Assembly: GCF_014203115.1 (NCBI RefSeq)
Contig: NZ_JACHIJ010000006.1
Span: forward strand, 1 to 64,000
Reading direction: 5' to 3'
Origin: Afipia massiliensis
GTDB taxonomy: Bacteria > Pseudomonadota > Alphaproteobacteria > Rhizobiales > Xanthobacteraceae
Length of the DNA: 64,000 nucleotides
A program made the position numbers and the translations under genes. The notes beneath the pieces were generated by a model that worked only from the letters and a program-made list of their open reading frames with translations, ran no database searches and was not told where the DNA came from. Below, in pieces: positions 1 to 64,000 of the stretch; positions within the stretch are counted from its first letter, which is position 1; each line of letters begins with the position of its first letter.

Positions 1-1
1 G

Positions 2-877
2 GCTCACACCAAGCGAGTTTGCCAACCGTTCAAACAGGGACGAAAACCAGAACAGAGTCTACTTATAAACGAGGGCAATCAGGGGTGCAGGTCACTAACA
101 ATTATCCAATCGCGCTTTGGGTCGCGTAACGCTATCGATGCCGATCACGCGGATGCGCTGTATGACGCTTTTTTAGCGTTCGAGGTGGACGAGAGTGCTG
201 ACGTTGCCGTCATTTGGGGAGAAGGCGGCGCATTTTGTGCTGGAGCAGATTTGAAGAGTCTTGCGGCTCGTGGCATAGCAACGCGCGAGAATTCTGCCAC
301 GCACCGATCTTTAGATTTTCCCGAGGACAGTGGCCCAATTCCACGCGGGCCCATGGGGCCAACGCGGCTCAGACTCAGCAAGCCGGTTATCGCAGCGATC
401 GAGGGGCCGGCTGTTGCTGGTGGTATGGAGCTTGCGTTGTGGGCAGATTGTCGCGTCATGGCTGAAGGCGCTTATATGGGAGTATACTCTCGGCGTTTTG
501 GGATACCAATGACTGATGGCGGTACAGTTCGACTTCCGCGTCTAGTGGGCCAAGGTCGCGCTCTTGAAATTATTATGACGGGTCGCAAGGTGAAAGCAGA
601 GGAATGCTTGCGCATTGGTCTTTGCGAAATCGTCGTGCCCGAAGGGCAAGCGCGCCAATCTGCTGAGGATATGGCGCAAGAGATTTCGCGATTTCCGCAG
701 GCGTGCATGCGCGCTGATCGGCGCTCCGTTTATCTTCAGAACGGTCAGGGCGAACACGCTGCCTTGGTTCAAGAATGGTACAACTGCAATGGTGTTTTTA
801 ACGCGGAAGGGGCTGTTGGCGCGGCAAGATTTGCTCACGGAAACGGCCGCCATGGAGATTTTAGCAAGATCTCATAA
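2..877 (+). CDS. Enoyl-CoA hydratase/isomerase family protein, 5' end outside window or lost
   Basis: Crotonase-fold protein that would hydrate or isomerise an acyl-CoA double bond. The N-terminal RNAID motif starts at 125, the first oxyanion-hole segment (AFCAGADLKSL) follows near 230-262, and the second (AIEGPAVAGGMELAL) near 394-438. The frame is open from base 2 to the stop at 877 and has no ATG, GTG or TTG before the GTG at 185. That GTG lies inside the conserved fold, so it is not a believable start. The gene therefore begins before base 1 or has lost its start. Homology is clear from about 92 onward. The substrate cannot be told. No operon partner is visible, and the next gene converges on it. 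Confidence 0.75.
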   Translation, partial: AHTKRVCQPFKQGRKPEQSLLINEGNQGCRSLTIIQSRFGSRNAIDADHADALYDAFLAFEVDESADVAVIWGEGGAFCAGADLKSLAARGIATRENSATHRSLDFPEDSGPIPRGPMGPTRLRLSKPVIAAIEGPAVAGGMELALWADCRVMAEGAYMGVYSRRFGIPMTDGGTVRLPRLVGQGRALEIIMTGRKVKAEECLRIGLCEIVVPEGQARQSAEDMAQEISRFPQACMRADRRSVYLQNGQGEHAALVQEWYNCNGVFNAEGAVGAARFAHGNGRHGDFSKIS

Positions 878-970
878 CTCCAGTCGACAATGCCGAGCGT
901 AGCTCTCGTTTTTTGCTGATCAGCGCTGAGTATATCACGCAACCTCTGAGGGAGTCGTAGGACGGGCACG

Positions 971-1381
971 TTAATCAGTCACGACGCTAAATGTACCACT
1001 CGCCCGGGCGCATCGCTTGCCATCGGCGGTGACGATGCATTGCGCAAAGCAGAGTTTCCTGCCGACCTTGATGACGTCGGTTTCGATCGAAACCCATTGC
1101 CCGATTTTTGCTGAGCTGATGAAATCGATCGAAAGGCTGGCGGTTAGTAAGCGCGTTTTTCCGTCCCGCTTCATGCCACAACTCAGTCCCATCGCATTAT
1201 CGGCGAGCGCCGTGATGAAGCCGCCGTGGGCAAAGCCACGCGAGTTGGTGTGCGGCTCCGCTAACCGCACGCCGAGAAGAACGGCATCCTGCGTCCTTTT
1301 GTAGTAAATCGGCTCCCATGGCGCCGTGATCGGACTCGGCCGAATGTGCGGTTCGAAACCTTCGGGAATAGTGGCGTTCAT
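971..1381 (-). CDS. PaaI-type hotdog-fold thioesterase
   Basis: A 136-residue single-domain hotdog protein of the PaaI/YigI type, expected to hydrolyse acyl- or aryl-CoA thioesters in the cytoplasm. The active-site helix HGGFITALADNAMG lies at residues 52-65, after the N-terminal strand region, and the length is normal for the family. It converges with the enoyl-CoA hydratase to its left. Together they fit salvage of CoA from dead-end acyl-CoA esters, but they are not co-transcribed. The exact substrate is unknown. Confidence 0.8.
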   Translation of the reverse strand: MNATIPEGFEPHIRPSPITAPWEPIYYKRTQDAVLLGVRLAEPHTNSRGFAHGGFITALADNAMGLSCGMKRDGKTRLLTASLSIDFISSAKIGQWVSIETDVIKVGRKLCFAQCIVTADGKRCARASGTFSVVTD

Positions 1382-2090
1382 GCATCGCTCTCATGGACAG
1401 TGCATAGCGAGGCTTCGCCTTGCGCTGGGTCTCGTCGACAAAGTTGCAACGTGATTTTAGCGTCCGTCAATCCCGTGTCAGCAGTTGCCTCATAGGGCAC
1501 ATAGCAAGGCGGATAAGGACCGAATATTCAATTATTCGCAAGACGAAGTTCGCCAATTCAGAAGGATATGGGCAGGAGTTGAAGAGAGGCGTAGCAATAG
1601 TTGATTGAATGAGAGGCCAGGTTACCTACCGGAATCACGAAGAGGGTATCGCGCGAGTAAGCCTCATTCGTGTGGAAGCAATTGTTATCCAAGCGGATAT
1701 AGCCTTTCAACATGGACGACCTATTGAGTGCATTCTGCTCGCTTCGACGGCATCGGATACTGTGAGAGAAACCAACGGATCGGGTTCGTCGTTTGCGCGA
1801 TCGCGGCTGTTCCACACCTCGATCCATCGCTGCTGTATAATTGCGCTTCGGTCATACCAGCAATCGTGGCTGGATTGGCCAATGATCGCATTTATAGGTC
1901 ATCTCGCATTTTTCCAACTTATAGTGTCAAAATTTCAAAGAGCAAAATCGTGACCAGCTGTTAGAGTAGATTGCTGCGTTAATACGCTTTTGCCGAGGCC
2001 ATGGCGGTCCTGTGATTGGAGTCCGCTCTAGCATTTGGTTGGAGTTATATTTTCTTCCCTGTTGTCCATCTGTAACTTTCGGATATCCCA
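1382..2090. other. Gene-poor stretch with no intact gene
   Basis: About 700 bases between the thioesterase and a cupin gene. Open frames of 60-114 codons exist here but none resembles a known family or has a convincing ribosome binding site. The only recognisable trace is a possible NTF2-like remnant on the minus strand near 1707-1855. The DNA is more AT-rich than the right half of the window. Confidence 0.5.
1707..1855 (-). pseudogene. Possible frameshifted N-terminus of a SnoaL/NTF2-like protein
   Basis: On the minus strand an ATG at 1855 opens with MTEAQ. In the neighbouring frame, a few codons later, the reading is WIEVWNSRD. In intact SnoaL-like proteins these two pieces are joined as one N-terminal helix (MTEAQ...W-I-x-x-W-N-S-x-D). 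The same pattern appears in the clearer remnant at 4713-4993. After this point no frame keeps the family pattern. The match is short, so this is a weak call. Confidence 0.25.
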
Positions 2091-2402
2091 ATGGCTTTTG
2101 AATGCACATGCCCGGCCATATCGACGGTCCAGGAAGACAATGCAACGGTTCGCATCACGCGATGGGATTTCGAGCCGGGAGCGGTCACTGGTTGGCATCG
2201 TCACGGCTGGCCTTACTTCGTTGTCATGTTGACCGACGGCATTTTGCGTATCCATGACGGCACATCTGTTACGGACGTTCTCCTTGTCGCCGGCCAATCG
2301 TACATGCGGAAATCCGGCGTGGAGCACGACGTCATGAATGGGTCTCCCCACCCAATTGGGTTCGTAGAGATTGAAATCAAACGACCTGAATGGCTCGACT
2401 AG
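2091..2402 (+). CDS. Small cupin-domain protein
   Basis: A 103-residue single cupin barrel. The first metal-binding motif reads WHRHGWPYFVVML at about residues 36-48. The usual glutamate of the family motif is not seen after the HxH pair, so metal binding may be altered. The second half (AGQSYMRKSGVEHDVMN) carries the motif-2 histidine. Proteins of this size are often accessory dioxygenases or ligand sensors in catabolic clusters. There is no partner on the same strand within 500 bases. The function is unknown beyond the fold. Confidence 0.7.
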   Translation: MAFECTCPAISTVQEDNATVRITRWDFEPGAVTGWHRHGWPYFVVMLTDGILRIHDGTSVTDVLLVAGQSYMRKSGVEHDVMNGSPHPIGFVEIEIKRPEWLD

Positions 2403-2958
2403 TCGAAAGAGCAATTTATTCGGAACCTTTCTTAGATCCCGCTAAGTGGTCCATTCCACTTCTTTGCTCGACGAAACTGTCTGGCGAATTCGAGACTTTG
2501 TGATTGCCGATCCAATGGGAGTTCTCTGGCGCATAGGGTAAAAAAATCTCAGTGCCGGAAGCGGCGATTAAAGTAGCCAATAGCGTGCGAAGCTACGCCA
2601 TGCAGTGTCAGCATCACAATCTCTCAAAGCGGCTTCCAGAATTTGCCAACGGAATGGCCAATCCTACGGGACTCGTCGTATCCGGCACGGTTGCGCGCCA
2701 CCGGCCGCACACTGGGTATCGCTTGAAGTTAAAACGATGTGCAGCGTTCGCATCGATATTCAAGATCTAGCCTATTCTCGTTTTCGATCCACTGAAGTTT
2801 GACTTCAGCATTAAGCGGATATTCAAGGCGTGCGATCGTTACTAACCATAATCGTTGCGCTCGCCATCGTTTGTAAATGATCTAATGACGATTGTTTCGA
2901 TTCAGAGGACAGTGCGGCGGGATGAGGCTCGGATTGAGTTTCGAAAATTGGATTCCTG
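2403..2958. other. Intergenic stretch carrying a conserved operator-like block
   Basis: No intact gene is recognised in these 556 bases. Two overlapping open frames (from 2552 and 2605) resemble nothing known. The stretch contains the inverted-repeat block at 2782-2807, about 150 bases before the next enoyl-CoA hydratase gene. Confidence 0.5.
2782..2807 (+). promoter_or_regulatory. 26-bp inverted-repeat block, copy C
   Basis: TTTCGA, five bases, then TGAAGTTTGACTTCA. The core is a perfect inverted repeat (CTGAAGT, 3 bases, ACTTCAG) at 2792-2808. The same architecture recurs at 4456, 7589 and 23109. The block lies 151 bases upstream of the enoyl-CoA hydratase at 2959. Probably a binding site for a dimeric regulator, with TTGACT inside it possibly serving as a -35 element. 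Confidence 0.5.
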
Positions 2959-3744
2959 ATGACGACTAAAAATCAGTCTGTAGAATTTCGCGTGGATAAC
3001 GCAATAGCCTACGTGACGCTTAATCGGCCCGATCAAGGCAACGCGATTAACGCGGATATCGTCAATGATCTGGTGCGTATTGCCCACCTTTGCGACAATG
3101 ACCCACAGATCAAAGTTGTGCTGCTTTCGGCAAACGGAAAAATGTTTAGCGTCGGCGGGGACCTAGCGCTATTCTCCACTATGGGAGATCAAATCCGAGT
3201 TACCCTGAAGGGGCTGGCGGACCAATTGCATAAAGCAATCTCCCTTTTTGCGCGCATGGACGTACCTTTAGTAATCGCCGTGAATGGAATAGCGGCCGGC
3301 GGTGGGTTCAGTCTTTGTTTGATCGGAGATTATGTTATTGCGGCGGAGTCGGCCAAATTCACGATGGCATATACCAAAGCTGGGTTAAGCCCCGATGGCA
3401 GCTCCACCTATTTTTTACCCCGTCTTGTAGGATTGCGAAAAGCACAAGAGCTAGCGTTAGCTAATCGCACGCTTTCGGCTCAGGAGGCCGCGGACTGGGG
3501 GTTGATCACGCGCGTGGTGCCTGATGCTTCTTTGAAGGAAGAAGCGCGCGCCATTTGCCAGTCGCTGGCAAACGGGCCAAAGCATGCTCAGGCTGTGGTG
3601 AAGCGGTTGCTTTTCTGTTCTCCACGCAATGGTCTCGAAGAGCAGATGGAAATCGAAGGGCGTGAAATCGCCAATACAGCAGCTTCGGTCGAGGGAAAGG
3701 AAGGCATCCGTGCTTTTATCGAAAAGAGAACTCCTCGATTCTAG
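2959..3744 (+). CDS. Enoyl-CoA hydratase/isomerase family protein
   Basis: A full-length (261 residues) crotonase-family enzyme acting on acyl-CoA in the cytoplasm. LNRPDQGNAI at residues 21-30, MFSVGGDLALF at about 62-72 and NGIAAGGGFSLCL at about 109-121 form the acyl-CoA oxyanion hole. The segment KAGLSPDGSSTYFLPRLVG occupies the region of the second catalytic acid, where Asp stands in place of the usual Glu. It is closer to the PaaG/isomerase branch than to classical hydratase, but substrate cannot be assigned. The ATG at 2959 gives the normal family N-terminus. An inverted-repeat operator lies upstream at 2782. Confidence 0.85.
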   Translation: MTTKNQSVEFRVDNAIAYVTLNRPDQGNAINADIVNDLVRIAHLCDNDPQIKVVLLSANGKMFSVGGDLALFSTMGDQIRVTLKGLADQLHKAISLFARMDVPLVIAVNGIAAGGGFSLCLIGDYVIAAESAKFTMAYTKAGLSPDGSSTYFLPRLVGLRKAQELALANRTLSAQEAADWGLITRVVPDASLKEEARAICQSLANGPKHAQAVVKRLLFCSPRNGLEEQMEIEGREIANTAASVEGKEGIRAFIEKRTPRF

Positions 3745-3889
3745 ATGAACCCTTGGGTGGAGCGGATGGCGATGATTTCGGATTTAAAACATTTGGACAA
3801 CGGTACGTCAGGCGTTTGAAGGTCCATGAAGTAACGAGCGTGACTTTTTGGCGGACGCTGGCACCAATCACAAACTTGGGAAAAACATC

Positions 3890-4294
3890 ATGTGGGATCG
3901 GAAGGGCGGCTGTTTGTGTGGGGCTGTGCGTTACGCGTTGAAGAGCGAACCTCGGGCAATCGCGATATGTCATTGTACGCGGTGCCAGCGGCAAAGCGGC
4001 AGCTTGTTCTCGTTCAACCTTGTTATCAAGGAAACTGACTATGAGCAGTCGGGCGAGACCATGGTCTACGTGGATAAGGGTGATAGCGGGCAGTCTGTCT
4101 ATCGTCATTTTTGCGGCAGCTGCGGGTCGCCAATATTAGCGAAGACAGCGTTGGCGCCTGGGAAGGTCGTTGTGAAGGCGGGCACTCTCGATAGCATGGA
4201 GGGCTTACAGCCGAAGACCGAGATATACACCGATCACGCAGCGAAATGGCTTGCGCCTGTCGCGGGAGCTGCGCGCTTTGCCCGGAATCTATGA
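3890..4294 (+). CDS. GFA-family zinc protein (glutathione-dependent formaldehyde-activating type)
   Basis: A 134-residue zinc-binding protein of the GFA/CENP-V fold. The cysteine motifs are in order: GGCLCGAVRY near the N-terminus, CHCTRCQRQSG, and FCGSCGSP. The ATG at 3890 was chosen because it directly precedes the conserved N-terminus. An upstream TTG at 3848 would add 14 unconserved residues. Named for S-hydroxymethylglutathione formation, but most family members have no proven reaction. It follows the enoyl-CoA hydratase on the same strand with a gap of about 145 bases. Confidence 0.8.
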   Translation: MWDRKGGCLCGAVRYALKSEPRAIAICHCTRCQRQSGSLFSFNLVIKETDYEQSGETMVYVDKGDSGQSVYRHFCGSCGSPILAKTALAPGKVVVKAGTLDSMEGLQPKTEIYTDHAAKWLAPVAGAARFARNL

Positions 4295-4455
4295 CCTTGA
4301 GATGAAGATGCAACATTGATGCTTGAAAGATTTTGTCGCTACGGCGCATAAATGTCCCCTCATTTAAGTGGTTTCGTGGAGCAGCAGCTCGCTAGCCGAG
4401 GCGAGCGTATTCAAGGAGCGTACTAGACGATCGCGGCTTGCTGTCGCTTACTTCA

Positions 4456-4481
4456 TTTCGACTCGTTGGTATCTGACTTCA
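4456..4481 (+). promoter_or_regulatory. 26-bp inverted-repeat block, copy A (degenerate left arm)
   Basis: TTTCGA, five bases, then TGGTATCTGACTTCA. The right arm is intact and the left arm diverges. The register is the same as in copies at 2782, 7589 and 23109. It lies just before the candidate small RNA that ends at 4592, so it probably controls that transcript. Confidence 0.35.
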
Positions 4482-4497
4482 ACTCTTTTGAATTTTA

Positions 4498-4592
4498 TTC
4501 GGTAGAGCTTTGCTGTAATCACCGAAGCGCCAATACTGGCATCTCCTCACCTCATGCCGCGCCATCCATCGAGTTGGCGCGGCATATTTTTC
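4498..4592 (+). ncRNA. Candidate small RNA A (terminator-ended, paralogue of the one near 7.7 kb)
   Basis: No coding potential on the plus strand. Three possible hairpins occur in order: CGGT 4500-4503 with ACCG 4521-4524, GCCA 4529-4532 with TGGC 4537-4540, and the strong terminator at 4554. Between the last two lies TCTCCT (4542-4547), which could pair with Shine-Dalgarno sequences. The copy at 7630-7732 shares the order of elements, the loop word GCTGTAA(A)TCA, the anti-Shine-Dalgarno word and the terminator, while some stem bases differ. The 5' end is a guess. An attenuated leader of a lost gene is the main alternative. Confidence 0.35.
4554..4592 (+). terminator. Intrinsic terminator
   Basis: Perfect 10-bp stem ATGCCGCGCC / GGCGCGGCAT with a 12-base loop, followed by ATTTTT. 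The stem sequence is nearly the same as that of the terminator at 7699. Confidence 0.8.
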
Positions 4593-4712
4593 CCAGTTTT
4601 GGCTCCGACGTCTTGCTCCGATCGAGACGACGCGTATGAACCCATTAACGAACGTTTCTCATCAGAAGATGATGATGTGCCGAGCCCTTAAACAATCTTT
4701 CCATCGGTGCCC

Positions 4713-4993
4713 TCACGCGGATGCGTCACATTTCATTTTGAAAACGAATAGCGATGCTGTTTGGGCCGCTCGAAAGATCAATAAGGTTGAATGCAAGTTC
4801 GAAGATTTAGTCCCAGGCCAAGGCTCCATCTGCAGAGCATCCCGCCCTCTTAGTTGACCGCTATTACTCACGTAAAGCAGTGATAACGCTGTCGAGTGCA
4901 TCTCCTCGTCGACTTGAGCACGCAGTCGAGATAATGACTGTTCCAGCCATCGATCCAGCTGTGGCCCAAATCCTCCATTTGCGCTTCTGTCAT
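4713..4993 (-). pseudogene. Frameshifted SnoaL/NTF2-like gene
   Basis: On the minus strand the ATG at 4993 opens with MTEAQMEDLGHSWIDGWNSH, the typical N-terminal helix of SnoaL-like proteins. That frame soon leaves the family pattern. The neighbouring frame then continues it (DEEMHSTALSLLYVSNSGQLRGRDALQ, then NLHSTLLI and LFVFKMKCDAS) to a stop at 4713. The two frames together give most of a fold of about 130 residues, so a small indel near 4900 disrupted the gene. An intact distant relative sits at 7784. Confidence 0.55.
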
Positions 4994-5171
4994 GCCACTC
5001 TCGCGTATCTCTGCATTCCGTTCGGTGTCTGGATAGTCTGGGAGTTTCGACCATTCGAAAATGCGAAATCTCGATTTCAGATTTCAAAAGTGCATAAGGG
5101 AACTTTGTAAGTTACGATGGGCGGGTCAACATGCGAATCTTCGCGCTAAAAGATGAGTAAGAGAATTCTGA

Positions 5172-5544
5172 ATGAGAGCGGGTGAAGACAAGAAGATCCT
5201 TGCAATCAACGCGGAAGATACAGAACCGCCCCCGAAGTCATCGTCGTATCCGGAGCCCATCTTCAGCAGGGTGGCCAAGCACAAGCAGCGACCGCGCTGC
5301 GATTTGTTTGAGCTCAAAAACTACAGTGTGAATCTGAGTAGGCGTTTTCCATGCGGAGAGTCGTCGATTTTACATCGACACAGCGAACGATATGTATTCA
5401 TACATCGCGCATCAGTTGATCAACCGCGCAGCAGACATCGTTTCCTACCTTGAAATTGGTGATAGACGCCCGATGATAGGGGTGCGTACTCTCATGACGA
5501 TTGAAAGTGGAGACGATGGGCATCAGGGCAACCGACCGCAGTAA
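5172..5544 (+). pseudogene. Cupin-domain gene with internal deletion and frameshift
   Basis: The ATG at 5172 reads through a cupin N-terminus: SSYPEPIFSRVAKHKQRPRC, then LFELKNYSVNLSRRFPCGES, then the metal motif LHRHSER. It runs off frame near 5400 and stops at about 5453. The next frame carries the typical end of the same family, AHQLINRAADIVSYLEIGDRRP, ending at 5544. The central strands (roughly 40 residues, including the rest of motif 1) are missing. The product cannot fold as a cupin, so this is a remnant. Confidence 0.65.
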
Positions 5545-5621
5545 AGATGCTCGGGGTAAGGACTCCAAACGTCATTATTGATGGTCTTTCCAGGGCGTGA
5601 ACTCAGTTTGGGAGGAACAAG

Positions 5622-6173
5622 ATGAGCAGCGCGGCGGGTATGCGAAGACATGATTTGATTATGTCGGAGGAGCAAGCGTTCAATGCGCTTGAGCAGGGTT
5701 TTAGTGGCTGGTTGGCAACCGTTGGACAGGATGGAATGCCGTACTGTACGCCTATGCTCTATATTTGCATGGATAATAGGGTGTATCTACACAGCACGCG
5801 CGCAAAAGGTTTGTTCCGAAATAATATAGACAATAACGCCAAGGTCTGCTTCGGCGTTGATGATCCGGATCAGGTTTACGCCTACGGACGCTTTGAGTGC
5901 GACTCCGCATTGGCATATCAAAGCGTGATAATGACCGGCGAGATCGAAGTAATTGAAGATCTCGAAACCAAGCAGCGATTCTGTGAGCGCCTTATGGCAA
6001 AGTATGGAAAGAAAGATTGGGATCGCCCGAGCGGTTTCTTCCCGCGTCTCAATCAGATCGCCGTTTATGCCATCACCATTCAACGTCTCACCGGAAAAAA
6101 GATCGAGTTGCCCGGGGTGTCGCAGCAGTGGCCGGCAATTGATCGAACAAAGACTCCCAATGCCCACTCTTAA
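5622..6173 (+). CDS. Pyridoxamine 5'-phosphate oxidase-like flavin-binding protein
   Basis: A 183-residue split-barrel protein of the PNPOx-like class, expected to bind FMN or F420/haem-type cofactors and act as a small cytoplasmic oxidoreductase. The motif GFSGWLATVGQDGMPYCTPM (about 28-47) is the first barrel strand pair. LHSTRAKGLFRNNIDNNAKVCF (about 58-79) holds the phosphate-contact region. A strong GGAGGA ribosome site lies just before the ATG. It is followed after 27 bases by a glutathione transferase, so the two may be co-transcribed. The substrate is unknown. Confidence 0.75.
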   Translation: MSSAAGMRRHDLIMSEEQAFNALEQGFSGWLATVGQDGMPYCTPMLYICMDNRVYLHSTRAKGLFRNNIDNNAKVCFGVDDPDQVYAYGRFECDSALAYQSVIMTGEIEVIEDLETKQRFCERLMAKYGKKDWDRPSGFFPRLNQIAVYAITIQRLTGKKIELPGVSQQWPAIDRTKTPNAHS

Positions 6174-6200
6174 ACCAAATGCAAGAAGGGTTACGTCGGG

Positions 6201-6839
6201 ATGAAACAGTCGATGAAGCTCTTCTATGCTGCTCATACTTGCGCGCTCGCATCGCACATCGCTTTAGAGGAAGCGGGTGCGGAATATGTCGCGATCCGGA
6301 TCGATTTTGGTGCTGACGAGCAGCGCAAACCGGACTATTTGGCTATCAATCCGAAAGGTCACGTGCCAGCGCTTGTGACGGAGCTGGGCGTTCTGACGGA
6401 GACGCCCGCGATTCTCGCCTTCATTGCTCAAAGCTTTCCTGATGCTGGGCTGGCGCCGTTCGATGATCCTTTCTCGTTCGCAAAGATCCAAAGCTTCAAC
6501 AGCTATCTTTGCTCGACTGTACATGTAGCGCACGCACATCGGATGCGAGGTTACCGCTGGGCGGATGGTCAGGCTGCGATCGAAGCGATGCAGAGAAAGG
6601 TTCCGCAATCGGTTGGTAGTTGCTTTTCGCTGATTGAAAAGGAGATGTTTGCTGGACCGTGGGTGATGGGTGCCACTTACACGGTGTGTGATCCTTATCT
6701 ATTTACTCTCTCGCAATGGTTAGAAGCTGACGGCGTCGATATCCATAAAATGCCCAAAATATCAGAGCATAGACTGCGGATGATGGGGCGGCCTGAGGTT
6801 GCGAGGGCAATCGCAATGGAGACACGTTCCGAGGTCTAA
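6201..6839 (+). CDS. Glutathione S-transferase family protein
   Basis: A 212-residue two-domain GST. The N-terminal thioredoxin-like domain starts KLFYAAHTCALASHIALEEAG, where the Cys-Ala/Ser region matches beta-class enzymes. INPKGHVPAL carries the cis-proline, and LTETPAILAFIA is the glutathione gamma-Glu contact. The helical C-terminal domain carries the WVMGATYTVCDPYLFTL capping motif. It probably conjugates or removes groups from electrophilic compounds in the cytoplasm. An in-frame ATG at 6213 is an alternative start. It lies directly downstream of the flavin-binding protein gene. Confidence 0.85.
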   Translation: MKQSMKLFYAAHTCALASHIALEEAGAEYVAIRIDFGADEQRKPDYLAINPKGHVPALVTELGVLTETPAILAFIAQSFPDAGLAPFDDPFSFAKIQSFNSYLCSTVHVAHAHRMRGYRWADGQAAIEAMQRKVPQSVGSCFSLIEKEMFAGPWVMGATYTVCDPYLFTLSQWLEADGVDIHKMPKISEHRLRMMGRPEVARAIAMETRSEV

Positions 6840-6994
6840 ACCAATGGCTTGTTCCCGCCGTTGCTATCCGCGATATCCAAGTTGGCACACCGTCTGACGC
6901 GTTTCGTGTTGACTTGGTCACATTAGGTGATCGGCGTTGGTCGCTGAAGGTGATGTAGCAGAGCCGCGCATGTTGAACGTAAGGGAGACGAGGA

Positions 6995-7378
6995 TTGACG
7001 ACAACTAAGAAGCTGTTACCAGCAGTTCTCAAGATGCGCACGTTCGTGCCAGCCAAAAATTTTGAGGAGAGCAGAAAGTTTTACGAAGCTCTAGGATTCG
7101 CGTCGACAAAATTGAATGACAAATCGTTCGAGATGCGACTCGGAAGCGAAGCCTTCTTCCTTCAGAATTTCTATGTAAAAGAGTTTGCAGACAATCTTAT
7201 GATGCAAGTACTTGTGAGCGACCTCGATGAGTGGTGGGACCACATATCGGGTCTTTCACTGGAAAGAAATTTTCATGTGGTTCCCGCACGACCGCCGAGC
7301 CTCCAACCGTGGGGTTTGCGGGTAGCCTACGTATGGGATCCTTCTGGCGTACTCTGGCATTTTGCCTCCGATAGCTGA
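6995..7378 (+). CDS. VOC-family (glyoxalase/bleomycin resistance) protein
   Basis: A 127-residue vicinal-oxygen-chelate protein with two beta-alpha-beta-beta-beta modules. MRTFVPAKNFEESRKFYEAL opens the first and the second begins around LMMQVLVSDLDEWWDHI. The TTG at 6995 is preceded by GGGAGACGAGGA, a good ribosome site, and no ATG fits the family N-terminus better. VOC proteins range from lyases and dioxygenases to drug-binding proteins. The metal-ligand pattern is not clear here, so no reaction is assigned. Confidence 0.7.
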   Translation: MTTTKKLLPAVLKMRTFVPAKNFEESRKFYEALGFASTKLNDKSFEMRLGSEAFFLQNFYVKEFADNLMMQVLVSDLDEWWDHISGLSLERNFHVVPARPPSLQPWGLRVAYVWDPSGVLWHFASDS

Positions 7379-7468
7379 CGGCGGCGTTCCTTAAGAGTCA
7401 CTTGTTCTCGATTGAATTTGAGAGAATCCATTGATTATCTTTCGGCTGATCAAAGCTAGTGGTCGCGA

Positions 7469-7675
7469 TCATGATGTGTTGGCGTCGTCGCAGCAGCACG
7501 TATCGCCGCGTCTTAGTTGCAGAGGGTTAGGGTGACGTTTTTTTAACTGATGAGGAAAGAGGCCAAACCTTATCAGTAGAAAAGCGGATTTCGAAGCACT
7601 GATGTTTGGCTTCAATATTTTGAGATTTTGCTCTACCGTTTCATGCTGTAAATCATACGGTGCCACTCTAGGCAT
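7469..7675 (-). CDS. Possible small protein, unrecognised
   Basis: A 68-codon minus-strand frame beginning MPRVAPYDLQHETVEQ. Its only support is an AAGGAG sequence 9 bases before the ATG. The protein resembles no family known to me and is lysine-rich in the middle. It is antisense to the candidate small RNA, and the AAGGAG is the complement of that RNA's TCTCCTT word, so one of the two readings is probably accidental. No homologous frame survives at the related locus near 4.5 kb, which argues against coding. Confidence 0.15.
   Translation of the reverse strand: MPRVAPYDLQHETVEQNLKILKPNISASKSAFLLIRFGLFPHQLKKRHPNPLQLRRGDTCCCDDANTS
7589..7614 (+). promoter_or_regulatory. 26-bp inverted-repeat block, copy B
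   Basis: TTTCGA, five bases, then TGATGTTTGGCTTCA, differing from copy C at two core positions. It precedes the candidate small RNA and lies 170 bases upstream of the NTF2-like gene at 7784. Confidence 0.4.
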
Positions 7676-7732
7676 CTGTTATATCTCCTTGAACTTAAGC
7701 CGCGCCAATCATTGAATTGGCGCGGCCTTTTT
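7630..7732 (+). ncRNA. Candidate small RNA B (paralogue of the one near 4.5 kb)
   Basis: The order of elements matches copy A. ACCGT 7635-7639 can pair with ACGGT 7657-7661 around a loop containing GCTGTAAATCA. TGCC 7661-7664 can pair with GGCA 7671-7674. The single-stranded TCTCCTT (7684-7690) could base-pair with ribosome binding sites. The segment ends in a strong terminator. Stem bases differ from copy A while pairing is kept in the first hairpin, which favours a functional RNA. The 5' end is not determined. It could instead be the attenuator leader of the NTF2-like gene 50 bases downstream. Confidence 0.35.
7699..7732 (+). terminator. Intrinsic terminator
   Basis: Perfect 11-bp stem GCCGCGCCAAT / ATTGGCGCGGC with a 6-base loop and a CTTTTTC tail. 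It closely resembles the terminator at 4554. Confidence 0.8.
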
Positions 7733-7783
7733 CTCGATAAAGAGCGGTTGTTTTCTGGGTGCCAGAACTAGGGTTGTGAAACT

Positions 7784-8164
7784 ATGCATAACAGTGCAAT
7801 CCAAGAAGTAGTTCGAACATATATGTTGGCGTGGAATGAAACCGACGCCGATCAAAGGTACCAGTTGCTCACCCGGTGCTGGGGAGCTGATGCGGTGTAC
7901 GTCGATCCCTCCGTGCAGCTTTTCGGGCGCGATGCGCTTGCTGATCGAATTTCGATAGTTCAATCGAAGAGACCTGGCTCTCGCCTGGAGTTCGTAAGCG
8001 GTATCGATACACATCATAGTATGGTCAGGTTTCTATGGCGCGTTGCCAGAGCTGACGGCAGTTTCGGCGATACGTCGATCGACTTCGGCGAAGTGGGAGC
8101 GGGTGGCCGATTGGAAAAAATGGTGGGATTCTTCGGCGCTCCACCAAGCATCCCGCTTATCTGA
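7784..8164 (+). CDS. SnoaL/NTF2-like protein
   Basis: A 126-residue cone-fold (NTF2-like) protein. The N-terminal helix IQEVVRTYMLAWNETDADQR and the strand pair around ADAVYVDPSVQLFGRDALADRI are typical of the SnoaL-like group, which binds small ligands or acts as ketosteroid-isomerase-like or hydrolase enzymes. Residues that would fix a reaction cannot be picked out. It lies 50 bases beyond the terminator at 7699, so read-through or its own promoter must drive it. Two decayed relatives lie on the other strand at 1.8 and 4.9 kb. Confidence 0.65.
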   Translation: MHNSAIQEVVRTYMLAWNETDADQRYQLLTRCWGADAVYVDPSVQLFGRDALADRISIVQSKRPGSRLEFVSGIDTHHSMVRFLWRVARADGSFGDTSIDFGEVGAGGRLEKMVGFFGAPPSIPLI

Positions 8165-8190
8165 TCGAGGCTCGATCCGTATAGCGCTTT

Positions 8191-8210
8191 CGATCTGAAT
8201 TATCAGATCG
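8191..8210. terminator. Stem-loop between convergent genes
   Basis: CGATCTGA, loop ATTA, TCAGATCG: an 8-bp perfect stem in the 78-base gap between the convergent NTF2-like and LysE genes. No T-run follows on either strand, so if it terminates it does so weakly. Confidence 0.35.
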
Positions 8211-8242
8211 GATCATGCGCGGAAAATGTTTGAGGCTTGCCA

Positions 8243-8842
8243 TCATACGATGATCAAGATCGTCGAGGCGGCGAGTAGTAGGCCCATAGCGCGGTTGAAA
8301 ATCCGCGCGGTAGAGCGCTGCAGGAAAAGGTGCCGTTCAAGTAGGGCACCAAATAGAAGCCAGATCAGCAGGCTAGGGACAGCGGCGAGGAAAAACAGCA
8401 ATGCAAATGCACCGGCATAAGGGATGATGCTGATGGAATCGGAATGAAAGTACGCGCCGATAGCGCCGGTGGCCACAATCCACGACTTTGGATTCACCCA
8501 CTGAAACAATGCGGCATGATAAAAGCCAAATGCTTTCTTGTCCTTGGTATCGCCGACTACTTCTGCCGTGGCAATCTTCCACGACAACCAAAGCAGGAAC
8601 AGTGCACCCAGCCAGTTCATCAGCGGCAAGATGCTCTTGTGCGCAACAAGAAGTTGACCGAGGCCGAGAGCGACGGAAAACATTAGAGAGGCCATTCCGA
8701 CTGATACGCCAAGGAGGCATGGGAGACCGCGCCAGAAGCCAACCGCGGCGCCGGTAGCTGTCACCATAATATTGCTTGGCCCAGGAGTGATGGCGGCCAC
8801 CACCGAAAAGGTCAAGAAGGCAAGTATCTCCTGGCGGGTCAT
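8243..8842 (-). CDS. LysE/RhtB-family exporter
   Basis: A 199-residue inner-membrane protein with about six transmembrane helices. The family signature AAITPGPSNIMV lies at residues 16-27 after the first helix, with a second conserved loop FQWVNPKSWIVATGAIGAY in the middle. Members export amino acids or related metabolites. It is on the same strand as, and downstream of, a LysR-type gene, with a gap of about 100 bases. That pairing is common for LysE exporters controlled by a metabolite-sensing regulator. Confidence 0.85.
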   Translation of the reverse strand: MTRQEILAFLTFSVVAAITPGPSNIMVTATGAAVGFWRGLPCLLGVSVGMASLMFSVALGLGQLLVAHKSILPLMNWLGALFLLWLSWKIATAEVVGDTKDKKAFGFYHAALFQWVNPKSWIVATGAIGAYFHSDSISIIPYAGAFALLFFLAAVPSLLIWLLFGALLERHLFLQRSTARIFNRAMGLLLAASTILIIV

Positions 8843-8948
8843 CTCACGACGTCCAATCCGATACCAGTATATTGAAAATGCGCCTTAGTGATGTTGCGCG
8901 TGACCTAGGTGCTCAAACAGCAGATGCTTCGTGATGGAGCGAGGATTA

Positions 8949-9875
8949 TTAAGGTCGCGCGCGAATTTCGCGAGGTAATTTCAGTGCTTTTCGGGGTTCG
9001 ACTATCGTTTCGCCGACTCGGTTTCGAACAACTTGGTAAAGGATGTCTCGCAAGTCTGCAGCTGCGGGGGACAACTCACTTGCGGTCAACATTCGCAATT
9101 CAATCGCAGGCAGAGGTGGAAGGCCGAACTCTGCGCCCACGTCGCGAATGCCCGGAGGGACATGATGGCTCGTTCTTGGCGAGATACCATAGCCGGACTG
9201 CAGGGCCGCCCAAACGCCAGGCAAACTGGGCGTTGTGAGGGATAAACGCCAGCGAAGTTTTTTGCCTTCCAGAACTTGGAATGCGGCTTGGCGAAACAGA
9301 CACGGATGATCGAACACGACAAGCGGAATTGGATCTTGTACCTCGGATCGGCTCATTCCCTTCCCACCAAACCACATCATTGGCAGAGATGCGATCAAAG
9401 TGCCGTGGTTAGAAGAATTAGCTTTGAAGAAAGCCAGCGCAACATCGAGCCGGCTGGAGTTAATTTCTTCCTCAAGCGAGTAATTGCGACCGGCGCGGAC
9501 TTCAACATGGATTGCGGGGCGCTTTTTGGAAAATTGCCCGAGGGCATCGGGCATCACGTCTTCGAAGAAGTCTTGAGGAAGTCCCATCCGTACAGACGCA
9601 GCTGCGGTCATCGCGCCGACAGACGCAGCGGCCTCGTCATTCAGGGCGATAATACGTCGTGCATACATAAGTAGGGAATCGCCAGCCTCGGTTGGCACGA
9701 GGCCGCGGCCGTTGCGGCGGAACAATGGTTTTCCAGCCTGTTCCTCAAGTTTCTTCAATTGCATACTAACAGCGGACTGCGACCGGCCAAGCTGCGATGC
9801 TGCTCGAGCGAAACTTCCGAGCTCAAGTCCCAAGACCATCGTGCGCAAAGCGTCCATATCGAAGTTCGGCTTCAT
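8949..9875 (-). CDS. LysR-family transcriptional regulator
   Basis: A DNA-binding activator/repressor of 308 residues from the ATG at 9875. The winged helix-turn-helix covers about residues 7-65 (MDALRTMVLGLELGSFARAA, then QLGRSQSAVSMQLKKLEEQ). The periplasmic-binding-like effector domain starts near residue 95. An earlier start at 9926 would add 17 residues before the normal LysR N-terminus and is less likely. It probably controls the LysE exporter gene beyond it, or the divergent RraA-like gene, since its 5' end faces the 10000 gene across about 125 bases. Confidence 0.85.
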   Translation of the reverse strand: MKPNFDMDALRTMVLGLELGSFARAASQLGRSQSAVSMQLKKLEEQAGKPLFRRNGRGLVPTEAGDSLLMYARRIIALNDEAAASVGAMTAAASVRMGLPQDFFEDVMPDALGQFSKKRPAIHVEVRAGRNYSLEEEINSSRLDVALAFFKANSSNHGTLIASLPMMWFGGKGMSRSEVQDPIPLVVFDHPCLFRQAAFQVLEGKKLRWRLSLTTPSLPGVWAALQSGYGISPRTSHHVPPGIRDVGAEFGLPPLPAIELRMLTASELSPAAADLRDILYQVVRNRVGETIVEPRKALKLPREIRARP

Positions 9876-9999
9876 TCTTTTGAATTCCAGAATTGTGATT
9901 TCAGAACTATATGATATTCGAAACAATCATCTCTTGCTAGTGTTTTGATATCGGGCGGCTGATTTCGCGGAAACGCGATTTGGCGCGCTCCATCCAAGC

Positions 10000-10719
10000 A
10001 TGGAGATTGTAATCTTGAGCCAGGCGCTGGTCGATCAGCTAAACAAACTTACGACGCCGTATCTGGCGGATGGTTGCTTGAGAACGGGTGTTCCAATCCG
10101 TTTTGCGCCAGCGGGCATAAATCCGCTCGTCGGCGACATGCGCTGCGCCGGGCGTGCGCGTCCAATTCGTCACGTCGGCAGCATTGATATTTTCTTTGAG
10201 GCGCTTGAGAGCTCGTCTCCCGGCGATGTTTTTGTCATCGACAACGGCGCGCGTCTCGATGAGGCATGTATTGGCGATATTGTCGTGCTCGAAGCCAAAG
10301 CGGCGGGCATCGCCGGCGTGGTGGTTTGGGGGCTGCACCGCGATAGCAAGGAACTCAACGACATCGGCTTTCCCGTGTTCAGCATGGGTTCGTTGCCGAC
10401 CGGCCCGCAGCGTCTGCACGTTAGGCCTCCGGATATCTTGACCCGCGCAACGGTCGGTACTCATGCCATCACATCCAGCGACTTTGTCGTTGGTGATGCC
10501 AATGGTGTTCTCTTCCTGCCGGAAGACCGTCTGGAAAACATCGTTACTGCCGCGATCTCCTATCGCGAGACGGAGGCGCGGCAACTCAAAGGTATGAACG
10601 ACGGCCGAAGCTACCGTTCCCAAACACGCTTCAGTGAATATCTGGCGCGACGGCAGCGCGAGCCCAGCTACGGCTTTCGTCAGCATCTGAAGGACATTGA
10701 GGCTGCGGGCGAAGTCTAA
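10000..10719 (+). CDS. RraA-like protein / class II pyruvate aldolase family
   Basis: A 239-residue protein of the RraA fold, which includes 4-hydroxy-4-methyl-2-oxoglutarate/oxaloacetate aldolases as well as the RNase E regulator. The Gly-rich stretch with GAVVW-like [10 protein letters not shown] carries the Arg-Asp pair that binds substrate and metal in the aldolases. [13 protein letters not shown] is the conserved C-terminal half motif. It sits at the head of a row of metabolic genes (quinone oxidoreductase, semialdehyde dehydrogenase, hydroxyacid oxidase), which favours an aldolase or decarboxylase role over RNA regulation. Confidence 0.75.
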
Positions 10720-10843
10720 GACGCCGCGAACGAAATGCGGCTTACAGAAAGAAGCGCGGGTATCGCTCGGTCGATCGCAGAAAGCGCGACGTACCCGGTA
10801 CCATTGCCTGCGTCCCACATCACCAGACCAATCGAGGGAAAAA

Positions 10844-11818
10844 GTGACTAAAGCCATTATCATTGAGAAGACGGGCGGGCCTGAAGTCCTGCAGTGGAAC
10901 GACGTTCAGGTTGGAGAGCCGGGCGAGGAGCAGGTCCGCATCCGCCAGACCGCAATCGGCCTGAACTACATCGACACCTATCAGCGCTCGGGCCTTTATC
11001 CTGTTCCGATGCCGGGTGGCATCGGCCAGGAAGCTGCCGGCGTAATCGAGGCGGTGGGGTCACGTGTCAGTCACGTCAAGGTTGGCGATCGCGTCGTTTA
11101 TGCCGGTGGGCCGGCGGGGTCGTATGCCGAGAAGAGGGTGATGCCCGCTGCACCTCTGGTGAAGCTGCCGGACAATGTTTCCGACCAGCAGGCCGCAGCC
11201 TTGTTGTTAAAGGGCATGACTGTTCAGTTCCTCATCCGCCGCACCTACAAAGTGAAGGCCGGTGAAACCGTTCTGCTGCACGCTGCGGCTGGCGGCGTGG
11301 GTCTAATTGCTTGCCAGTGGCTCCGGGCGCTCGGCGTGACTGTGATCGGCACGGTGAGTAGCGAAGAGAAGGCGGCGCTTGCCAAGGAAAATGGGTGCAC
11401 CCACACTATTCTCTACACGAAGGAGAAGTTTGCCGATCGTGTCCGCGAATTGACCGACGGTGCAGGCGTGCCGGTTGTGTATGACTCGGTCGGCAAAGTC
11501 ACGTGGGATGACTCGCTGTCGTGTTTGCAGCCGTTGGGCCTGATGGTCAGCTTCGGCAACACCTCCGGTCCTGTTGCGCCAGTCAATATCGGCCAACTTG
11601 CTGAGAAGGGCTCGCTCTTTGTTACGCGACCGAGGCTGGCGACCTACACGGCCAAGCCAGACGACCTCCAGGCGACGGCGAGCGATCTGTTCGACGTTGT
11701 TGCCAGCGGCAAGGTGAAGGCGGAAGTGGCACAGACTTTCGCATTGAAGGATGCAGCGGAAGCGCATCGCGCGCTTGAAGGCAGCAAGACGGTCGGCTCG
11801 ACAGTCTTGATTCCTTAA
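10844..11818 (+). CDS. qor: NADPH:quinone oxidoreductase (zeta-crystallin type)
   Basis: A 324-residue medium-chain reductase without zinc ligands. The N-terminal half carries QTAIGLNYIDTYQRSGLYP, typical of Qor, and the NADPH-binding loop AAAGGVG lies at residues 147-153. It reduces quinones or alpha,beta-unsaturated carbonyls in the cytoplasm. The GTG at 10844 follows a GAGGGA ribosome site and gives the exact Qor N-terminus. The open frame extends further upstream but that part overlaps the previous gene and is not conserved. It is probably in one transcript with the RraA-like gene. Confidence 0.85.
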   Translation: MTKAIIIEKTGGPEVLQWNDVQVGEPGEEQVRIRQTAIGLNYIDTYQRSGLYPVPMPGGIGQEAAGVIEAVGSRVSHVKVGDRVVYAGGPAGSYAEKRVMPAAPLVKLPDNVSDQQAAALLLKGMTVQFLIRRTYKVKAGETVLLHAAAGGVGLIACQWLRALGVTVIGTVSSEEKAALAKENGCTHTILYTKEKFADRVRELTDGAGVPVVYDSVGKVTWDDSLSCLQPLGLMVSFGNTSGPVAPVNIGQLAEKGSLFVTRPRLATYTAKPDDLQATASDLFDVVASGKVKAEVAQTFALKDAAEAHRALEGSKTVGSTVLIP

Positions 11819-11996
11819 TACTGGAGCGGTCGGCGAACGCGGTGCCTTTGCATCGCGTCGCTCGCCTGTTTGAAAGACTATTCACGGTTGCAATCATTTA
11901 ATCGCGCTGCGCTCGCATGGTCGAGCGCAAGACTGAAAACTAGCAGCCGCCAGGTAATTCTCTTACGGCTTTGGACTTTGATGTGAGGCAGAAGCG

Positions 11997-13430
11997 ATGA
12001 GCAAAACGCACCGAAATCTGATCGACGGAGAGTGGGTGGACGGGGAATCCGCCCCCAATGTCAATCCGTCGGATCTCAATGATATTGTCGGTGACTACGC
12101 GCGTGCGACAAAGGCCGACACCGAAGCCGCGATTGCCGCAGCGAAAGCGGCTTTTCCCAAATGGTCCCGATCTGGTCTGCTTCAACGCCATAGCATATTG
12201 CGCAAGGCCTCCGATGAAATTCTTGCTCGCAAAGACGAACTAGGTCGGCTGCTTTCGAGGGAGGAAGGCAAGACTTTGGTTGAAGGAATCGGCGAAGCGG
12301 CGCGTGCTGCGCAAGTTTTCGATTTCTTCGCCGGCGAGGCTCTGCGGCTTGCCGGTGAAATCTTGCCGAGCGTGCGTCCGGGCGTGAGCGTCGAGGTGAC
12401 ACGCGAAGCCGTCGGCGTTGTCGGCATGATCACGCCATGGAATTTTCCGCTCGCGATCCCGTCCTGGAAAATTGCTCCGGCTCTTTGCCATGGCAACACG
12501 GTGGTGTTCAAGCCGGCAGATTTGGTGCCGGGCTCGGCTTGGGCACTCGTCGATATTCTTCGTCGGGCCGGACTGCCGAACGGCGTGCTTAATCTTGTGA
12601 TGGGTCGCGGTTCGATCGTGGGGCAGACAATTCTCGACAGTCCCAACGTTGATGCGATCACCTTTACCGGCTCTACCGGCACAGGAAGGAGGGTGGCGGA
12701 AGCCTCCGTGGCGAACATGCGCAAGTTTCAGCTCGAGATGGGTGGCAAAAATCCGCTGGTGGTGCTTGACGACGCCGATCTTGGCGTGGCCGTCGAAAGC
12801 GCCGTGAACGGCGCATTCTTTTCCACAGGACAGCGCTGCACAGCTTCGTCGCGACTTGTCGTGACGGAGGGCATCCACGATCGGTTTGTGTCTGCGGTCA
12901 CGGAGAGATTGAAAAACCTCGTTGTCGATGACGCATTGAGAGACGGCACGCACATTGGGCCCGTCGTCGATGAAAATCAGCTCGCTCAAGATCAGAAATA
13001 CATCTCCATTGGTCGAGACGAGGGGGCAACGCTAGCCTTCGGAGGAGAGAGGTTGAATCGTCAGACGCCGGGCTTCTATCTTCAGCCGGCATTGTTCGTC
13101 GACGCGAGCAACGATATGCGGATTTCCCGTGAGGAAATTTTCGGTCCGGTCGCTTCCGTGATTCGCGTGAAAGATTACGATGAAGCATTGTCTGTCGCAA
13201 ACGATACGCCATTCGGTCTATCTGCCGGCATTTGCACTACTAGCCTCAAGCACGCCACGCATTTCAAGCGCAACTCGGAAGCGGGCATGGTGATGGTAAA
13301 CTTGCCAACAGCGGGAGTCGATTTCCATGTTCCTTTCGGAGGACGCAAAGGATCGTCTTGCGGCTCACGCGAGCAGGGTAAGTACGCCGCCGAGTTCTAT
13401 ACCACGGTCAAGACCGCATACACTGGTTAA
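11997..13430 (+). CDS. NAD(P)-dependent aldehyde dehydrogenase, 2-oxoglutarate-semialdehyde dehydrogenase-like
   Basis: A complete aldehyde dehydrogenase of 477 residues. Catalytic Cys281 lies in TGQRCTASSR and general-base Glu247 in FQLEMGGKNP. The cofactor loop FTGSTGTGRRV is at about 223-233. The sequence FPKWSRSGLLQRHSILRKAS and the overall length resemble enzymes oxidising 2,5-dioxopentanoate or succinate semialdehyde. The neighbouring RraA-like aldolase and hydroxyacid oxidase suggest sugar-acid or hydroxyacid catabolism. The preferred aldehyde is inferred only. Confidence 0.85.
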   Translation: MSKTHRNLIDGEWVDGESAPNVNPSDLNDIVGDYARATKADTEAAIAAAKAAFPKWSRSGLLQRHSILRKASDEILARKDELGRLLSREEGKTLVEGIGEAARAAQVFDFFAGEALRLAGEILPSVRPGVSVEVTREAVGVVGMITPWNFPLAIPSWKIAPALCHGNTVVFKPADLVPGSAWALVDILRRAGLPNGVLNLVMGRGSIVGQTILDSPNVDAITFTGSTGTGRRVAEASVANMRKFQLEMGGKNPLVVLDDADLGVAVESAVNGAFFSTGQRCTASSRLVVTEGIHDRFVSAVTERLKNLVVDDALRDGTHIGPVVDENQLAQDQKYISIGRDEGATLAFGGERLNRQTPGFYLQPALFVDASNDMRISREEIFGPVASVIRVKDYDEALSVANDTPFGLSAGICTTSLKHATHFKRNSEAGMVMVNLPTAGVDFHVPFGGRKGSSCGSREQGKYAAEFYTTVKTAYTG

Positions 13431-13514
13431 GGAAGACAGGCCGGCATCGAAAGAGACAACCAGGCGGGAAAGCTTGTCTCGCTTGAGACGATATCAGTAG
13501 TGAAGGAGAGAAAA

Positions 13515-13943
13515 GTGTTTGGCCCGACACTTGCTGACGCAAACCGGATCATCGCGATCGCTTTTGAGAAGGCATCTGATCTTGATCTCAAGCCAATCGG
13601 AGCTGCGGTTCTCGATCCAGGCGGACATCTCCTGGCCTTCCAGCGCCAGGATGGGGCGTCGATTCTCCGATTCGAGATTGCATTCGGAAAAGCCTATGGC
13701 GCGTTGGCGGTCGGTGTCGGTTCGCGCGCGGTCGCAAGGATGGCCGTTGAAAGGCCGAATCTTGCGTTGGGGCTTTCAGGTGCCTCCGGTGGCAAGATCG
13801 TTCCGCTTCCCGGCGGCGTGCTGATTGTCAGAAACGGAGAGATCATTGGAGCCGTCGGCGTGACCGGCGATACGTCCGATAACGATGAGCTTTGCGCTGT
13901 GTCTGGAGTCGAAGGCATCGGCCTTGAGGCTCAGTGCGAGTGA
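13515..13943 (+). CDS. GlcG/HbpS-family protein
   Basis: A 142-residue alpha/beta protein of the GlcG/HbpS (DUF336) family, found beside glycolate/lactate oxidases and diol dehydratases and sometimes shown to bind haem. Motifs are LKPIGAAVLDPGGHLLAFQR at about 24-43 and GGVLIVRNGEIIGAVGVTGD near the C-terminus. The GTG at 13515 has AAGGAG six bases upstream. The GTG at 13500 lacks such a site. It lies directly before an alpha-hydroxyacid oxidase gene, the usual GlcG context. Confidence 0.75.
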   Translation: MFGPTLADANRIIAIAFEKASDLDLKPIGAAVLDPGGHLLAFQRQDGASILRFEIAFGKAYGALAVGVGSRAVARMAVERPNLALGLSGASGGKIVPLPGGVLIVRNGEIIGAVGVTGDTSDNDELCAVSGVEGIGLEAQCE

Positions 13944-13996
13944 TCGAAATTCTGCAGGCGCCGGAACGCACCTATTCCATTGGGATCGCTACAATC

Positions 13997-15145
13997 ATGA
14001 CACCAGTCACAACGATTAGAGATCTGCGGGAGTTGGCCAGGCGGCGCATTCCGCGCGCGGTGTTCGACTATGGCGATCGTGGCTCCTATGAAGAGATTAC
14101 GTTGCGCGACAATCGTGCGGATCTAGATGCGATCCGACTGCGTTCGCGAGTGATGATCGATGTTGCGGATCGTTCGACGGCGACTAATATTGTCGGCGTC
14201 CCGGCCGCATTGCCTTTGGCCATCGCGCCGATGGGCCTCATTGGTCTGTTTCACGGGGACGGGGAGATTCATGGCGCCCGTGCCGCACGCGACGCAGGAA
14301 TTCCGTTCTGTCTCAGCACAATGTCAATCTGCACAATCGAGGATGTGTCCGACGCAGTTGGCGAGCCATTCTGGTTTCAGCTTTACATGATGAAAGACCG
14401 CGGCTTCTGCGCTTCTTTGCTGGAGCGCGCTAGGCTCGCAGGCTGTTCGGCTCTGGTGCTGACGCTGGATCTGCAGATCCAGGGGCAACGGCATCACGAC
14501 GTCAAGAGTGGCCTGACCGTGCCCCCGCGACTCACAGCGAAAAATGCGTTCGATGTCGCGACAAAGCCCACTTGGATATTGAGCATGTTGAAAGCAAAGC
14601 GGCGTTCCTTCGGAAATCTCGAAGGGCGTATACCCGACGCCGACAACCTAACGACGTTGTCTCAATGGATCGCAGGGCAATTCGATCCATCGTTAAGCTG
14701 GAAGGATATCGAATGGGTTCGCGCGCGATGGCCCGGCAAGCTCATCCTAAAGGGAATACTCGATCCTCGCGATGCGATGACCGCTGCTACTTCGGGCGCC
14801 GATGCGATCATTGTTTCTAATCATGGCGGCCGTCAGCTTGATGGAGCGCCATCCTCGATAGCAGCACTTCCGGAAGTCGTATCTGCGGTCGCTGGGCAGA
14901 CCGAAGTAATGTTCGATGGAGGCGTCATGTCGGGTCAAGACGTGCTGAAAGCGTGCGCCCTCGGCGCGTCATCCTGCTTGATTGGAAAAGCCTTTCTCTA
15001 TGCTCTCGCGGCCAACGGATATGAAGGTGTGCGCACAGCGATCGAAATTATCCGCAAAGAGCTAGACATTTCCATGGCGCTCACTGGCGTCACTAATGTG
15101 AAAGACGTCAACAGGACGATCTTGGCGCCTGCCGGCAATCGTTGA
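13997..15145 (+). CDS. FMN-dependent alpha-hydroxyacid dehydrogenase/oxidase
   Basis: A 382-residue TIM-barrel flavoenzyme that oxidises L-2-hydroxyacids such as lactate, mandelate or glycolate to 2-oxoacids. The signature SNHGGRQLDG contains the catalytic base His at about residue 276. LRELARRRIPRAVFDYGDRG is the usual N-terminus and sets the ATG at 13997. A GTG at 13934, inside the previous gene, would add 21 unconserved residues. The partner is the GlcG-like gene, end to start 53 bases. Its 2-oxoacid products could feed the dehydrogenase complex encoded just downstream. Confidence 0.85.
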   Translation: MTPVTTIRDLRELARRRIPRAVFDYGDRGSYEEITLRDNRADLDAIRLRSRVMIDVADRSTATNIVGVPAALPLAIAPMGLIGLFHGDGEIHGARAARDAGIPFCLSTMSICTIEDVSDAVGEPFWFQLYMMKDRGFCASLLERARLAGCSALVLTLDLQIQGQRHHDVKSGLTVPPRLTAKNAFDVATKPTWILSMLKAKRRSFGNLEGRIPDADNLTTLSQWIAGQFDPSLSWKDIEWVRARWPGKLILKGILDPRDAMTAATSGADAIIVSNHGGRQLDGAPSSIAALPEVVSAVAGQTEVMFDGGVMSGQDVLKACALGASSCLIGKAFLYALAANGYEGVRTAIEIIRKELDISMALTGVTNVKDVNRTILAPAGNR

Positions 15146-15178
15146 GAATAAGGCTTCGGCAGAAGGCATATTGACGGG

Positions 15179-15631
15179 TCAGATCGGCAGCTTGGTGGTT
15201 TTCTTCACGCATTTGAGTGAGAAGTGTGAATTAACAGACGCAACGCCAGGGAAATGCAGGAGCACCTTTTTAAGGAATTGCTCATACTGGTCTACACTTC
15301 CTACGGCCACCCTGACAAGGTAATCGCTTTCGCCGCTCATCGAAAAGCAATCTACAATTTCCGGGCGACTCTGAGCGCTCTGCTCGAAGGCCTCGAGCGT
15401 ATCCTCGTCGTGCGCCTTGAGCCTAATATTGGCAAATACGCTGATGCTGAGGCCCATGATGTTCGGGTCCAGGATCACCACGCGCTCGCGAATGGCGCCG
15501 CTCTCCTCCATCTGTTTGATGCGCCGCCAGCAGGGCGTGTGCGATAGCCCGACCTTCTGCGCGAGGTCGGCCACGGAAATTTCGGGAGAATCCTGCAACA
15601 CGCGCAGGATTTTGCGATCCATCTCATCCAC
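15179..15631 (-). CDS. Lrp/AsnC-family regulator, probably of the adjacent bkd operon
   Basis: A 150-residue Lrp-type regulator with an N-terminal helix-turn-helix (MDRKILRVLQDSPEISVADLA, then GLSHTPCWRRIKQMEESGAI, residues 4-46) and a C-terminal RAM effector domain. It is divergent from the branched-chain 2-oxoacid dehydrogenase genes across 145 bases, as BkdR is in Pseudomonas. It therefore probably senses branched-chain amino acids and activates that operon. The gene name is not assigned because function rests on position. Confidence 0.85.
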   Translation of the reverse strand: MDEMDRKILRVLQDSPEISVADLAQKVGLSHTPCWRRIKQMEESGAIRERVVILDPNIMGLSISVFANIRLKAHDEDTLEAFEQSAQSRPEIVDCFSMSGESDYLVRVAVGSVDQYEQFLKKVLLHFPGVASVNSHFSLKCVKKTTKLPI

Positions 15632-17006
<1,375 letters not shown>

Positions 17007-17008
17007 TC

Positions 17009-18022
17009 ATGGCGACGATGAACATGATTCAGGCGATCAACTCCGCGCTCGATGTGATGCTGGGTTGCGATCCCGATGTGCTGATTTTTGGCGAGGATGT
17101 CGGCTACTTCGGTGGTGTGTTTCGCGCGACGGATGGCTTGATGGCGAAGCACGGCCTGACCCGCTGTTTCGATACGCCGATCTCGGAAGGCGGGATCGTC
17201 GGCACCGCGATCGGTATGGGCGCCTATGGCCTGCGGCCGGTCGTTGAAATCCAGTTCGCTGACTACATTCTACCGGCCTACGATCAACTGGTCTCAGAGG
17301 CTGCGCGCTTGCGCTATCGCTCTGCCGGGCAGTTCTGGGCGCCAATCACAGTGCGCTCACCCTACGGCGGAGGAATTTTCGGCGGGCAGACCCATAGTTC
17401 CAGTCCCGAGGCGATCTTTGCTCATGTGTCGGGACTTAAGACGGTCATTCCGTCGACTCCCTACGATGCGAAGGGACTCTTGATCGCGGCGATCGAGGAC
17501 GATGATCCGGTTATCTTTCTGGAGCCGAAGCGGATCTATAACGGGCCTTTCGACGGTCGCCATGGTCAGCCGGTGCAGCCGTGGTCTGCGCATGCCGCCA
17601 GCGAAGTGCCGACCGATTATTTCAAAATTCCTCTCGGAAAAGCAGCCATCGCGCGCGAGGGGGTGGCTGTCACTGTGCTCGCCTACGGAACGATGGTCCA
17701 TGTCGCGCTCGCCGCGGTTGAGGACAGCGGGATCGATGCAGAGATCGTTGATCTGCGCAGCATCGTACCACTCGACATTGAAACCATTGTTGCGTCCGTC
17801 AGGAAAACCCGACGATGCGTCATCGTCCATGAGGCGTCCCGTTTCGGAGGTTTCGGCGGCGAGCTTTCATCCTTGCTGCAGGAACGGTGTTTCTACCACC
17901 TCGAAGCACCCATCGAGCGCGTCGCGGGATGGGACACGCCTTATCCGCACGCCTTCGAGTGGGATTACTTTCCCGGCGCTTCGCGGGTTGTCACTGCGAT
18001 GCAGCGCGCGATTGAGAGCTGA
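17009..18022 (+). CDS. bkdA2: Branched-chain 2-oxoacid dehydrogenase E1 component, beta subunit
   Basis: A 337-residue transketolase-like beta subunit that completes the E1 active site with the upstream alpha subunit. The segments PDVLIFGEDVGYFGGVFRAT, RCFDTPISEGGIVGTAIGMG and VIFLEPKRIY are typical. The C-terminal transketolase domain begins near residue 205. The ATG at 17009 lies two bases after the alpha-subunit stop. A TTG at 17003 is less likely. The complex acts in the cytoplasm. Confidence 0.93.
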   Translation: MATMNMIQAINSALDVMLGCDPDVLIFGEDVGYFGGVFRATDGLMAKHGLTRCFDTPISEGGIVGTAIGMGAYGLRPVVEIQFADYILPAYDQLVSEAARLRYRSAGQFWAPITVRSPYGGGIFGGQTHSSSPEAIFAHVSGLKTVIPSTPYDAKGLLIAAIEDDDPVIFLEPKRIYNGPFDGRHGQPVQPWSAHAASEVPTDYFKIPLGKAAIAREGVAVTVLAYGTMVHVALAAVEDSGIDAEIVDLRSIVPLDIETIVASVRKTRRCVIVHEASRFGGFGGELSSLLQERCFYHLEAPIERVAGWDTPYPHAFEWDYFPGASRVVTAMQRAIES

Positions 18023-18025
18023 GAC

Positions 18026-19306
18026 ATGGAAAATTATACTTTTCGTTTGCCCGACGTTGGTGAGGGCGTGGCTGAAGCCGAAATTGTCGCATGGCATGTG
18101 AAGATCGGCGATCTGATCGATGAAGACCAGTTGATGGTCGATGTCATGACCGACAAGGCGACGGTCGAAATGACCACGCCCGTGGCGGGGCGCGTCATCG
18201 CGCTTCACGGCGAGATTGGGCAACGTATGCCGGTGGGATCGGTTCTGATCGAACTTGATACCAATCAAAATGGGTTGGCGCCGGAAACTGCGAAGGCGCC
18301 GCCGAAGGAGGCGCCAGCATCGAAGTCCGTCGTGGCAGCGCCTGTAGCTGCTGCGCCTGTCAAGTCAACGTCGCCAGCGGCACCGGCAAAATCCGAACCG
18401 GCACGGTTTGCCGCGACGCGTGCGCCGGGCGATCTCCCGCTTGCTGCGCCAGCGACACGCAGGCGGGCCTATGAACTCGGTTTACCGCTGCAATTTGTAC
18501 CAGGCACCGGTCCGGGGGGGCGGATCACCGCGGAAGATCTGAATGCGTATGTTGCAGGTACGCCGGCTGGTGCGTCGGTGCAACACCATCACGCGAAACG
18601 TGAGGGTATCACCGAGACCAGGATCGTTGGTCTGCGCCGCAAGATCGCCGAGAACATGCAGGTCTCCAAGCGCCGAATTCCTCATTTTACTTATGTCGAG
18701 GAGTTCGATCTTACCGAACTCGGGAGGTTGCGGCGGGAAGTGAATGCGGAGGGCAGGATGGATCGCCCGAAGCTGACCTTGCTGCCGTTTTTCATGCGCG
18801 CGCTTGTCAGCCTCGTCGCTGACTTCCCGCAGGTCAACGCACGCTATGATGACGAGACCAGTATTCTGCGTACATATGAAGGCCTCCATATCGGTATCGC
18901 CACCCAGACTCCGGGTGGGCTGATGGTGCCGGTTGTGCACCATGTTGAAGCGCTTGGCCTGTTCGAGTGCGCGAGTGAACTCGCGCGCGTCACAAAGGCG
19001 GCGCGAGAGGGCAAGGCCACCCGTGACGAGCTGACAGGCTCGACGATCACGCTGACCAGTCTGGGCGCACTTGGCGGCGTGTCCGCGACGCCGGTGATCA
19101 ATTATCCAGAAGTGGCGATCATTGGCCCCAACAAGCTCGTCGAGCGGCCGGTTGTGCTGAACGGTCAGGTCGCGGTCCGAACAATGATGAACCTGTCCGC
19201 ATCGTTCGATCATCGCATCGTCGATGGTTATGATGCCGCTCGATTCATTCAGGCCCTGAAACGCCTGATCGAACAGCCCGCATTGCTGTTTATGGATCGT
19301 GCGTGA
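18026..19306 (+). CDS. bkdB: Branched-chain 2-oxoacid dehydrogenase E2 component (dihydrolipoyl acyltransferase)
   Basis: The 426-residue core of the complex, transferring the acyl group to CoA. One N-terminal lipoyl domain carries the modified lysine at residue 44 (MTDKATVEM). An Ala/Pro-rich linker covers about 88-130, the E1/E3-binding domain about 140-172, and the catalytic domain ends with HRIVDGYDAARF at about 399-410. It starts three bases after the E1 beta stop. Confidence 0.93.
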   Translation: MENYTFRLPDVGEGVAEAEIVAWHVKIGDLIDEDQLMVDVMTDKATVEMTTPVAGRVIALHGEIGQRMPVGSVLIELDTNQNGLAPETAKAPPKEAPASKSVVAAPVAAAPVKSTSPAAPAKSEPARFAATRAPGDLPLAAPATRRRAYELGLPLQFVPGTGPGGRITAEDLNAYVAGTPAGASVQHHHAKREGITETRIVGLRRKIAENMQVSKRRIPHFTYVEEFDLTELGRLRREVNAEGRMDRPKLTLLPFFMRALVSLVADFPQVNARYDDETSILRTYEGLHIGIATQTPGGLMVPVVHHVEALGLFECASELARVTKAAREGKATRDELTGSTITLTSLGALGGVSATPVINYPEVAIIGPNKLVERPVVLNGQVAVRTMMNLSASFDHRIVDGYDAARFIQALKRLIEQPALLFMDRA

Positions 19307-20703
19307 TGGAGACAATCAAGACCAAGGTCATCGTGGTCGGCGGCGGCCCCGGTGGTTATGTGGCGGCGATCCGTTGCGGCCAGCTCGGCTTCGACACTGT
19401 GCTTGTCGAAAAGGAGCGGCTGGGCGGCACCTGCCTGATCCGCGGCTGCATTCCATCCAAGGCGCTTATTCATGCCGCAGGGCAGTTCGAGGCCATAGCG
19501 CGGGTAGCTGAAGGCGGCCGTTTAGGCATCAGCTTGGCCAGTCCGCCACAACTCGACTTCGCCGGCACCGTCCGCTGGAAGGAAGGCATCGTCAATCAGC
19601 TGAATAACGGCATCGCGGGATTGCTGAAACGAGCCAAGGTAAAGGTCGTGCAGGGATGGGCGACGTTCTCCGATGCCAAGACGTGCCGAGTGACGGGAGC
19701 GGACACCGATGTCGTCATCACAGCGGAGCATGTCATTCTTGCCAACGGATCTGTGCCGGTTGAATTGCCATTCCTGCCGTTCGGCGGTTCAGTCATATCC
19801 TCAACCGAAGCGCTTTCACTGCCCGAGCTTCCGAAGTCTCTGGTGGTGGTGGGCGGCGGCTATATCGGCCTCGAACTTGGTATTGCGTTTCGCAAGCTTG
19901 GCTCTCAAGTTGCAGTCGTCGAGGCGCAGCAGCAGATTCTCCCGCTGTACGACGAACAGCTTGTCGAACCTGTTCGGCGCTGGCTGAAGCGCAAAAATGT
20001 CATCACGCATCTCGGGGCCAAAGCGGTTGGGATAGATGAGGCCGGAACGGGACTTGTCATTGAAACAGACTCCCGGGAGCGGCTGACGTTACAGGCCGAC
20101 AAGATCCTCGTGGCCACCGGCCGTCGGCCCGCAGTAGATGGCTGGGGCCTCGAGCATATGGCGGTGGCGATTGATGGCGGGTTCGTGCGTGTCGATGAAC
20201 GCTGCGCCACATCGATGAAGAATGTCTGGGCGATCGGCGATCTCGTCGGTGAGCCGATGTTGGCCCATAAGGCATCCATGCAAGGCGAAATGGTTGCGGA
20301 GATTATCGCTGGTCATCGCCGCCGCTTTGACCCTGTTGCAATTCCCGCGGTTTGCTTCACGGAGCCGGAGATCGTTAGCGTTGAGACGGGAGCAACGACA
20401 GCCGATTTGCAGGATGCCATTGTTTCAACTTTTCCCTTTCAGGCGAATGGCCGAGCCTTGTCGATGAATGGCGTCGAGGATGGTGGCTTCGTGCGTGTGG
20501 TCGCGAGAAAAAGCGACCACCGTATCCTCAGGATTCATGCTGTCGGTCCGCACGTGTCAGAGCTTGTGGGTGAATTCACCCAAGCGATAGAGATGGGGGC
20601 AGTCTTGCAAGACATCGCATGCACTATTCATGCTCATCCGACCCTGGGCGAAGCGTTCCACGAGGCGGCACTTAAGGGGTTGGGTCATGCGATCCATGCT
20701 TAA
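19306..20703 (+). CDS. lpdV: Dihydrolipoyl dehydrogenase (E3 of the branched-chain complex)
   Basis: An FAD/NAD disulphide oxidoreductase of 465 residues that reoxidises the E2 lipoyl groups. VGGGPGGYVA (11-20) binds FAD, and the redox-active cysteines are 43 and 48 in GGTCLIRGCIPSKA. VVVGGGYIGLELG is the NAD-binding site, and the C-terminal HAHPTLGEAFHEAA carries the His-Glu pair. The ATG shares a base with the E2 stop, so it is translationally coupled. A GTG one codon earlier is possible. Its position as last gene of the operon supports the LpdV name. Confidence 0.92.
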   Translation: METIKTKVIVVGGGPGGYVAAIRCGQLGFDTVLVEKERLGGTCLIRGCIPSKALIHAAGQFEAIARVAEGGRLGISLASPPQLDFAGTVRWKEGIVNQLNNGIAGLLKRAKVKVVQGWATFSDAKTCRVTGADTDVVITAEHVILANGSVPVELPFLPFGGSVISSTEALSLPELPKSLVVVGGGYIGLELGIAFRKLGSQVAVVEAQQQILPLYDEQLVEPVRRWLKRKNVITHLGAKAVGIDEAGTGLVIETDSRERLTLQADKILVATGRRPAVDGWGLEHMAVAIDGGFVRVDERCATSMKNVWAIGDLVGEPMLAHKASMQGEMVAEIIAGHRRRFDPVAIPAVCFTEPEIVSVETGATTADLQDAIVSTFPFQANGRALSMNGVEDGGFVRVVARKSDHRILRIHAVGPHVSELVGEFTQAIEMGAVLQDIACTIHAHPTLGEAFHEAALKGLGHAIHA

Positions 20704-20991
20704 CTCTACATTCAGTTCAGGCAGAGAGGCGTTCAACCTCTGTCTGGGTTCCACAAGTTTTGCTTCACTAATATCTGATTTCGGAATTATTGGGATTATC
20801 AAGACCTTCGCATCGTCATAGAGAGCGGTCCGCAATAAGGGATGTCGCCACGCTGGTCCTGCCTGTTTTCGTGGCTCATCGCGATACTAATGAAGATTCG
20901 ATAGCGTGCGGCATAAGCCGCGATCATGCTAGCCGCAACAATAACAAAATTGGCGGGTGACCAATAAAGCAACACCACTCAGGGGGATGCG

Positions 20992-21528
20992 TTGGAAATC
21001 ATAAAATTCACGCGCGTGATCGACGGCATTAGCGATGTCGCAGGTTACATTGCCAAATGGCTCGTGCTCCTCGCCTGCCTCGTGAGTGCTGGCAACGCAG
21101 TGGTCCGTTATCTGGTCAGCTACAGCTCAAACGGATTGCTTGAAATCCAGTGGTACATGTTCGGCGGGATCGTGTTGCTCGGAGCTGCGCAGACGCTGCG
21201 TCTTAACGAGCACGTTCGCGTCGATCTGCTGTATTCGTGGGTAACTGACAGAACGCGGCTGTGGATCGATATCTTCGGCTTCACGGTATTCCTGCTCCCG
21301 GTGATGGCCTACCTCACCTACCTGACCTGGCCCTTCTTCTTCAGTTCCTTCCAATCGAAGGAGATGTCCATGAACGCGGGCGGACTGATCCTGTGGCCTG
21401 CCAAGGCCCTCCTTCCCGCTGGTTTCGCATTGCTCTTCATTCAGGGGCTTGGCGAACTTGCAAAGCGTACTGCGGCGCTCGCTGGCGCGATACGCATTAA
21501 CACGCATTACGAAGCTCCTTTGCAATAG
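20992..21528 (+). CDS. TRAP transporter small permease (DctQ-type)
   Basis: A 178-residue inner-membrane protein with four predicted helices, including LVLLACLVSAGNAVVRYLV and WYMFGGIVLLGAAQTLRLNEHVRVD, the latter a hallmark of DctQ proteins. The start is TTG with AGGGGGA upstream. It pairs with the large permease 25 bases downstream. The gap to the previous operon is 288 bases and holds no gene. Confidence 0.88.
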   Translation: MEIIKFTRVIDGISDVAGYIAKWLVLLACLVSAGNAVVRYLVSYSSNGLLEIQWYMFGGIVLLGAAQTLRLNEHVRVDLLYSWVTDRTRLWIDIFGFTVFLLPVMAYLTYLTWPFFFSSFQSKEMSMNAGGLILWPAKALLPAGFALLFIQGLGELAKRTAALAGAIRINTHYEAPLQ

Positions 21529-21553
21529 CAACCGCACGAGTCGGGATTAGTTG

Positions 21554-22975
21554 ATGTTTTCGCACGGCATATTTCCCCCGTTGATGTTCGGGTCCATGAT
21601 CCTGTTTATGCTGATCGGGTTTCCGGTCGCATTCTCATTGGCTGCGGTTGGATTGTTTTTCGGCATTCTGGGAACCAATACAGGACACTTCGATCCATCG
21701 TTTCTGCAGGCTCTCCCCTTCCGCTTTTACGGAATCATTTCAAACGAGCTGTTGCTGTCGATTCCATTCTTTACATTCATGGGTGCGATTCTTGAACGGT
21801 GCGGTCTTGCGGAAGATTTGCTCGAAGGCACAGGTCAACTGTTCGGAAAAATTCCAGGTGGTCTCGCCTATGCCGTGATCCTCGTTGGCGCCATTCTTGG
21901 AGCGATCACCGGCACGGTGGCTGCCTCGGTCATCGCCATGGGCGTTATCTCGCTGCCGATCATGATCCGCTACGGTTACGATATGCGCCTCGCGACCGGT
22001 GTTATCGCAGCGTCCGGAACCATCACGCAGTTGATTCCTCCGTCGCTCGTGCTGATCGTACTCGCCGACCAGCTCGGCCGTTCCGTCGGCGACATGTACC
22101 TCGGCGCAATCGGCCCCTCGATCCTGCAGGTCGTGATCTTCCTGCTCTACATCGTCGGCGTATCGATCCTGCAGCCCCAAAAAATGCCGCCCCTTCCCGA
22201 GTCGGCGCGAGAGCCAATGGACTGGAAGCTCGTCAGCCGCGTGCTGTGGGGCATGATCCCTTCGATCGTCTTGATCTTTCTCGTTCTCGGCACCATCGGT
22301 CTCGGGCTTGCGACACCCACCGAGGCCGGCGCCATGGGCGCAGTCGGCGCGATGGTCCTCGCCGCGATGCACCGTCGCCTGACATGGCCGCTGGTCGAAC
22401 AGGCGATGACGTCCACGATGCGGCTGACATCCATGGTGGTGTTCATCCTTGTCGGCTCGACCTGCTTCAGCCTCGTGTTCCAGGGCATGGATGGCGGGCG
22501 CTGGATCGAGCATCTGCTCACGGGGCTGCCGGGGGGTGCCATCGGATTCCTGATCTTCGTCAACATCTTCGTATTCTTCCTGGCGTTCTTCCTGGACTTC
22601 TTCGAGATCGCCTTCATCATCATTCCACTGCTTGCGCCGGTCGCCTCCAAGCTTGGCATTGACCTGGTGTGGTTCGGAGTCCTGCTCTGCGTCAACATGC
22701 AGACGTCGTTCATGCACCCGCCGTTCGGCTTCGCGCTGTTCTACCTGCGCGGCATCGCCCCACCTGAAGTAAAGAGCTCGGACATCTATTGGGGCGCCAT
22801 GCCGTGGGTGCTGATGCAAGTCATCCTGGTGATTATCGTGATCTACTGGCCGGGTGCGGTGACCTACTGGATCGACACCACCAAGGTCGACACCACCAAC
22901 ATCAAGATCAACATCCCAGAGAATGAGATACCGCAACTCGAACTGCAGAGAACTGATAGCGCGCTATGGAGGTAG
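21554..22975 (+). CDS. TRAP transporter large permease (DctM-type)
   Basis: A 473-residue inner-membrane protein with about 11-12 helices that conducts the Na+-coupled solute symport. LGAITGTVAASVIAMGVISLP and ASGTITQLIPPSLVLIVLAD are the two conserved DctM hairpin regions. The C-terminal HPPFGFALFYLRGIAPPEV is also typical. The 474-residue frame begins at a TTG, and the ATG one codon later is preferred. The matching receptor gene lies downstream, after a hairpin and an operator-like block, so it may be transcribed separately. Confidence 0.9.
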   Translation: MFSHGIFPPLMFGSMILFMLIGFPVAFSLAAVGLFFGILGTNTGHFDPSFLQALPFRFYGIISNELLLSIPFFTFMGAILERCGLAEDLLEGTGQLFGKIPGGLAYAVILVGAILGAITGTVAASVIAMGVISLPIMIRYGYDMRLATGVIAASGTITQLIPPSLVLIVLADQLGRSVGDMYLGAIGPSILQVVIFLLYIVGVSILQPQKMPPLPESAREPMDWKLVSRVLWGMIPSIVLIFLVLGTIGLGLATPTEAGAMGAVGAMVLAAMHRRLTWPLVEQAMTSTMRLTSMVVFILVGSTCFSLVFQGMDGGRWIEHLLTGLPGGAIGFLIFVNIFVFFLAFFLDFFEIAFIIIPLLAPVASKLGIDLVWFGVLLCVNMQTSFMHPPFGFALFYLRGIAPPEVKSSDIYWGAMPWVLMQVILVIIVIYWPGAVTYWIDTTKVDTTNIKINIPENEIPQLELQRTDSALWR

Positions 22976-23033
22976 CGACGCTCTAAGAGGCACGGTTGTT
23001 TCTTCAAATTGCCAGGGACGCCGTACTGGACCT

Positions 23034-23061
23034 CTATGAAGCGAAACTTTTCGCTTCATAG
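23034..23061 (+). other. Perfect stem-loop between TRAP permease and receptor genes
   Basis: CTATGAAGCGAA, loop ACTT, TTCGCTTCATAG: a 12-bp perfect stem 58 bases after the large-permease stop, without a T-run. It may protect or terminate the permease transcript. Confidence 0.5.
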
Positions 23062-23108
23062 CGCAGAGGCGAGACCTACCAAATGCTTTCGAAGTGGCAA
23101 TGAAATTG

Positions 23109-24355
<1,247 letters not shown>

Positions 24356-24689
24356 GCGGAAAAATTCGCTGGATTGAGCACGTCGAAGGCAGCTTTGATG
24401 CGCTTGCCGCGAATCTTTTGCTCAAGGAGCGAATGACGCTCAAATTCTAAGAATCTCCGGGAGAACCTTCGCACACTCGATTTTTGATAGTGGCAAAATT
24501 GATTCCCGATATGGAGTACGAGGTGTGCAATGACAGTATCTCAGCGTCCCATATGTTCCGAACGATGACATCCTAAGTACTATCTCTATTCGAACTCGCG
24601 GCCAGAATTGTGATGATTTGCAAAGCCAGTTTCGCAAAGTTCCTTCCTAGAGGCGGCTTGCATCGCGGGAGAGTGGAGTTCTTCTCGCT
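24356..24689. other. Intergenic stretch, no gene recognised
   Basis: 334 bases. A short open tail (reading WIEHVEGSFDALAAN to a stop near 24449) could be the end of a lost gene, but the family is not recognisable. No hairpin or operator block was seen. Confidence 0.4.
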
Positions 24690-25580
24690 ATGAACAATCC
24701 GTATGCACCCATTGGCTTCATCGGTCTCGGTACCATGGGTGAGCCAATGGCATTGAATCTGATCAAGGCGGGTCTTCCGCTTGTTGTGTGGAATCGCTCT
24801 CACGTAAAGTGCAAAAGCGTCGCCGCGTTAGGTGCGGCTGTCGCCACGCATCCGGAAGAAGTATTTCTGCGGTGTGAAGTTGTCATTGTCATGCTGGTCG
24901 ACGGACCTGCCCTGGATGATGTTCTGGTGCGAAACGGACGAGCGTTCAATGACCGTGTGCGTGGTCGTATCTTGATTAACATGGCGACAACCGCGCCTGA
25001 GTATTCAAAAGCTCTTGAGGCAGACGTCATTGCTGCGGGAGGACGTTACGTCGAGGCTCCGGTATCTGGCTCGCGCAAGCCTGCGGAGGCTGGGAAACTG
25101 ATAGGCATGCTAGCAGGGGAAAAGGAATCTATAGACACCGTACGGTCGTTGCTTGCGCCAATGTGCAGCAATGTCGTTCCTTGCGGAAATGTGCCGAATG
25201 CACTTCTTATGAAGCTTTCTGTGAATCTGTTTCTGACCGCAATCGTCGCTGGACTTTCTGAGGCTGTGCATTTCGCAAGTCGCCAGAAACTGGATCTCTC
25301 GAAATTTTTCGCTGTACTCGATGCTGGGCCATTGGCAAGCGACGTATCGCGCATCAAGGGCGAAAAGTTTCTGTCGCAGGACTTCGCTGTGCAGGCGTCA
25401 ATCCGCAATGTTCTCGAAAATGTCCAGCTGATTTCAAATGCTGCGCAGGCAGCAGGGATTGCTTCGCCACTACTGAATGTCTGCCTCGCTCTCTTCACTG
25501 AGGCCAGCGCCTTGGGTTTTGCGGACAGCGACATGATTGCAGTGATACGGGCGATCGAGCAACGAACATCTGAACTCTAA
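24690..25580 (+). CDS. 3-hydroxyisobutyrate dehydrogenase-like NAD(P)-dependent oxidoreductase
   Basis: A 296-residue beta-hydroxyacid dehydrogenase. The Rossmann motif GFIGLGTMGEPMA lies at about 8-20, substrate-binding APVSGSRKPAE at about 127-137, and the catalytic Lys near residue 174 in LLMKLSVNLF. Family members oxidise 3-hydroxyisobutyrate, tartronate semialdehyde or related 3-hydroxyacids. 3-hydroxyisobutyrate is a valine intermediate, which fits the bkd operon upstream, but the exact substrate is open. A cupin gene follows. Confidence 0.85.
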   Translation: MNNPYAPIGFIGLGTMGEPMALNLIKAGLPLVVWNRSHVKCKSVAALGAAVATHPEEVFLRCEVVIVMLVDGPALDDVLVRNGRAFNDRVRGRILINMATTAPEYSKALEADVIAAGGRYVEAPVSGSRKPAEAGKLIGMLAGEKESIDTVRSLLAPMCSNVVPCGNVPNALLMKLSVNLFLTAIVAGLSEAVHFASRQKLDLSKFFAVLDAGPLASDVSRIKGEKFLSQDFAVQASIRNVLENVQLISNAAQAAGIASPLLNVCLALFTEASALGFADSDMIAVIRAIEQRTSEL

Positions 25581-25636
25581 AGCTTGGACGTGAACTCACT
25601 GCCGATAACCTGAATGCTCGCGTGGGAGTGGAGCGC

Positions 25637-26044
25637 ATGGAAATTTATGTTAGCGGCTCGAGATCATCGCGCCGTGGCGAACCGGAATACTTTACCGGCT
25701 CTGTGTGGCGGGAAGAGATCATTACGGCGCCGGCACCGGCTCGCGTGCGGTCGGGATTTGCGCGCTTCGAACCGAGGGCGCGAACGGCTTGGCATACGCA
25801 TCCTTTGGGTCAGACGCTCTGTGTGCTGTCTGGAGTTGGTCGAGTGCAGTCGTGGGGAGAGAAAGCACGCGAGGTGCGCGCTGGTGACGTTATTTGGATT
25901 CCGCCTGGCGAGAAGCACTGGCATGGAGCCAGTCCTAACCACACGATGGTTTACATCGCAACGCAGGAAGATCTCGACGGCGTGCATGTCAGATGGATGG
26001 AGCACGTTAGCGAAGCGCAATACCTCAGTCCGATAAGCTTGTGA
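25637..26044 (+). CDS. Cupin-domain protein (quercetinase-like, carboxymuconolactone-associated type)
   Basis: A 135-residue single cupin. Metal-binding motif 1 reads [21 protein letters not shown], and motif 2 reads [17 protein letters not shown] with its histidine. The order resembles the small cupins found beside decarboxylases and oxidoreductases. The ATG at 25637 with GGAGTGGA upstream is preferred to the GTG at 25622. It lies between the 3-hydroxyisobutyrate dehydrogenase-like and deacetylase-like genes on the same strand. Confidence 0.75.
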
Positions 26045-26089
26045 GCTATCTGCGTTTTATATTGTTCGGTTAGATTCAGAGGAAGTGAG

Positions 26090-26974
26090 ATGTCGAAAGA
26101 GATTCAGTGCACATTCAGTGTGGATATTGATGCGGTCGCGGGATTCCTTGGCTCGTGGGGAGGTGCCGATTCCATCTATGATATACAGCGGGGAATCTTC
26201 GCCGGTGAAATCGGTACGCCACGCATTCTCAAGCTGTTCGATAAATATGGAATCACAGCAACATGGTTTGTGCCAGGGCATTCCATCGAAACATTTCCTG
26301 AGCAAACAAAAATGGTTGTCGCTGCCGGGCATGAAATTGGTGCCCATGGCTATTCACACGAACCGCCGATGAACCTGACTGCGGAACAGGAAGAGGACAT
26401 CCTCAAAAAGTCGGTCGATCTGATCGAGGAGTTCAGTGGAAAGAAGCCGCGAGGGTATTCAGCTCCATGGTGGGAGCCTTCTGCAAACACGTTCGACCTC
26501 TTGCGCAAGTATGGATTTCAATACGGGCATACGCAGGCTTACCACGATTTTCTGCCGTTCTACGCGCGCGTCGGAGAGACTTGGACGAAGGTCGACTATG
26601 CCAAGAAGGCTTCGGAGTGGATGAAGCCGCTGGTGCATGGAAAGGAAATCGACCTGGTCGAAATCCCCACCAACTGGTATATTGATGATCTCCCCCCGCT
26701 GATGTTCATCAAGCAGGCGCCCAATAGCGGCGGCTGGTTCAATCCTCGCGATATTGAAGAGATGTGGCGGGACCAATTCGACTGGGTTTATCGCGAGATG
26801 GATTATGCGGTATTCCCCATCACGATTCATCCTGATGTCGCGGGAAGGCCGCAAGTCCTCCTTCTGCTTGAACGGCTGATTTCGCACATTAACGCCCATG
26901 CGGGGGTCCGTTGGATGACCATGGAAGATGTGGCGAAGGATTTTCGTCGCCGTCAGCCATTCCGGGCACGTTGA
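26090..26974 (+). CDS. Polysaccharide-deacetylase-fold hydrolase (PuuE/cyclic-imidase-like)
   Basis: A 294-residue NodB-type metal hydrolase without signal peptide, so cytoplasmic. The catalytic and metal-binding acids are in SVDIDAVAG (Asp12 and Asp14), and the metal histidines in [12 protein letters not shown] at about residues 86 and 90. The region around residues 120-160 ([20 protein letters not shown]) follows the PuuE/HpPgdA subgroup, which acts on allantoin, cyclic imides and similar small amides rather than on polysaccharide. A GAGGAAGTGAG ribosome site precedes the ATG. Substrate unknown. Confidence 0.8.
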
Positions 26975-26984
26975 TTAGCGAGAG

Positions 26985-27545
26985 ATGGACTTCGGAATGG
27001 GCGCGCGATCGCAAGGGCTGGAACGGGACATTGAAAGACCGTCCGAAAGTGTTCGTGGGATCATGAATGCGGATATTGACGACGGATCGATCGCGTATGC
27101 GATCGGGATGCAATTGCCTTTCGAATGCTTGCGCAACGCTGCGGCCCAACTGGCGGGGGTCCTGATTTTGGCCGCTACCGGCAGCCGATCAGGTTCTCCC
27201 GACCATCCAATCGTGGCCGTCGCGGCTGACAATCATCAGCAAGCACTCGACGGGATGAACGCGTTAAAGGTGCCGGACGGAAGCAGGCATCGGCATCTCC
27301 ACATGATCCGCGCGTCGTCTCTTATCGCGGATGCCGTGGTTACGTTTAAATCCGTTGCTACACGGAAGAATTCCAACATCGATGCGGCTCTCGCGCTGCT
27401 GGTTCGTGGATGGAGCGAATTGCGCCTCGCCTCTGTATCGCTTCCCGGATGCGAGATCGTTGATCTCCAGCACGCCTGCTGTGCGGATCATCAGAAATCA
27501 ATCGGAGCGGGTTTCGCCGCTCGTGCTGTTCAAGCGGGGCAGTAA
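26985..27545 (+). CDS. Unrecognised protein in a catabolic operon
   Basis: A 186-codon frame whose family I do not recognise. It has an alternating alpha/beta look: AAAQLAGVLILAATGSRSG, then HPIVAVAADNHQQALDGMNA, then NIDAALALLVRGWSELRL. A Cys/His cluster (HACCADH) sits near the C-terminus. It has no signal or membrane segment. The ATG at 26985 has only a weak ribosome site, and the ATG at 27063 is an alternative. It fits tightly between the deacetylase-like and metallo-beta-lactamase genes, so it is probably translated and serves the same pathway. Confidence 0.5.
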   Translation: MDFGMGARSQGLERDIERPSESVRGIMNADIDDGSIAYAIGMQLPFECLRNAAAQLAGVLILAATGSRSGSPDHPIVAVAADNHQQALDGMNALKVPDGSRHRHLHMIRASSLIADAVVTFKSVATRKNSNIDAALALLVRGWSELRLASVSLPGCEIVDLQHACCADHQKSIGAGFAARAVQAGQ

Positions 27546-27549
27546 GTAA

Positions 27550-28425
27550 ATGGGTATTTATTCGATCTGGGTGCTTGAATACGGTTATACGAGCAGTTTT
27601 CCAAAAGGCGTGACGCTACACGGTGCGTTCAACGAGACCGCGCGGTTCTCGTATGCCTATGTACTGATCAAGGGACCTGGTGTCGTTGCGATGGTCGATG
27701 TGGGATTCGACAACGTCGCTTATGGAAAAGAACTGAATGATCGGTTTGGTGTCGAGAACTGGAGGTCGCCCCGCCAAGTGCTGGGGAATTGCGGTATTCG
27801 CCCGGAAGATGTAACGCACGTTTTTGTCACCCACGCTCACTTCGATCATTTAGGGGCGGCAGATCATTTTCCAAATGCTACCTTCTATATCCAGGAAACG
27901 GAGCTCACAAAATGGGTGTGGGCAATGTCGCTGGACCGGAAGTTTCGCTGGCTGACAGCGGCTGTCGATCCGGGCGATATCATTCGGGCGATCAATCTTG
28001 CGCGACAAGGACGACTCGTTTGCATTGACGGCGCTTGTGAGGATGTTCTTCCCGGTATTGATCTCTATCCAGCCTACGATACTCACACGGCTGGGAGCCA
28101 ATATGTGCTGATCCGTAACGATAGCGGCCGCGCATCGGCCGATTCCTGGGTATTGGCCGGCGATCTCATTTACTGCTTCGAGAACCTCGCCGGAACGGAT
28201 GCTTCAGATCCCGCTTACGTGCCGATCGGCCTGGCCATGGGGAGCCAGACCAATCTGCTTTTGATTGCTGATGAAATGGTGAAAAAAGTCGGTGGTGAAG
28301 CAAAGCGTGTAATTCCGGTTCATGAAGCCCGGCTCAAAGATGCTTTTCCTTCACGCCTAACCGAAGACGGCCTTCACATCACAGAAGTCACGCTGGGGGC
28401 TGGCCAGACAAGTTGCGTAGGATGA
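27550..28425 (+). CDS. Metallo-beta-lactamase-fold hydrolase (lactonase-like)
   Basis: A 291-residue zinc hydrolase. The metal motif HAHFDH lies at about residues 95-100, AYDTHTAGSQYVLI carries the next ligand His, and VLAGDLIY contains the bridging Asp. The layout is like N-acyl-homoserine-lactone lactonases and related cyclic-ester hydrolases. Four bases separate it from the upstream unknown gene. In this cluster it is more likely to open a lactone or ester in a catabolic pathway than to quench signals. This is inference. Confidence 0.82.
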   Translation: MGIYSIWVLEYGYTSSFPKGVTLHGAFNETARFSYAYVLIKGPGVVAMVDVGFDNVAYGKELNDRFGVENWRSPRQVLGNCGIRPEDVTHVFVTHAHFDHLGAADHFPNATFYIQETELTKWVWAMSLDRKFRWLTAAVDPGDIIRAINLARQGRLVCIDGACEDVLPGIDLYPAYDTHTAGSQYVLIRNDSGRASADSWVLAGDLIYCFENLAGTDASDPAYVPIGLAMGSQTNLLLIADEMVKKVGGEAKRVIPVHEARLKDAFPSRLTEDGLHITEVTLGAGQTSCVG

Positions 28426-28438
28426 TCGGATAGGATTC

Positions 28439-29053
28439 ATGATTTACGAGTTCAGGACTTACACACTCCGGCCGGGCACATTGCCGGAGTTTCTCAAGCG
28501 GTTTGGCGATGCTTTGCCGAGACGTCAACATTTCTCGAAGCTTGCCGCGTTCTGGTCCACGGATATCGGTCCGTTGAATCAGGTCATTCATGTCTGGCCC
28601 TACGAAAACAGTCTGGAACGTGCGCGTATTCGCGCCGAAGCAGTGAAGGATGGAAGCTGGCCGCCCAACACCGGTGAGTTTATCCTGACAATGAATGCTG
28701 AGATATTCGAGCCAATGTCGTTCTCGCCAATGCTTGATCCCTCAAGCAGCGGGCATGTTTTCGAGATGTGCACCACCACCGTCAAGCCGTTCACCATGCC
28801 GCGCATGATCGAACGCTGGAACAAGATGCTGTCCGCGCGTTTGAAGCTATCACCATTGATAGGTGTCTTTGTAACTGATGTCGGCGAACTCAACCGATTG
28901 ACGCATATCTGGTCTTACAAATCTCTTGATGAAAGGGCGGCCGTGAAGGACGCCGCTGTTGCGAGTCATCTCTGGCCGATCGGCAGCGACGATATCGTGA
29001 TTGACGAAGAGACGAAAATACTTTTGCCCGCGTCATTCTCGCCGATTCAATAG
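28439..29053 (+). CDS. NIPSNAP-family protein, two tandem domains
   Basis: 204 residues made of two ferredoxin-like NIPSNAP repeats. The first opens MIYEFRTYTLRPGTLPEFLK and contains LNQVIHVWPYENSLERARI. The second opens VFEMCTTTVKPFTMPRMI and contains LNRLTHIWSYKSLDERAAV. NIPSNAP proteins accompany catabolic enzymes but have no well-defined reaction. It follows the metallo-beta-lactamase gene by 13 bases and ends the operon. A stem-loop lies downstream at 29109. Confidence 0.82.
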   Translation: MIYEFRTYTLRPGTLPEFLKRFGDALPRRQHFSKLAAFWSTDIGPLNQVIHVWPYENSLERARIRAEAVKDGSWPPNTGEFILTMNAEIFEPMSFSPMLDPSSSGHVFEMCTTTVKPFTMPRMIERWNKMLSARLKLSPLIGVFVTDVGELNRLTHIWSYKSLDERAAVKDAAVASHLWPIGSDDIVIDEETKILLPASFSPIQ

Positions 29054-29108
29054 GCGGATCAGATACTGAAAATCGGTCTTCGCAGATCCCAGGGCAGTTT
29101 CGAGTAGC

Positions 29109-29124
29109 CGCCGGAGATCCGGCG
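29109..29124 (+). terminator. Stem-loop after the NIPSNAP gene
   Basis: CGCCGGA, GA, TCCGGCG: 7-bp GC-rich stem 55 bases past the stop. No T-run follows, so termination by it alone is uncertain. Confidence 0.35.
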
Positions 29125-29202
29125 TCTTGGGGATCTCGCTCTAAGAGATTCTTGACGGGCTGCTTCAAAGACTCCCACCGAGTTTAGATAAGACGGTCGA
29201 TC

Positions 29203-29349
29203 ATGATTGATAGCTCTATGAAGTTAACGCAGCTCAAGATTTCCGAGGTTCGCGACAGTTTTGGCCGGCAAGGCCTGATGACTTTCATTGGAGCTAAGAT
29301 AAAGCGATCAGTCGTGTCTGGCGACAACCGCGCTGGAAGGGCCACGTAA
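29203..29349 (+). pseudogene. N-terminal fragment of a PaaI-type thioesterase
   Basis: A 48-codon frame that includes SEVRDSFGRQGLMTFIGAKI, the usual first helix and strand of PaaI-type thioesterases (x-V-R-x-S-F-x-x-Q-G-L-M). It then runs into unrelated sequence and a stop, before the active-site helix. A truncated relic, short enough that the call is tentative. Confidence 0.35.
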
Positions 29350-29542
29350 GCGCAAAGTGGAAACCGGTTTTTGGACAAGATCGTGCCCACGATATGTATG
29401 CCTCAGCGCTGCCGCGTCACTTCGATGAAAATGCCTCACTCTTGTTGACGAGATCTCGTTAGGGCGAGCCGTATGACTATTCTATAGCGTCTTCGATTCG
29501 CGAACAGCGGAAATCAACCTTTGCATTGAGTACGGAAAAGCC

Positions 29543-30448
29543 ATGGACCCCAGCCTGCTCGACACCCATCCCTCATCGCCAGTCCAGTCAGCCCGGCTCA
29601 GCGAATGGGCACGCACATCGCGCACAGGCGTCCGCTATGTCGAAACCGAGGCGGTCTGGTTCCGTGTGCGCGAAGGCGGCGCGGGCGGCCCTGCCGTCGT
29701 GTTCTTCGCCGACGGGCCGAACGCGCTGGAGCATCACGATCCGATCTTCAACCGACTCTCGCAATGGACCCGCGTGGTCGTGGTCGATCCTCCGGGCTTC
29801 GGGTTTTCGACACCCAAGCCGAATTTCGATTTCACGGTCGGCGCATTCGCCGACGGCTATGCGGAGCTGTTGACGTCGCTCGGCGGGCCCTTCGTTCTCT
29901 GCCCGACCTGCACCAACGTCTATCCCTCCGCGCTGATCGCTGCGCAACGGCCTGAACTGGTGAGCCATCTCATTCTCATGCAGGCGCTCGACTGGGACCA
30001 GGAGAAAATGTGGACCGGTAAGATCGTCGATCCCGACGGCGATCTCGCCAAACCCTTTATCGGTCAAAAACTGAACTATCGCACCCGCACTACCGCGCCT
30101 GCGACATGGTATCCCAACGCGCTCGGTGCGCAGGATCTTGCCGAAACGTTTCTGAAGCAATCGTGCGAATGCTTTGCCCACGGCGGAAATTTTTGTCTGG
30201 CATCGCTGATCCAGAACTGGTTCGGGCCGGGCGTCGACAGTCCGTCATTTCTGACTTTTGTGCAGCCTGCTCTCGCTGTCTGGGGTATGAATGACCGCTC
30301 ACATCGCAGGAGCGACAAACGCTCGCTGCTGAACATCGCGCCGCATGCGCGCTACGTCGAACGCGAAGGCGTCGGTCATTTCCCCGAGATCGAAGACCCG
30401 CTGTGGTTTGAAGCGCTTCTGAAAGATTTTTTGCGCGACGGCGGGTAG
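29543..30448 (+). CDS. Alpha/beta-hydrolase with cysteine at the nucleophile position
   Basis: A 301-residue alpha/beta hydrolase. The oxyanion-side strand VVVVDPPGFGFSTPKP and the late acid and histidine (WGMNDRSH at about 252, GVGHFPEIEDP at about 281) are in the usual order. The nucleophile elbow, normally G-x-S-x-G, reads CPTCTN at residues 120-125. Cys123 therefore replaces serine and both flanking glycines are gone. Cysteine nucleophiles occur in dienelactone hydrolases, but this elbow is unusual. It is either a hydrolase with changed chemistry or one that lost activity. GC-rich, unlike the genes just to its left. Confidence 0.75.
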   Translation: MDPSLLDTHPSSPVQSARLSEWARTSRTGVRYVETEAVWFRVREGGAGGPAVVFFADGPNALEHHDPIFNRLSQWTRVVVVDPPGFGFSTPKPNFDFTVGAFADGYAELLTSLGGPFVLCPTCTNVYPSALIAAQRPELVSHLILMQALDWDQEKMWTGKIVDPDGDLAKPFIGQKLNYRTRTTAPATWYPNALGAQDLAETFLKQSCECFAHGGNFCLASLIQNWFGPGVDSPSFLTFVQPALAVWGMNDRSHRRSDKRSLLNIAPHARYVEREGVGHFPEIEDPLWFEALLKDFLRDGG

Positions 30449-30663
30449 CGATCCGCCTCGTTCAGTAAGGCGCGGGTTCGCAACGCCCACTTACGCGCGG
30501 CGAGAACTGCTAAGCGATCCGGTGGATTCCCCTAATAAAACGACAAGACTTTGCACAGGCAACGCCTATCGATCACTAATCACCCATCGTCGCTGGTACT
30601 CCTGCTATCAAGCAGGCCCTTCCATCAAAGCGATCGAAAAAAAGTCTTGCCTCCTTGGGTGCG

Positions 30664-31238
30664 TCAGCGGGCCGGAGACGCGCGTGCGTCGGTATCTATA
30701 GTGCGGTTAGCAAGAGCAAAGCGGACGTATCTCTCTGTGTAATCGTTCGGGCTTCGATTAAATTGCGGCGAGGTGCAGGAGACCATCACGTCGAGGAAGC
30801 GAAAGCCCATCCAACCGGCTGCGATCTCGTCATAGAGCTTGGGATGGCCGATCTCGTCCCGTCTCGTGATGATCGGGTCGGCGAGATTCTTCCACACCAC
30901 GGCGAGGAATCTGCCGGTCGCCTTGTCCCGGCGGCCGGTGAAGGTCGCCGGCCAGCCGACATGGATCATCGTGCAGCCGCGCCCGGCCAGCCAGCCGATC
31001 CGCGGTCATGTCGTGGAATTCCACCATCACGACTGGTTCGCCGGCAAGCGCGAATCCCTCGGGCAGATGCCGTTCAAGCTACGCCGCATCGGTCAGAAAG
31101 TTCGCCGCGACGGAGAGGTGGCGCGGGCTATGCTTCGAATCGCGTGTAACGCCGTCCGGCAGTTGGCGCGGTCCCGGAGGCCGGCGCGGAATGCGTCAGC
31201 CACCGGTAGATGTGGCCCGCCTCGAAGCGGTAGCTCAT
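30664..31238 (-). pseudogene. Acetoacetate-decarboxylase-family gene with several frameshifts
   Basis: The ATG at 31238 opens with MSYRFEAGHIYRWLTHSAPA, a typical start for this family, then stops after 36 codons. Family sequence continues in a second frame (LERHLPEGFALAGEPVVMVE, then FHDM) and in a third (MIHVGWPATFTGRRDKATGR, then WKNLADPIITRRDEIGHPKLYDEIA). The end is also cut short. At least two indels break it. The start overlaps the stop of the DUF4865 gene by three bases, so it was the last gene of that operon. Confidence 0.75.
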
Positions 31239-31816
31239 CGTGCGGCTCCCGGCGACAGCGTGCCGAGCAGCGGAGCCGACAGATGGGCGATCTGGTAAGC
31301 GACGCCACGCGCGCTTGCGTCGGGTTCCGCCTCAGACAAGAGAACGCGCACGAATTTCCAGTTGAGCGGATCGAGTCCGACGACCGCCGAGATGACATCC
31401 GGCTGTATCGCGCGTTCCCGCGCCAGCTCGATCTCTTTTGCGAAGGCGGCTGTCAGGTCGGCATCGAGCGGAATGGCGATATCGTCCCTGTAGAGGAAGC
31501 GAGCTTCGCCCGCTTTGCCCCGGAAGGCGTCGAGCGTCAAGAACGTCTCGATCTGCGCTCGTCCGTAGATATCCGTGATGATCTTGTAGCCGCCACGCAG
31601 CAGCCAATCGCGAAACGCCTTGTCGTGTTGCCAGAGATAAAGAGAAGAAAAGTTGTTCGCGGTGGCACCGAAGCAGCCGGCTTCCCGCAGCAGGAAACCC
31701 TTGAAATAAAGCTCGGGAACCGCGTCCCAAATGGCTCCACGTTCTTTCAACCATCGCCGGAGGGGTCCGAAATCGAAGTCTGCGGTCAGGCGATGTGCGT
31801 AATGGACGATAGTCAT
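31235..31816 (-). CDS. DUF4865-family protein
   Basis: 193 residues starting MTIVHYAHRLTADFDFGPLR at the ATG at 31816. Motifs AIWDAVPELYFKGFLLREAG and FSSLYLWQHDKAFRDWLL match DUF4865, which is built of two dimeric-alpha/beta-barrel-like halves and has no known reaction. The frame reaches back to 31936, but that leader is not conserved. Families of this type sit with acetoacetate-decarboxylase-like proteins and a TetR regulator, as here. The gene itself looks intact although its downstream partner is broken. Confidence 0.72.
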   Translation of the reverse strand: MTIVHYAHRLTADFDFGPLRRWLKERGAIWDAVPELYFKGFLLREAGCFGATANNFSSLYLWQHDKAFRDWLLRGGYKIITDIYGRAQIETFLTLDAFRGKAGEARFLYRDDIAIPLDADLTAAFAKEIELARERAIQPDVISAVVGLDPLNWKFVRVLLSEAEPDASARGVAYQIAHLSAPLLGTLSPGAAR

Positions 31817-31967
31817 GCGTGGTTTTTCCTTTCCTGGTGAAGCGAAAGATAGCCCTAAGGCAGCGGCCGAGAGCAGCAGGCCCGCCGCCCGTTGATGACG
31901 ACAGGACCGAGCGACAGCCCACACACGATCAGCCATGCGGATGGCGGTGAGGACACGGTCATGGCGG

Positions 31968-32531
31968 TCATTGCGGCGCGCTCAGAAGGATGACGGCGGC
32001 CTGCTTGCTTGCCCGGATGGGCTCGACGCTACCTTGGATGAACGCCTCGACGCTCGCGCCGTCCAACAAGGCGACCAGTTGCTGCGCCGTCGTGTCCGGT
32101 TTCCGGTGCCCGGCTCGTGCGGCGATATCGCGAAACGCTGCTCTGATCCAAGTTTTGTGCGCGCGCACGAGCGCGTGCATCGGCCCCTGGGGATACGGGT
32201 TCTGGACGGCGACATTGGTGAAGGCGCAGCCGCGAAAACCGGGCTTCGTTGCGAGCTGCTCGGACACGTCGAACATCACCTTGACGGCGGCGACCGCCGT
32301 CCGCGCTCCCTTGAGGCGGTTCGCGAATAAAGCCTGCCTCGCCTCCGCCTGGCGCTCGAAAGCCGCCAGGGCTAGGGCCTCCTTGGAGTCAAAGTTGTTG
32401 TACAGCGTCATGCGGGCGACGCCGGCGTGTTCGGTCACCTCATTGATGCCGACATTGGGCAGGCCGCGTTCATAGAAGAGATCCGCCGCCGTATCGATCA
32501 GGCGGTCGCGTGGCGATGGTCGCGCAGACAT
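31968..32531 (-). CDS. TetR-family transcriptional regulator
   Basis: 187 residues. The N-terminal helix-turn-helix is DRLIDTAADLFYERGLPNVG, then EVTEHAGVARMTLYNNFDSK (about residues 9-52). The C-terminal ligand domain contains the CAFTNVAVQNP segment of the LmrA/YxaF-like subgroup. The ATG at 32531 follows a GGGAGG ribosome site. A longer frame to 32675 is not conserved. It lies upstream of DUF4865 on the same strand, 151 bases apart, and probably represses that unit. Confidence 0.82.
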   Translation of the reverse strand: MSARPSPRDRLIDTAADLFYERGLPNVGINEVTEHAGVARMTLYNNFDSKEALALAAFERQAEARQALFANRLKGARTAVAAVKVMFDVSEQLATKPGFRGCAFTNVAVQNPYPQGPMHALVRAHKTWIRAAFRDIAARAGHRKPDTTAQQLVALLDGASVEAFIQGSVEPIRASKQAAVILLSAPQ

Positions 32532-32548
32532 CGGTGCCTCCCTGTATG

Positions 32549-32564
32549 GGTATACCGATCTACC
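32549..32564 (-). promoter_or_regulatory. Possible operator of the TetR/DUF4865 unit
   Basis: GGTATACC followed by GATCTACC, giving outer arms GGTA and TACC separated by eight bases, and GGTATACC itself self-complementary. It is 18 bases upstream of the TetR start, where autorepressor sites are normally found. Only one copy was seen, so this is weak. Confidence 0.3.
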
Positions 32565-32673
32565 TAATTTGTGGAGCATCCGGAAGTCAAGCTCTCGTGA
32601 GCGAACGGTGCCTTCAGCCCGACTTGCGTAGGGAATCAAGGCGTCGATCAAACCATGGCGCGCATCGTCCCTC

Positions 32674-32880
32674 ACCGTAGGCAGCTACGTCCTCGGCAAC
32701 ATGCTGCTGCCTGGGATCGGCGGCGCGATCGGCGGGATGCTCGGCGGCTATGCCGGCGGCATGGTCGATCAGCAGAACGGCGAAGCAGACCGTCTACGGC
32801 GCCCGGATCAGGATCTGCGGGCGCCCTCGTCGAGCTACGGCTCGGTGATCCCGACGCTCTACGGCAAGAGCCGGCTTACG
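32674..32880 (+). pseudogene. Fragment of a phage tail gene
   Basis: The reading GSYVLGNMLLPGIGGAIGG, then MLGGYAGGMVDQQ, then DLRAPSSSYGSVIPTLYGKSRL matches the N-terminus of phage tail (tip/baseplate type) proteins with a glycine-zipper start and a VIPxLYGK motif. Inside it the frame has drifted (the expected QTVYGARI is read in another frame near 32790), and everything downstream is missing. Debris of a prophage. Confidence 0.55.
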
Positions 32881-32893
32881 GCACCAGCGCCTG

Positions 32894-33191
32894 GAAAAAT
32901 GCAGACCTACCTGGACATGTGTGCCAAGCTCGGGCCGCAATGGACGGCTTCATCTCAATTGAACGATTCCAGAGCTTCTCAGATCCAACGAAGTTACTGG
33001 CTCTCTCCATTTGGCGAGACGAAGCCGCTGTAGAGGCATTCCGGAATTGGGAAGTTCATCGCGGTGTCCAGACGAACAGCCGCAAAGATGTATTTCTCGA
33101 TTATCGGCTGCGTGTTGCAGCCGTCTTGCGCGACTACAGACTGACAGAGCGTGAACAGGCGCCTGTCGATAGTCGCGCTGCGCATGTGTAA
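32894..33191 (+). pseudogene. Antibiotic-biosynthesis-monooxygenase-like fragment
   Basis: One frame gives TYLDMCAKLGPQ and the next gives MDGFISIERFQSFSDPTKLL, then LSIWRDEAAVEAFRNWEVHR, then VFLDYRLRVAAVLRDY. Joined, these form the dimeric alpha/beta-barrel of an ABM-family protein of about 110 residues. The N-terminus is lost into the preceding phage fragment and a frameshift lies near 32940. The C-terminus (to 33191) is intact. Confidence 0.6.
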
Positions 33192-33281
33192 AACGCACGC
33201 TCACCAATCAGGCTGAGAAGCGTTGCGGACTTGTATTCTTCATCCACCTGCAGCCGAGAAGGTGTTCGTCGCGCAGCATCG

Positions 33282-33497
33282 CTGACCGACGTGCACTGGA
33301 TGACGCTGGTGGGCGGCCTCGGCACGGTGTTCGGCCCCGTGATCGGCGCTTTCGTCATCATCGCCATGCAGCAGTATCTGGCCGGCTTCGGGCAGTGGGT
33401 CACGGTGATTCAGGACACGATTTTCGTGATCTGCGTGCTGACCTTCCGCCGTGGAATCATCGGTGAAATCGCCCATTTCTTCGAACGGTCGCTGTAA
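33282..33497 (+). pseudogene. C-terminal fragment of a LivM-type ABC permease
   Basis: The last 71 codons of a branched-chain amino acid permease: TLVGGLGTVFGPVIGAFVII, then VITVIQ-like VTVIQDTIFVICVLTFRRGI. This is the normal last two membrane helices of LivM, ending at a natural stop, with a terminator at 33544. The rest of the gene is absent, and the sequence before 33282 is unrelated. Confidence 0.65.
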
Positions 33498-33543
33498 TTC
33501 CGGTGGGTCCCCCCATCCGGATGCGACCACTAGGTCGCTACTT

Positions 33544-33572
33544 GGCTCGGCACGAAAGTGCCGAGCCCTTTT
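33544..33572 (+). terminator. Intrinsic terminator
   Basis: GGCTCGGCAC, tetraloop GAAA, GTGCCGAGCC, then CTTTTG: a perfect 10-bp stem, probably the original terminator of the truncated permease operon. Confidence 0.85.
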
Positions 33573-33679
33573 GTTATGAAGCTGTATCGATTTACAATTC
33601 ACACGTAACGTATTGATATAATTGAACCGATAAGCTCGAAATTTACATCTAACCCATTGGTTCGTTGAATTAAAAATGA

Positions 33680-33726
33680 GACTCTTAATCAGCGGGTCCC
33701 AGGTTCGAGCCCTGGTGCGCCCACCA
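33680..33726 (+). other. 3' half of tRNA-Lys(CUU): probable attachment site of an integrated element
   Basis: The segment begins at GACTCTTAATC, the anticodon loop with CTT. It continues through the variable loop and a perfect T-arm (CCAGG, TTCGAGC, CCTGG) and ends GCGCCCACCA with the encoded CCA. No D-arm or 5' acceptor strand precedes it, and the bases before 33680 are AT-rich and unrelated. It therefore cannot make a tRNA. A 47-bp 3' tRNA end is the usual crossover region of tyrosine-integrase elements. With this orientation the element lies to the left and chromosome to the right. Confidence 0.75.
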
Positions 33727-33828
33727 AACAAACCAAACATTTGATGGTTTTGGATTGGTGAGAACGAGCCGCATTCTGCAGCTCGTTCAGCAGCTCTATC
33801 TCTGTTCGAGCCTCGGGGGCGCCGCGCC

Positions 33829-34818
33829 TCAATTGATTTTGGCGCCAGAGCTATCCACCACCTTGCCCCACCGCTCATAGTCCGCGTGAATCGTCTGAGT
33901 GAATGCTTCCGGCGTTGTCGTCGTGACGCTCAGACCCTGCGCGCCAAGGCGTTCCCGCACGTCAGGGAGATTCCCGATGCGGATCACTTCGGTGTTCAGT
34001 CGCTGGATAATGGCTGTCGGCGTTGCTGCGGGAACCGCGAGGCCAAACCAGGAGTCGACGACCAGGCCCGGCAAACCAGCTTCGGCGGCCGTCGGGACGT
34101 TGGGAAGCTGTGGCGACCGTTCGCGGCTGGTAACGACCAGTCCCTTGATCTTGCCGTCTCTGATTTGAGGCGCGAGGACGGTCAGGGTGTCGAAGGCAAG
34201 GTTCACCTGGCTGCCGAGCAGTGCGTTGATGGCCGGCGCGCTGCCTTTGAACGGCACATGCAGCAGATCTGTCCCGGTCAGGTTTTTGAAGAGTTCACCG
34301 CTCAGGTGGCAAAGCGTGCCGGGGCCGCACGACGAGTACGTAAATTTGCCCGGCTCGCTCTTTGCGGCAGCGATCAACTCCTTGAGAGTCGATACGGGTG
34401 TATCAGGGCTGGCCGCGACCACATAAGGGACCGACGCGAGAAGCGAGACCGGAGCGAAGCTTTTGAACGGGTCGTAAGTGATCGACCTGTTGATATGCGG
34501 CAGGATCGTGAGCTGCCCGGCCGAAGCAAGCGAGAGCGTGTAACCGTCCGGATCGGCCTTGGCGACGAATTCTGCCGCGATGGCTGTGCCGGCGCCTGGC
34601 TTGTTCTCGACTACAATGGATTGTTTGAGTGCTTCACTGAGCTTGTCGGCATAGATCCGCGCGATAGTGTCAGCGGCGCCGCCTGCCGGAAACGGCACGA
34701 TGAACTTGATCGTTCTGCTTGGCCACGTATCGGCGAACGATGCGGTGCTGACGCTGACGAGCAAGCCGACCGCTGCGAGAGATGCCGAAATGAAGTTGAA
34801 GGTCCTGAAGGAACGCAT
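33829..34818 (-). CDS. Bug/TctC-family periplasmic solute-binding protein
   Basis: A 329-residue receptor with an N-terminal signal peptide (cleavage probably after STASFA, about residue 29). The Bug-family opening WPSRTIKFIVPFPAGGAADT and the GYTLSLASAG and VPFKGSAPAINALLG motifs are present. These proteins deliver carboxylates, often aromatic or dicarboxylic acids, to tripartite tricarboxylate transporters or act as orphan receptors. No TctA or TctB gene is near, so it is an orphan here. First gene right of the tRNA fragment. Confidence 0.88.
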   Translation of the reverse strand: MRSFRTFNFISASLAAVGLLVSVSTASFADTWPSRTIKFIVPFPAGGAADTIARIYADKLSEALKQSIVVENKPGAGTAIAAEFVAKADPDGYTLSLASAGQLTILPHINRSITYDPFKSFAPVSLLASVPYVVAASPDTPVSTLKELIAAAKSEPGKFTYSSCGPGTLCHLSGELFKNLTGTDLLHVPFKGSAPAINALLGSQVNLAFDTLTVLAPQIRDGKIKGLVVTSRERSPQLPNVPTAAEAGLPGLVVDSWFGLAVPAATPTAIIQRLNTEVIRIGNLPDVRERLGAQGLSVTTTTPEAFTQTIHADYERWGKVVDSSGAKIN

Positions 34819-35276
34819 CGTATAATTCCTTGATGGTTTATCGACGAGTTGCCACGGTCACGCGATCGCGCGGAAGGAATCGAATCCATTCCGCGACGTG
34901 GTGCGAGTTGTGGCGACGGTTTGCCTGCTATTCTCGATGTTGCCAGCGACGACGAGGGCGTTGGCTGTTTCATAAAAGATGGCGTCAGAACGCAGGCGTT
35001 GCAATGAAATGCTATTGCGAAACGATATGGACGCTTGGTTCATCCATCTCGCGCCGATCCCGGATTTTGGAAAATCGTTCTGTTCGCTCAATGACGAGCG
35101 AATGCCGCGTCGCTTGCGCCGGATGCGACAGTCATCGCGTCAGCCGATGCGGCAAGAGAACCTCTGATGCAATGGGACCCGGCGTGCGGGCCCATCCGCG
35201 AGCGGCGGCTGCAACATTGATAGTGGAAACCGACTCTGAAGTCGGGTAGCCATACGCTCTGCCAAAGGAGGCCGTC
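34819..35276. other. Divergent intergenic region
   Basis: 458 bases between the divergent Bug-receptor and TetR genes. Open frames here have no recognisable products. The only clear signal is the TetR operator at 35230-35245 near its right end. Confidence 0.5.
35230..35245 (+). promoter_or_regulatory. TetR operator, copy 1
   Basis: CCGACT, CTGA, AGTCGG: an inverted repeat with 6-bp arms, 31 bases upstream of the TetR start. An almost identical site lies at 35976, on the other side of the regulator gene. Confidence 0.6.
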
Positions 35277-35951
35277 GTGGCTCGCTGGAATAACGCCGTT
35301 GCCAGCGCAACGGAACTCAAGAATCTCCGGAAGGACGCGTTGTACCGTGAGGCGGCAAAGGCCTTTCGCCGCAATGGCTATCACGGGACCTCGCTCGACG
35401 AGATCGCCGAGGGCTTGGGGATCAGCAAGCCCACCCTCTATCACTACGTCAAAACCAAGCGGGATCTTCTGTATCAGTGCCACATGGCGGCGGCCGAGCA
35501 GGCGCTGTCCACGGTGTGCCGGGACGAGGGCGTCACCGGCATCGAGCGACTCCGGAGGACGACGTCAGCCTATGTCCGATCAATGATCGGCGAGCAAAGC
35601 TATAGCGTTATTATTCTTGAGGAAAAATCGCTTTCCCCGGTCCAGCTTTCGACCGTCGTGCATGAGCGTGATCGCTTCGAGGGCGCTCTGATCTCGATGG
35701 TGCTGGAGGGGCAGCAGGACGGCACGATCCTCCCCGGGGAACCGCGGTTCGTGGTCTTCAACGTGCTCGGCGCGGTCAATTGGGTCACCAAATGGTACCG
35801 GCCCGGTGGCTCCTGGAGCGAGGCGGACGTCGGCGAAGGGGTCGCAGGCTTTGTCTGCCGGGGCCTAGCGTCGCCTGGCGTCACAATTGAAGGTAGTCAA
35901 TTACTGCCGCGATTGCCGTCGATGGCAGCAATGTCAGTGCGGAAAACCTAG
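35277..35951 (+). CDS. TetR-family regulator of the downstream transport/beta-oxidation operon
   Basis: 224 residues. The helix-turn-helix is EAAKAFRRNGYHGTSLDEIA, then GISKPTLYHYVKTKRDLLYQC (about residues 22-65). The C-terminal part contains the ILEEKSLSPVQ and NWVTKWYRPGG motifs of the AcrR/FadR-like TetR_C group that binds acyl-CoA or aryl-CoA. The start is GTG with AAAGGAGG just upstream. Matching palindromes before and after the gene imply repression of itself and of the ABC transporter/acyl-CoA genes that start at 36052. Confidence 0.87.
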   Translation: MARWNNAVASATELKNLRKDALYREAAKAFRRNGYHGTSLDEIAEGLGISKPTLYHYVKTKRDLLYQCHMAAAEQALSTVCRDEGVTGIERLRRTTSAYVRSMIGEQSYSVIILEEKSLSPVQLSTVVHERDRFEGALISMVLEGQQDGTILPGEPRFVVFNVLGAVNWVTKWYRPGGSWSEADVGEGVAGFVCRGLASPGVTIEGSQLLPRLPSMAAMSVRKT

Positions 35952-35975
35952 TCGGCGAGTCCACCCTGTTGACTT

Positions 35976-35991
35976 TCGACTCTGCAGTCGA
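35976..35991 (+). promoter_or_regulatory. TetR operator, copy 2
   Basis: TCGACT, CTGC, AGTCGA, 60 bases upstream of the first ABC gene. It shares CGACTCTG.AGTCG with the site at 35230, so both probably bind the same regulator. Confidence 0.6.
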
Positions 35992-36051
35992 TTAGTCGTA
36001 CCGATAGTTGAGGCGGGCCGATGAAGAGCGCGCCGGGTATGGCAGGACGTT

Positions 36052-36870
36052 GTGGCGGACCAAGTACGAGATGGAACGAGCCCGGCAGGGGCAAGCAGCT
36101 CCCGTCAGTTGTTACGGGCAGTGGGACTCTCGAAGCGCTTCGGCGGCGTGCAGGCGTTGCGCGATGTGTCGTTCGCGATGGATCGTGGACAGGTCGTCGG
36201 GCTGATCGGGCCAAACGGCTCCGGCAAATCGACCTGCGTCAATCTTCTCTCCGGCACACTGCCTGTCAGCGCAGGCGAAGTCTGGCTCGACGATGAATTG
36301 CTGACCGGCAAGCCGATTGATGCGGCTGTGGTCAAAGGCCTGTCGCGCACCTTCCAGAGCACGCAGATATTCCCTGAAGATACCGCGCTCGAAAATGTGA
36401 TGCTCGGGTGTCACACGCTGTTCAAGCAAGGCCCGGCGAAGTCCGTTCTGCGCACAGCTTCGGCCAAACGCGAAAATCTCGAACTGGCCACCCACGCCGA
36501 GCGCTCGCTTGCATTGGTCGGCCTTGCGGAGCGCCGGGACCAGATCGCTTCGACGCTGTCGGCGGCCGAGCAGCGCCTGCTGATGATCGCTGTGGCGCTG
36601 GCGTCAAAGCCGAAGGTCATTCTGCTCGACGAGCCAGCGGCGGGCATGGTCGCCAGCGAGCGCCGCGCCTTGGCAGGCATCATCCGCTCCCTGCCGTCGC
36701 ACGGCATCAGCGTGCTGGTGATCGAACATCACATGGGGCTGATCATGGAGGTCTGCGACCGCATCGTCGTGCTGAACTTTGGCCAGAAGATTGCCGAGGG
36801 CACTCCAGCTGAAATCCGTAACAATCAGGCGGTCATCGACGCCTATCTTGGGCATCGCGATCATGCTTGA
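36052..36870 (+). CDS. Branched-chain-amino-acid-type ABC transporter ATP-binding protein (LivG-like)
   Basis: 272 residues. Walker A is GLIGPNGSGKST at about 53-64 and Walker B reads KVILLDEPAAGM. The family signature reads STLSAAEQR in place of the usual LSxGQ-type motif, a notable departure that may slow ATP turnover. The long Q-loop insert and the C-terminal GHRDHA tail are LivG-like. GTG start. It overlaps the next ATPase gene by 8 bases. First gene of an operon that supplies substrate to the acyl-CoA ligase downstream. Confidence 0.87.
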   Translation: MADQVRDGTSPAGASSSRQLLRAVGLSKRFGGVQALRDVSFAMDRGQVVGLIGPNGSGKSTCVNLLSGTLPVSAGEVWLDDELLTGKPIDAAVVKGLSRTFQSTQIFPEDTALENVMLGCHTLFKQGPAKSVLRTASAKRENLELATHAERSLALVGLAERRDQIASTLSAAEQRLLMIAVALASKPKVILLDEPAAGMVASERRALAGIIRSLPSHGISVLVIEHHMGLIMEVCDRIVVLNFGQKIAEGTPAEIRNNQAVIDAYLGHRDHA

Positions 36871-37564
36871 AGTCTCCGATCTGCGTATTGCTTACGGCCA
36901 GGTCGAGGTCGTGCATGGTGTGTCCTTCAATGTGCGCCAGGGCGAATGCGTCGCGCTGATCGGCCCGAACGGCGCCGGCAAATCCACCATTCTGAAGACC
37001 GTCTGCGGGCTGATGTCGCCAATCGGCGGCTCGATCATGTTCGATGGCCGCTCCACCGCGGGCCTGCCCGGTCACACAATTGCAGGACTCGGCATTTCGA
37101 TGTGCCCGGAAGGCCGTCAGGTCTTTCCGGAAATGACCGTGATGGAGAACCTGCAGCTCGGCGCCTATACGCGCCGGCGTAGCGCGATCAAGAACGACCT
37201 CGATGAGATGATGACATTGTTTCCGCGTTTGCGCGAGCGCGCCGGGCAGAATGCCGGAACGCTGTCAGGCGGCGAGCAGGAGATGGTGGCGATCGCACGT
37301 GCGCTGATGGCGCGCCCGAAACTCTGCATTTTCGATGAGCCATCGCTCGGCATCGCGCCGCGCGTGGTCGATGAAATCGAACAGACGCTGCTGGCGATCA
37401 AGGCGCGGGGCGTCACCATCCTGCTGGTCGAGCAGTCCGTTTCGATGGCGCTTCGCGTTGCCGACCGCGGCTACGTGATCGAGGCGGGATTGATCGTGCT
37501 TGAAGGGTCGTCGGCCGAACTCTCGGGCAACAAGGACGTCCAGAACGCCTATCTCGGTTTTTGA
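36863..37564 (+). CDS. Branched-chain-amino-acid-type ABC transporter ATP-binding protein (LivF-like)
   Basis: A 233-residue ATPase with Walker A LIGPNGAGKST, signature GTLSGGEQEM and Walker B LCIFDEPSLGI, all canonical. It pairs with the LivG-like subunit at the inner membrane. The ATG at 36863 starts MLEVSDLRIAYGQVE, the normal LivF N-terminus. The frame is open further upstream inside the previous gene. A GGAGGAGA site for the receptor gene follows its stop. Confidence 0.9.
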   Translation: MLEVSDLRIAYGQVEVVHGVSFNVRQGECVALIGPNGAGKSTILKTVCGLMSPIGGSIMFDGRSTAGLPGHTIAGLGISMCPEGRQVFPEMTVMENLQLGAYTRRRSAIKNDLDEMMTLFPRLRERAGQNAGTLSGGEQEMVAIARALMARPKLCIFDEPSLGIAPRVVDEIEQTLLAIKARGVTILLVEQSVSMALRVADRGYVIEAGLIVLEGSSAELSGNKDVQNAYLGF

Positions 37565-37593
37565 AGCAAGAAAACTCACAGGAGGAGATACTT

Positions 37594-38802
37594 ATGAAGA
37601 AATTGTTGGGAGCGGTGCTGTCCGCAGCGCTGATCGGAGCGCCCGGCGCATTCGCCGCCGAAAAGACGCTGACGATCGGTTACAGCGATGCGCTGACCGG
37701 CGGCGGCGCTGTCTACGGCGTGCCGCAGAAGAAGGCGATCGATCTTGCGATCGAGGAGATCAATGGTGCCGGCGGCATCAAGGTGGGCGCGGACAACTAC
37801 AAGATCAAGACCATCGAGTATGACGACAAGGCGGACTCGACCGAAGCCACCAACGTCGCGCGCAAGCTGATCGACCGCGACGACGTCAAGTTCATCCTCG
37901 GCTATTGCTGCTCCGCCTCGGGCGGCGCGATGGCCTCGTTCATCGGTCGTGAAGACGTTATCGTACTGGTCGGCACCGCTGGTGCGCGCTCGATCACGTC
38001 GATCGGCAACAAGAACGTATTCCGTACCCGTCCGCCCGGTGACTACACCGGAGCAGCCGCGGGCAAGTTCATCGCCCAGCAGGGCGTGAAGACTCTTGGC
38101 GTTCTCGCCGTGCGCGACGTGGCGCTGTTCACCCAGTACCGCGATGCGCTGGTCAAGGCGTTCGAGGAAGCCGGCGGCAAGGTCGTTGCGATCGAAACCT
38201 TCGGCGGTCAGGACCGTGACATGACCGCCCAGCTGACCAAGCTGCGTGGCCTCAATCCGGATGCGCTGTTCGTGTCGGGCTACGTCGAGCAGGTTGCCTT
38301 CAGCCACCGTCAGGCTGCCGAACTCGGCATCAAGGTTCAGCGTTATGGCTTCTCCGGCGGCAGCGCCGAGCAGTTCACCAAGGTTGCCACCGCCGAGCAG
38401 ATGAACGGCGCATGGGATCTTCTGGCCATCGAGTTCAATGCCGACGTCCTCGGCCCGAAGGCGGTCGCCTTCGCCGATCGCTACAAGAAGAAGTACAACG
38501 AGAACCCAACGCCGAACCTGGCCTATGCCTACGACCAGGTCTATGTGCTACGCGACGCGCTGCAGGCCGCGCAGACCACGACCGACCTGAAGAAGATTCA
38601 GGACACGATCCGCGCGCTGCCGGTTCCGAAGGAAGCATTGTTGAAGTACCTGCCGATCAACGGCCGGATGTTCGACGACAAGGGCCAAGCCTACATCTCC
38701 AATGGCGCGTTTCAGTGGAAGAACGGCAACTGGGCCTTCGTCAAGGAGCTTCCGTCGGATGCTGCGGCCTATTCGAACTTCCTGAAGACGGTCAAGGATT
38801 GA
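37594..38802 (+). CDS. ABC transporter substrate-binding protein, Leu/Ile/Val-binding type
   Basis: A 402-residue periplasmic receptor (type I fold). The signal peptide MKKLLGAVLSAALIGAPGAFA ends at about residue 21, followed by the mature start AEKTLTIGYSDALTG. The pattern GAIAEINAAGG-like LAIEEINGAGGIKVG is typical. Preceded by a strong GGAGGAGA site. In this context the ligand is more likely a carboxylic or aromatic acid than an amino acid, because an acyl-CoA ligase follows. A perfect hairpin follows its stop. Confidence 0.9.
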   Translation: MKKLLGAVLSAALIGAPGAFAAEKTLTIGYSDALTGGGAVYGVPQKKAIDLAIEEINGAGGIKVGADNYKIKTIEYDDKADSTEATNVARKLIDRDDVKFILGYCCSASGGAMASFIGREDVIVLVGTAGARSITSIGNKNVFRTRPPGDYTGAAAGKFIAQQGVKTLGVLAVRDVALFTQYRDALVKAFEEAGGKVVAIETFGGQDRDMTAQLTKLRGLNPDALFVSGYVEQVAFSHRQAAELGIKVQRYGFSGGSAEQFTKVATAEQMNGAWDLLAIEFNADVLGPKAVAFADRYKKKYNENPTPNLAYAYDQVYVLRDALQAAQTTTDLKKIQDTIRALPVPKEALLKYLPINGRMFDDKGQAYISNGAFQWKNGNWAFVKELPSDAAAYSNFLKTVKD

Positions 38803-38816
38803 TCGCAGACCTAATT

Positions 38817-38842
38817 CAGCCCGCGGAATGTTCCGCGGGCTG
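38817..38842 (+). other. mRNA stem-loop between receptor and permease genes
   Basis: CAGCCCGCGGAA, TG, TTCCGCGGGCTG: a 12-bp perfect stem 15 bases after the receptor stop, with no T-run. Such hairpins usually protect the receptor mRNA and lower expression of the permease genes. Confidence 0.6.
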
Positions 38843-38858
38843 ATCATCGGACCAGCTC

Positions 38859-39725
38859 ATGCTCATCGATTTCATCCAGCAGATCTTCAACGGCCTCGTA
38901 GTCGGCAGCATCTACACGCTGATCGCACTCGGCCTGACGACGATCTTCGGCATTCTCGGCATCGCGCACTTCGCGCATGGCAGCGTCGCCATGTTCGGCG
39001 GATATCTGACCTATTTCCTGATCTCGGCGCTCGGGATCGGCCTGTTGCCGTCATTCATTCTGGCGATGGCCGTCGGCGCACTGCTCGGCGTTGTTCTTGA
39101 GCGTGTCGCGTACTATCCGGTGCGTAACGCACCTCCGATCAATTCCTTCATTATCGCGCTCGGACTGACCCTGATTATCGAGAAGCTGAATCTGCTCGCG
39201 TTCGGTATCGATCAGGTCATCATCCCGACGCCGTTCGTCAATGTCATCAATATCGGCGGCGTGACCATGCCGGAGCTGCGCATCTATGTGCTGGTGATCG
39301 CCGCGATCCTGGTCATCGGAATGACGCTTCTGATCCAGCGTACGTGGATCGGCATGGCGGTTCGCGCGGTCGCGCAGAATCGCGTTGCGGCAGTGCTGAT
39401 GGGCATCAACGTCAATTCCGTGTCGATGTTCGTGTTCGCGCTAAGTTCCGCGCTGGGCGTCGCGGCCGGCGTGCTGGTCGGCGCGCTGTTCGCGGTGGCG
39501 CCGGGCGTCAGCAGCGGGCTCGTCATCAAGGGCTTTGCGGTGCTGATCCTCGGCGGCCTCGGCTCGATCCCCGGCGCGATCGTCGGCGGCATGGTGCTCG
39601 GCGTGTCCGAAGCATTCGCTGCGGCGTTCGTGTCGTCGGCCTACAAAGACGTGATCTCGTTCCTGCTGATGATCCTTGTTCTGCTGGTGCGACCTGAAGG
39701 CCTGATGCGCAGGAGCAGCCGCTGA
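38859..39725 (+). CDS. ABC transporter permease (LivH-like)
   Basis: A 288-residue inner-membrane permease with about eight helices. IALGLTTIFGILGIAHFAHGS near the N-terminus and VSSGLVIKGFAVLILGGLGS near residue 210 are LivH signatures. The stop shares a base with the LivM-like start. It forms the channel with LivM and the two ATPases. Confidence 0.92.
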   Translation: MLIDFIQQIFNGLVVGSIYTLIALGLTTIFGILGIAHFAHGSVAMFGGYLTYFLISALGIGLLPSFILAMAVGALLGVVLERVAYYPVRNAPPINSFIIALGLTLIIEKLNLLAFGIDQVIIPTPFVNVINIGGVTMPELRIYVLVIAAILVIGMTLLIQRTWIGMAVRAVAQNRVAAVLMGINVNSVSMFVFALSSALGVAAGVLVGALFAVAPGVSSGLVIKGFAVLILGGLGSIPGAIVGGMVLGVSEAFAAAFVSSAYKDVISFLLMILVLLVRPEGLMRRSSR

Positions 39726-40690
39726 TGTGGACGCGATTTGCCATTGTTGCGGTCATTGCTGCCGCAATCGTCTTTCCGCTGTTCGTGACGGTGAACTACT
39801 TCATCCACCTCGCGATCCTGGCGATGATCTTCATGATCGTCGCGCAGGGCGCCAACGTCATTCAGGGCTATACGGGCTACGTCTCGATCGCGCAGGGCGC
39901 GTTCATGGGCATTGGCGCCTATGCCTCGGCGTTGCTGAGCATGCGCGCAGGATTTCCGGTGTGGCTCTCGATGCTGGTGGCCCCGTTCATCACGGCGGTC
40001 GCCGCGGCGATCGCGGGCTATCCGTCGCTTCGGGTCAAGGGTCACTACTTCGCCATCGTGACGCTGGCGATGAATATGGTGGTGTTCATCGTGCTGGTGA
40101 ACTGGATCTCGCTGACTAAGGGCGAGCCCGGCCTGCCGAGCATTCCGTCGCCTGAAGCGATCAATCTCGGCTTCATTGAAATCGCATTCGAGAAGCGTCG
40201 CGCCTTTTACTATCTCGCGCTGGCGGCGCTGGTTCTTGTTATGTGGATCGTGGCCGCTGTGGTGCGGTCGCGGGTCGGCCGGGTGTTGCTGGCGATCCGC
40301 CAGAACGAGACTTTCGCTGAAGCTGCGGGCATCGCCTGCTGGAAGTACAAGCTGTTCGCGTTCATCTTCAGCGCGTCACTGGCGGGCTTTGGCGGCGCGA
40401 TCTACGCGCACTACATGGGATTCATCAATCCGACGCCGTTCTCCGCGGATGCATCGCTCAACGCCATTCTTGCGGTCATCCTGGGTGGCAGCGGTACGCT
40501 GACCGGCCCGCTGATCGGCGGTGCGCTGACTGTGATCCTGCCGGAAGCGCTGCGCGTGGCTGAAATCTATCGCCTGATCGCCTATGGTCTGTTGCTGATC
40601 CTGGTGGTGATCTTCCTGCCGCGCGGTCTGGTGCCGGCGGTGGTCGATGGTGTCAGGTCGATCACGGGCAGGGGGAAGAAGGCTCCGTGA
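39725..40690 (+). CDS. ABC transporter permease (LivM-like)
   Basis: 321 residues with about nine helices. GYTGYVSIAQGAFMGIGAYA and GGSGTLTGPLIGGALTVILP are conserved in LivM. It overlaps the acyl-CoA ligase start by four bases (GTGA), tying uptake to activation of the substrate. Confidence 0.92.
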   Translation: MWTRFAIVAVIAAAIVFPLFVTVNYFIHLAILAMIFMIVAQGANVIQGYTGYVSIAQGAFMGIGAYASALLSMRAGFPVWLSMLVAPFITAVAAAIAGYPSLRVKGHYFAIVTLAMNMVVFIVLVNWISLTKGEPGLPSIPSPEAINLGFIEIAFEKRRAFYYLALAALVLVMWIVAAVVRSRVGRVLLAIRQNETFAEAAGIACWKYKLFAFIFSASLAGFGGAIYAHYMGFINPTPFSADASLNAILAVILGGSGTLTGPLIGGALTVILPEALRVAEIYRLIAYGLLLILVVIFLPRGLVPAVVDGVRSITGRGKKAP

Positions 40691-42183
40691 GCGTGCATAT
40701 CGGCAGCTTCGTTCGGCATCACGCCATCTCGCAGCCCGATGCACCGGTGCTGCGCGTGGGCGAGCAGGCGCTGAGCTATCGCACGCTCGACCGCCGTGCG
40801 GCTGGTTGCGCCGTACGGCTGCGTGATTTCGGTGTCGCCGCCAATGACCGCGTGATGTTCGTGCTGCCGAACTGCGTGGAATGGGTCGTGCTCTACCAAG
40901 GTACGCTTCAGGCTGGCGCGATTCCGGTGCCGATCAATCCGCTGCTGGCGGCGGCCGAGCTAGCCGCGATCATCACCGATTGCGAGCCGCGTGTGGTGTT
41001 TGCGCGTGCGGCGATGGCTGCGCAACTGCGCCAGAGTGTCGGTCACATCAGCTCCGTGGTCGATATCGACGCGCAGCCGTTCACATCCGACGAAGCCGAG
41101 CCGCAGCCGTTGCCACGCGCAGGCTCCGATGATGTCGCGCTCATCCTTTATTCATCGGGATCGACCGGCCTGCCGAAGGGCATCGAACTCTCGCACGCCA
41201 ACATCTTCTGGAATGCGCAGGCCTTCGCTTTCGATCTGCTGCGGTTGACACCAGACGATCGGGGATTGACCGGCCTCCCGCTGAGCCATGTGTTTGGTCA
41301 CACCTGTCTCTACACAGCGTTTCTGTTCGCAGGCGCATCGGTCACGCTGGTCGAACGTTTCGATGCTGCGGCGGTCCTTGCGACGATTCATTCGCAGCGA
41401 ATTACCGTCTTCATGGGCGTCCCGACCATGTATTGGACGCTGCTGCGCGAGGAAATTCCCGCCGGCTTCGACCTGTCGTCATGGCGGGCCTGCGTCGCCG
41501 GCGGCCAGGCACTGCCGGAAGACGTGCATCGCAAGTTCGAGATCAAGTTCGGCGTCGCGATCTCCGAAGGCTACGGTATGACGGAAGCGAGCCCCTCCGT
41601 CACAGGTTGCCGCCTGTGGGGCGCGCCGCGCAAATCCGGCTCGGCCGGACAGCCCTATCTCGGCGTGCAATTGCGGATTGTCGACGACGAGGGCCGGGAT
41701 GTCCCCCGCGGCGAGCGTGGTGAAATTCTCGTTGCGGGGCCTGGCGTCGCGCGCGGCTATTTCCGTCAGCCGGAGCTGACGGCACAGACTTTCCGTGACG
41801 GCTGGTTGCATTCGGGCGACATCGGCTACGTCGATACGGACGGTTTCCTGTTCGTGGTCGACCGCAAGAAGGAGATGATCATCTCCGGCGGCTACAACAT
41901 CTATCCGCGTGAGATCGAGGAAGTCGCGCACGCGGTCGAAGGCGTCTACGAGGTCGCTGCGATCGGCGTTCCCGATGACCGGCTCGGCGAGCGCATTGTC
42001 GCCTATGTCGTATTGGACGCCGGCGCCTCGGTGCCGGAGGCGACGCTGCTTCAGCGCTGCAGTGATCAGCTCGCGCGCTACAAGGTGCCGCGCGAAGTGC
42101 GCTTCATGGAAGCGCTGCCGCGGAACGCAACCGGAAAGATCGATCGCCGCCGGCTTCGGGACCTTGGCCGCGATCCACAATAA
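40687..42183 (+). CDS. AMP-dependent acyl-CoA ligase
   Basis: A 498-residue ANL-family ligase that activates a carboxylic acid with ATP and CoA. The phosphate loop ALILYSSGSTGLPKGIELSH covers about 149-168, then YGMTEASP, SGDIGYVDTDGFLFVVDRKK, and the catalytic C-terminal Lys in ATGKIDRR at about 488. The GTG start overlaps LivM. The acid is unknown. The downstream hydratase and two dehydrogenases imply that the CoA ester is beta-oxidised. Confidence 0.9.
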   Translation: MSVHIGSFVRHHAISQPDAPVLRVGEQALSYRTLDRRAAGCAVRLRDFGVAANDRVMFVLPNCVEWVVLYQGTLQAGAIPVPINPLLAAAELAAIITDCEPRVVFARAAMAAQLRQSVGHISSVVDIDAQPFTSDEAEPQPLPRAGSDDVALILYSSGSTGLPKGIELSHANIFWNAQAFAFDLLRLTPDDRGLTGLPLSHVFGHTCLYTAFLFAGASVTLVERFDAAAVLATIHSQRITVFMGVPTMYWTLLREEIPAGFDLSSWRACVAGGQALPEDVHRKFEIKFGVAISEGYGMTEASPSVTGCRLWGAPRKSGSAGQPYLGVQLRIVDDEGRDVPRGERGEILVAGPGVARGYFRQPELTAQTFRDGWLHSGDIGYVDTDGFLFVVDRKKEMIISGGYNIYPREIEEVAHAVEGVYEVAAIGVPDDRLGERIVAYVVLDAGASVPEATLLQRCSDQLARYKVPREVRFMEALPRNATGKIDRRRLRDLGRDPQ

Positions 42184-42193
42184 GGACGGATGG

Positions 42194-42709
42194 ATGAATA
42201 CGCAGGAATTCACCTCGCTGCTCGAGGAAATGACGCTGGCCGCGGAGGTGGCCGATGGCGAGCGCTTCGCGCGCTGTTTCACCGAGGATGCGATCTACTA
42301 CGACTACATCTACGGCGCACATCATGGACGCAAGGATATCGCGCACATGCTGCAGAACCTGTTCCGCCGGGATGCCGACGACGACTATCGCTGGGAGATG
42401 TTCGATCCGGTGTTCGACGGCCGCATGGGTTATGCGTGGTCGTTGTCGAGCTTCACGTCACTGGTGCCGCAGTTCAAAGGCAACTTCGTTGTGATCGACG
42501 GCATGAGCCGTTTCATTATTCGCGACGGCCTGATCGCGGAGTATCGCGAATCCGTCAATGGCGGCGTGGCGATGCAGCAGTTGGGCGTTGAGCCGGCGCG
42601 CATGGCGAAGGTCTTCGCTCGCTGGACCGGCTGGCTGAAAGAGCGCGCCGAAACCGCCACCTATCTGTCGAAGCAACCGAACTGGCGGAAGCGTCCACCG
42701 CAATCCTGA
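42194..42709 (+). CDS. SnoaL/NTF2-like protein
   Basis: A 171-residue cone-fold protein. FTSLLEEMTLAAEVADGERF is the first helix, and RCFTEDAIYYDYIYGAHHGR the first strand pair. It continues with KGNFVVIDGMSRFIIRDGLI and a helical C-terminal extension. In CoA pathways such proteins can be hydratases, isomerases or binding partners of dehydrogenases. The ATG at 42194, ten bases after the ligase stop, gives the natural start. The frame is open upstream inside the ligase gene. Confidence 0.8.
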   Translation: MNTQEFTSLLEEMTLAAEVADGERFARCFTEDAIYYDYIYGAHHGRKDIAHMLQNLFRRDADDDYRWEMFDPVFDGRMGYAWSLSSFTSLVPQFKGNFVVIDGMSRFIIRDGLIAEYRESVNGGVAMQQLGVEPARMAKVFARWTGWLKERAETATYLSKQPNWRKRPPQS

Positions 42710-42724
42710 GCGAGGCCTTGTAGC

Positions 42725-43537
42725 ATGACCTATCAGCACATCCTGTACGACGTTGAATCGCGCATTGCGACCATCACGCTGAACCGGCCGGATCGCATGA
42801 ATGCGTGGACGCCGACCATGGAGCGCGAGGTGCGCCTCGCCATGGAGGCAGCAGCCAGCGATGACGGCGTGCGCGCCATTGTCCTGACCGGGGCTGGCCG
42901 CGCATTCTGCGCCGGCGCCGACATGGAGGAACTAAAGACGCTCGATCCCAACGACATCAAGAGCGACCAGTGGATGAAGCCGTTCGACATGAATCGGCGG
43001 CCCGACTGGCAGACGCGCTATTCGTTCTATCCGGCGATCTCCAAGCCTGTGATTGGAATGTTGAACGGCGCCGCTGCCGGCATCGGTCTTGTTCACGCAC
43101 TTTACTGCGATCTTCGTTTTGCGGCTGACAACACCGTGTTTACGACGTCGTTCTCCCGCCGCGGGCTGATCGCCGAACACGGCATGAGCTGGATGCTGCC
43201 GCGCATCATCGGCCACTCCAATGCGCTTGATTTGCTGATGTCCGCGCGGCGGGTCTCAAGCGCGGAAGCGCTGCAAATCGGTCTCGTGAACCGGCTCTAT
43301 CCGGCGGCGGAACTGCGCGCCAAGACCATGGAATATGTCAAGGACATGGTCGACTTCGCATCGCCGCGCGCGGTCGGCGTCATCAAGCGTCAGCTCTACG
43401 AAGTGCCGTTCCAGAGCCTTGCCGAGGCGACGATCTACGCCAACCGCGAGATGGAGCTTGCAGCCCGCAGCGACGATTTCCGGGAAGGCGTCGCGAGCTT
43501 CCTCGAAAAGCGCCCGCCGAATTTCTCAGGGACCTGA
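42725..43537 (+). CDS. Enoyl-CoA hydratase/isomerase family protein
   Basis: 270 residues with a complete crotonase fold. NRPDRMNAW lies at about 20-28, AFCAGADMEELK at about 60-71, and GMLNGAAAGIGLVHALYCDLRF at about 109-130. Glu in SRRGLIAEHGMSWMLPR is in the place of the second catalytic acid. Stop and start lie 15 and 6 bases from neighbours, so it is within the operon. It probably hydrates the enoyl-CoA formed by the dehydrogenase pair downstream. Confidence 0.9.
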   Translation: MTYQHILYDVESRIATITLNRPDRMNAWTPTMEREVRLAMEAAASDDGVRAIVLTGAGRAFCAGADMEELKTLDPNDIKSDQWMKPFDMNRRPDWQTRYSFYPAISKPVIGMLNGAAAGIGLVHALYCDLRFAADNTVFTTSFSRRGLIAEHGMSWMLPRIIGHSNALDLLMSARRVSSAEALQIGLVNRLYPAAELRAKTMEYVKDMVDFASPRAVGVIKRQLYEVPFQSLAEATIYANREMELAARSDDFREGVASFLEKRPPNFSGT

Positions 43538-43543
43538 GGCACG

Positions 43544-44719
43544 ATGGCACGTCTGTTCACCGTCGAAGAAGATGCGTTCCGGCTCACGGTCCGGACATTT
43601 CTCGACGACAAGCTGCCGGCGGATCTGCGCGAGCGGATGCTGAGCGGCGAGCGCCCGACCCGCGAGGACAAAGTGACATGGAGCCGGTTGCTTCATGAAC
43701 GCGGCTGGGGCGGCTACACGTGGCCCGCTGAACATGGCGGTCCCGGGTTCTCCCCGATCCAGCGCTATATTTTCGAGGACGAGGCCTGGCAGGCCGGCGC
43801 GCCCGAGGTCGTTCCGTTCGGTCTCAAGATGGTCGCGCCGGTGATCATGAAGTTTGGCAGCGACGCGCAGAAGAAACGTTTCCTGCCGCGGATCGCCTCG
43901 CTCGAGGACTATTGGTGTCAGGGCTATTCGGAGCCGGGTTCCGGCTCCGACCTTGCATCGCTGAAGACCCGGGCTGTGCGTGACGGCGACGACTATCTCG
44001 TCACGGGTCAGAAAATCTGGACCACCGAAGCCCACGACGCCGACTGGATCTTCTGTCTGGTGCGGACCGCATCCGACGGGCGCAAGCAGGACGGCATCTC
44101 GTTCCTGTTGATCGACATGAAAACGCCCGGCATCACCGTGCGGCCGATCATCACGTTCGACGGCGCGCACGAGGTCAACGAGGTCTGGTTCGACAACGTC
44201 CGCGTCCCCGTCGCCAACCGGATTGGCGAGGAAGGACAGGGCTGGACCTGCGCGAAGTATCTGCTCGAGAAAGAACGGCTGAACTTCGGCGGCATGGGCT
44301 TCTGCAAACGCGAGGTCGCGCGGCTGAAGCGGCTGGCGCAGACGAACGGGAAATCTCGTCTCGACAATCCGCTGTTTGCTGCGCGCGTCGCCGCGCTGGA
44401 GATGCGGATCGCTGCGGCCGACCTGACCAATTTGCGCTTTCTTCGCGCGGAAGAGCGCGGCGACGCGGTTGGGTTGCCCGCGCCCTACCTGAAAATTCTG
44501 AGCTCCCACCTGCAGCAGGATGTGCTTGAACTGCAGGTCCGTCTGCTCGGCCGCAGTGCCTTGCCGGTGCGCGCGGCCGATCTCAGCAACACGCCACTGG
44601 CGCTCGATTCTGAGCTGGCCAACGTCGCGCCGACCTACTGCAATTACCGCAAGACCACGATCTACGCAGGCTCAAACGAGATTCAGCGCAACATCGCGGC
44701 AAAGAGCCTGCTGGGGTGA
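43544..44719 (+). CDS. Acyl-CoA dehydrogenase, large-subunit (PimC-like) type
   Basis: A 391-residue flavoprotein that forms a 2,3-double bond in an acyl-CoA. YWCQGYSEPGSGSDLASLKT, the KIWTTEAHDADWIF flavin-contact region and the C-terminal YAGSNEIQRNIAAK are all present. The sequence resembles the large subunits of two-subunit dehydrogenases such as pimeloyl-CoA dehydrogenase PimC. It is followed one base later by a second, smaller dehydrogenase gene, so an alpha/beta complex is likely. Confidence 0.88.
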   Translation: MARLFTVEEDAFRLTVRTFLDDKLPADLRERMLSGERPTREDKVTWSRLLHERGWGGYTWPAEHGGPGFSPIQRYIFEDEAWQAGAPEVVPFGLKMVAPVIMKFGSDAQKKRFLPRIASLEDYWCQGYSEPGSGSDLASLKTRAVRDGDDYLVTGQKIWTTEAHDADWIFCLVRTASDGRKQDGISFLLIDMKTPGITVRPIITFDGAHEVNEVWFDNVRVPVANRIGEEGQGWTCAKYLLEKERLNFGGMGFCKREVARLKRLAQTNGKSRLDNPLFAARVAALEMRIAAADLTNLRFLRAEERGDAVGLPAPYLKILSSHLQQDVLELQVRLLGRSALPVRAADLSNTPLALDSELANVAPTYCNYRKTTIYAGSNEIQRNIAAKSLLG

Positions 44720-44720
44720 C

Positions 44721-45797
44721 ATGATGTCCGACACCGCCAATGTCATTTTCGTTCCCAAGCAGGAGCACGGGCTCCTTGTTGATGCCCTCGATCATCTGCT
44801 GGGCGAGCCGGCGCTGATCAAGGACGGCTGGCGGCCGTTGTGGCTGCAGCTTGCGCAGGCTGGAATTCTCTCGGCGGCATTGCCTGAAAGCGATGGCGGC
44901 TTGCAGGATTCGCGGGCCTTGGCGTTGCTGGCCGAGCGGCTTGGCCGCAGCGGCGCGGTATCGCCGTTCATTTCATCGGGTGCTGCGGCGACATCGCTGC
45001 TTAGCCGCGTTCCGGCGGCTGATCGATTTGCCCAGCTTCGCGAACGCCTCGGCTCCGGCTCCGTCACCGTGGCGGTGGACATTCCGGGGATCGCGCAAAG
45101 CGAGCGCGGCGCTGTCACGTTGACTGACGGCAAGTTGAGCGGTGTTGTCCGTCTTGTGCCATTCGGGGCCGAAGCAGATTTCATCATTCTGGTTGCGACG
45201 TGCAACGATGGCGAACCTGCGCTCGTTCTGGTGCGAAAGTCCGATGTCTCGGTCGAGCAGTCCGTGATCGGAATCGATGGCGCGCCTTATGCGACGCTCC
45301 GCCTCGACGGCATCACGCTTCAGCCGGACTCGGAGCTTGCGCGCGGTGCAGAGGCCGAGCGGCTGATTGCATGGGGCAGGGATGTGCTCGTCACCATGCA
45401 CTGCGCCGAGGCGCTGGGCGCGATGTCGATGCTGGTCGATCTGACGCGGGATTATCTCAAGGTCCGGCATCAGTTCGGTGAACCGCTGTCAGCGTTCCAG
45501 GTGTTGCGCCACCGGCTGGTCGACATGGACATGGCGCTGACCGAAGCGCGATCGGTGGTCGAATGTGCTGCCGGTCTTCTTGAGGAAGACGATGTGTCCG
45601 CCCGCCGGCAGGCCGTGATGGCGACGCATTTCACTGTGGCGCGTGCTGCGCTCAAGGTGTCGCAGGACAGCGTGCAACTCCACGGCGGCATCGGCATGGC
45701 CGACGAGACACCGGTTGGGGGTTACTTCCGCCGATTGCTGACCTTGCCGCTGCTGTTCGGCGACGAGGATGCCTGCGCGGAAAACTATTCCGGTTGA
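44721..45797 (+). CDS. Acyl-CoA dehydrogenase, small-subunit (PimD-like) type
   Basis: A 358-residue partner dehydrogenase. The N-terminal domain is poorly conserved. The C-terminal domain keeps VRHQFGEPLSAFQVLRHRLVDMD and DSVQLHGGIGMADE. The glycine-rich flavin segment seen in the large subunit is missing, so it may need its partner for full activity. The ATG at 44721 follows the previous stop directly. The frame is open upstream but only as overlap. Last gene of the TetR-controlled operon. Confidence 0.85.
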   Translation: MMSDTANVIFVPKQEHGLLVDALDHLLGEPALIKDGWRPLWLQLAQAGILSAALPESDGGLQDSRALALLAERLGRSGAVSPFISSGAAATSLLSRVPAADRFAQLRERLGSGSVTVAVDIPGIAQSERGAVTLTDGKLSGVVRLVPFGAEADFIILVATCNDGEPALVLVRKSDVSVEQSVIGIDGAPYATLRLDGITLQPDSELARGAEAERLIAWGRDVLVTMHCAEALGAMSMLVDLTRDYLKVRHQFGEPLSAFQVLRHRLVDMDMALTEARSVVECAAGLLEEDDVSARRQAVMATHFTVARAALKVSQDSVQLHGGIGMADETPVGGYFRRLLTLPLLFGDEDACAENYSG

Positions 45798-45849
45798 CGG
45801 CTACGGCTGGTCCACGGCAACCGATAGGTCCGCGGTAACGTCGCGGCGT

Positions 45850-46338
45850 CTATTTCCTTGCTTGCGTAGACCGGCGCGGGAGGGTGATCACCGTCTCGAC
45901 GTCGTCCCTCTTCACTGGATTGCCGTGCTCATCAACGAGGGCCACGGCAAGCTTCTGTCCCGTTGTCTTTGACCGGAGCGTCAAAGGCCCGGAGCCGTTT
46001 CCGATCCAGTGATCGCTCCATTCGGTCAATGCGGTAAAGGACAGGCCGAGGGACTGGCCCTTTTTGGTCAACGGATATTCGATCCGCGCGCGTTGTCCGT
46101 CCTCGCGATAGTCCCGGCGCTCCATCAGGCCGTTTTCAACGAGCCGGGCGAGGCGATTGCTCAGCACGCTTCGGGGAACGTCCAGTTCGTTCTGAAAATC
46201 ATCGAACCGCCGGACGCCGTATAACGCCGATCGCAAAATCACCAGCGTCCAGCGGTCGCCGATCAGTTCGAATGCTTTCCACAGATTGCAGTCGCCTGGT
46301 GGAACAGGGGAGCGGCGGATGAGGGGGGCGTCGGTCAT
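45850..46338 (-). CDS. HxlR-family transcriptional regulator
   Basis: 162 residues. The HxlR start is CNLWKAFELIGDRWTLVILR (Cys near residue 17), with the winged helix SALYGVRRFDDFQNELDVPR, then VLSNRLARLVENGLMERRDY. A C-terminal extension follows residue 105. It is divergent from the dienelactone hydrolase gene. A perfect 21-bp palindrome and a related site lie in the gap, so it probably represses that hydrolase and itself. Confidence 0.87.
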   Translation of the reverse strand: MTDAPLIRRSPVPPGDCNLWKAFELIGDRWTLVILRSALYGVRRFDDFQNELDVPRSVLSNRLARLVENGLMERRDYREDGQRARIEYPLTKKGQSLGLSFTALTEWSDHWIGNGSGPLTLRSKTTGQKLAVALVDEHGNPVKRDDVETVITLPRRSTQARK

Positions 46339-46352
46339 GACGTCATATTATC

Positions 46353-46373
46353 TGAGTTGCAAAATTGGATCTA
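46353..46373. promoter_or_regulatory. HxlR operator, imperfect copy
   Basis: TGAGTTGCAA, A, ATTGGATCTA. Same length and layout as the perfect palindrome that begins 34 bases further on. The site lies 15 bases from the HxlR start. Confidence 0.45.
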
Positions 46374-46386
46374 GGTGGATAGCATC

Positions 46387-46407
46387 TGAGTCCAATAATT
46401 GGACTCA
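46387..46407. promoter_or_regulatory. HxlR operator, perfect palindrome
   Basis: TGAGTCCAAT, A, ATTGGACTCA: arms of 10 bp fully complementary. It lies 16 bases upstream of the dienelactone hydrolase start, probably over its promoter. Confidence 0.65.
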
Positions 46408-46422
46408 ATGGAGTAGCTATTA

Positions 46423-47238
46423 ATGCCAACCCGGCCCGTGAACAAGGACGATGCACTTGAGGATTTCGTTGCTCGCGAGATTACGCTGAACGGCGTGACA
46501 AAGGTGGTGCATGTGTCCGGAACCGGCCCGGCCGTGATTGTGATGACGGAGATGCCGGGCATCAGCCCGCATGTGGCGCGGTTCAGCCGCTGGGTGCGCG
46601 ATGCGGGATTCACGGTGTACATGCCGTCGCTGTTCGGCCGTGACGGTGCGCTGGTCAGCGCAGAGGAAGGTGTGGCCGTGATGCAGCGCGCGTGCGTCAG
46701 CGCCGAGTTCCGTGCGTTCGCCGCCAACGAGTCCAGTCCGGTCACGATGTGGCTCCGGGCGCTGGCGCGACACGCGCACGACGAGCGCGGTGGTCCCGGC
46801 GTGGGTGCGATCGGCATGTGCTTTACCGGAAATTTCGCGCTGTCGATGATGCTGGAGCCAGCGATGCTGGCGCCGGTCGTGTCACAGCCCTCGCTGCCGC
46901 TCAACGATCCCGCCGGAATGGCGATGACTCCCGATGAACTCGCGGCCGTTCGCGAGCGCCTCGAGCGCGAAGACCTCACCGTCATGGCCTATCGCTTCGC
47001 GGGCGACAAGTTCTGCAAGGCGCAGCGCTTCGCTGCGTTCGCCGAAGCGCTCGGCGACCGCTTCGTCGCGCGCGTGCTCCCAGACAGTGCGGCCAACACG
47101 GACCTGCCGTCTTTCTTCGCAACCCATGTGACGACACCTCACAGCGTGGTGACGGCACACCTGATCGACGAAGCAGGACAGCCGACCATCGCCGCACGCG
47201 ATGAGATCCTGTCGTTCTTCAAGCATCGGCTCACGTAG
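46423..47238 (+). CDS. Dienelactone-hydrolase-family protein
   Basis: A 271-residue alpha/beta hydrolase with the dienelactone-hydrolase cysteine nucleophile Cys133 in AIGMCFTGNFAL. GTGPAVIVMTEMPGISPHVA opens the fold, and THVTTPHSVVTAHLID carries the late His. It would hydrolyse a lactone or enol ester in the cytoplasm, possibly from ring-cleavage products. Control by the divergent HxlR regulator is likely. A CHMI-like tautomerase follows after 75 bases. Confidence 0.83.
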   Translation: MPTRPVNKDDALEDFVAREITLNGVTKVVHVSGTGPAVIVMTEMPGISPHVARFSRWVRDAGFTVYMPSLFGRDGALVSAEEGVAVMQRACVSAEFRAFAANESSPVTMWLRALARHAHDERGGPGVGAIGMCFTGNFALSMMLEPAMLAPVVSQPSLPLNDPAGMAMTPDELAAVRERLEREDLTVMAYRFAGDKFCKAQRFAAFAEALGDRFVARVLPDSAANTDLPSFFATHVTTPHSVVTAHLIDEAGQPTIAARDEILSFFKHRLT

Positions 47239-47313
47239 GAAGAGCATCGACGGCGGCTGGACTGCGGACGAACACGGCTGCATGATCTGCTCTGCCGAAT
47301 TGCAGGGAACGTC

Positions 47314-47658
47314 ATGCCTCATCTTGTCTGTCACTATTCCACGTCACCCGACATGCCCCCGATGCAGGACGTCATGCTGGCACTTCATCGCGCGGCTGCG
47401 TCCACCGGTGTCGTCCAAGCCGAGGATCTCAAGATCCGGGCGCAGCCGTTTACCGACTATCTCGTCGCCGGCGAGCAGCGATCGTTCTTTCACCTGTCGC
47501 TTTATCTTCTGGCGGGACGGACGCCAGAACAGAAGGAGCATCTCAGCACCGAACTGAGAAAAGCCCTCGCGGGTCTTTTGATCCGCGTGCACAGCATCAG
47601 CGTCGATATTCGCGATATGGATCCGCAGGCTTACAAGAAGCGATTGCTCGACAGCTAG
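47314..47658 (+). CDS. 5-carboxymethyl-2-hydroxymuconate isomerase-like tautomerase
   Basis: A 114-residue protein of the CHMI (HpaF-type) branch of the tautomerase superfamily. After removal of Met the terminal residue is Pro, the catalytic base (MPHLVCHYS). The middle LAGEQRSFFHLSLYLLAGRT-type region and the C-terminal SVDIRDMDP match the family. The other homoprotocatechuate genes are not in the window, so the true substrate may be another dienol. It overlaps the convergent IclR gene by four bases. Confidence 0.83.
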   Translation: MPHLVCHYSTSPDMPPMQDVMLALHRAAASTGVVQAEDLKIRAQPFTDYLVAGEQRSFFHLSLYLLAGRTPEQKEHLSTELRKALAGLLIRVHSISVDIRDMDPQAYKKRLLDS

Positions 47659-48476
47659 ACCAGCAGCGGTTTTGCTGAGATGGCCATATCCTTCAGCAGC
47701 GGCAGGAAGCGATCGATCATTTCGCCGGTCGTGATGCGATCCACATGCGCGCCGATATTCGCCGCCGCCACGACTGCGCCGTCGTATCGATGGATAGGGA
47801 CCGAAATCGAGCGGAAGCCGGGTTCGGCTTCGCGGTCCACCAGCGAATAGCCCTTGTTCCGGTCGCTGATGATGGTGGCGATGACGATGGATTTGTCGGT
47901 GACGGTTTCCGGCGTCTGGGCGGCCAAGGTCATGGACTCGATGGTGGAGGTCAGTTCGTCATTTGAGAGACGGCCGAGCAGAACGCGGCCGACGGACGTG
48001 CAATAGGCCGGGAGCCTGTAGCCGATATCGATCCCGGCGGAAAATACCCGCGCGGGGCTGGCTCGGGCGACAAAGACGGCTTCCTGCCCATCCAGAATTG
48101 CAAGCGAACAGACCTCGTGGGCCTTTGTCGAAATCTCGTCCATCAGCGGCTGCATGACGGCAACGATCTGATTGGACGAGAGATAGGCCGAGGCCAATGC
48201 CAGCACGCGCGGCGTCAGCGAAAACAGCCGCTCGTCGCCTGCGACAAAGCCTGACTTCTGGAGGGTCAGGAGGATTCGGCGCGCAGTGGCGCGCGGCAGA
48301 TTGGACGCCTTGGCGATATCGCTCAGCGTCATCGGGCGGTGTTCGATGCCGAACGATTGCAGCACGCGAAGGCCGCGGTCGAGGCTTTCGATGAACTCGC
48401 CCCCGTCGCGCCTGGCTTCTTCTTCCTCTGCGGTGCGCTTCACGCGGGGCATGCTGGTCAAGTTCTTCCGGTTCAT
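47655..48476 (-). CDS. IclR-family regulator, probably of the oxygenase genes
   Basis: 273 residues. The N-terminal helix-turn-helix is MTLSDIAKASNLPRATARRI, then LLTLQKSGFV (about 49-78), and the effector domain ends GAVVAAANIGAHVDRIT. The PcaR/PobR subgroup regulates protocatechuate and hydroxybenzoate genes. It lies downstream of the ferredoxin reductase on the same strand, and repeated GAACAT words in the divergent oxygenase promoter region are its likely targets. Confidence 0.87.
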   Translation of the reverse strand: MNRKNLTSMPRVKRTAEEEEARRDGGEFIESLDRGLRVLQSFGIEHRPMTLSDIAKASNLPRATARRILLTLQKSGFVAGDERLFSLTPRVLALASAYLSSNQIVAVMQPLMDEISTKAHEVCSLAILDGQEAVFVARASPARVFSAGIDIGYRLPAYCTSVGRVLLGRLSNDELTSTIESMTLAAQTPETVTDKSIVIATIISDRNKGYSLVDREAEPGFRSISVPIHRYDGAVVAAANIGAHVDRITTGEMIDRFLPLLKDMAISAKPLLV

Positions 48477-48512
48477 GTGTCGATCCGATAGACGAGACCA
48501 TATTTCGCCGGT

Positions 48513-49751
48513 TTATGCACCAGTCGTGTTGATCGTTGTCAAAAGCGATTTGAAATCGAAGGAGAGATCGGCCGCCTGCTCCGGCGTCGGTGAAATGCCA
48601 CTGCCGATCAGTCGTCTGGCAGCCATTTGATCGCCTGCGCGACTGACGCTGTCCACGGCGCACAGTCTGTCCTGCTTGTAGTAGAAAACCGAGAACTGTC
48701 CGGTTTCCAACGATCCGCGCACCGCCTGCCGATCGAAATTACGCGAGATTCCCACAGTCTGCAGTTTCGCATCGTATTGATCGGACCAGAAGCGCGGCAC
48801 GCTGTCATAGGGGCCGGTTTTTCCAGCGATCGCCAGCCCGGCCGCCTTGGCCTGGTCTTGCGCGTTCTGCACCGATTCGAGTCGCAGCCAGTCTCCGGCG
48901 TAGGCGTTGTAGTGATTGGCGCAGTCGCCGGCGGCAAAAATGCCGGGGTCGTCGGTCATGCCGTGGTCGTCCACCACGATTCCGTTGGTGCAGTTCAGTT
49001 GCGCGTCGCGTGCAAGCTGATCGTTCGCCACGCCGCCGATTCCCACAAGAACGAGATCTGCGCGCAGGCACGCACCGCCTTGCGTCGTCACGAATGCCAC
49101 GCGGCCGTTTTGTCCTTCGATCCCTGCGACGGTGTCGTTGAGGCGGATATCGACGCTGTGCCTTGTGTGCAGATCGAGCAGGAATTGCGAGACGAGCGGC
49201 GAGACCGAACGTTCGAGCAGGCGCGGCGCGCTCTCGATGATGGTCACTTTCTTGCCGAGCTTGCTGGCGGACGCCGCGACCTCGAGGCCGATGAAACCGC
49301 CGCCGATGACGACAATCTCGGCTGCATGCCGCAGCCGTTCCTTCAGGCCCACCGCGTCGCGGATCGAACGCAGATAGCACACGCCGTCGAGGTTTGAGCC
49401 CGGAAGGGCCAGACGCCGCGCGTGAGATCCGGTGCCGATGAACAGCTTGTCGAAATCGAGTGTCGTGTTGCCGTTGATCGAAAGCTTCCGCGTATGCCGG
49501 TCGATCGCATGCACGCGAGTCTCGAGAATGAGATTAATCTGCTTCAGCTTGAAAAACGCGTCGTCGCGAAGGACCAGATTGTCCTGCGTGACCTTGTCGA
49601 GCAGGAAGTCCTTGGACAGGGGAGGCCGCTGATAGGGCAGCAGATGGTCGTCGGCGACAACCGTGATGCGCTCCGCATATCCTGAGTCGCGCGCGGACAG
49701 GGCTGCCTGAATCCCGGCATACGATGCGCCGACAACGACGAGCCCGCTCAT
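48513..49751 (-). CDS. FAD-dependent ferredoxin reductase of the Rieske oxygenase system
   Basis: 412 residues, putidaredoxin-reductase type. The first FAD motif is VVVGASYAGIQAALSA at about 5-20, the NADH motif is EIVVIGGGFIGLEVAASASK, and the third is GIFAAGDCAN. It passes electrons from NAD(P)H to the ferredoxin encoded just upstream, overlapping it by four bases (ATGA). The ATG at 49751 is the natural start. A longer frame to 49955 lies antisense-free inside the ferredoxin gene and is not real. Confidence 0.9.
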   Translation of the reverse strand: MSGLVVVGASYAGIQAALSARDSGYAERITVVADDHLLPYQRPPLSKDFLLDKVTQDNLVLRDDAFFKLKQINLILETRVHAIDRHTRKLSINGNTTLDFDKLFIGTGSHARRLALPGSNLDGVCYLRSIRDAVGLKERLRHAAEIVVIGGGFIGLEVAASASKLGKKVTIIESAPRLLERSVSPLVSQFLLDLHTRHSVDIRLNDTVAGIEGQNGRVAFVTTQGGACLRADLVLVGIGGVANDQLARDAQLNCTNGIVVDDHGMTDDPGIFAAGDCANHYNAYAGDWLRLESVQNAQDQAKAAGLAIAGKTGPYDSVPRFWSDQYDAKLQTVGISRNFDRQAVRGSLETGQFSVFYYKQDRLCAVDSVSRAGDQMAARRLIGSGISPTPEQAADLSFDFKSLLTTINTTGA

Positions 49752-50071
49752 GATTGTGCCTCCGGAATGTGGACGGTGAGGGATGTGATCGAGGACGGGA
49801 GCTTCAATTGGCAGCTCAAGCGGCTGTTGGATTTGCGAGGGGCGGCAACCGAGCCGAGCAGTTCGAGTTCTTCCGGTTGCGGCGGAGCCAGCACGCCCGA
49901 AGCGCCTTCTTCTACGTAGACGTGGCACGTCGCGCAATCGAGACAGCCGCCGCATTCTGCATCGATGCCGGAAATTCCGTTGCGGATCGCCGCGAGCATG
50001 ACGCTCGTTCCGCTGTCGATGGTCACGACGGCCTCGGAGCCGTCCTGCTGAATGAATCTGATCTGGGCCAT
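49748..50071 (-). CDS. [2Fe-2S] ferredoxin, adrenodoxin/ISC type
   Basis: A 107-residue ferredoxin. Cluster ligands are Cys40, Cys46, Cys49 and Cys87 (pattern C-x5-C-x2-C, then C), with an additional Cys43 inside the loop. The ATG at 50071 begins MAQIRFIQQDGSEAVV. It donates electrons to the divergently encoded Rieske oxygenase. ISC-type ferredoxins serve similar three-component oxygenases such as dicamba O-demethylase. Confidence 0.9.
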   Translation of the reverse strand: MAQIRFIQQDGSEAVVTIDSGTSVMLAAIRNGISGIDAECGGCLDCATCHVYVEEGASGVLAPPQPEELELLGSVAAPRKSNSRLSCQLKLPSSITSLTVHIPEAQS

Positions 50072-50534
50072 ATCACTGCATCCGTTGTTGTGGCTTGGCA
50101 GCAAAGTTCAATTAACGAACATATGGGCGATCATCGAACATATCAAGCTAATGGAGGCTGCTATCCGCTTCACCCGGCATTGCGTCTCTTTTCGCATTTG
50201 CAGCACAAATAGGCGCTCTCGGCCTTCAAATTGCGCTTGCGCGATTTCTTGTTTGGAGTCAGTCTAACATATATCGCACATATGTTCGAACATCGAACAT
50301 TGATCTAAGGCAAACGAGCACGATGCGAACGTCCGAACTGACAAGGCGCGGAGCAACCGCGGCAGATGTGCAGGAAGTTGCCGTATGCGGCGATTTTGCT
50401 TCTGCCGGGCCTCGCGTGTTGCGGCGGAAAGGTTTTCAATCGCCGAAGCATCTCGGCGAACCGAGACCTCGACTGGCCTGCGCCATCGATGATTTCGGCA
50501 ATAATCCTCTCGGGACTGGAAGGACGAAACAGCC
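50072..50534. promoter_or_regulatory. Divergent control region of the Rieske oxygenase system with GAACAT repeats
   Basis: 463 bases between the ferredoxin and oxygenase starts. CGAACATAT occurs at 50116-50124 and 50135-50143 (19-base spacing, near the ferredoxin). A perfect palindrome ATGTTCGAACAT lies at 50282-50293 with another GAACAT at 50295-50300, nearer the oxygenase. Probably two operators of the IclR-type regulator. Short open frames here look non-coding. Confidence 0.5.
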
Positions 50535-51893
50535 ATGATGAGCCAAGAGCAGAACGATCTGATCACCCGCACGGGTCCAGCCGATCCCGCCGGGAAACTG
50601 ATGCGGATGTACTGGCAGCCGGCGGCGCTGGTCGACGAACTCGAAGGCCCGCGGCCGATCAGGGCCGTGAAACTGCTTGGCGAAAATTTCGTCCTGTTTC
50701 GCGACGAGCAGGGCCGCTACGGCTTGATGGATCGCGATTGCCCGCATCGTGGCGCGGACCTCGCCTTTGGGCGGCTTGAAAACGGCGGTTTGCGCTGCGC
50801 CTTCCATGGTTGGCTGTTCGACGTCCAGGGCAACTGTCTCGAAACGCCGGCCGAGCCGGTCGGCTCATCGTTGTGCAAGAACATCAAGCAGCGCGCCTAT
50901 CCCGTTGTGGAGAAGGGCGGCATCCTGTGGGCCTATCTCGGCGCGGGCGAGCCGCCGGCGTTTCCGGAGATCGACTGCTTCGTCGCGCCCGACGCCTATA
51001 CCTTTGCGTTCAAGGGACTGATCGAATGCAATTGGCTGCAGGCACTGGAAGTCGGCATCGATCCGGCACATGCCTCGTTCCTGCATCGCTTCTTCGAGGA
51101 CGAAGATCTGGAAAAGTCCTACGGCAAGCAATTCCGCGGCGCGTCCGCCGGCAGCGATATGCCGATGACAAAAATTCTGCGCGAGTACGATCGTCCGATC
51201 ATTAACGTCGAGAAGACGGAGTATGGCCTGCGTCTGGTGGCGTTGCGCCAGATCGATGATGAACTCACTCACGTGCGTGTCACCAACCAGTTGTTCCCGC
51301 ATGGCTTCGTCATTCCGATGAGTCAGGAAATGACGATCACGCAGTGGCATGTGCCGGTCGATGACACCCATTGCTACTGGTATGCGATCTTCACCAGCTA
51401 CACCAAGCCGGTCGACAAGAAGAAGATGCGCGAGCAGCGGCTCGAACTGTACGAACTGCCAGATTATATCTCGCGGCGTAACAAGACCAACGACTACGGC
51501 TTCGATCCGCACGAGCAGGCGACCGAGACCTATACCGGCATGGGTCTGGACATCAACGTCCACGACCAATGGGCGGTGGAGTCGATGGGCGCTATCCAGA
51601 ACCGCACCCGCGAACATCTCGGGCAGTCGGACAAGGGGATCGTGCAGTATCGCCGGCTGCTGCGTCAGGAAATCGAGAAGGCGGTTGCCGGTGGCAAACC
51701 GCTGCTGTTCCTCGATGAAGCGCACGCGCGCAGCATCCAGGGGCCAGCAACGATGGACGGCATCGGGCCGACGCGCGGTTGGGAAATCTACTGGATGGAA
51801 GTCGACGTGAAGCGGCGGCGCGGTGCGCCGTGGGCCGCGCCGATCCCGACTGAAATCGCCGCGAAGGTGCCGCATCTCACTGCGGCCGAATAA
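50535..51893 (+). CDS. Rieske non-haem iron aromatic oxygenase, alpha subunit (phthalate-dioxygenase class)
   Basis: A 452-residue oxygenase. Rieske [2Fe-2S] ligands are Cys69, His71, Cys88 and His91 (CPHRGADL and CAFHGW). The catalytic iron site is in ALEVGIDPAHASFLH, with bridging Asp176 and ligands His179 and His184. No beta subunit gene is present, in line with the homomultimeric phthalate/vanillate-type class. Electrons come from the divergent ferredoxin and reductase. The oxygenated compound is probably a substituted benzoate, since protocatechuate dioxygenase genes lie in the same cluster. Confidence 0.9.
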   Translation: MMSQEQNDLITRTGPADPAGKLMRMYWQPAALVDELEGPRPIRAVKLLGENFVLFRDEQGRYGLMDRDCPHRGADLAFGRLENGGLRCAFHGWLFDVQGNCLETPAEPVGSSLCKNIKQRAYPVVEKGGILWAYLGAGEPPAFPEIDCFVAPDAYTFAFKGLIECNWLQALEVGIDPAHASFLHRFFEDEDLEKSYGKQFRGASAGSDMPMTKILREYDRPIINVEKTEYGLRLVALRQIDDELTHVRVTNQLFPHGFVIPMSQEMTITQWHVPVDDTHCYWYAIFTSYTKPVDKKKMREQRLELYELPDYISRRNKTNDYGFDPHEQATETYTGMGLDINVHDQWAVESMGAIQNRTREHLGQSDKGIVQYRRLLRQEIEKAVAGGKPLLFLDEAHARSIQGPATMDGIGPTRGWEIYWMEVDVKRRRGAPWAAPIPTEIAAKVPHLTAAE

Positions 51894-51907
51894 GGTCTGC
51901 TGAGCCA

Positions 51908-53365
51908 ATGTCAGGGAAAGCAACGTCATTGAGCTTTGTCGCACGACATCGTCTTTGGTCGGAGGAGCAGAACGAAGCGGCAGTCCGGCTTCGGCGCATT
52001 GTCGAGGAAAAGGGACTGGATACGATTCGTCTGTCGTTTCCCGACCAGCATGGGATTCTGCGCGGCAAGACGCTGGTTGCGAGCGAAGCGCTGCGCATCC
52101 TTGAAAGCGGCTGCTCGATCACGACCACGATGCTTGCGAAAGACACCTCGCATCGCACGGTGTTTCCGGTGTTCACCGCCGGTGGTGGTTTCGGGATGAA
52201 GGAAATGCAGGGCGCGGCTGACGTCCTGATGGTCCCCGATCCGACAACGTTCCGGGTGCTGCCCTGGGCACCCACCACGGGCTGGGTCCTGTGCGATGTT
52301 CATTTCGCCGACGGCCGTCCGGTGCCGTTCGCGACACGCGGATTATACAAGTCGGTCCTGAACAAGCTGGCCGCGCGCGGCTATGACTTCGTGGCGGGGC
52401 TTGAGGTCGAGTTTCACGTCTTCAAGGTCAGCGATCCGAAGATGCAGCCCGGCGATGCCGGACAGCCTGGCGAGCCGCCGGAGGTCAGTCTTCTATCCCA
52501 CGGCTACCAGTATCTGACCGAGCAACGCTACGACCAGATGGAGCCGGTGCTCGAACTAATCCGGCGCGATGTCGTCGCACTCGGTCTGCCGCTGCGGTCG
52601 ATCGAGGTCGAGTTCGGCCCCAGCCAGTGCGAGTTCACCTTCGCGCCGACGGTCGGGCTCGATCCGGCCGATACGATGGTGCTGTTCCGCAGCGCCGTGA
52701 AGCAGATTTGCCACCGCCATGGTTATCACGCGACCTTCATGTGCCGCCCGCGCATTCCCAACGTCGTGTCGTCGGGCTGGCATTTGCACCAGTCGCTGGT
52801 TTCGAAATCTGACGGCCGCAACGCCTTTATGTCCGACACCGATGGGGAATTCCTGTCGGACTTCGGCAAGGGCTATCTCGGCGGATTGCTCGACCATGCC
52901 CGCGCGGCGACCGTATTCACGACGCCGACGATCAATGGCTACAAACGCTACCGGTCCTATTCGCTGGCGCCGGATCGCGCGATCTGGGGCCGGGACAACC
53001 GGGGCGTCATGATCCGCGTTCTGGGCGGCCCGAAGGACCCGGCTACGCGGTTCGAGAATCGCGTCGGCGAGCCCGCGGCCAACCCGTATCTATATATGGC
53101 GTCGCAAATCCTCTCGGGGCTGGATGGCGTGGATCGCTCCATTGACCCCGGGCCGTCTGCGGATACACCTTATGAGACCAAGGCCAGTCTACTGCCGAAG
53201 TCGCTGCGCGAGGCCGTTTTCGCGCTGAACGACGATCCATTCTTCAGGAACGCAATGGGCGCCGAACTGGTAGACTACTACGTGCACATCAAGAACGCCG
53301 AGATCGAGCGCTTTCAAGCCGAAGTCACCGAATGGGAGCAGCGCGAATATTTCGAGATGTTCTGA
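51908..53365 (+). CDS. Glutamine-synthetase-family ligase (gamma-glutamyl-amine/anilide synthetase-like)
   Basis: A 485-residue type-I glutamine synthetase fold. AGLEVEFHVF carries metal-binding glutamates, GWHLHQSLVSK the ammonia/amine-site His, NGYKRYRSYSLAPDRAIWG the ATP/phosphate arginines, and RFENRVGEPAANPYLYMAS the glutamate site. Such paralogues join glutamate to amines (polyamines, aniline) rather than to ammonia. It is 14 bases after the Rieske oxygenase and before an ABC receptor, so it probably activates or detoxifies an amine handled by that pathway. Confidence 0.82.
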   Translation: MSGKATSLSFVARHRLWSEEQNEAAVRLRRIVEEKGLDTIRLSFPDQHGILRGKTLVASEALRILESGCSITTTMLAKDTSHRTVFPVFTAGGGFGMKEMQGAADVLMVPDPTTFRVLPWAPTTGWVLCDVHFADGRPVPFATRGLYKSVLNKLAARGYDFVAGLEVEFHVFKVSDPKMQPGDAGQPGEPPEVSLLSHGYQYLTEQRYDQMEPVLELIRRDVVALGLPLRSIEVEFGPSQCEFTFAPTVGLDPADTMVLFRSAVKQICHRHGYHATFMCRPRIPNVVSSGWHLHQSLVSKSDGRNAFMSDTDGEFLSDFGKGYLGGLLDHARAATVFTTPTINGYKRYRSYSLAPDRAIWGRDNRGVMIRVLGGPKDPATRFENRVGEPAANPYLYMASQILSGLDGVDRSIDPGPSADTPYETKASLLPKSLREAVFALNDDPFFRNAMGAELVDYYVHIKNAEIERFQAEVTEWEQREYFEMF

Positions 53366-53426
53366 TGCGGCGCGCCGGACAGGCTTGACGTAAACTAAAT
53401 CAAATAAACAGGAGCAGGGGACGAAT

Positions 53427-54602
53427 ATGAAAAAGACAGTGAACTACGCGTGCGTGCTGGCAGTTGCTGGACTGATGTCGGGAGCGGCCCATGCCGACAC
53501 CATCAAGGTCGGCGTCATCGGCACCATGTCCGGGCCGTATGCGCTGTTCGGCCAGAACTTCAAGGCCGGTATTGATGCCTGGGTGGCCGAGCACGGCTCC
53601 AAGGTCGCGGGCCACGACGTCGAGTTCATCTACCGCGACGAGGAATCGCCGAACCCAGCGAAGTCCAAGGCGCTGGCGCAGGAACTCCTGGTCAAGGACA
53701 AGGTGCAATACATCGCCGGCCTCTATTTCACGCCGGACGCCTTGGCGGTCGCGCCCCTGCTTGAGGAAGCGAAGACCCCGATGATCGTCTTCAATGCCGC
53801 GACCTCGGCCATCGTCGAGAAAAGCCCGTACATCGTCCGCACCTCCTTCACCATGTGGCAGAACACCGTTCCCGCCGCGAAAGTTGCGAAGGCGAAGGGT
53901 GCGAAGAAGGTTGCCATCGCGGTCACCGATTACGGTCCTGGCATCGATGCCGAAGCCGCGTTCAAGAAGACGTTCGAGGCTGACGGCGGAACGATCGTCG
54001 AAGCCATTCGCATGCCGATCGCGACCACCGACTTCAGCCCGATCATGCAGCGGATCAAGAGTTCGGGCGCCGACACGATCTTCACCTTCCTGCCTGCTGG
54101 TCCTCCGACCCTGGGATTTGTGAAGGGCTATATCGACAACGGCCTCAAGTCGGCCGGCGTGAAACTGATCTCGACGGGTGACGTCGTGACCGAGCCAGAT
54201 CTGCCGAACATCGGCGACAACGGATTGGGCATTCTCTCGACCTATCACTACGCCGTGTCGCACGCTTCGCCGGAGAACAAGGCGTTCCTCGAAAGGCTCG
54301 CCAAGGTTGGAACGAGCGTTGATAACGTCACGATGACGTCGGTAGCCGCCTATGACGGCGCGCGCGTGATCTACAAGATGATCGAGGCCACCAATGGCAA
54401 GCGCGATCCGGAAAAGGCCGTCGCCGCGGTCAAGGGCATGAAGTGGATTAGCCCGCGTGGCCCGGTGTCGATCGATCCCACGACGCGTCACATCACGCAG
54501 AACGTCTATCTGCGCGAAGTGGCAAAGGAGAACGGCAAGCTCATCAACAAGGAGCTTCAGACATTTGAAGCCCAGCCTGATTGGGCGCTGGTCAAGAATT
54601 AA
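53427..54602 (+). CDS. ABC transporter substrate-binding protein, Leu/Ile/Val-binding type
   Basis: A 391-residue periplasmic receptor. The signal peptide MKKTVNYACVLAVAGLMSGA runs to AHA (about residue 23), then DTIKVGVIGTMSGPYALFG, the mature type I fold. A GGAGCAGGGG site precedes the ATG. Permease and ATPase genes for it lie beyond the amidohydrolase, so it serves the second Liv-type transporter. A strong terminator follows its stop. Confidence 0.9.
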   Translation: MKKTVNYACVLAVAGLMSGAAHADTIKVGVIGTMSGPYALFGQNFKAGIDAWVAEHGSKVAGHDVEFIYRDEESPNPAKSKALAQELLVKDKVQYIAGLYFTPDALAVAPLLEEAKTPMIVFNAATSAIVEKSPYIVRTSFTMWQNTVPAAKVAKAKGAKKVAIAVTDYGPGIDAEAAFKKTFEADGGTIVEAIRMPIATTDFSPIMQRIKSSGADTIFTFLPAGPPTLGFVKGYIDNGLKSAGVKLISTGDVVTEPDLPNIGDNGLGILSTYHYAVSHASPENKAFLERLAKVGTSVDNVTMTSVAAYDGARVIYKMIEATNGKRDPEKAVAAVKGMKWISPRGPVSIDPTTRHITQNVYLREVAKENGKLINKELQTFEAQPDWALVKN

Positions 54603-54623
54603 GCCACCTATCCGCCATGCATG

Positions 54624-54656
54624 GATTGGCGCGGGTTCGCTCGCGCCAATCTTTTA
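54624..54656 (+). terminator. Intrinsic terminator after the receptor gene
   Basis: GATTGGCGCG, an 8-base loop, CGCGCCAATC, then TTTT: a perfect 10-bp stem 22 bases after the receptor stop. It probably reduces, rather than blocks, expression of the genes beyond it. Confidence 0.8.
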
Positions 54657-54680
54657 CGACCGGACAGACAGAACCGAGCC

Positions 54681-56312
54681 ATGCTGCACAGCCCGGACTC
54701 CATCCGATACATCAATGCGCGGATCTACCGGTCCGCGGATGATATCCGTCCGGCCCGTTCGCTCGTGACGCGAAAGGGCGTCATTGATTGGGTCGGCGAT
54801 GACGAGGATGGACCAGACGCTGCCCGTGTTATCGACATGCAGGGCGCGACGATTATCCCCGGTTTGACGGACGCACATGTTCATCTGTTTGCCATCGCCA
54901 ACGAGCGGCAGCAGATCCAGTTGAATGGACCGGGCGTCCGCACCGTTGCGGATGTTCTGCGTCACCTGTCGGTGGCGGCAAGGACAACTGCGCCCGCGCA
55001 ATGGATCAGGGCGGTCGGTTTCGACGAAAACAATCTCGCGGAGCATCGTTATCCGACGCGGGACGAAATCGACGCCGCGGTCCCGGATCATCTCGTCATC
55101 ATTCGCCGCTTCTGCGGGCATACCGCGATCCTCAACAGCGCCGCTCTGAAGCTGCTTCAGATCGGCGAGGGTGTCTCCGATCCGCCGAGCGGCTCGTTCG
55201 GGCGCGATGCGCGCGGACGGCTGGATGGCAGTGCCAAGGAAAGTGCCGCCGAGAATGTTTTCCGGGCGATCCCGGCGGTTGATCCGGCCGCGATGGCTGC
55301 TTCATTGCGCGAGACCATCGAAGACAGCATCCGCATGGGCCTCACGGCTGCTGTCGAAGCCGCGGTTGGTTTCACCAGCGGTTTCGATGACGAGTTCGCG
55401 GTATGGAATTTGCTTCGCCAGGATTCCTCGTTCTCACCGATCCGCCTTGGATTCATGTATCAGCTCGATCCGAAAGATGCCGCCGCGCGTGGCTTTATGC
55501 CCCGCCGTGATCCCGACTGGCAGGCGATGACGCTGAAGTTTTTTGCCGACGGCATCGTCGGCGCGCGCACCGCGGCGGTGACAAAGCCGTTTGCCGATAC
55601 CAAGTCGCACGGGTTCTTCATGCGGGATGAGGCCGATCTCGAACGCGTGATTGTCGAAGCGCATCTCGGCGGCTGGCAAACGGCAACCCATTGCGTCGGG
55701 GATCGCGCGTCCGCGCGCATCATCTCGGCATTCGAGAAGGCTGAAAAAGCGTTGCCGGGACAAAAGCTGCGCCACCGCATCGAGCATTATTTCTGTCCGC
55801 CGGAGGGCGGTCTTGCGCGCATGAAGGCGCTCGACGCCCTGATCGTCACGCAGCCGAGTTTCCTGGCGCGGATGCGCCGTTCGATCCTCGAAGCGTTCGG
55901 ACCGGATGCCAACAGCAAGTATCCCGCGCGTTCCGTGATTGATGCCGGTGTCACTTACGTCGGCAGTTCCGATGCACCGACGGGGCATGTGTCGCCGTGG
56001 GTCGGGATGGCGAATGCGGTGGATCGCGGGGCATCGCTGGGCGCGCCGATCGGTGCGGATGAGGCGCTGACCCGCCGTCAGGCCGTCGGAAGTTATGTCC
56101 ACGGCGGCGCCTTCGCGATGAAGCAGGAAGAGTGGCGCGGAATGCTCGCGCCGGGAATGGCGGCAGACTTTATCGCCCTCGACCGCGACCCGTTCGACGC
56201 CTCCACCGATCTGGCTGCGACCGAGGTGCTGATGACGGTGCTTCGTGGTGTCGTGCGTCATAATACGCTGTCGGCCTCTCAGCCAGCGAAGACAAAGGCA
56301 GAGGTTCACTGA
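54681..56312 (+). CDS. Amidohydrolase-superfamily protein, YtcJ-like
   Basis: 543 residues, metal-dependent TIM-barrel hydrolase. GLTDAHVHLF holds the first two metal histidines, FADGIVGARTA-type LKFFADGIVGARTAAVT follows, and ATHCVGDRASARIISAF and HRIEHYF carry later His ligands. GMLAPGMAADFIALDRDPF is the closing beta-sandwich motif. Cytoplasmic. It may hydrolyse an amide or ester of the imported compound. The ATG at 54681 is chosen because the upstream ATG at 54621 lies inside the terminator. It overlaps the next gene by one base. Confidence 0.83.
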   Translation: MLHSPDSIRYINARIYRSADDIRPARSLVTRKGVIDWVGDDEDGPDAARVIDMQGATIIPGLTDAHVHLFAIANERQQIQLNGPGVRTVADVLRHLSVAARTTAPAQWIRAVGFDENNLAEHRYPTRDEIDAAVPDHLVIIRRFCGHTAILNSAALKLLQIGEGVSDPPSGSFGRDARGRLDGSAKESAAENVFRAIPAVDPAAMAASLRETIEDSIRMGLTAAVEAAVGFTSGFDDEFAVWNLLRQDSSFSPIRLGFMYQLDPKDAAARGFMPRRDPDWQAMTLKFFADGIVGARTAAVTKPFADTKSHGFFMRDEADLERVIVEAHLGGWQTATHCVGDRASARIISAFEKAEKALPGQKLRHRIEHYFCPPEGGLARMKALDALIVTQPSFLARMRRSILEAFGPDANSKYPARSVIDAGVTYVGSSDAPTGHVSPWVGMANAVDRGASLGAPIGADEALTRRQAVGSYVHGGAFAMKQEEWRGMLAPGMAADFIALDRDPFDASTDLAATEVLMTVLRGVVRHNTLSASQPAKTKAEVH

Positions 56313-57178
56313 TGCTGACCGCGCTGAGCATTCTGCTGGACGCGATTTCCTACGGGATGGTGCTGTTCACGATTTCCATCGGCCTGTCGATCATGATGGG
56401 ACTGATGCGCGTTGTGAACCTCGCCCATGGCGCGTTCGCCATGATCGGCGGCTATCTCGCGTCCTATGCGCTGAAGACGCTCGGCGTCAGCTATCCGATT
56501 GCCATTATAATGGCGGTGGTGGGGACGATCATCATCTCGATCCCGTTCGAAGTTCTGCTGTATCGGCGCATCTATCGCCACTCCGATGCGCTGACCCAGC
56601 TTCTGCTCACGATCGGCATCACATTCGTCATCATCGGTTTGGCGAATTTCACGCTCGGCCCGACATCGAAACCGATCCCGTTGCCGGTCGCACTCAGCGG
56701 CCCGTTCGATCTCGGCTTCCGCATGATCGCGACGCATCGGCTGCTGGTGATCGCCTGCGGGCTTGTGACCGCGCTGGCGCTATGGCTGCTGATCGACAAG
56801 ACGGAGTTCGGCGTGCGGATGCGCGCGGCCGTCGATAACGGCGACATGGCGGAATCGCTCGGCATCCGTACGCAGTGGATCTATTCGGCGACGTTCGCTC
56901 TGGCGGTCGGTCTGGCGGCATTCGGCGGTGTGCTCGGCGCGGAGATGCTGCCGATCGAACCGTTCTATGCACTGCGCTACATGGTGACGTTCCTGGTCGT
57001 TGTGTCGGTGGGAGGCGCTGGATCGATCCTCGGCGCGCTGTCGGCGTCGCTGTTTCTGGGGCTTGCAGATACAACCGGAAAATATCTGGCGCCGGAGTTC
57101 GGCGAGTTTTTCTTCTATCTCGCGGTGATCCTGACTGTGTTCCTGTTTCCGCGCGGACTTCTGGGGCGGGTTCACTGA
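56312..57178 (+). CDS. ABC transporter permease (LivH-like)
   Basis: 288 residues with about eight membrane helices. GLSIMMGLMRVVNLAHGAFAM is the LivH N-terminal signature, and VVVSVGGAGSILGALSAS lies near residue 230. The ATG shares a base with the amidohydrolase stop. Partner of the LivM, LivG and LivF-like genes that follow directly. Confidence 0.92.
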   Translation: MLTALSILLDAISYGMVLFTISIGLSIMMGLMRVVNLAHGAFAMIGGYLASYALKTLGVSYPIAIIMAVVGTIIISIPFEVLLYRRIYRHSDALTQLLLTIGITFVIIGLANFTLGPTSKPIPLPVALSGPFDLGFRMIATHRLLVIACGLVTALALWLLIDKTEFGVRMRAAVDNGDMAESLGIRTQWIYSATFALAVGLAAFGGVLGAEMLPIEPFYALRYMVTFLVVVSVGGAGSILGALSASLFLGLADTTGKYLAPEFGEFFFYLAVILTVFLFPRGLLGRVH

Positions 57179-57179
57179 G

Positions 57180-58181
57180 ATGGCCGAAGAGATCATCAAA
57201 TACGATGTGCCGCGGCGCGGTTTCCCGCTCCAGCAGGAGGTTTTCGGCCTGCTGACAGTCGCGGTCGTGGGCGCGATAGGATACTTCGCGTTTCCCGACG
57301 ATCTCGCGTTCCTGACGCGACTGATCAGCATTACGCTGCTCGTGCTTTCGCTCGATCTTGTCACCGGCTATTGCGGCGTCGCCACGCTGGGGCAGGCGGC
57401 CTTGTTCGGCGTCAGCGCCTATGCGGTCGGTAACGCCTGTATCGCCGGGATTACAAATCCGCTGGTCCTGCTCGCTATCGGCGCTTTCACCGGCTCCATC
57501 ATGGGCCTGATTTCCGGCGCATTGATCACGCGCTTTCAGGGGCTGCCGCAGCTTGTGCTGTCCATTGCCATCGGCCAGCTCGTCAGTTCGCTGGCAAACA
57601 AGCTGTCATCGTTGACCGGCGGCAGCGACGGCCTGTCGGGCATTACGCCCGCGCCGATCTTTGGCGTATTCACATTCGATATGTACAGCCGGACGTCGTA
57701 TGTCTTTTCGCTGGCGACGCTTGCGGTCGTCATGGTGCTGCTGCTCAGGTTCGTCCGGTCTCCGTTCGGCCTGTTGTGCCGGGGCATCAAGGACGACAGC
57801 CTGCGCGCGCTGATGATCGGCGCTTCGGCCTATCCGAGACTCGTCGTGATGTATGGCGTGTCGGGTATCGTCGCTGGCCTCGGCGGCGCGCTGATGGCGA
57901 TCAACACCGGCGTCGTCGGGCTCGACAGCGTCAGTTTCGAGCGATCAGCCGAAGTTCTGGTCATGCTGGTCCTGGGTGGGGCCGGGAACCTGTGGGGCGC
58001 GCTGGCGGGCGCGGTGATCTTCCAGATCTTCGAGCATATCGTGTCGGCGGCAAATCCATTCCACTGGATGACGCTGGTCGGATTGCTTCTGATCCTGATC
58101 GTGATCTTCGCCCCGCGCGGGCTTGGGCACAGTATCGCTTCGCTCTGGTCATCCTTCTCGCAGCGGAGGCCGGGATCATGA
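57180..58181 (+). CDS. ABC transporter permease (LivM-like)
   Basis: 333 residues, about nine helices after a 15-residue cytoplasmic start. GYCGVATLGQAALFGVSAYAV and LVLGGAGNLWGALAGAVIFQ are LivM signatures. It overlaps the ATPase gene by four bases (ATGA). Confidence 0.92.
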   Translation: MAEEIIKYDVPRRGFPLQQEVFGLLTVAVVGAIGYFAFPDDLAFLTRLISITLLVLSLDLVTGYCGVATLGQAALFGVSAYAVGNACIAGITNPLVLLAIGAFTGSIMGLISGALITRFQGLPQLVLSIAIGQLVSSLANKLSSLTGGSDGLSGITPAPIFGVFTFDMYSRTSYVFSLATLAVVMVLLLRFVRSPFGLLCRGIKDDSLRALMIGASAYPRLVVMYGVSGIVAGLGGALMAINTGVVGLDSVSFERSAEVLVMLVLGGAGNLWGALAGAVIFQIFEHIVSAANPFHWMTLVGLLLILIVIFAPRGLGHSIASLWSSFSQRRPGS

Positions 58182-58942
58182 CTTCGCTGCTCGAACTGCG
58201 GAATGTGTCGAAGTCCTTCGGCGGCCTTCACGTCAACCGCGACGTATCCTTCAGTCTTGGCAAGGGCGACCGCGTGGCGCTGATCGGGCCGAACGGCGCA
58301 GGCAAGACCACGCTGGTGAACGTCATTTCCGGTGATCTGGCTCCGTCCGACGGGAATATCTTCTTCGAAGGCAACGACTTGACGGCAGTCTCCATCCCCG
58401 GCCGCGTCCGGCAGGGGCTGGCGCGAACCTTCCAGATCACACGCTTATTCACCAGTCTGACGGTCGCCGAAAACGTCGCGCTGGCCGTCATGCAGCGCAA
58501 GGGTCTCACGCGCCGGTTCTTCTCGGTGGAGACTTTCGCTCCGCGGGTTCGCGACGAATGGATGCACATTCTGGGCATGCTCGGCATCGCGCACCTGTCG
58601 CAGCTACCGGTCGCGAAGCTTGCCTACGGCCAGCAGCGGCTGCTCGATCTTGCGATCGGCCTCGCGCTCACGCCGAAGGTTTTGATGCTGGACGAGCCGG
58701 CAGCCGGCGTTCCGCACGACGAAGCGCCGAAAATCCTTGAAGCGATCAATCGCCTGCCGTCCGACATTGCTGTTCTCATGATCGAGCACGACATGGACCT
58801 CGTATTCCGGTTTGCAAAGCGCGTGCTTGTGCTTGCCAATGGCCGCCTGATCTTCGAGGGCAGTCCGGAGGACGTCACAAAGGACGACGAAGTCCGCCGC
58901 GCCTATCTGGGGAGCTATGCCGATGCCAGCCGCACGGCTTGA
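58178..58942 (+). CDS. ABC transporter ATP-binding protein (LivG-like)
   Basis: 254 residues. Walker A is LIGPNGAGKTT, and Walker B is KVLMLDEPAAGV. The signature region reads KLAYGQQRLLDLAIG, a Y-G-Q-Q variant usual for LivG. The ATG at 58178 gives MTSLLELRNVSKSFGG. The reading frame is open far upstream inside the permease gene but only as a shadow. It overlaps the next ATPase gene by 26 bases. Confidence 0.92.
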   Translation: MTSLLELRNVSKSFGGLHVNRDVSFSLGKGDRVALIGPNGAGKTTLVNVISGDLAPSDGNIFFEGNDLTAVSIPGRVRQGLARTFQITRLFTSLTVAENVALAVMQRKGLTRRFFSVETFAPRVRDEWMHILGMLGIAHLSQLPVAKLAYGQQRLLDLAIGLALTPKVLMLDEPAAGVPHDEAPKILEAINRLPSDIAVLMIEHDMDLVFRFAKRVLVLANGRLIFEGSPEDVTKDDEVRRAYLGSYADASRTA

Positions 58943-59636
58943 GGTCGAACGTCTCAGCGCGGGCTATGGCCCGACGCAGATCGTCTCGGAGATGTCGTTC
59001 GAGGTGCCGGCCGGCGGCCGCCTCGCGATCCTCGGACGCAACGGCGTCGGCAAGACCACGCTGCTTGCGACGCTGATGGGGCTGTCAACGCGGCATCACG
59101 GCAAAATTCTTGCCGACGGGCAGGACATCAGCGCGATGCGAACCTCGGCGCGGGCGTTGTGCGGCATGGGGTATGTGCCGCAGACGCGTGATATTTTCCG
59201 CTCGCTGACAGTGGAGGAGAACCTGTCGACCGGCTTCAAGACGCGGGAGCGGAATGGGCTGGAGGAAATCTACCAGATGTTTCCGCGTCTGGCGGAACGG
59301 CGCCGCCACCTTGGCCTGCAACTCTCCGGCGGCGAACAGCAGATGCTGTCGATGGCGCGGACGCTGCTTGGAAAGCCGTCGATCCTGCTGCTGGATGAAC
59401 CTCTCGAAGGGCTCGCGCCGGTGATCTGCGACCAGTTGATGGAGACTATCTCCCGGCTCGCCACAAGCGGGGACATGACCATTATCCTTGTCGAACAGCA
59501 GATCGAGCGCGCGTTGAATTTCGCGGACCGAGTCATGGTGGTCGAACGTGGCCGCGCGGTCTGGGAAGGTGTGTCGGCGGATTTGAAATCGGACCGGTCG
59601 CTGGTCAACCGCTTGCTCGGTGTAGGCATTCACTGA
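58917..59636 (+). CDS. ABC transporter ATP-binding protein (LivF-like)
   Basis: 239 residues. Walker A is ILGRNGVGKTT, signature LQLSGGEQQM, Walker B SILLLDEPLEGL. The start could be either ATG, at 58917 or 58923. It completes the second Liv transporter. The dioxygenase genes start 43 bases later, so uptake and ring cleavage are probably on one transcript. Confidence 0.92.
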   Translation: MPMPAARLEVERLSAGYGPTQIVSEMSFEVPAGGRLAILGRNGVGKTTLLATLMGLSTRHHGKILADGQDISAMRTSARALCGMGYVPQTRDIFRSLTVEENLSTGFKTRERNGLEEIYQMFPRLAERRRHLGLQLSGGEQQMLSMARTLLGKPSILLLDEPLEGLAPVICDQLMETISRLATSGDMTIILVEQQIERALNFADRVMVVERGRAVWEGVSADLKSDRSLVNRLLGVGIH

Positions 59637-59679
59637 TCGAATTGGTATTGTATCCGGGTCAGCAACAAGAAGACGCCCC

Positions 59680-60381
59680 ATGACGTTGATCTATCCGCGA
59701 GAAAGCAACGCCGCGCATGCGCCGCGCCTGTCGCCGGCTTACAAGAGCACGGTGCTCCGCTCGCCATCGAAGCCGCTGGTGATTATTCCGCATACGCTGT
59801 CGGAACTGACCGGGCCGGTCTACGGCCACGAGACGGTGCGCGAAAACGACAACGATCTAACGATTCAGCACAAGGGTGAGCCACTCGGCGAGCGCATCAT
59901 CGTTCACGGTCATGTTCGCGACGAGGACGGCCGCGGCGTGCCGAACACGCTGCTTGAGGTCTGGCAGGCCAACGCCTGCGGGCGTTACATTCACGTCGTC
60001 GATCAGCATCCGGCGCCGCTCGATCCAAATTTTACTGGAGCCGGGCGCGCGCAGACCGACAGCAACGGCTATTACAGGTTCGTCACCATCAAGCCCGGTG
60101 CGTATCCGTGGGGCAATCACCCCAACGCGTGGCGGCCCGCCCACATCCACTTCTCGGTGTTCGGACACTCGTTCATTTCGCGCATTGTGACGCAGATGTA
60201 TTTTCCCGGCGATCCGCTGTTCACTTACGATCCGATCTTCAATTCGGTGACCGACGAGAAGGCGCGGATGCGGATGGTGTCGAGCTTCGATATCGAGAAC
60301 ACCAAGCCGGACTGGGCGCTGTGCTATCGCTTCGACATCGTATTGCGCGGACGTAACGCTACGCCACTGGATAACGACTGA
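59680..60381 (+). CDS. pcaH: Protocatechuate 3,4-dioxygenase, beta subunit
   Basis: 233 residues. It holds the catalytic Fe(III). Ligands are in IKPGAYPWGN (Tyr), LFTYDPIF (Tyr) and RPAHIHFSVFG (two His). LEVWQANACGRYIH is the usual intradiol-dioxygenase strand. It cleaves protocatechuate between the two hydroxyls to 3-carboxy-cis,cis-muconate. The normal PcaH length fits, and the alpha subunit follows with a one-base overlap. Confidence 0.93.
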   Translation: MTLIYPRESNAAHAPRLSPAYKSTVLRSPSKPLVIIPHTLSELTGPVYGHETVRENDNDLTIQHKGEPLGERIIVHGHVRDEDGRGVPNTLLEVWQANACGRYIHVVDQHPAPLDPNFTGAGRAQTDSNGYYRFVTIKPGAYPWGNHPNAWRPAHIHFSVFGHSFISRIVTQMYFPGDPLFTYDPIFNSVTDEKARMRMVSSFDIENTKPDWALCYRFDIVLRGRNATPLDND

Positions 60382-60968
60382 TGAGCAACATTACGCCTTC
60401 GCAAACTGTCGGTCCCTATTTCAAGTATGGCCTGACGCCGGGCGACGACTACGCGTGGAATGACGCGTTCGGCAACGATCTGGTGACAGCGGATGTCTCC
60501 GGCGAACGTATCCGCATCGTCGGGCAGGTGTTCGACGGCGACGGCAAGATCATTCCCGATTCGATGCTCGAGATATGGCAGGCCGATGCGCAGGGGCGCT
60601 TTGCCGATCCGCAGGATACGCGCGCGATGCCGAATGCCGCGTTCAAGGGCTTTGGCCGCTGCGGCACCGATGCCAAGGGTGGCTTTGAATTCCGCACCAT
60701 CAAGCCTGGTCCGGTACCCGGGCCGGGCGGTAAGCTGCAGGCCCCGCATATTCTTCTGGCGGTGTTCGCGCGCGGCATGACGCAGCAGGCGATCACGCGG
60801 ATCTATTTCGAGGACGAGGCTGCGAACGCTGCTGATCCGATCCTCGCGCTGGTGCCAGCGGACCGCCGCGCGACGTTGATCGCGAAGCGAGAGCAGGGCG
60901 ATATCGTGACCTACCGGTTCGACGTCCACCTGCAGGGCGACAGGGAAACTGTGTTCTTTGATGTGTAA
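60381..60968 (+). CDS. pcaG: Protocatechuate 3,4-dioxygenase, alpha subunit
   Basis: 195 residues. It is the intradiol fold without the iron-ligand residues, as normal for PcaG. SQTVGPYFKYGLTPG, then LEIWQADAQGRFADPQD, and FRTIKPGPVPGPGG match the family. ATG overlaps the PcaH stop (TGATG). It forms the alpha/beta unit with PcaH. The genes for later beta-ketoadipate steps are not in the window. Confidence 0.93.
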   Translation: MSNITPSQTVGPYFKYGLTPGDDYAWNDAFGNDLVTADVSGERIRIVGQVFDGDGKIIPDSMLEIWQADAQGRFADPQDTRAMPNAAFKGFGRCGTDAKGGFEFRTIKPGPVPGPGGKLQAPHILLAVFARGMTQQAITRIYFEDEAANAADPILALVPADRRATLIAKREQGDIVTYRFDVHLQGDRETVFFDV

Positions 60969-61116
60969 CGCGATCTGAGGTTGATCACCGCGCGCGGTGT
61001 TCCGGAAGCACTTCGGTTCGCACTGCTGCTACTTTCTAATAGCTCTAAATACGCCCGCAACCCGTTGAGCACGTGGGGCGAGGCCGTCATAGTGGCAAGC
61101 TGGAAAAATTTGCCGA

Positions 61117-62040
61117 ATGACAAGTCTCTACAATCTGATTGTCGACGACTACCGGATTCTCGATAGCGAGAATCGTCCGGTCGAAGACACTTTCTCCCAA
61201 AGCATGATCTGGCTGGACAACCCCGGCTGCGTTCTTCAGCCGGGCAATTTTCAGCTGCCCGGCGATCTTCGCACCCACGGGATCATGAAGCCCGGTCTCT
61301 ATATGACCATCGTGCTGGAGGGCACCGGCGAGAGTTGCACCAACGACGGCCCGGAAAGAGTCCGTTATTCCGAAAACCAGCTACTTGGAATGGCGATACG
61401 CGAGCCGACCCCGTGCAGCGGTGAAGCTCCCCGCGGCCCGATCCGCGCTGTCGGTATTGCTTTTCCCCGTACATCGATTACGGCGCTGGGCCTGGAGCAG
61501 GAATTTGTCGATCTGTTCAAGACTACGGAGCGGCCTGTTCTGGTCTTCTCTGTACAGGCGCCACCGCGAATTCAAGCGATTGCGGCGGAGATCCTGTCGC
61601 CGACATTCGATGGTACGGCAGGAAAATTGTTGATGAGCGCTCAGGCGACCGAAGTTCTGGCGCGGGGAATGCACGCGTTACGTCGCAACGCCGAACTGGG
61701 CACTCCCGTCGACAACAAGCGTGCGCGCCTTCAGGTCGCGAAAGACATGATGGACGCCGACTTGCGCTATCCATGGAGCATTTCCGAACTGGCGCACCGG
61801 GCGGGAACGAGTCGCCGATCGTTCAACCTGCGCTTTCGCGCGGCTTATGGTGTCAGCGCTATCGACTATCTCAGGGCCAGGCGGCTTGAGATCGCGCGCG
61901 AGGCGCTGGTGTATCAGAACATGACAGTCACCGAAGCTGCCGATCTCGTCGGCTATACCAATCCTGCTAACTTTGCGACTGCGTTCCGAAAGCACTTCGG
62001 CTCGGTTCCAAGCCACTATCGCAGTCAGTCGCTGTCCTGA
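61117..62040 (+). CDS. AraC-family regulator, PchR-like
   Basis: 307 residues. An N-terminal sensor domain (to about 200) is followed by the AraC two-helix-turn-helix domain: WSISELAHRAGTSRRSFNLR and TVTEAADLVGYTNPANFATA, then FRKHFGSVPSHYR. Regulators of this kind bind ferric siderophores in the cytoplasm and activate the matching receptor gene, which lies immediately downstream here. It could also act on pcaHG upstream, but the receptor link is the commoner arrangement. Confidence 0.87.
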   Translation: MTSLYNLIVDDYRILDSENRPVEDTFSQSMIWLDNPGCVLQPGNFQLPGDLRTHGIMKPGLYMTIVLEGTGESCTNDGPERVRYSENQLLGMAIREPTPCSGEAPRGPIRAVGIAFPRTSITALGLEQEFVDLFKTTERPVLVFSVQAPPRIQAIAAEILSPTFDGTAGKLLMSAQATEVLARGMHALRRNAELGTPVDNKRARLQVAKDMMDADLRYPWSISELAHRAGTSRRSFNLRFRAAYGVSAIDYLRARRLEIAREALVYQNMTVTEAADLVGYTNPANFATAFRKHFGSVPSHYRSQSLS

Positions 62041-62230
62041 ACGCAAGCCTGAACTGCAAGGAGCGCGATGCACTGCGTCGTAAATGCCGCACGCGCGAGC
62101 CAATGCGGCTACCTTTGAGAACGTCAACATAAGATCAAAGGGTTTTTGCGCGCACGCAAAGGCGTCTGCTGCATAAATCTGCTTTCTCCATCGCGGGGGC
62201 TGAAAAGCCTAGCAAGATGGGGAACTTGAG

Positions 62231-64000
62231 ATGGGGCGGCAGTTTTCGAAGGATGTTTTGCGCGTGACGATGAGAAGCGCGCTGGGTGCGGCGATTTTGG
62301 GCGGCGCCTGTCAGGCAACGCCTTCGTTCGCGCAATCTTCGGCACCGCCGTCGGAAAAGCAGTCGGCGACGACTCTCCCAGAGGTCAGGGTGGCAGGCCA
62401 GCGTGCACGTCCGCGCCGCGCCGCGCGTGTCGATCCAGCACCTGCACCCGCACAGCCTGTTCCAGCTCAGGTCGGCGAACGCGGCACTGGGCCGGTTGTC
62501 GGCTATTCCGCCCGGCAAAGCGTGACGGCGACGAAGACTGACACGCCGTTGTTGGAGACGCCGCAGTCCATCTCTGTCGTGACGAAAGACCAGATCAAGG
62601 ATCAGGGTGCGCAGACGGTTCAGGACGCACTTCAGTACACGCCGGGTGTCTCGATCCAGGGCTACGGCGCCAACGCTTTCTTCGACGGTTTCAAGGTTCG
62701 GGGATTCGATGCCCCTCAGTATCTGGATGGTTTGCGGCTGCCCAAAGACGGCCTGCAGTTCGGGATGCCGAAGATCGAGCCATACGGCCTTGAACGGCTG
62801 GAGGTGTTGAAAGGCCCATCCTCGGGTCTTTATGGGCAGACTGACCCAGGCGGCTTCATCAACATGATCAGCAAGCGGCCGACTGCGACGCCGCACTTTG
62901 AAGCTGCAGGCACGTTTGGCTCGTTCAACCGCATCCAGGGTGCGTTCGATTTCGGCGGTCCGATCGACAAGAACGGCGAGTTTCTTTATCGCGTGGTGGG
63001 TCTTGCCCGCCAGAGCGACACACAGACCGATTTCGTGCAGGACAACAAGGTCTTCATTGCGCCGAGCTTCACATGGCGGCCGACGACAGACACTTCGTTC
63101 ACGATCCTCTCGCACTATCAGAAGATCGACAACAAGGGTTACCAGCAGTACGTGCCCGGACAGGTATCATTCCTGCCGAATCCAAATGGGCGCGTCCCCT
63201 ACAGCCGCTACATTGGTGAACCGAGCCTGGACGGCTACAAACTCGAGCAGGCCGCAATCGGCTATGCGTTAGAACATCGCTTCGACAACAATCTGCAGTT
63301 CCGCCAGAATGTGCGTTACATGGAGGTGACCAACAATTTGCAGAGCGTGCGTTCGGAGGGGATGTTTTCAACTACCTTTCCTCCAACGCCTGCGACGACG
63401 AGCAACTCGCTCGTGAGCCGCAGCTATAACTACGTCAGCTCAAAGGCGCAGAATCTCACCGCCGACAATCAGCTACAGGCAGATTTCCGAACCGGCGCGT
63501 TGACTCACAAGGTTCTCGTGGGCCTGGATTATCTGAACCAGACAGGAAGCTCGGACTATCGAAGTCGGGGGATCGATCCGATCAATGCATATAATCCGAT
63601 TTACGGAGTGACTTTTGTCCCTCCTGCGAGTTCGCTATCTCCCTTCATGCTGTTGAACAACAAGATCGATCAGGTCGGCTTGTATGCTCAGGACCAGATC
63701 AAGCTGGATCGCTGGACATTGTCGCTGACCGGCCGACAGGACTTCGTGAACACCGAGTTGGAGAGCCTCGCAGCCTATCCGAAACCGGGTACTTATCGTC
63801 GCAGCGATTCAGCGCAAACCGGCCGCGTGGGTCTGAACTATCTGTTCGATTTCGGCCTGTCGCCGTATGCCAACTATTCGACATCATTTGTCCCGAACGC
63901 CAACGCGAGCCGGAACGGACAGGCATTCAAGCCGACGACCGGTGAGGGCTGGGAGGCCGGCGTGAAGTTCCAGCCTGTCGGCACCAATCTGATGCTGACT
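62231..64000 (+). CDS. TonB-dependent siderophore receptor, 3' end outside window
   Basis: The first 590 residues of an outer-membrane receptor. The signal peptide is near MRSALGAAILGGACQATPSF (an in-frame ATG at 62270 starts there). A Pro-rich N-terminal extension follows, then the TonB-box region and plug domain (TPLLETPQSISVVTKDQI, DALQYTPGVSI, RGFDAPQYLDGLRLPKDG, LERLEVLKGPSSGLYGQTDP), then the barrel. It is of the FhuA/FpvA-like hydroxamate class. The frame is open to the last base. An AraC regulator lies upstream and probably controls it. Confidence 0.9.
   Translation, partial: MGRQFSKDVLRVTMRSALGAAILGGACQATPSFAQSSAPPSEKQSATTLPEVRVAGQRARPRRAARVDPAPAPAQPVPAQVGERGTGPVVGYSARQSVTATKTDTPLLETPQSISVVTKDQIKDQGAQTVQDALQYTPGVSIQGYGANAFFDGFKVRGFDAPQYLDGLRLPKDGLQFGMPKIEPYGLERLEVLKGPSSGLYGQTDPGGFINMISKRPTATPHFEAAGTFGSFNRIQGAFDFGGPIDKNGEFLYRVVGLARQSDTQTDFVQDNKVFIAPSFTWRPTTDTSFTILSHYQKIDNKGYQQYVPGQVSFLPNPNGRVPYSRYIGEPSLDGYKLEQAAIGYALEHRFDNNLQFRQNVRYMEVTNNLQSVRSEGMFSTTFPPTPATTSNSLVSRSYNYVSSKAQNLTADNQLQADFRTGALTHKVLVGLDYLNQTGSSDYRSRGIDPINAYNPIYGVTFVPPASSLSPFMLLNNKIDQVGLYAQDQIKLDRWTLSLTGRQDFVNTELESLAAYPKPGTYRRSDSAQTGRVGLNYLFDFGLSPYANYSTSFVPNANASRNGQAFKPTTGEGWEAGVKFQPVGTNLMLT

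Follow-up and report, generated by a model that had tools for sequence, protein, structure and literature searches.

Background

CcsR1 is a short alphaproteobacterial RNA with anti-Shine-Dalgarno words. In Sinorhizobium, Agrobacterium and Brucella, according to the portions of the reports available to us, the homologous RNAs AbcR1 and AbcR2 (121 and 114 nucleotides [nt]) control transport genes and carry anti-Shine-Dalgarno words in their unpaired parts (PMC8844928, PMC7143759), and a LysR-type regulator, LsrB/VtlR, is described at the gene of one AbcR RNA (PMC8844928, PMC7143759, PMC7486931). The same portions describe NfeR1 as acting on the mRNAs of periplasmic binding proteins (PMC8844928, PMC7143759), and the accessible text of a further report describes SuhB as acting on the mRNA of a catabolic regulator in Sphingopyxis granuli (PMC6563040). 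A comparable pair of catabolic small RNAs did not appear, under the terms tried, in the titles and abstract openings of the open-access papers searched. Here we describe two related units, A and B, in a 64,000-nt stretch of Afipia massiliensis DNA (the whole of which we call the window).

Results

Two units with unrelated flanks

A sequence-only reading had matched segments 4456-4592 and 7589-7732 over their whole length, and this match is borne out. Without the terminator, unit A (4456-4590) and unit B (7589-7732) align locally with a score of 26 (shuffle mean 9.7, standard deviation 1.7), which none of 3,000 shuffles reached; in register, the 5' block and core ahead of the terminator share 51 ungapped identities in 89 positions. 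The scores of the 5' 41 nt and of the terminators were each reached by 0 of 5,000 shuffles, and that of the core between them by 44 of 5,000, a weaker, moderate likeness. The 150-nt flanks show no relatedness (scores reached by 1,689 and 4,282 of 5,000 shuffles). The repeated unit is an element, about 100 nt and a terminator, set between unrelated flanks, and a two-sequence model built from A and B (R1) finds only these two copies in the genome.

A probable promoter/operator element common to eight sites

The 5' block of both units consists of TTTCG followed by the palindrome TGAAGTNTGACTTCA. Over 407 kb on two contigs, the motif of this element scores eight sites at 34-41 bits, with the next match at 21.9. 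Two of the eight are those of A (4456-4481, 34.4 bits) and B (7589-7614, 38.8 bits; 32.1 left out, against a null maximum of 22.9), two lie on another contig before a chemoreceptor-like gene, and the remaining four, all on the forward strand like A and B, stand before or beside genes of the window. These are at 2782-2807 (40.5 bits, exact palindrome at 2793), before an enoyl-CoA hydratase gene (2959-3744, by Pfam); at 9878-9903 (35.7 bits; 26.9 left out, against a null maximum of 21.0), between lysR and an RraA-like gene (10000-10719); at 20758-20783 (35.1 bits), before TRAP transport genes (a small-permease-like open reading frame [ORF], recognized by eye, then DctM, 21551-22975, by Pfam); and at 23109-23134 (38.2 bits, exact palindrome at 23120), before DctP (23165-24355, by Pfam). 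In a leave-one-out evaluation with a 31-nt motif, 0 of 864,132 null positions reached any of the eight sites, the margin of A being narrow (25.5 left out, against a null maximum of 24.5); with a 45-nt motif the sites of A, 23109 and C11:79684 were each reached by one null position. When as many as two mismatches are allowed, the TGAAGTNTGACTTCA palindrome shows no clear enrichment (32 occurrences, against 25 for the reversed pattern). Because the block recurs at eight sites, the majority of which precede ordinary genes, it is more likely a DNA promoter/operator than an RNA structure; the degenerate inverted-repeat block of the sequence-only reading is thus present, but its assignment to the RNA does not stand.

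The regulator of the element is probably the nearby LysR-type protein (8949-9875, reverse strand; Pfam HTH_1 and LysR_substrate), at the start of whose gene the element lies (the start at 9875 is our choice; the ORF as listed begins at TTG 9926). The element at 9878 is kept in the orthologous loci of two genomes of the genus, at the same place in both: in one (G168) the LysR protein is 84% identical, and in the other (G123) it is 65% identical and a different gene lies beyond. A site between lysR and a divergent gene, kept with the regulator in these three genomes, is the arrangement of a LysR-type regulon. We also examined five LysR homologues at greater distance: a weak site (15.1) lies close to the start of one, and the other four have none there.

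Predicted RNAs

Within the units we predict small RNA A at 4505-4592 and small RNA B at 7637-7732, both on the forward strand, with starts placed by spacing from a -10 box and ends by the terminators. The possible -10 boxes, picked out by eye, are poor matches: TTTTAT at 4493-4498 in A, spaced as in the clearer boxes of other sites, and TTTTGC at 7626-7631 in B; both are absent from the list of the generic promoter scan. Promoter-like sites on the reverse strand, reading GCTGTAAATCA backwards at 4519, 7652 and 2877 (nine in total, 6.4 expected), were set aside as less likely, since the eight elements are all oriented oppositely and the terminators are on the forward strand.

The small GCC/GGC hairpin, the TCTCCT word and the GCCGCGCC..GGCGCGGC terminator that had been read from the sequence are present in both copies. 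Lowest-energy folds give A a 5' hairpin (GCTTTG/CGAAGC, 4507-4528) and a small hairpin (GCCA/TGGC, 4529-4540), the latter having three G-C pairs in common with the small hairpin of B (TGCC/GGCA, 7661-7674), likewise predicted by folding. The TCTCCT word of A (4542-4547) has a predicted unpaired probability of 0.96-0.99 if transcription starts at 4505 and 0.47-0.69 if it starts at 4500; for that of B (7684-7689) the range is 0.58-0.99. The intrinsic terminator of B (7699-7732; stem 7699-7726 and a T run) is found by both the generic scan and the terminator test, and that of A (4554-4592; stem 4554-4585 and a T run) by the test, the generic scan having missed it because its loop is longer than the scan permits. 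A strong terminator shortly after the element occurs at two of the eight sites, A and B only, and in 14 of 400 random stretches. The full units, with the terminator contributing, fold more stably than shuffled sequences (z -3.9 for A and -3.7 for B; 0 of 200 shuffles each).

The compensating changes claimed for the first stem, said to differ between the copies and still to pair, fail as evidence. In A the stem is CGGT/ACCG (4500-4503/4521-4524) and in B it is ACCGT/ACGGT (7635-7639/7657-7661), and the two lie in different registers: when the stem of B is transferred to A through the alignment, two of its five positions pair, and the alternative 6-bp stem of A, GCTTTG/CGAAGC, has its 3' arm in the stem columns of B. 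ACCGT/ACGGT is absent from the computed lowest-energy folds of B, and 1,101 of 20,000 shuffles of the variable columns give such a stem in both copies, so we rejected the argument.

With the RNA genes themselves counted, complements of the A word occur at five places (one in the control) and are not clearly enriched, being candidates only; complements of the B word show no clear enrichment either (six places, ten in the control). The pairing energies of A and B with the regions around 47 assumed starts in the window, three of which are not start codons, were uninformative.

Searches for relatives, and alternative readings

Apart from its own genome, none of the genomes searched yielded a homologue of the whole unit. 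The covariance model proposed earlier was built from both copies and run against related genomes, but the full unit came back from its own genome only, leaving no homologues for a real covariance model. R1 found it in 1 of 29 genomes of the genus, the genome itself. In the family (E of at most 1) 13 of 391 genomes gave matches, the 12 others scoring below 22 bits and being mostly the terminator alone; in the order (E of at most 0.1) there were 3 of 347, the two others coming from 1.4-Mb genomes in which AT-rich sequence matched part of the model at 22-23 bits. The three genome sets overlap. The family and order searches, run with stricter filters and at most 8-9 scored candidates per genome, may have missed diverged relatives. 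Among 198 family genomes, blastn of B returned its own genome only and blastn of A returned six, its own and five with short matches (22-54 nt, E 8e-4 to 0.008); none of these five loci has GCTGTAA, and the longest, read through, is without such a unit. A plasmid collection searched with short words gave nothing for A or B. In a collection of genome contigs, a DNA pattern of the core matched 39 stretches (about 20 expected by chance, on our rough estimate), and R1 applied to all 39 gave no full unit (best 21.0 bits); a protein scan of that collection with 5622-6173 matched its pattern at 41 stretches, none of them a relative. Rfam had no match within the window at curated cut-offs; at lax thresholds all matches were below cut-off, the best for B being suhB and SorY and the first for A a Staphylococcus RNA.

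This isolation is what would be expected if A and B were relics, old duplicates of a promoter element with its terminator that persist or decay with no role of their own, or that serve only as binding places for the regulator. The poor -10 boxes, the no more than moderate likeness of the core and the stretch 4592-5622, in which no ORF matches Pfam, point the same way. Against this, operator, small hairpin, TCTCCT and terminator are all kept in both copies, with the identities noted above, between flanks that share nothing, and we consider relics unlikely.

Attenuator leaders, which would stop at the terminator and run on into a downstream gene depending on a signal, appear less likely still. 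The idea suits B, whose terminator ends about 50 nt before ORF 7784-8164, a real gene to judge by the 36 of 198 family genomes (its own included) that have a homologue, but A has no convincing gene close to its 3' side (the first ORF there that matches Pfam begins at 5622). Nor does the leader seem conserved: of 19 loci of ORF 7784-8164 homologues in other genomes, 11 were searched and none has the R1 unit, and a casual look noticed no anti-terminator partner in A or B. The alternative, raised in the sequence-only reading, is weakened accordingly. That A and B are ends of duplicated genes or encode a short peptide is scarcely credible; the sequence-only reading had named relics of duplicated gene ends as an alternative, while judging that neither segment encodes a convincing protein. 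A single frame stays open across most of each segment, but a coding signal is absent (the differences favour no codon position, 15/11/12 by alignment column modulo 3, p = 0.71), and, by eye, the frame of B ends within the terminator loop and A has no matching ATG.

Discussion

With moderate confidence, we read A and B as sibling small-RNA genes placed on the element of a LysR-type regulon, whose UCUCCU words would pair with ribosome-binding sites. A small-RNA family, as first suggested, remains the best explanation given the terminators and the mostly unpaired UCUCCU, although two of its original supports, the compensating changes and the inverted-repeat block as RNA, have gone; the promoter element shared between unrelated flanks strengthens the case for two members.

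Each unit would join the promoter/operator element of uptake and catabolic genes to some 85-95 transcribed nt and a strong intrinsic terminator. LysR 8949-9875, which may bind the element as activator or repressor, probably governs A, B and the TRAP transporter, hydratase and RraA-like genes, so that all would be produced together. The UCUCCU region, perhaps with the help of Hfq, may then pair with the ribosome-binding sites of other mRNAs, for example those of competing uptake genes, and lower their translation; a block of this kind is probable, as is presumed for the AbcR and SuhB RNAs. If this is true, post-transcriptional control is tied to one uptake/catabolic regulon by a common promoter element, which opens the inducer, the regulator and the RNA targets to joint study. 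The birth of small RNAs could then also be read from this case, in which a promoter element and a terminator are doubled in one genome and not found among the sampled relatives.

Comparison with known systems

The order of small hairpin, CUCC word, GAACUU/GACUU stretch and terminator recalls SuhB/MmgR (RF00519), most clearly in B. However, B (7655-7741) scores 23.3 bits, below the gathering score of 41, which places it outside the family, and the 26 matches in the genome (E of at most 10) do not include A; a true suhB lies elsewhere in this genome (71.9 bits). For CcsR1, which we know here as an Rfam name alone, A reaches 11.8 bits, where the cut-off is 65.3. NfeR1 is likewise a short RNA with an anti-Shine-Dalgarno word, but has three identical words in the text available to us.

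With AbcR1 and AbcR2 (alpha-r15), as far as the accessible text of the reports describes them, there are further likenesses: A and B are also two related predicted RNAs of similar length with a mostly unpaired anti-Shine-Dalgarno word, and they may be controlled by a LysR-type regulator, as the place of the element at lysR suggests. The AbcR genes, however, are in tandem, whereas A and B are 3 kb apart; the AbcR RNAs carry two words each, whereas A and B have one UCUCCU each; and in Sinorhizobium AbcR1 only, not AbcR2, is described as depending on LsrB. At lax thresholds the Rfam matches of A and B include no AbcR-type family, in an Rfam copy that may lack an AbcR model. It is conceivable, though we hold it only tentatively, that a pathway-specific LysR regulon has acquired a young pair of sibling RNAs with no descent from AbcR or SuhB, as mini-genes on its own promoter element that re-set the translation of competing uptake systems upon induction of the pathway, which would make them a counterpart of AbcR1/2 specific to this genome.

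Two related small-RNA gene candidates

Two forward-strand segments, A (4456-4590) and B (7589-7732), form a genuine and clearly delimited pair of candidate small-RNA genes within a likely LysR-type regulon. Pairwise alignment confirmed the kinship over their whole length claimed by the sequence-only reading, with sharp ends (without the terminator, the score is 26 versus 9.7 [standard deviation 1.7] for dinucleotide shuffles, none of 3,000 being as high), and the 150 nt flanking A and B on each side showed no kinship in alignments against shuffles. None of 5,000 shuffles matched the score of the 5'-most 41 nt or that of the terminator; 44 of 5,000 matched that of the intervening core. The first 89 alignment columns are ungapped, with 51 identities and differences falling evenly across codon positions. 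Because each blastn query returned only itself in the A. massiliensis genome (A for A, B for B), blastn alone is blind to this relation. A two-sequence covariance model (R1) recovered exactly A and B there, as expected from a model built on them, and no third copy of the unit.

The same reading had seen compensating changes in the first stem, and we withdraw this covariation argument. The first stems named for A and B lie in different registers, and when B's stem is mapped onto the alignment, two of its five positions pair in A. Another stem of A has its 3' arm in the columns of B's 3' arm, but 1,101 of 20,000 variable-column shuffles yield the same; two sequences are insufficient to show covariation.

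A shared predicted promoter element

The 5' block of A and B is, from its sequence, a predicted promoter element, TTTCG followed by a palindrome. The motif, first built from A, B and a site at 2782, also fits 23109, 20758 and, less strongly, 9878. Exact copies of its central palindrome, TGAAGTNTGACTTCA, lie at C6:2793 and C6:23120 on the present contig (C6) and at C11:79866 on another (C11). Across 324 kb of C6 and the whole of C11 (83 kb), eight sites score 34.4-40.8 bits and the next best 21.9; elsewhere in the genome, the palindrome alone served as query. At up to two mismatches, the palindrome showed no clear enrichment (32 versus 25 for the reversed pattern). As the motif derives from these sites, every site was also scored against a motif built from the other seven. 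With a 31-nt motif, not one of 864,132 null positions came up to any of the eight (narrowly for A, 25.5 versus 24.5 null); with a 45-nt motif, A, 23109 and C11:79684 were each reached by one null position. By eye, a good AT-rich box follows the palindrome by 12-18 nt at five of the eight sites; A and B have poorer boxes, and none is evident at C11:79684. A generic promoter scan listed none of these boxes within the region scanned. Two weaker element-like matches (18.8 and 20.4 bits) lie on opposite strands at 5061-5097, between A and the next gene.

Besides those at the start of A and of B, element sites lie before an enoyl-CoA hydratase gene (site 2782, gene 2959), in the intergenic region between lysR and an RraA-like gene (9878; RraA-like at 10000), before TRAP genes (20758; a small-permease-like ORF, by eye, and DctM at 21551) and before DctP (23109; gene at 23165). 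Two more (C11:79684 and C11:79855, 171 nt apart) precede a sensor gene that has Cache and HAMP domains; the regulon may include taxis. These two sites are close to the contig's end, and C11 might be contiguous with C6 in the genome. In the hydratase leader (2823-2900), ATCGT/ACGAT encloses 17 nt that include TTGTAAATGATC, which bears a faint resemblance to B's TGCTGTAAATCA segment; aligned with A or B, the leader did not score above shuffles.

The likely regulator of the element is the LysR encoded at 8949-9875 (minus strand; the start at 9875 is our choice). Orthologues in two other genomes of the genus (G168, 84% identical; G123, 65%) both carry the element at the same place as our lysR, at 23.5 and 24.4 bits; with a null maximum of 23.4 in 594,910 positions these scores are barely above null, and the sites count because of their location. 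Beyond the element, G123 has a different gene, 59% identical to the product of 24690-25580. Near the starts of five more distant homologues, a weak site (15.1) occurs in one case and none in the other four. The G168 orthologue (G168:C15:33407-34327) contains one TGA within the matched frame.

Predicted transcripts and candidate targets

A strong intrinsic terminator follows within 204 nt of the element at two of the eight sites, A and B only (ending at 4585 and 7726), and in 14 of 400 random stretches of the two contigs. The box spacing puts the expected starts of the RNAs near 4505 (A) and 7637 (B). Folded from 4505, A is predicted to form GCUUUG/CGAAGC, GCCA/UGGC and the terminator. The exposed TCTCCT word proposed earlier, a putative anti-Shine-Dalgarno, is borne out in this fold (unpaired 0.96-0.99) and more variably in B's less clear one (0.58-0.99), but it is predicted to be about half paired if A begins five bases earlier. 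The ACCGU/ACGGU stem is absent from the lowest-energy fold of B.

It is plausible that the putative RNAs would block ribosome-binding sites. Allowing two mismatches at most, sequences complementary to B's word region occur at six places, one of which is B itself (control 10). Among the remaining five, C6:134518 coincides with the ribosome-binding site of an ORF of 410 codons; by eye, the start of this ORF's product resembles an ABC-transporter binding protein. For A there are five such places including A (control 1), and two of the remaining four fall at the start codons of ORFs that lie 1.4 kb from each other on contig C1. All are candidates only, because such words resemble ribosome-binding sites anyway.

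Distribution and known systems

The covariance-model search that the sequence-only reading had called for found the unit in its own genome alone, among 29 genus, 391 family and 347 order genomes (overlapping sets, with stricter filters in the larger searches); DNA searches of 198 family genomes likewise found no second genome. Of 39 stretches picked out by a pattern scan of the species genomes, none carries the full unit. The ORF that follows B shows weak, sub-threshold DUF4440 similarity and has homologues in 36 of the 198 family genomes, its own counted; of 19 such loci in other genomes, R1 was run on 11 and found no unit in any of these. A second homologue, 56% identical, lies at G000:C2:679456-679815 in the A. 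massiliensis genome. An ORF at 5172-5453, without Pfam match, reads by eye like the truncated start of a cupin-type protein and is possibly a decayed gene. G+C content is 50-54% in the first 10 kb (1-10000) and 58% over the window as a whole, a difference that would be compatible with acquired DNA.

B ranks fourth among the suhB-like places in the genome, at 23.3 bits under a cut-off of 41, and we do not assign the pair to suhB; a true suhB/mmgR gene lies at G000:C4:109606-109683 (71.9 bits). SuhB in Sphingopyxis is a precedent for an RNA that acts on a catabolic pathway (PMC6563040). Membership of A and B in AbcR is not supported; by analogy, the AbcR1/2 pair is the closest system in working. 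As described in the cited excerpts, AbcR1/2 are homologous RNAs, one under LysR-type control, with unpaired anti-Shine-Dalgarno words, and act on transport genes (PMC8844928, PMC7143759, PMC7486931); A and B are also a homologous pair, with a largely unpaired word (predicted), and would probably be part of a LysR-type regulon.
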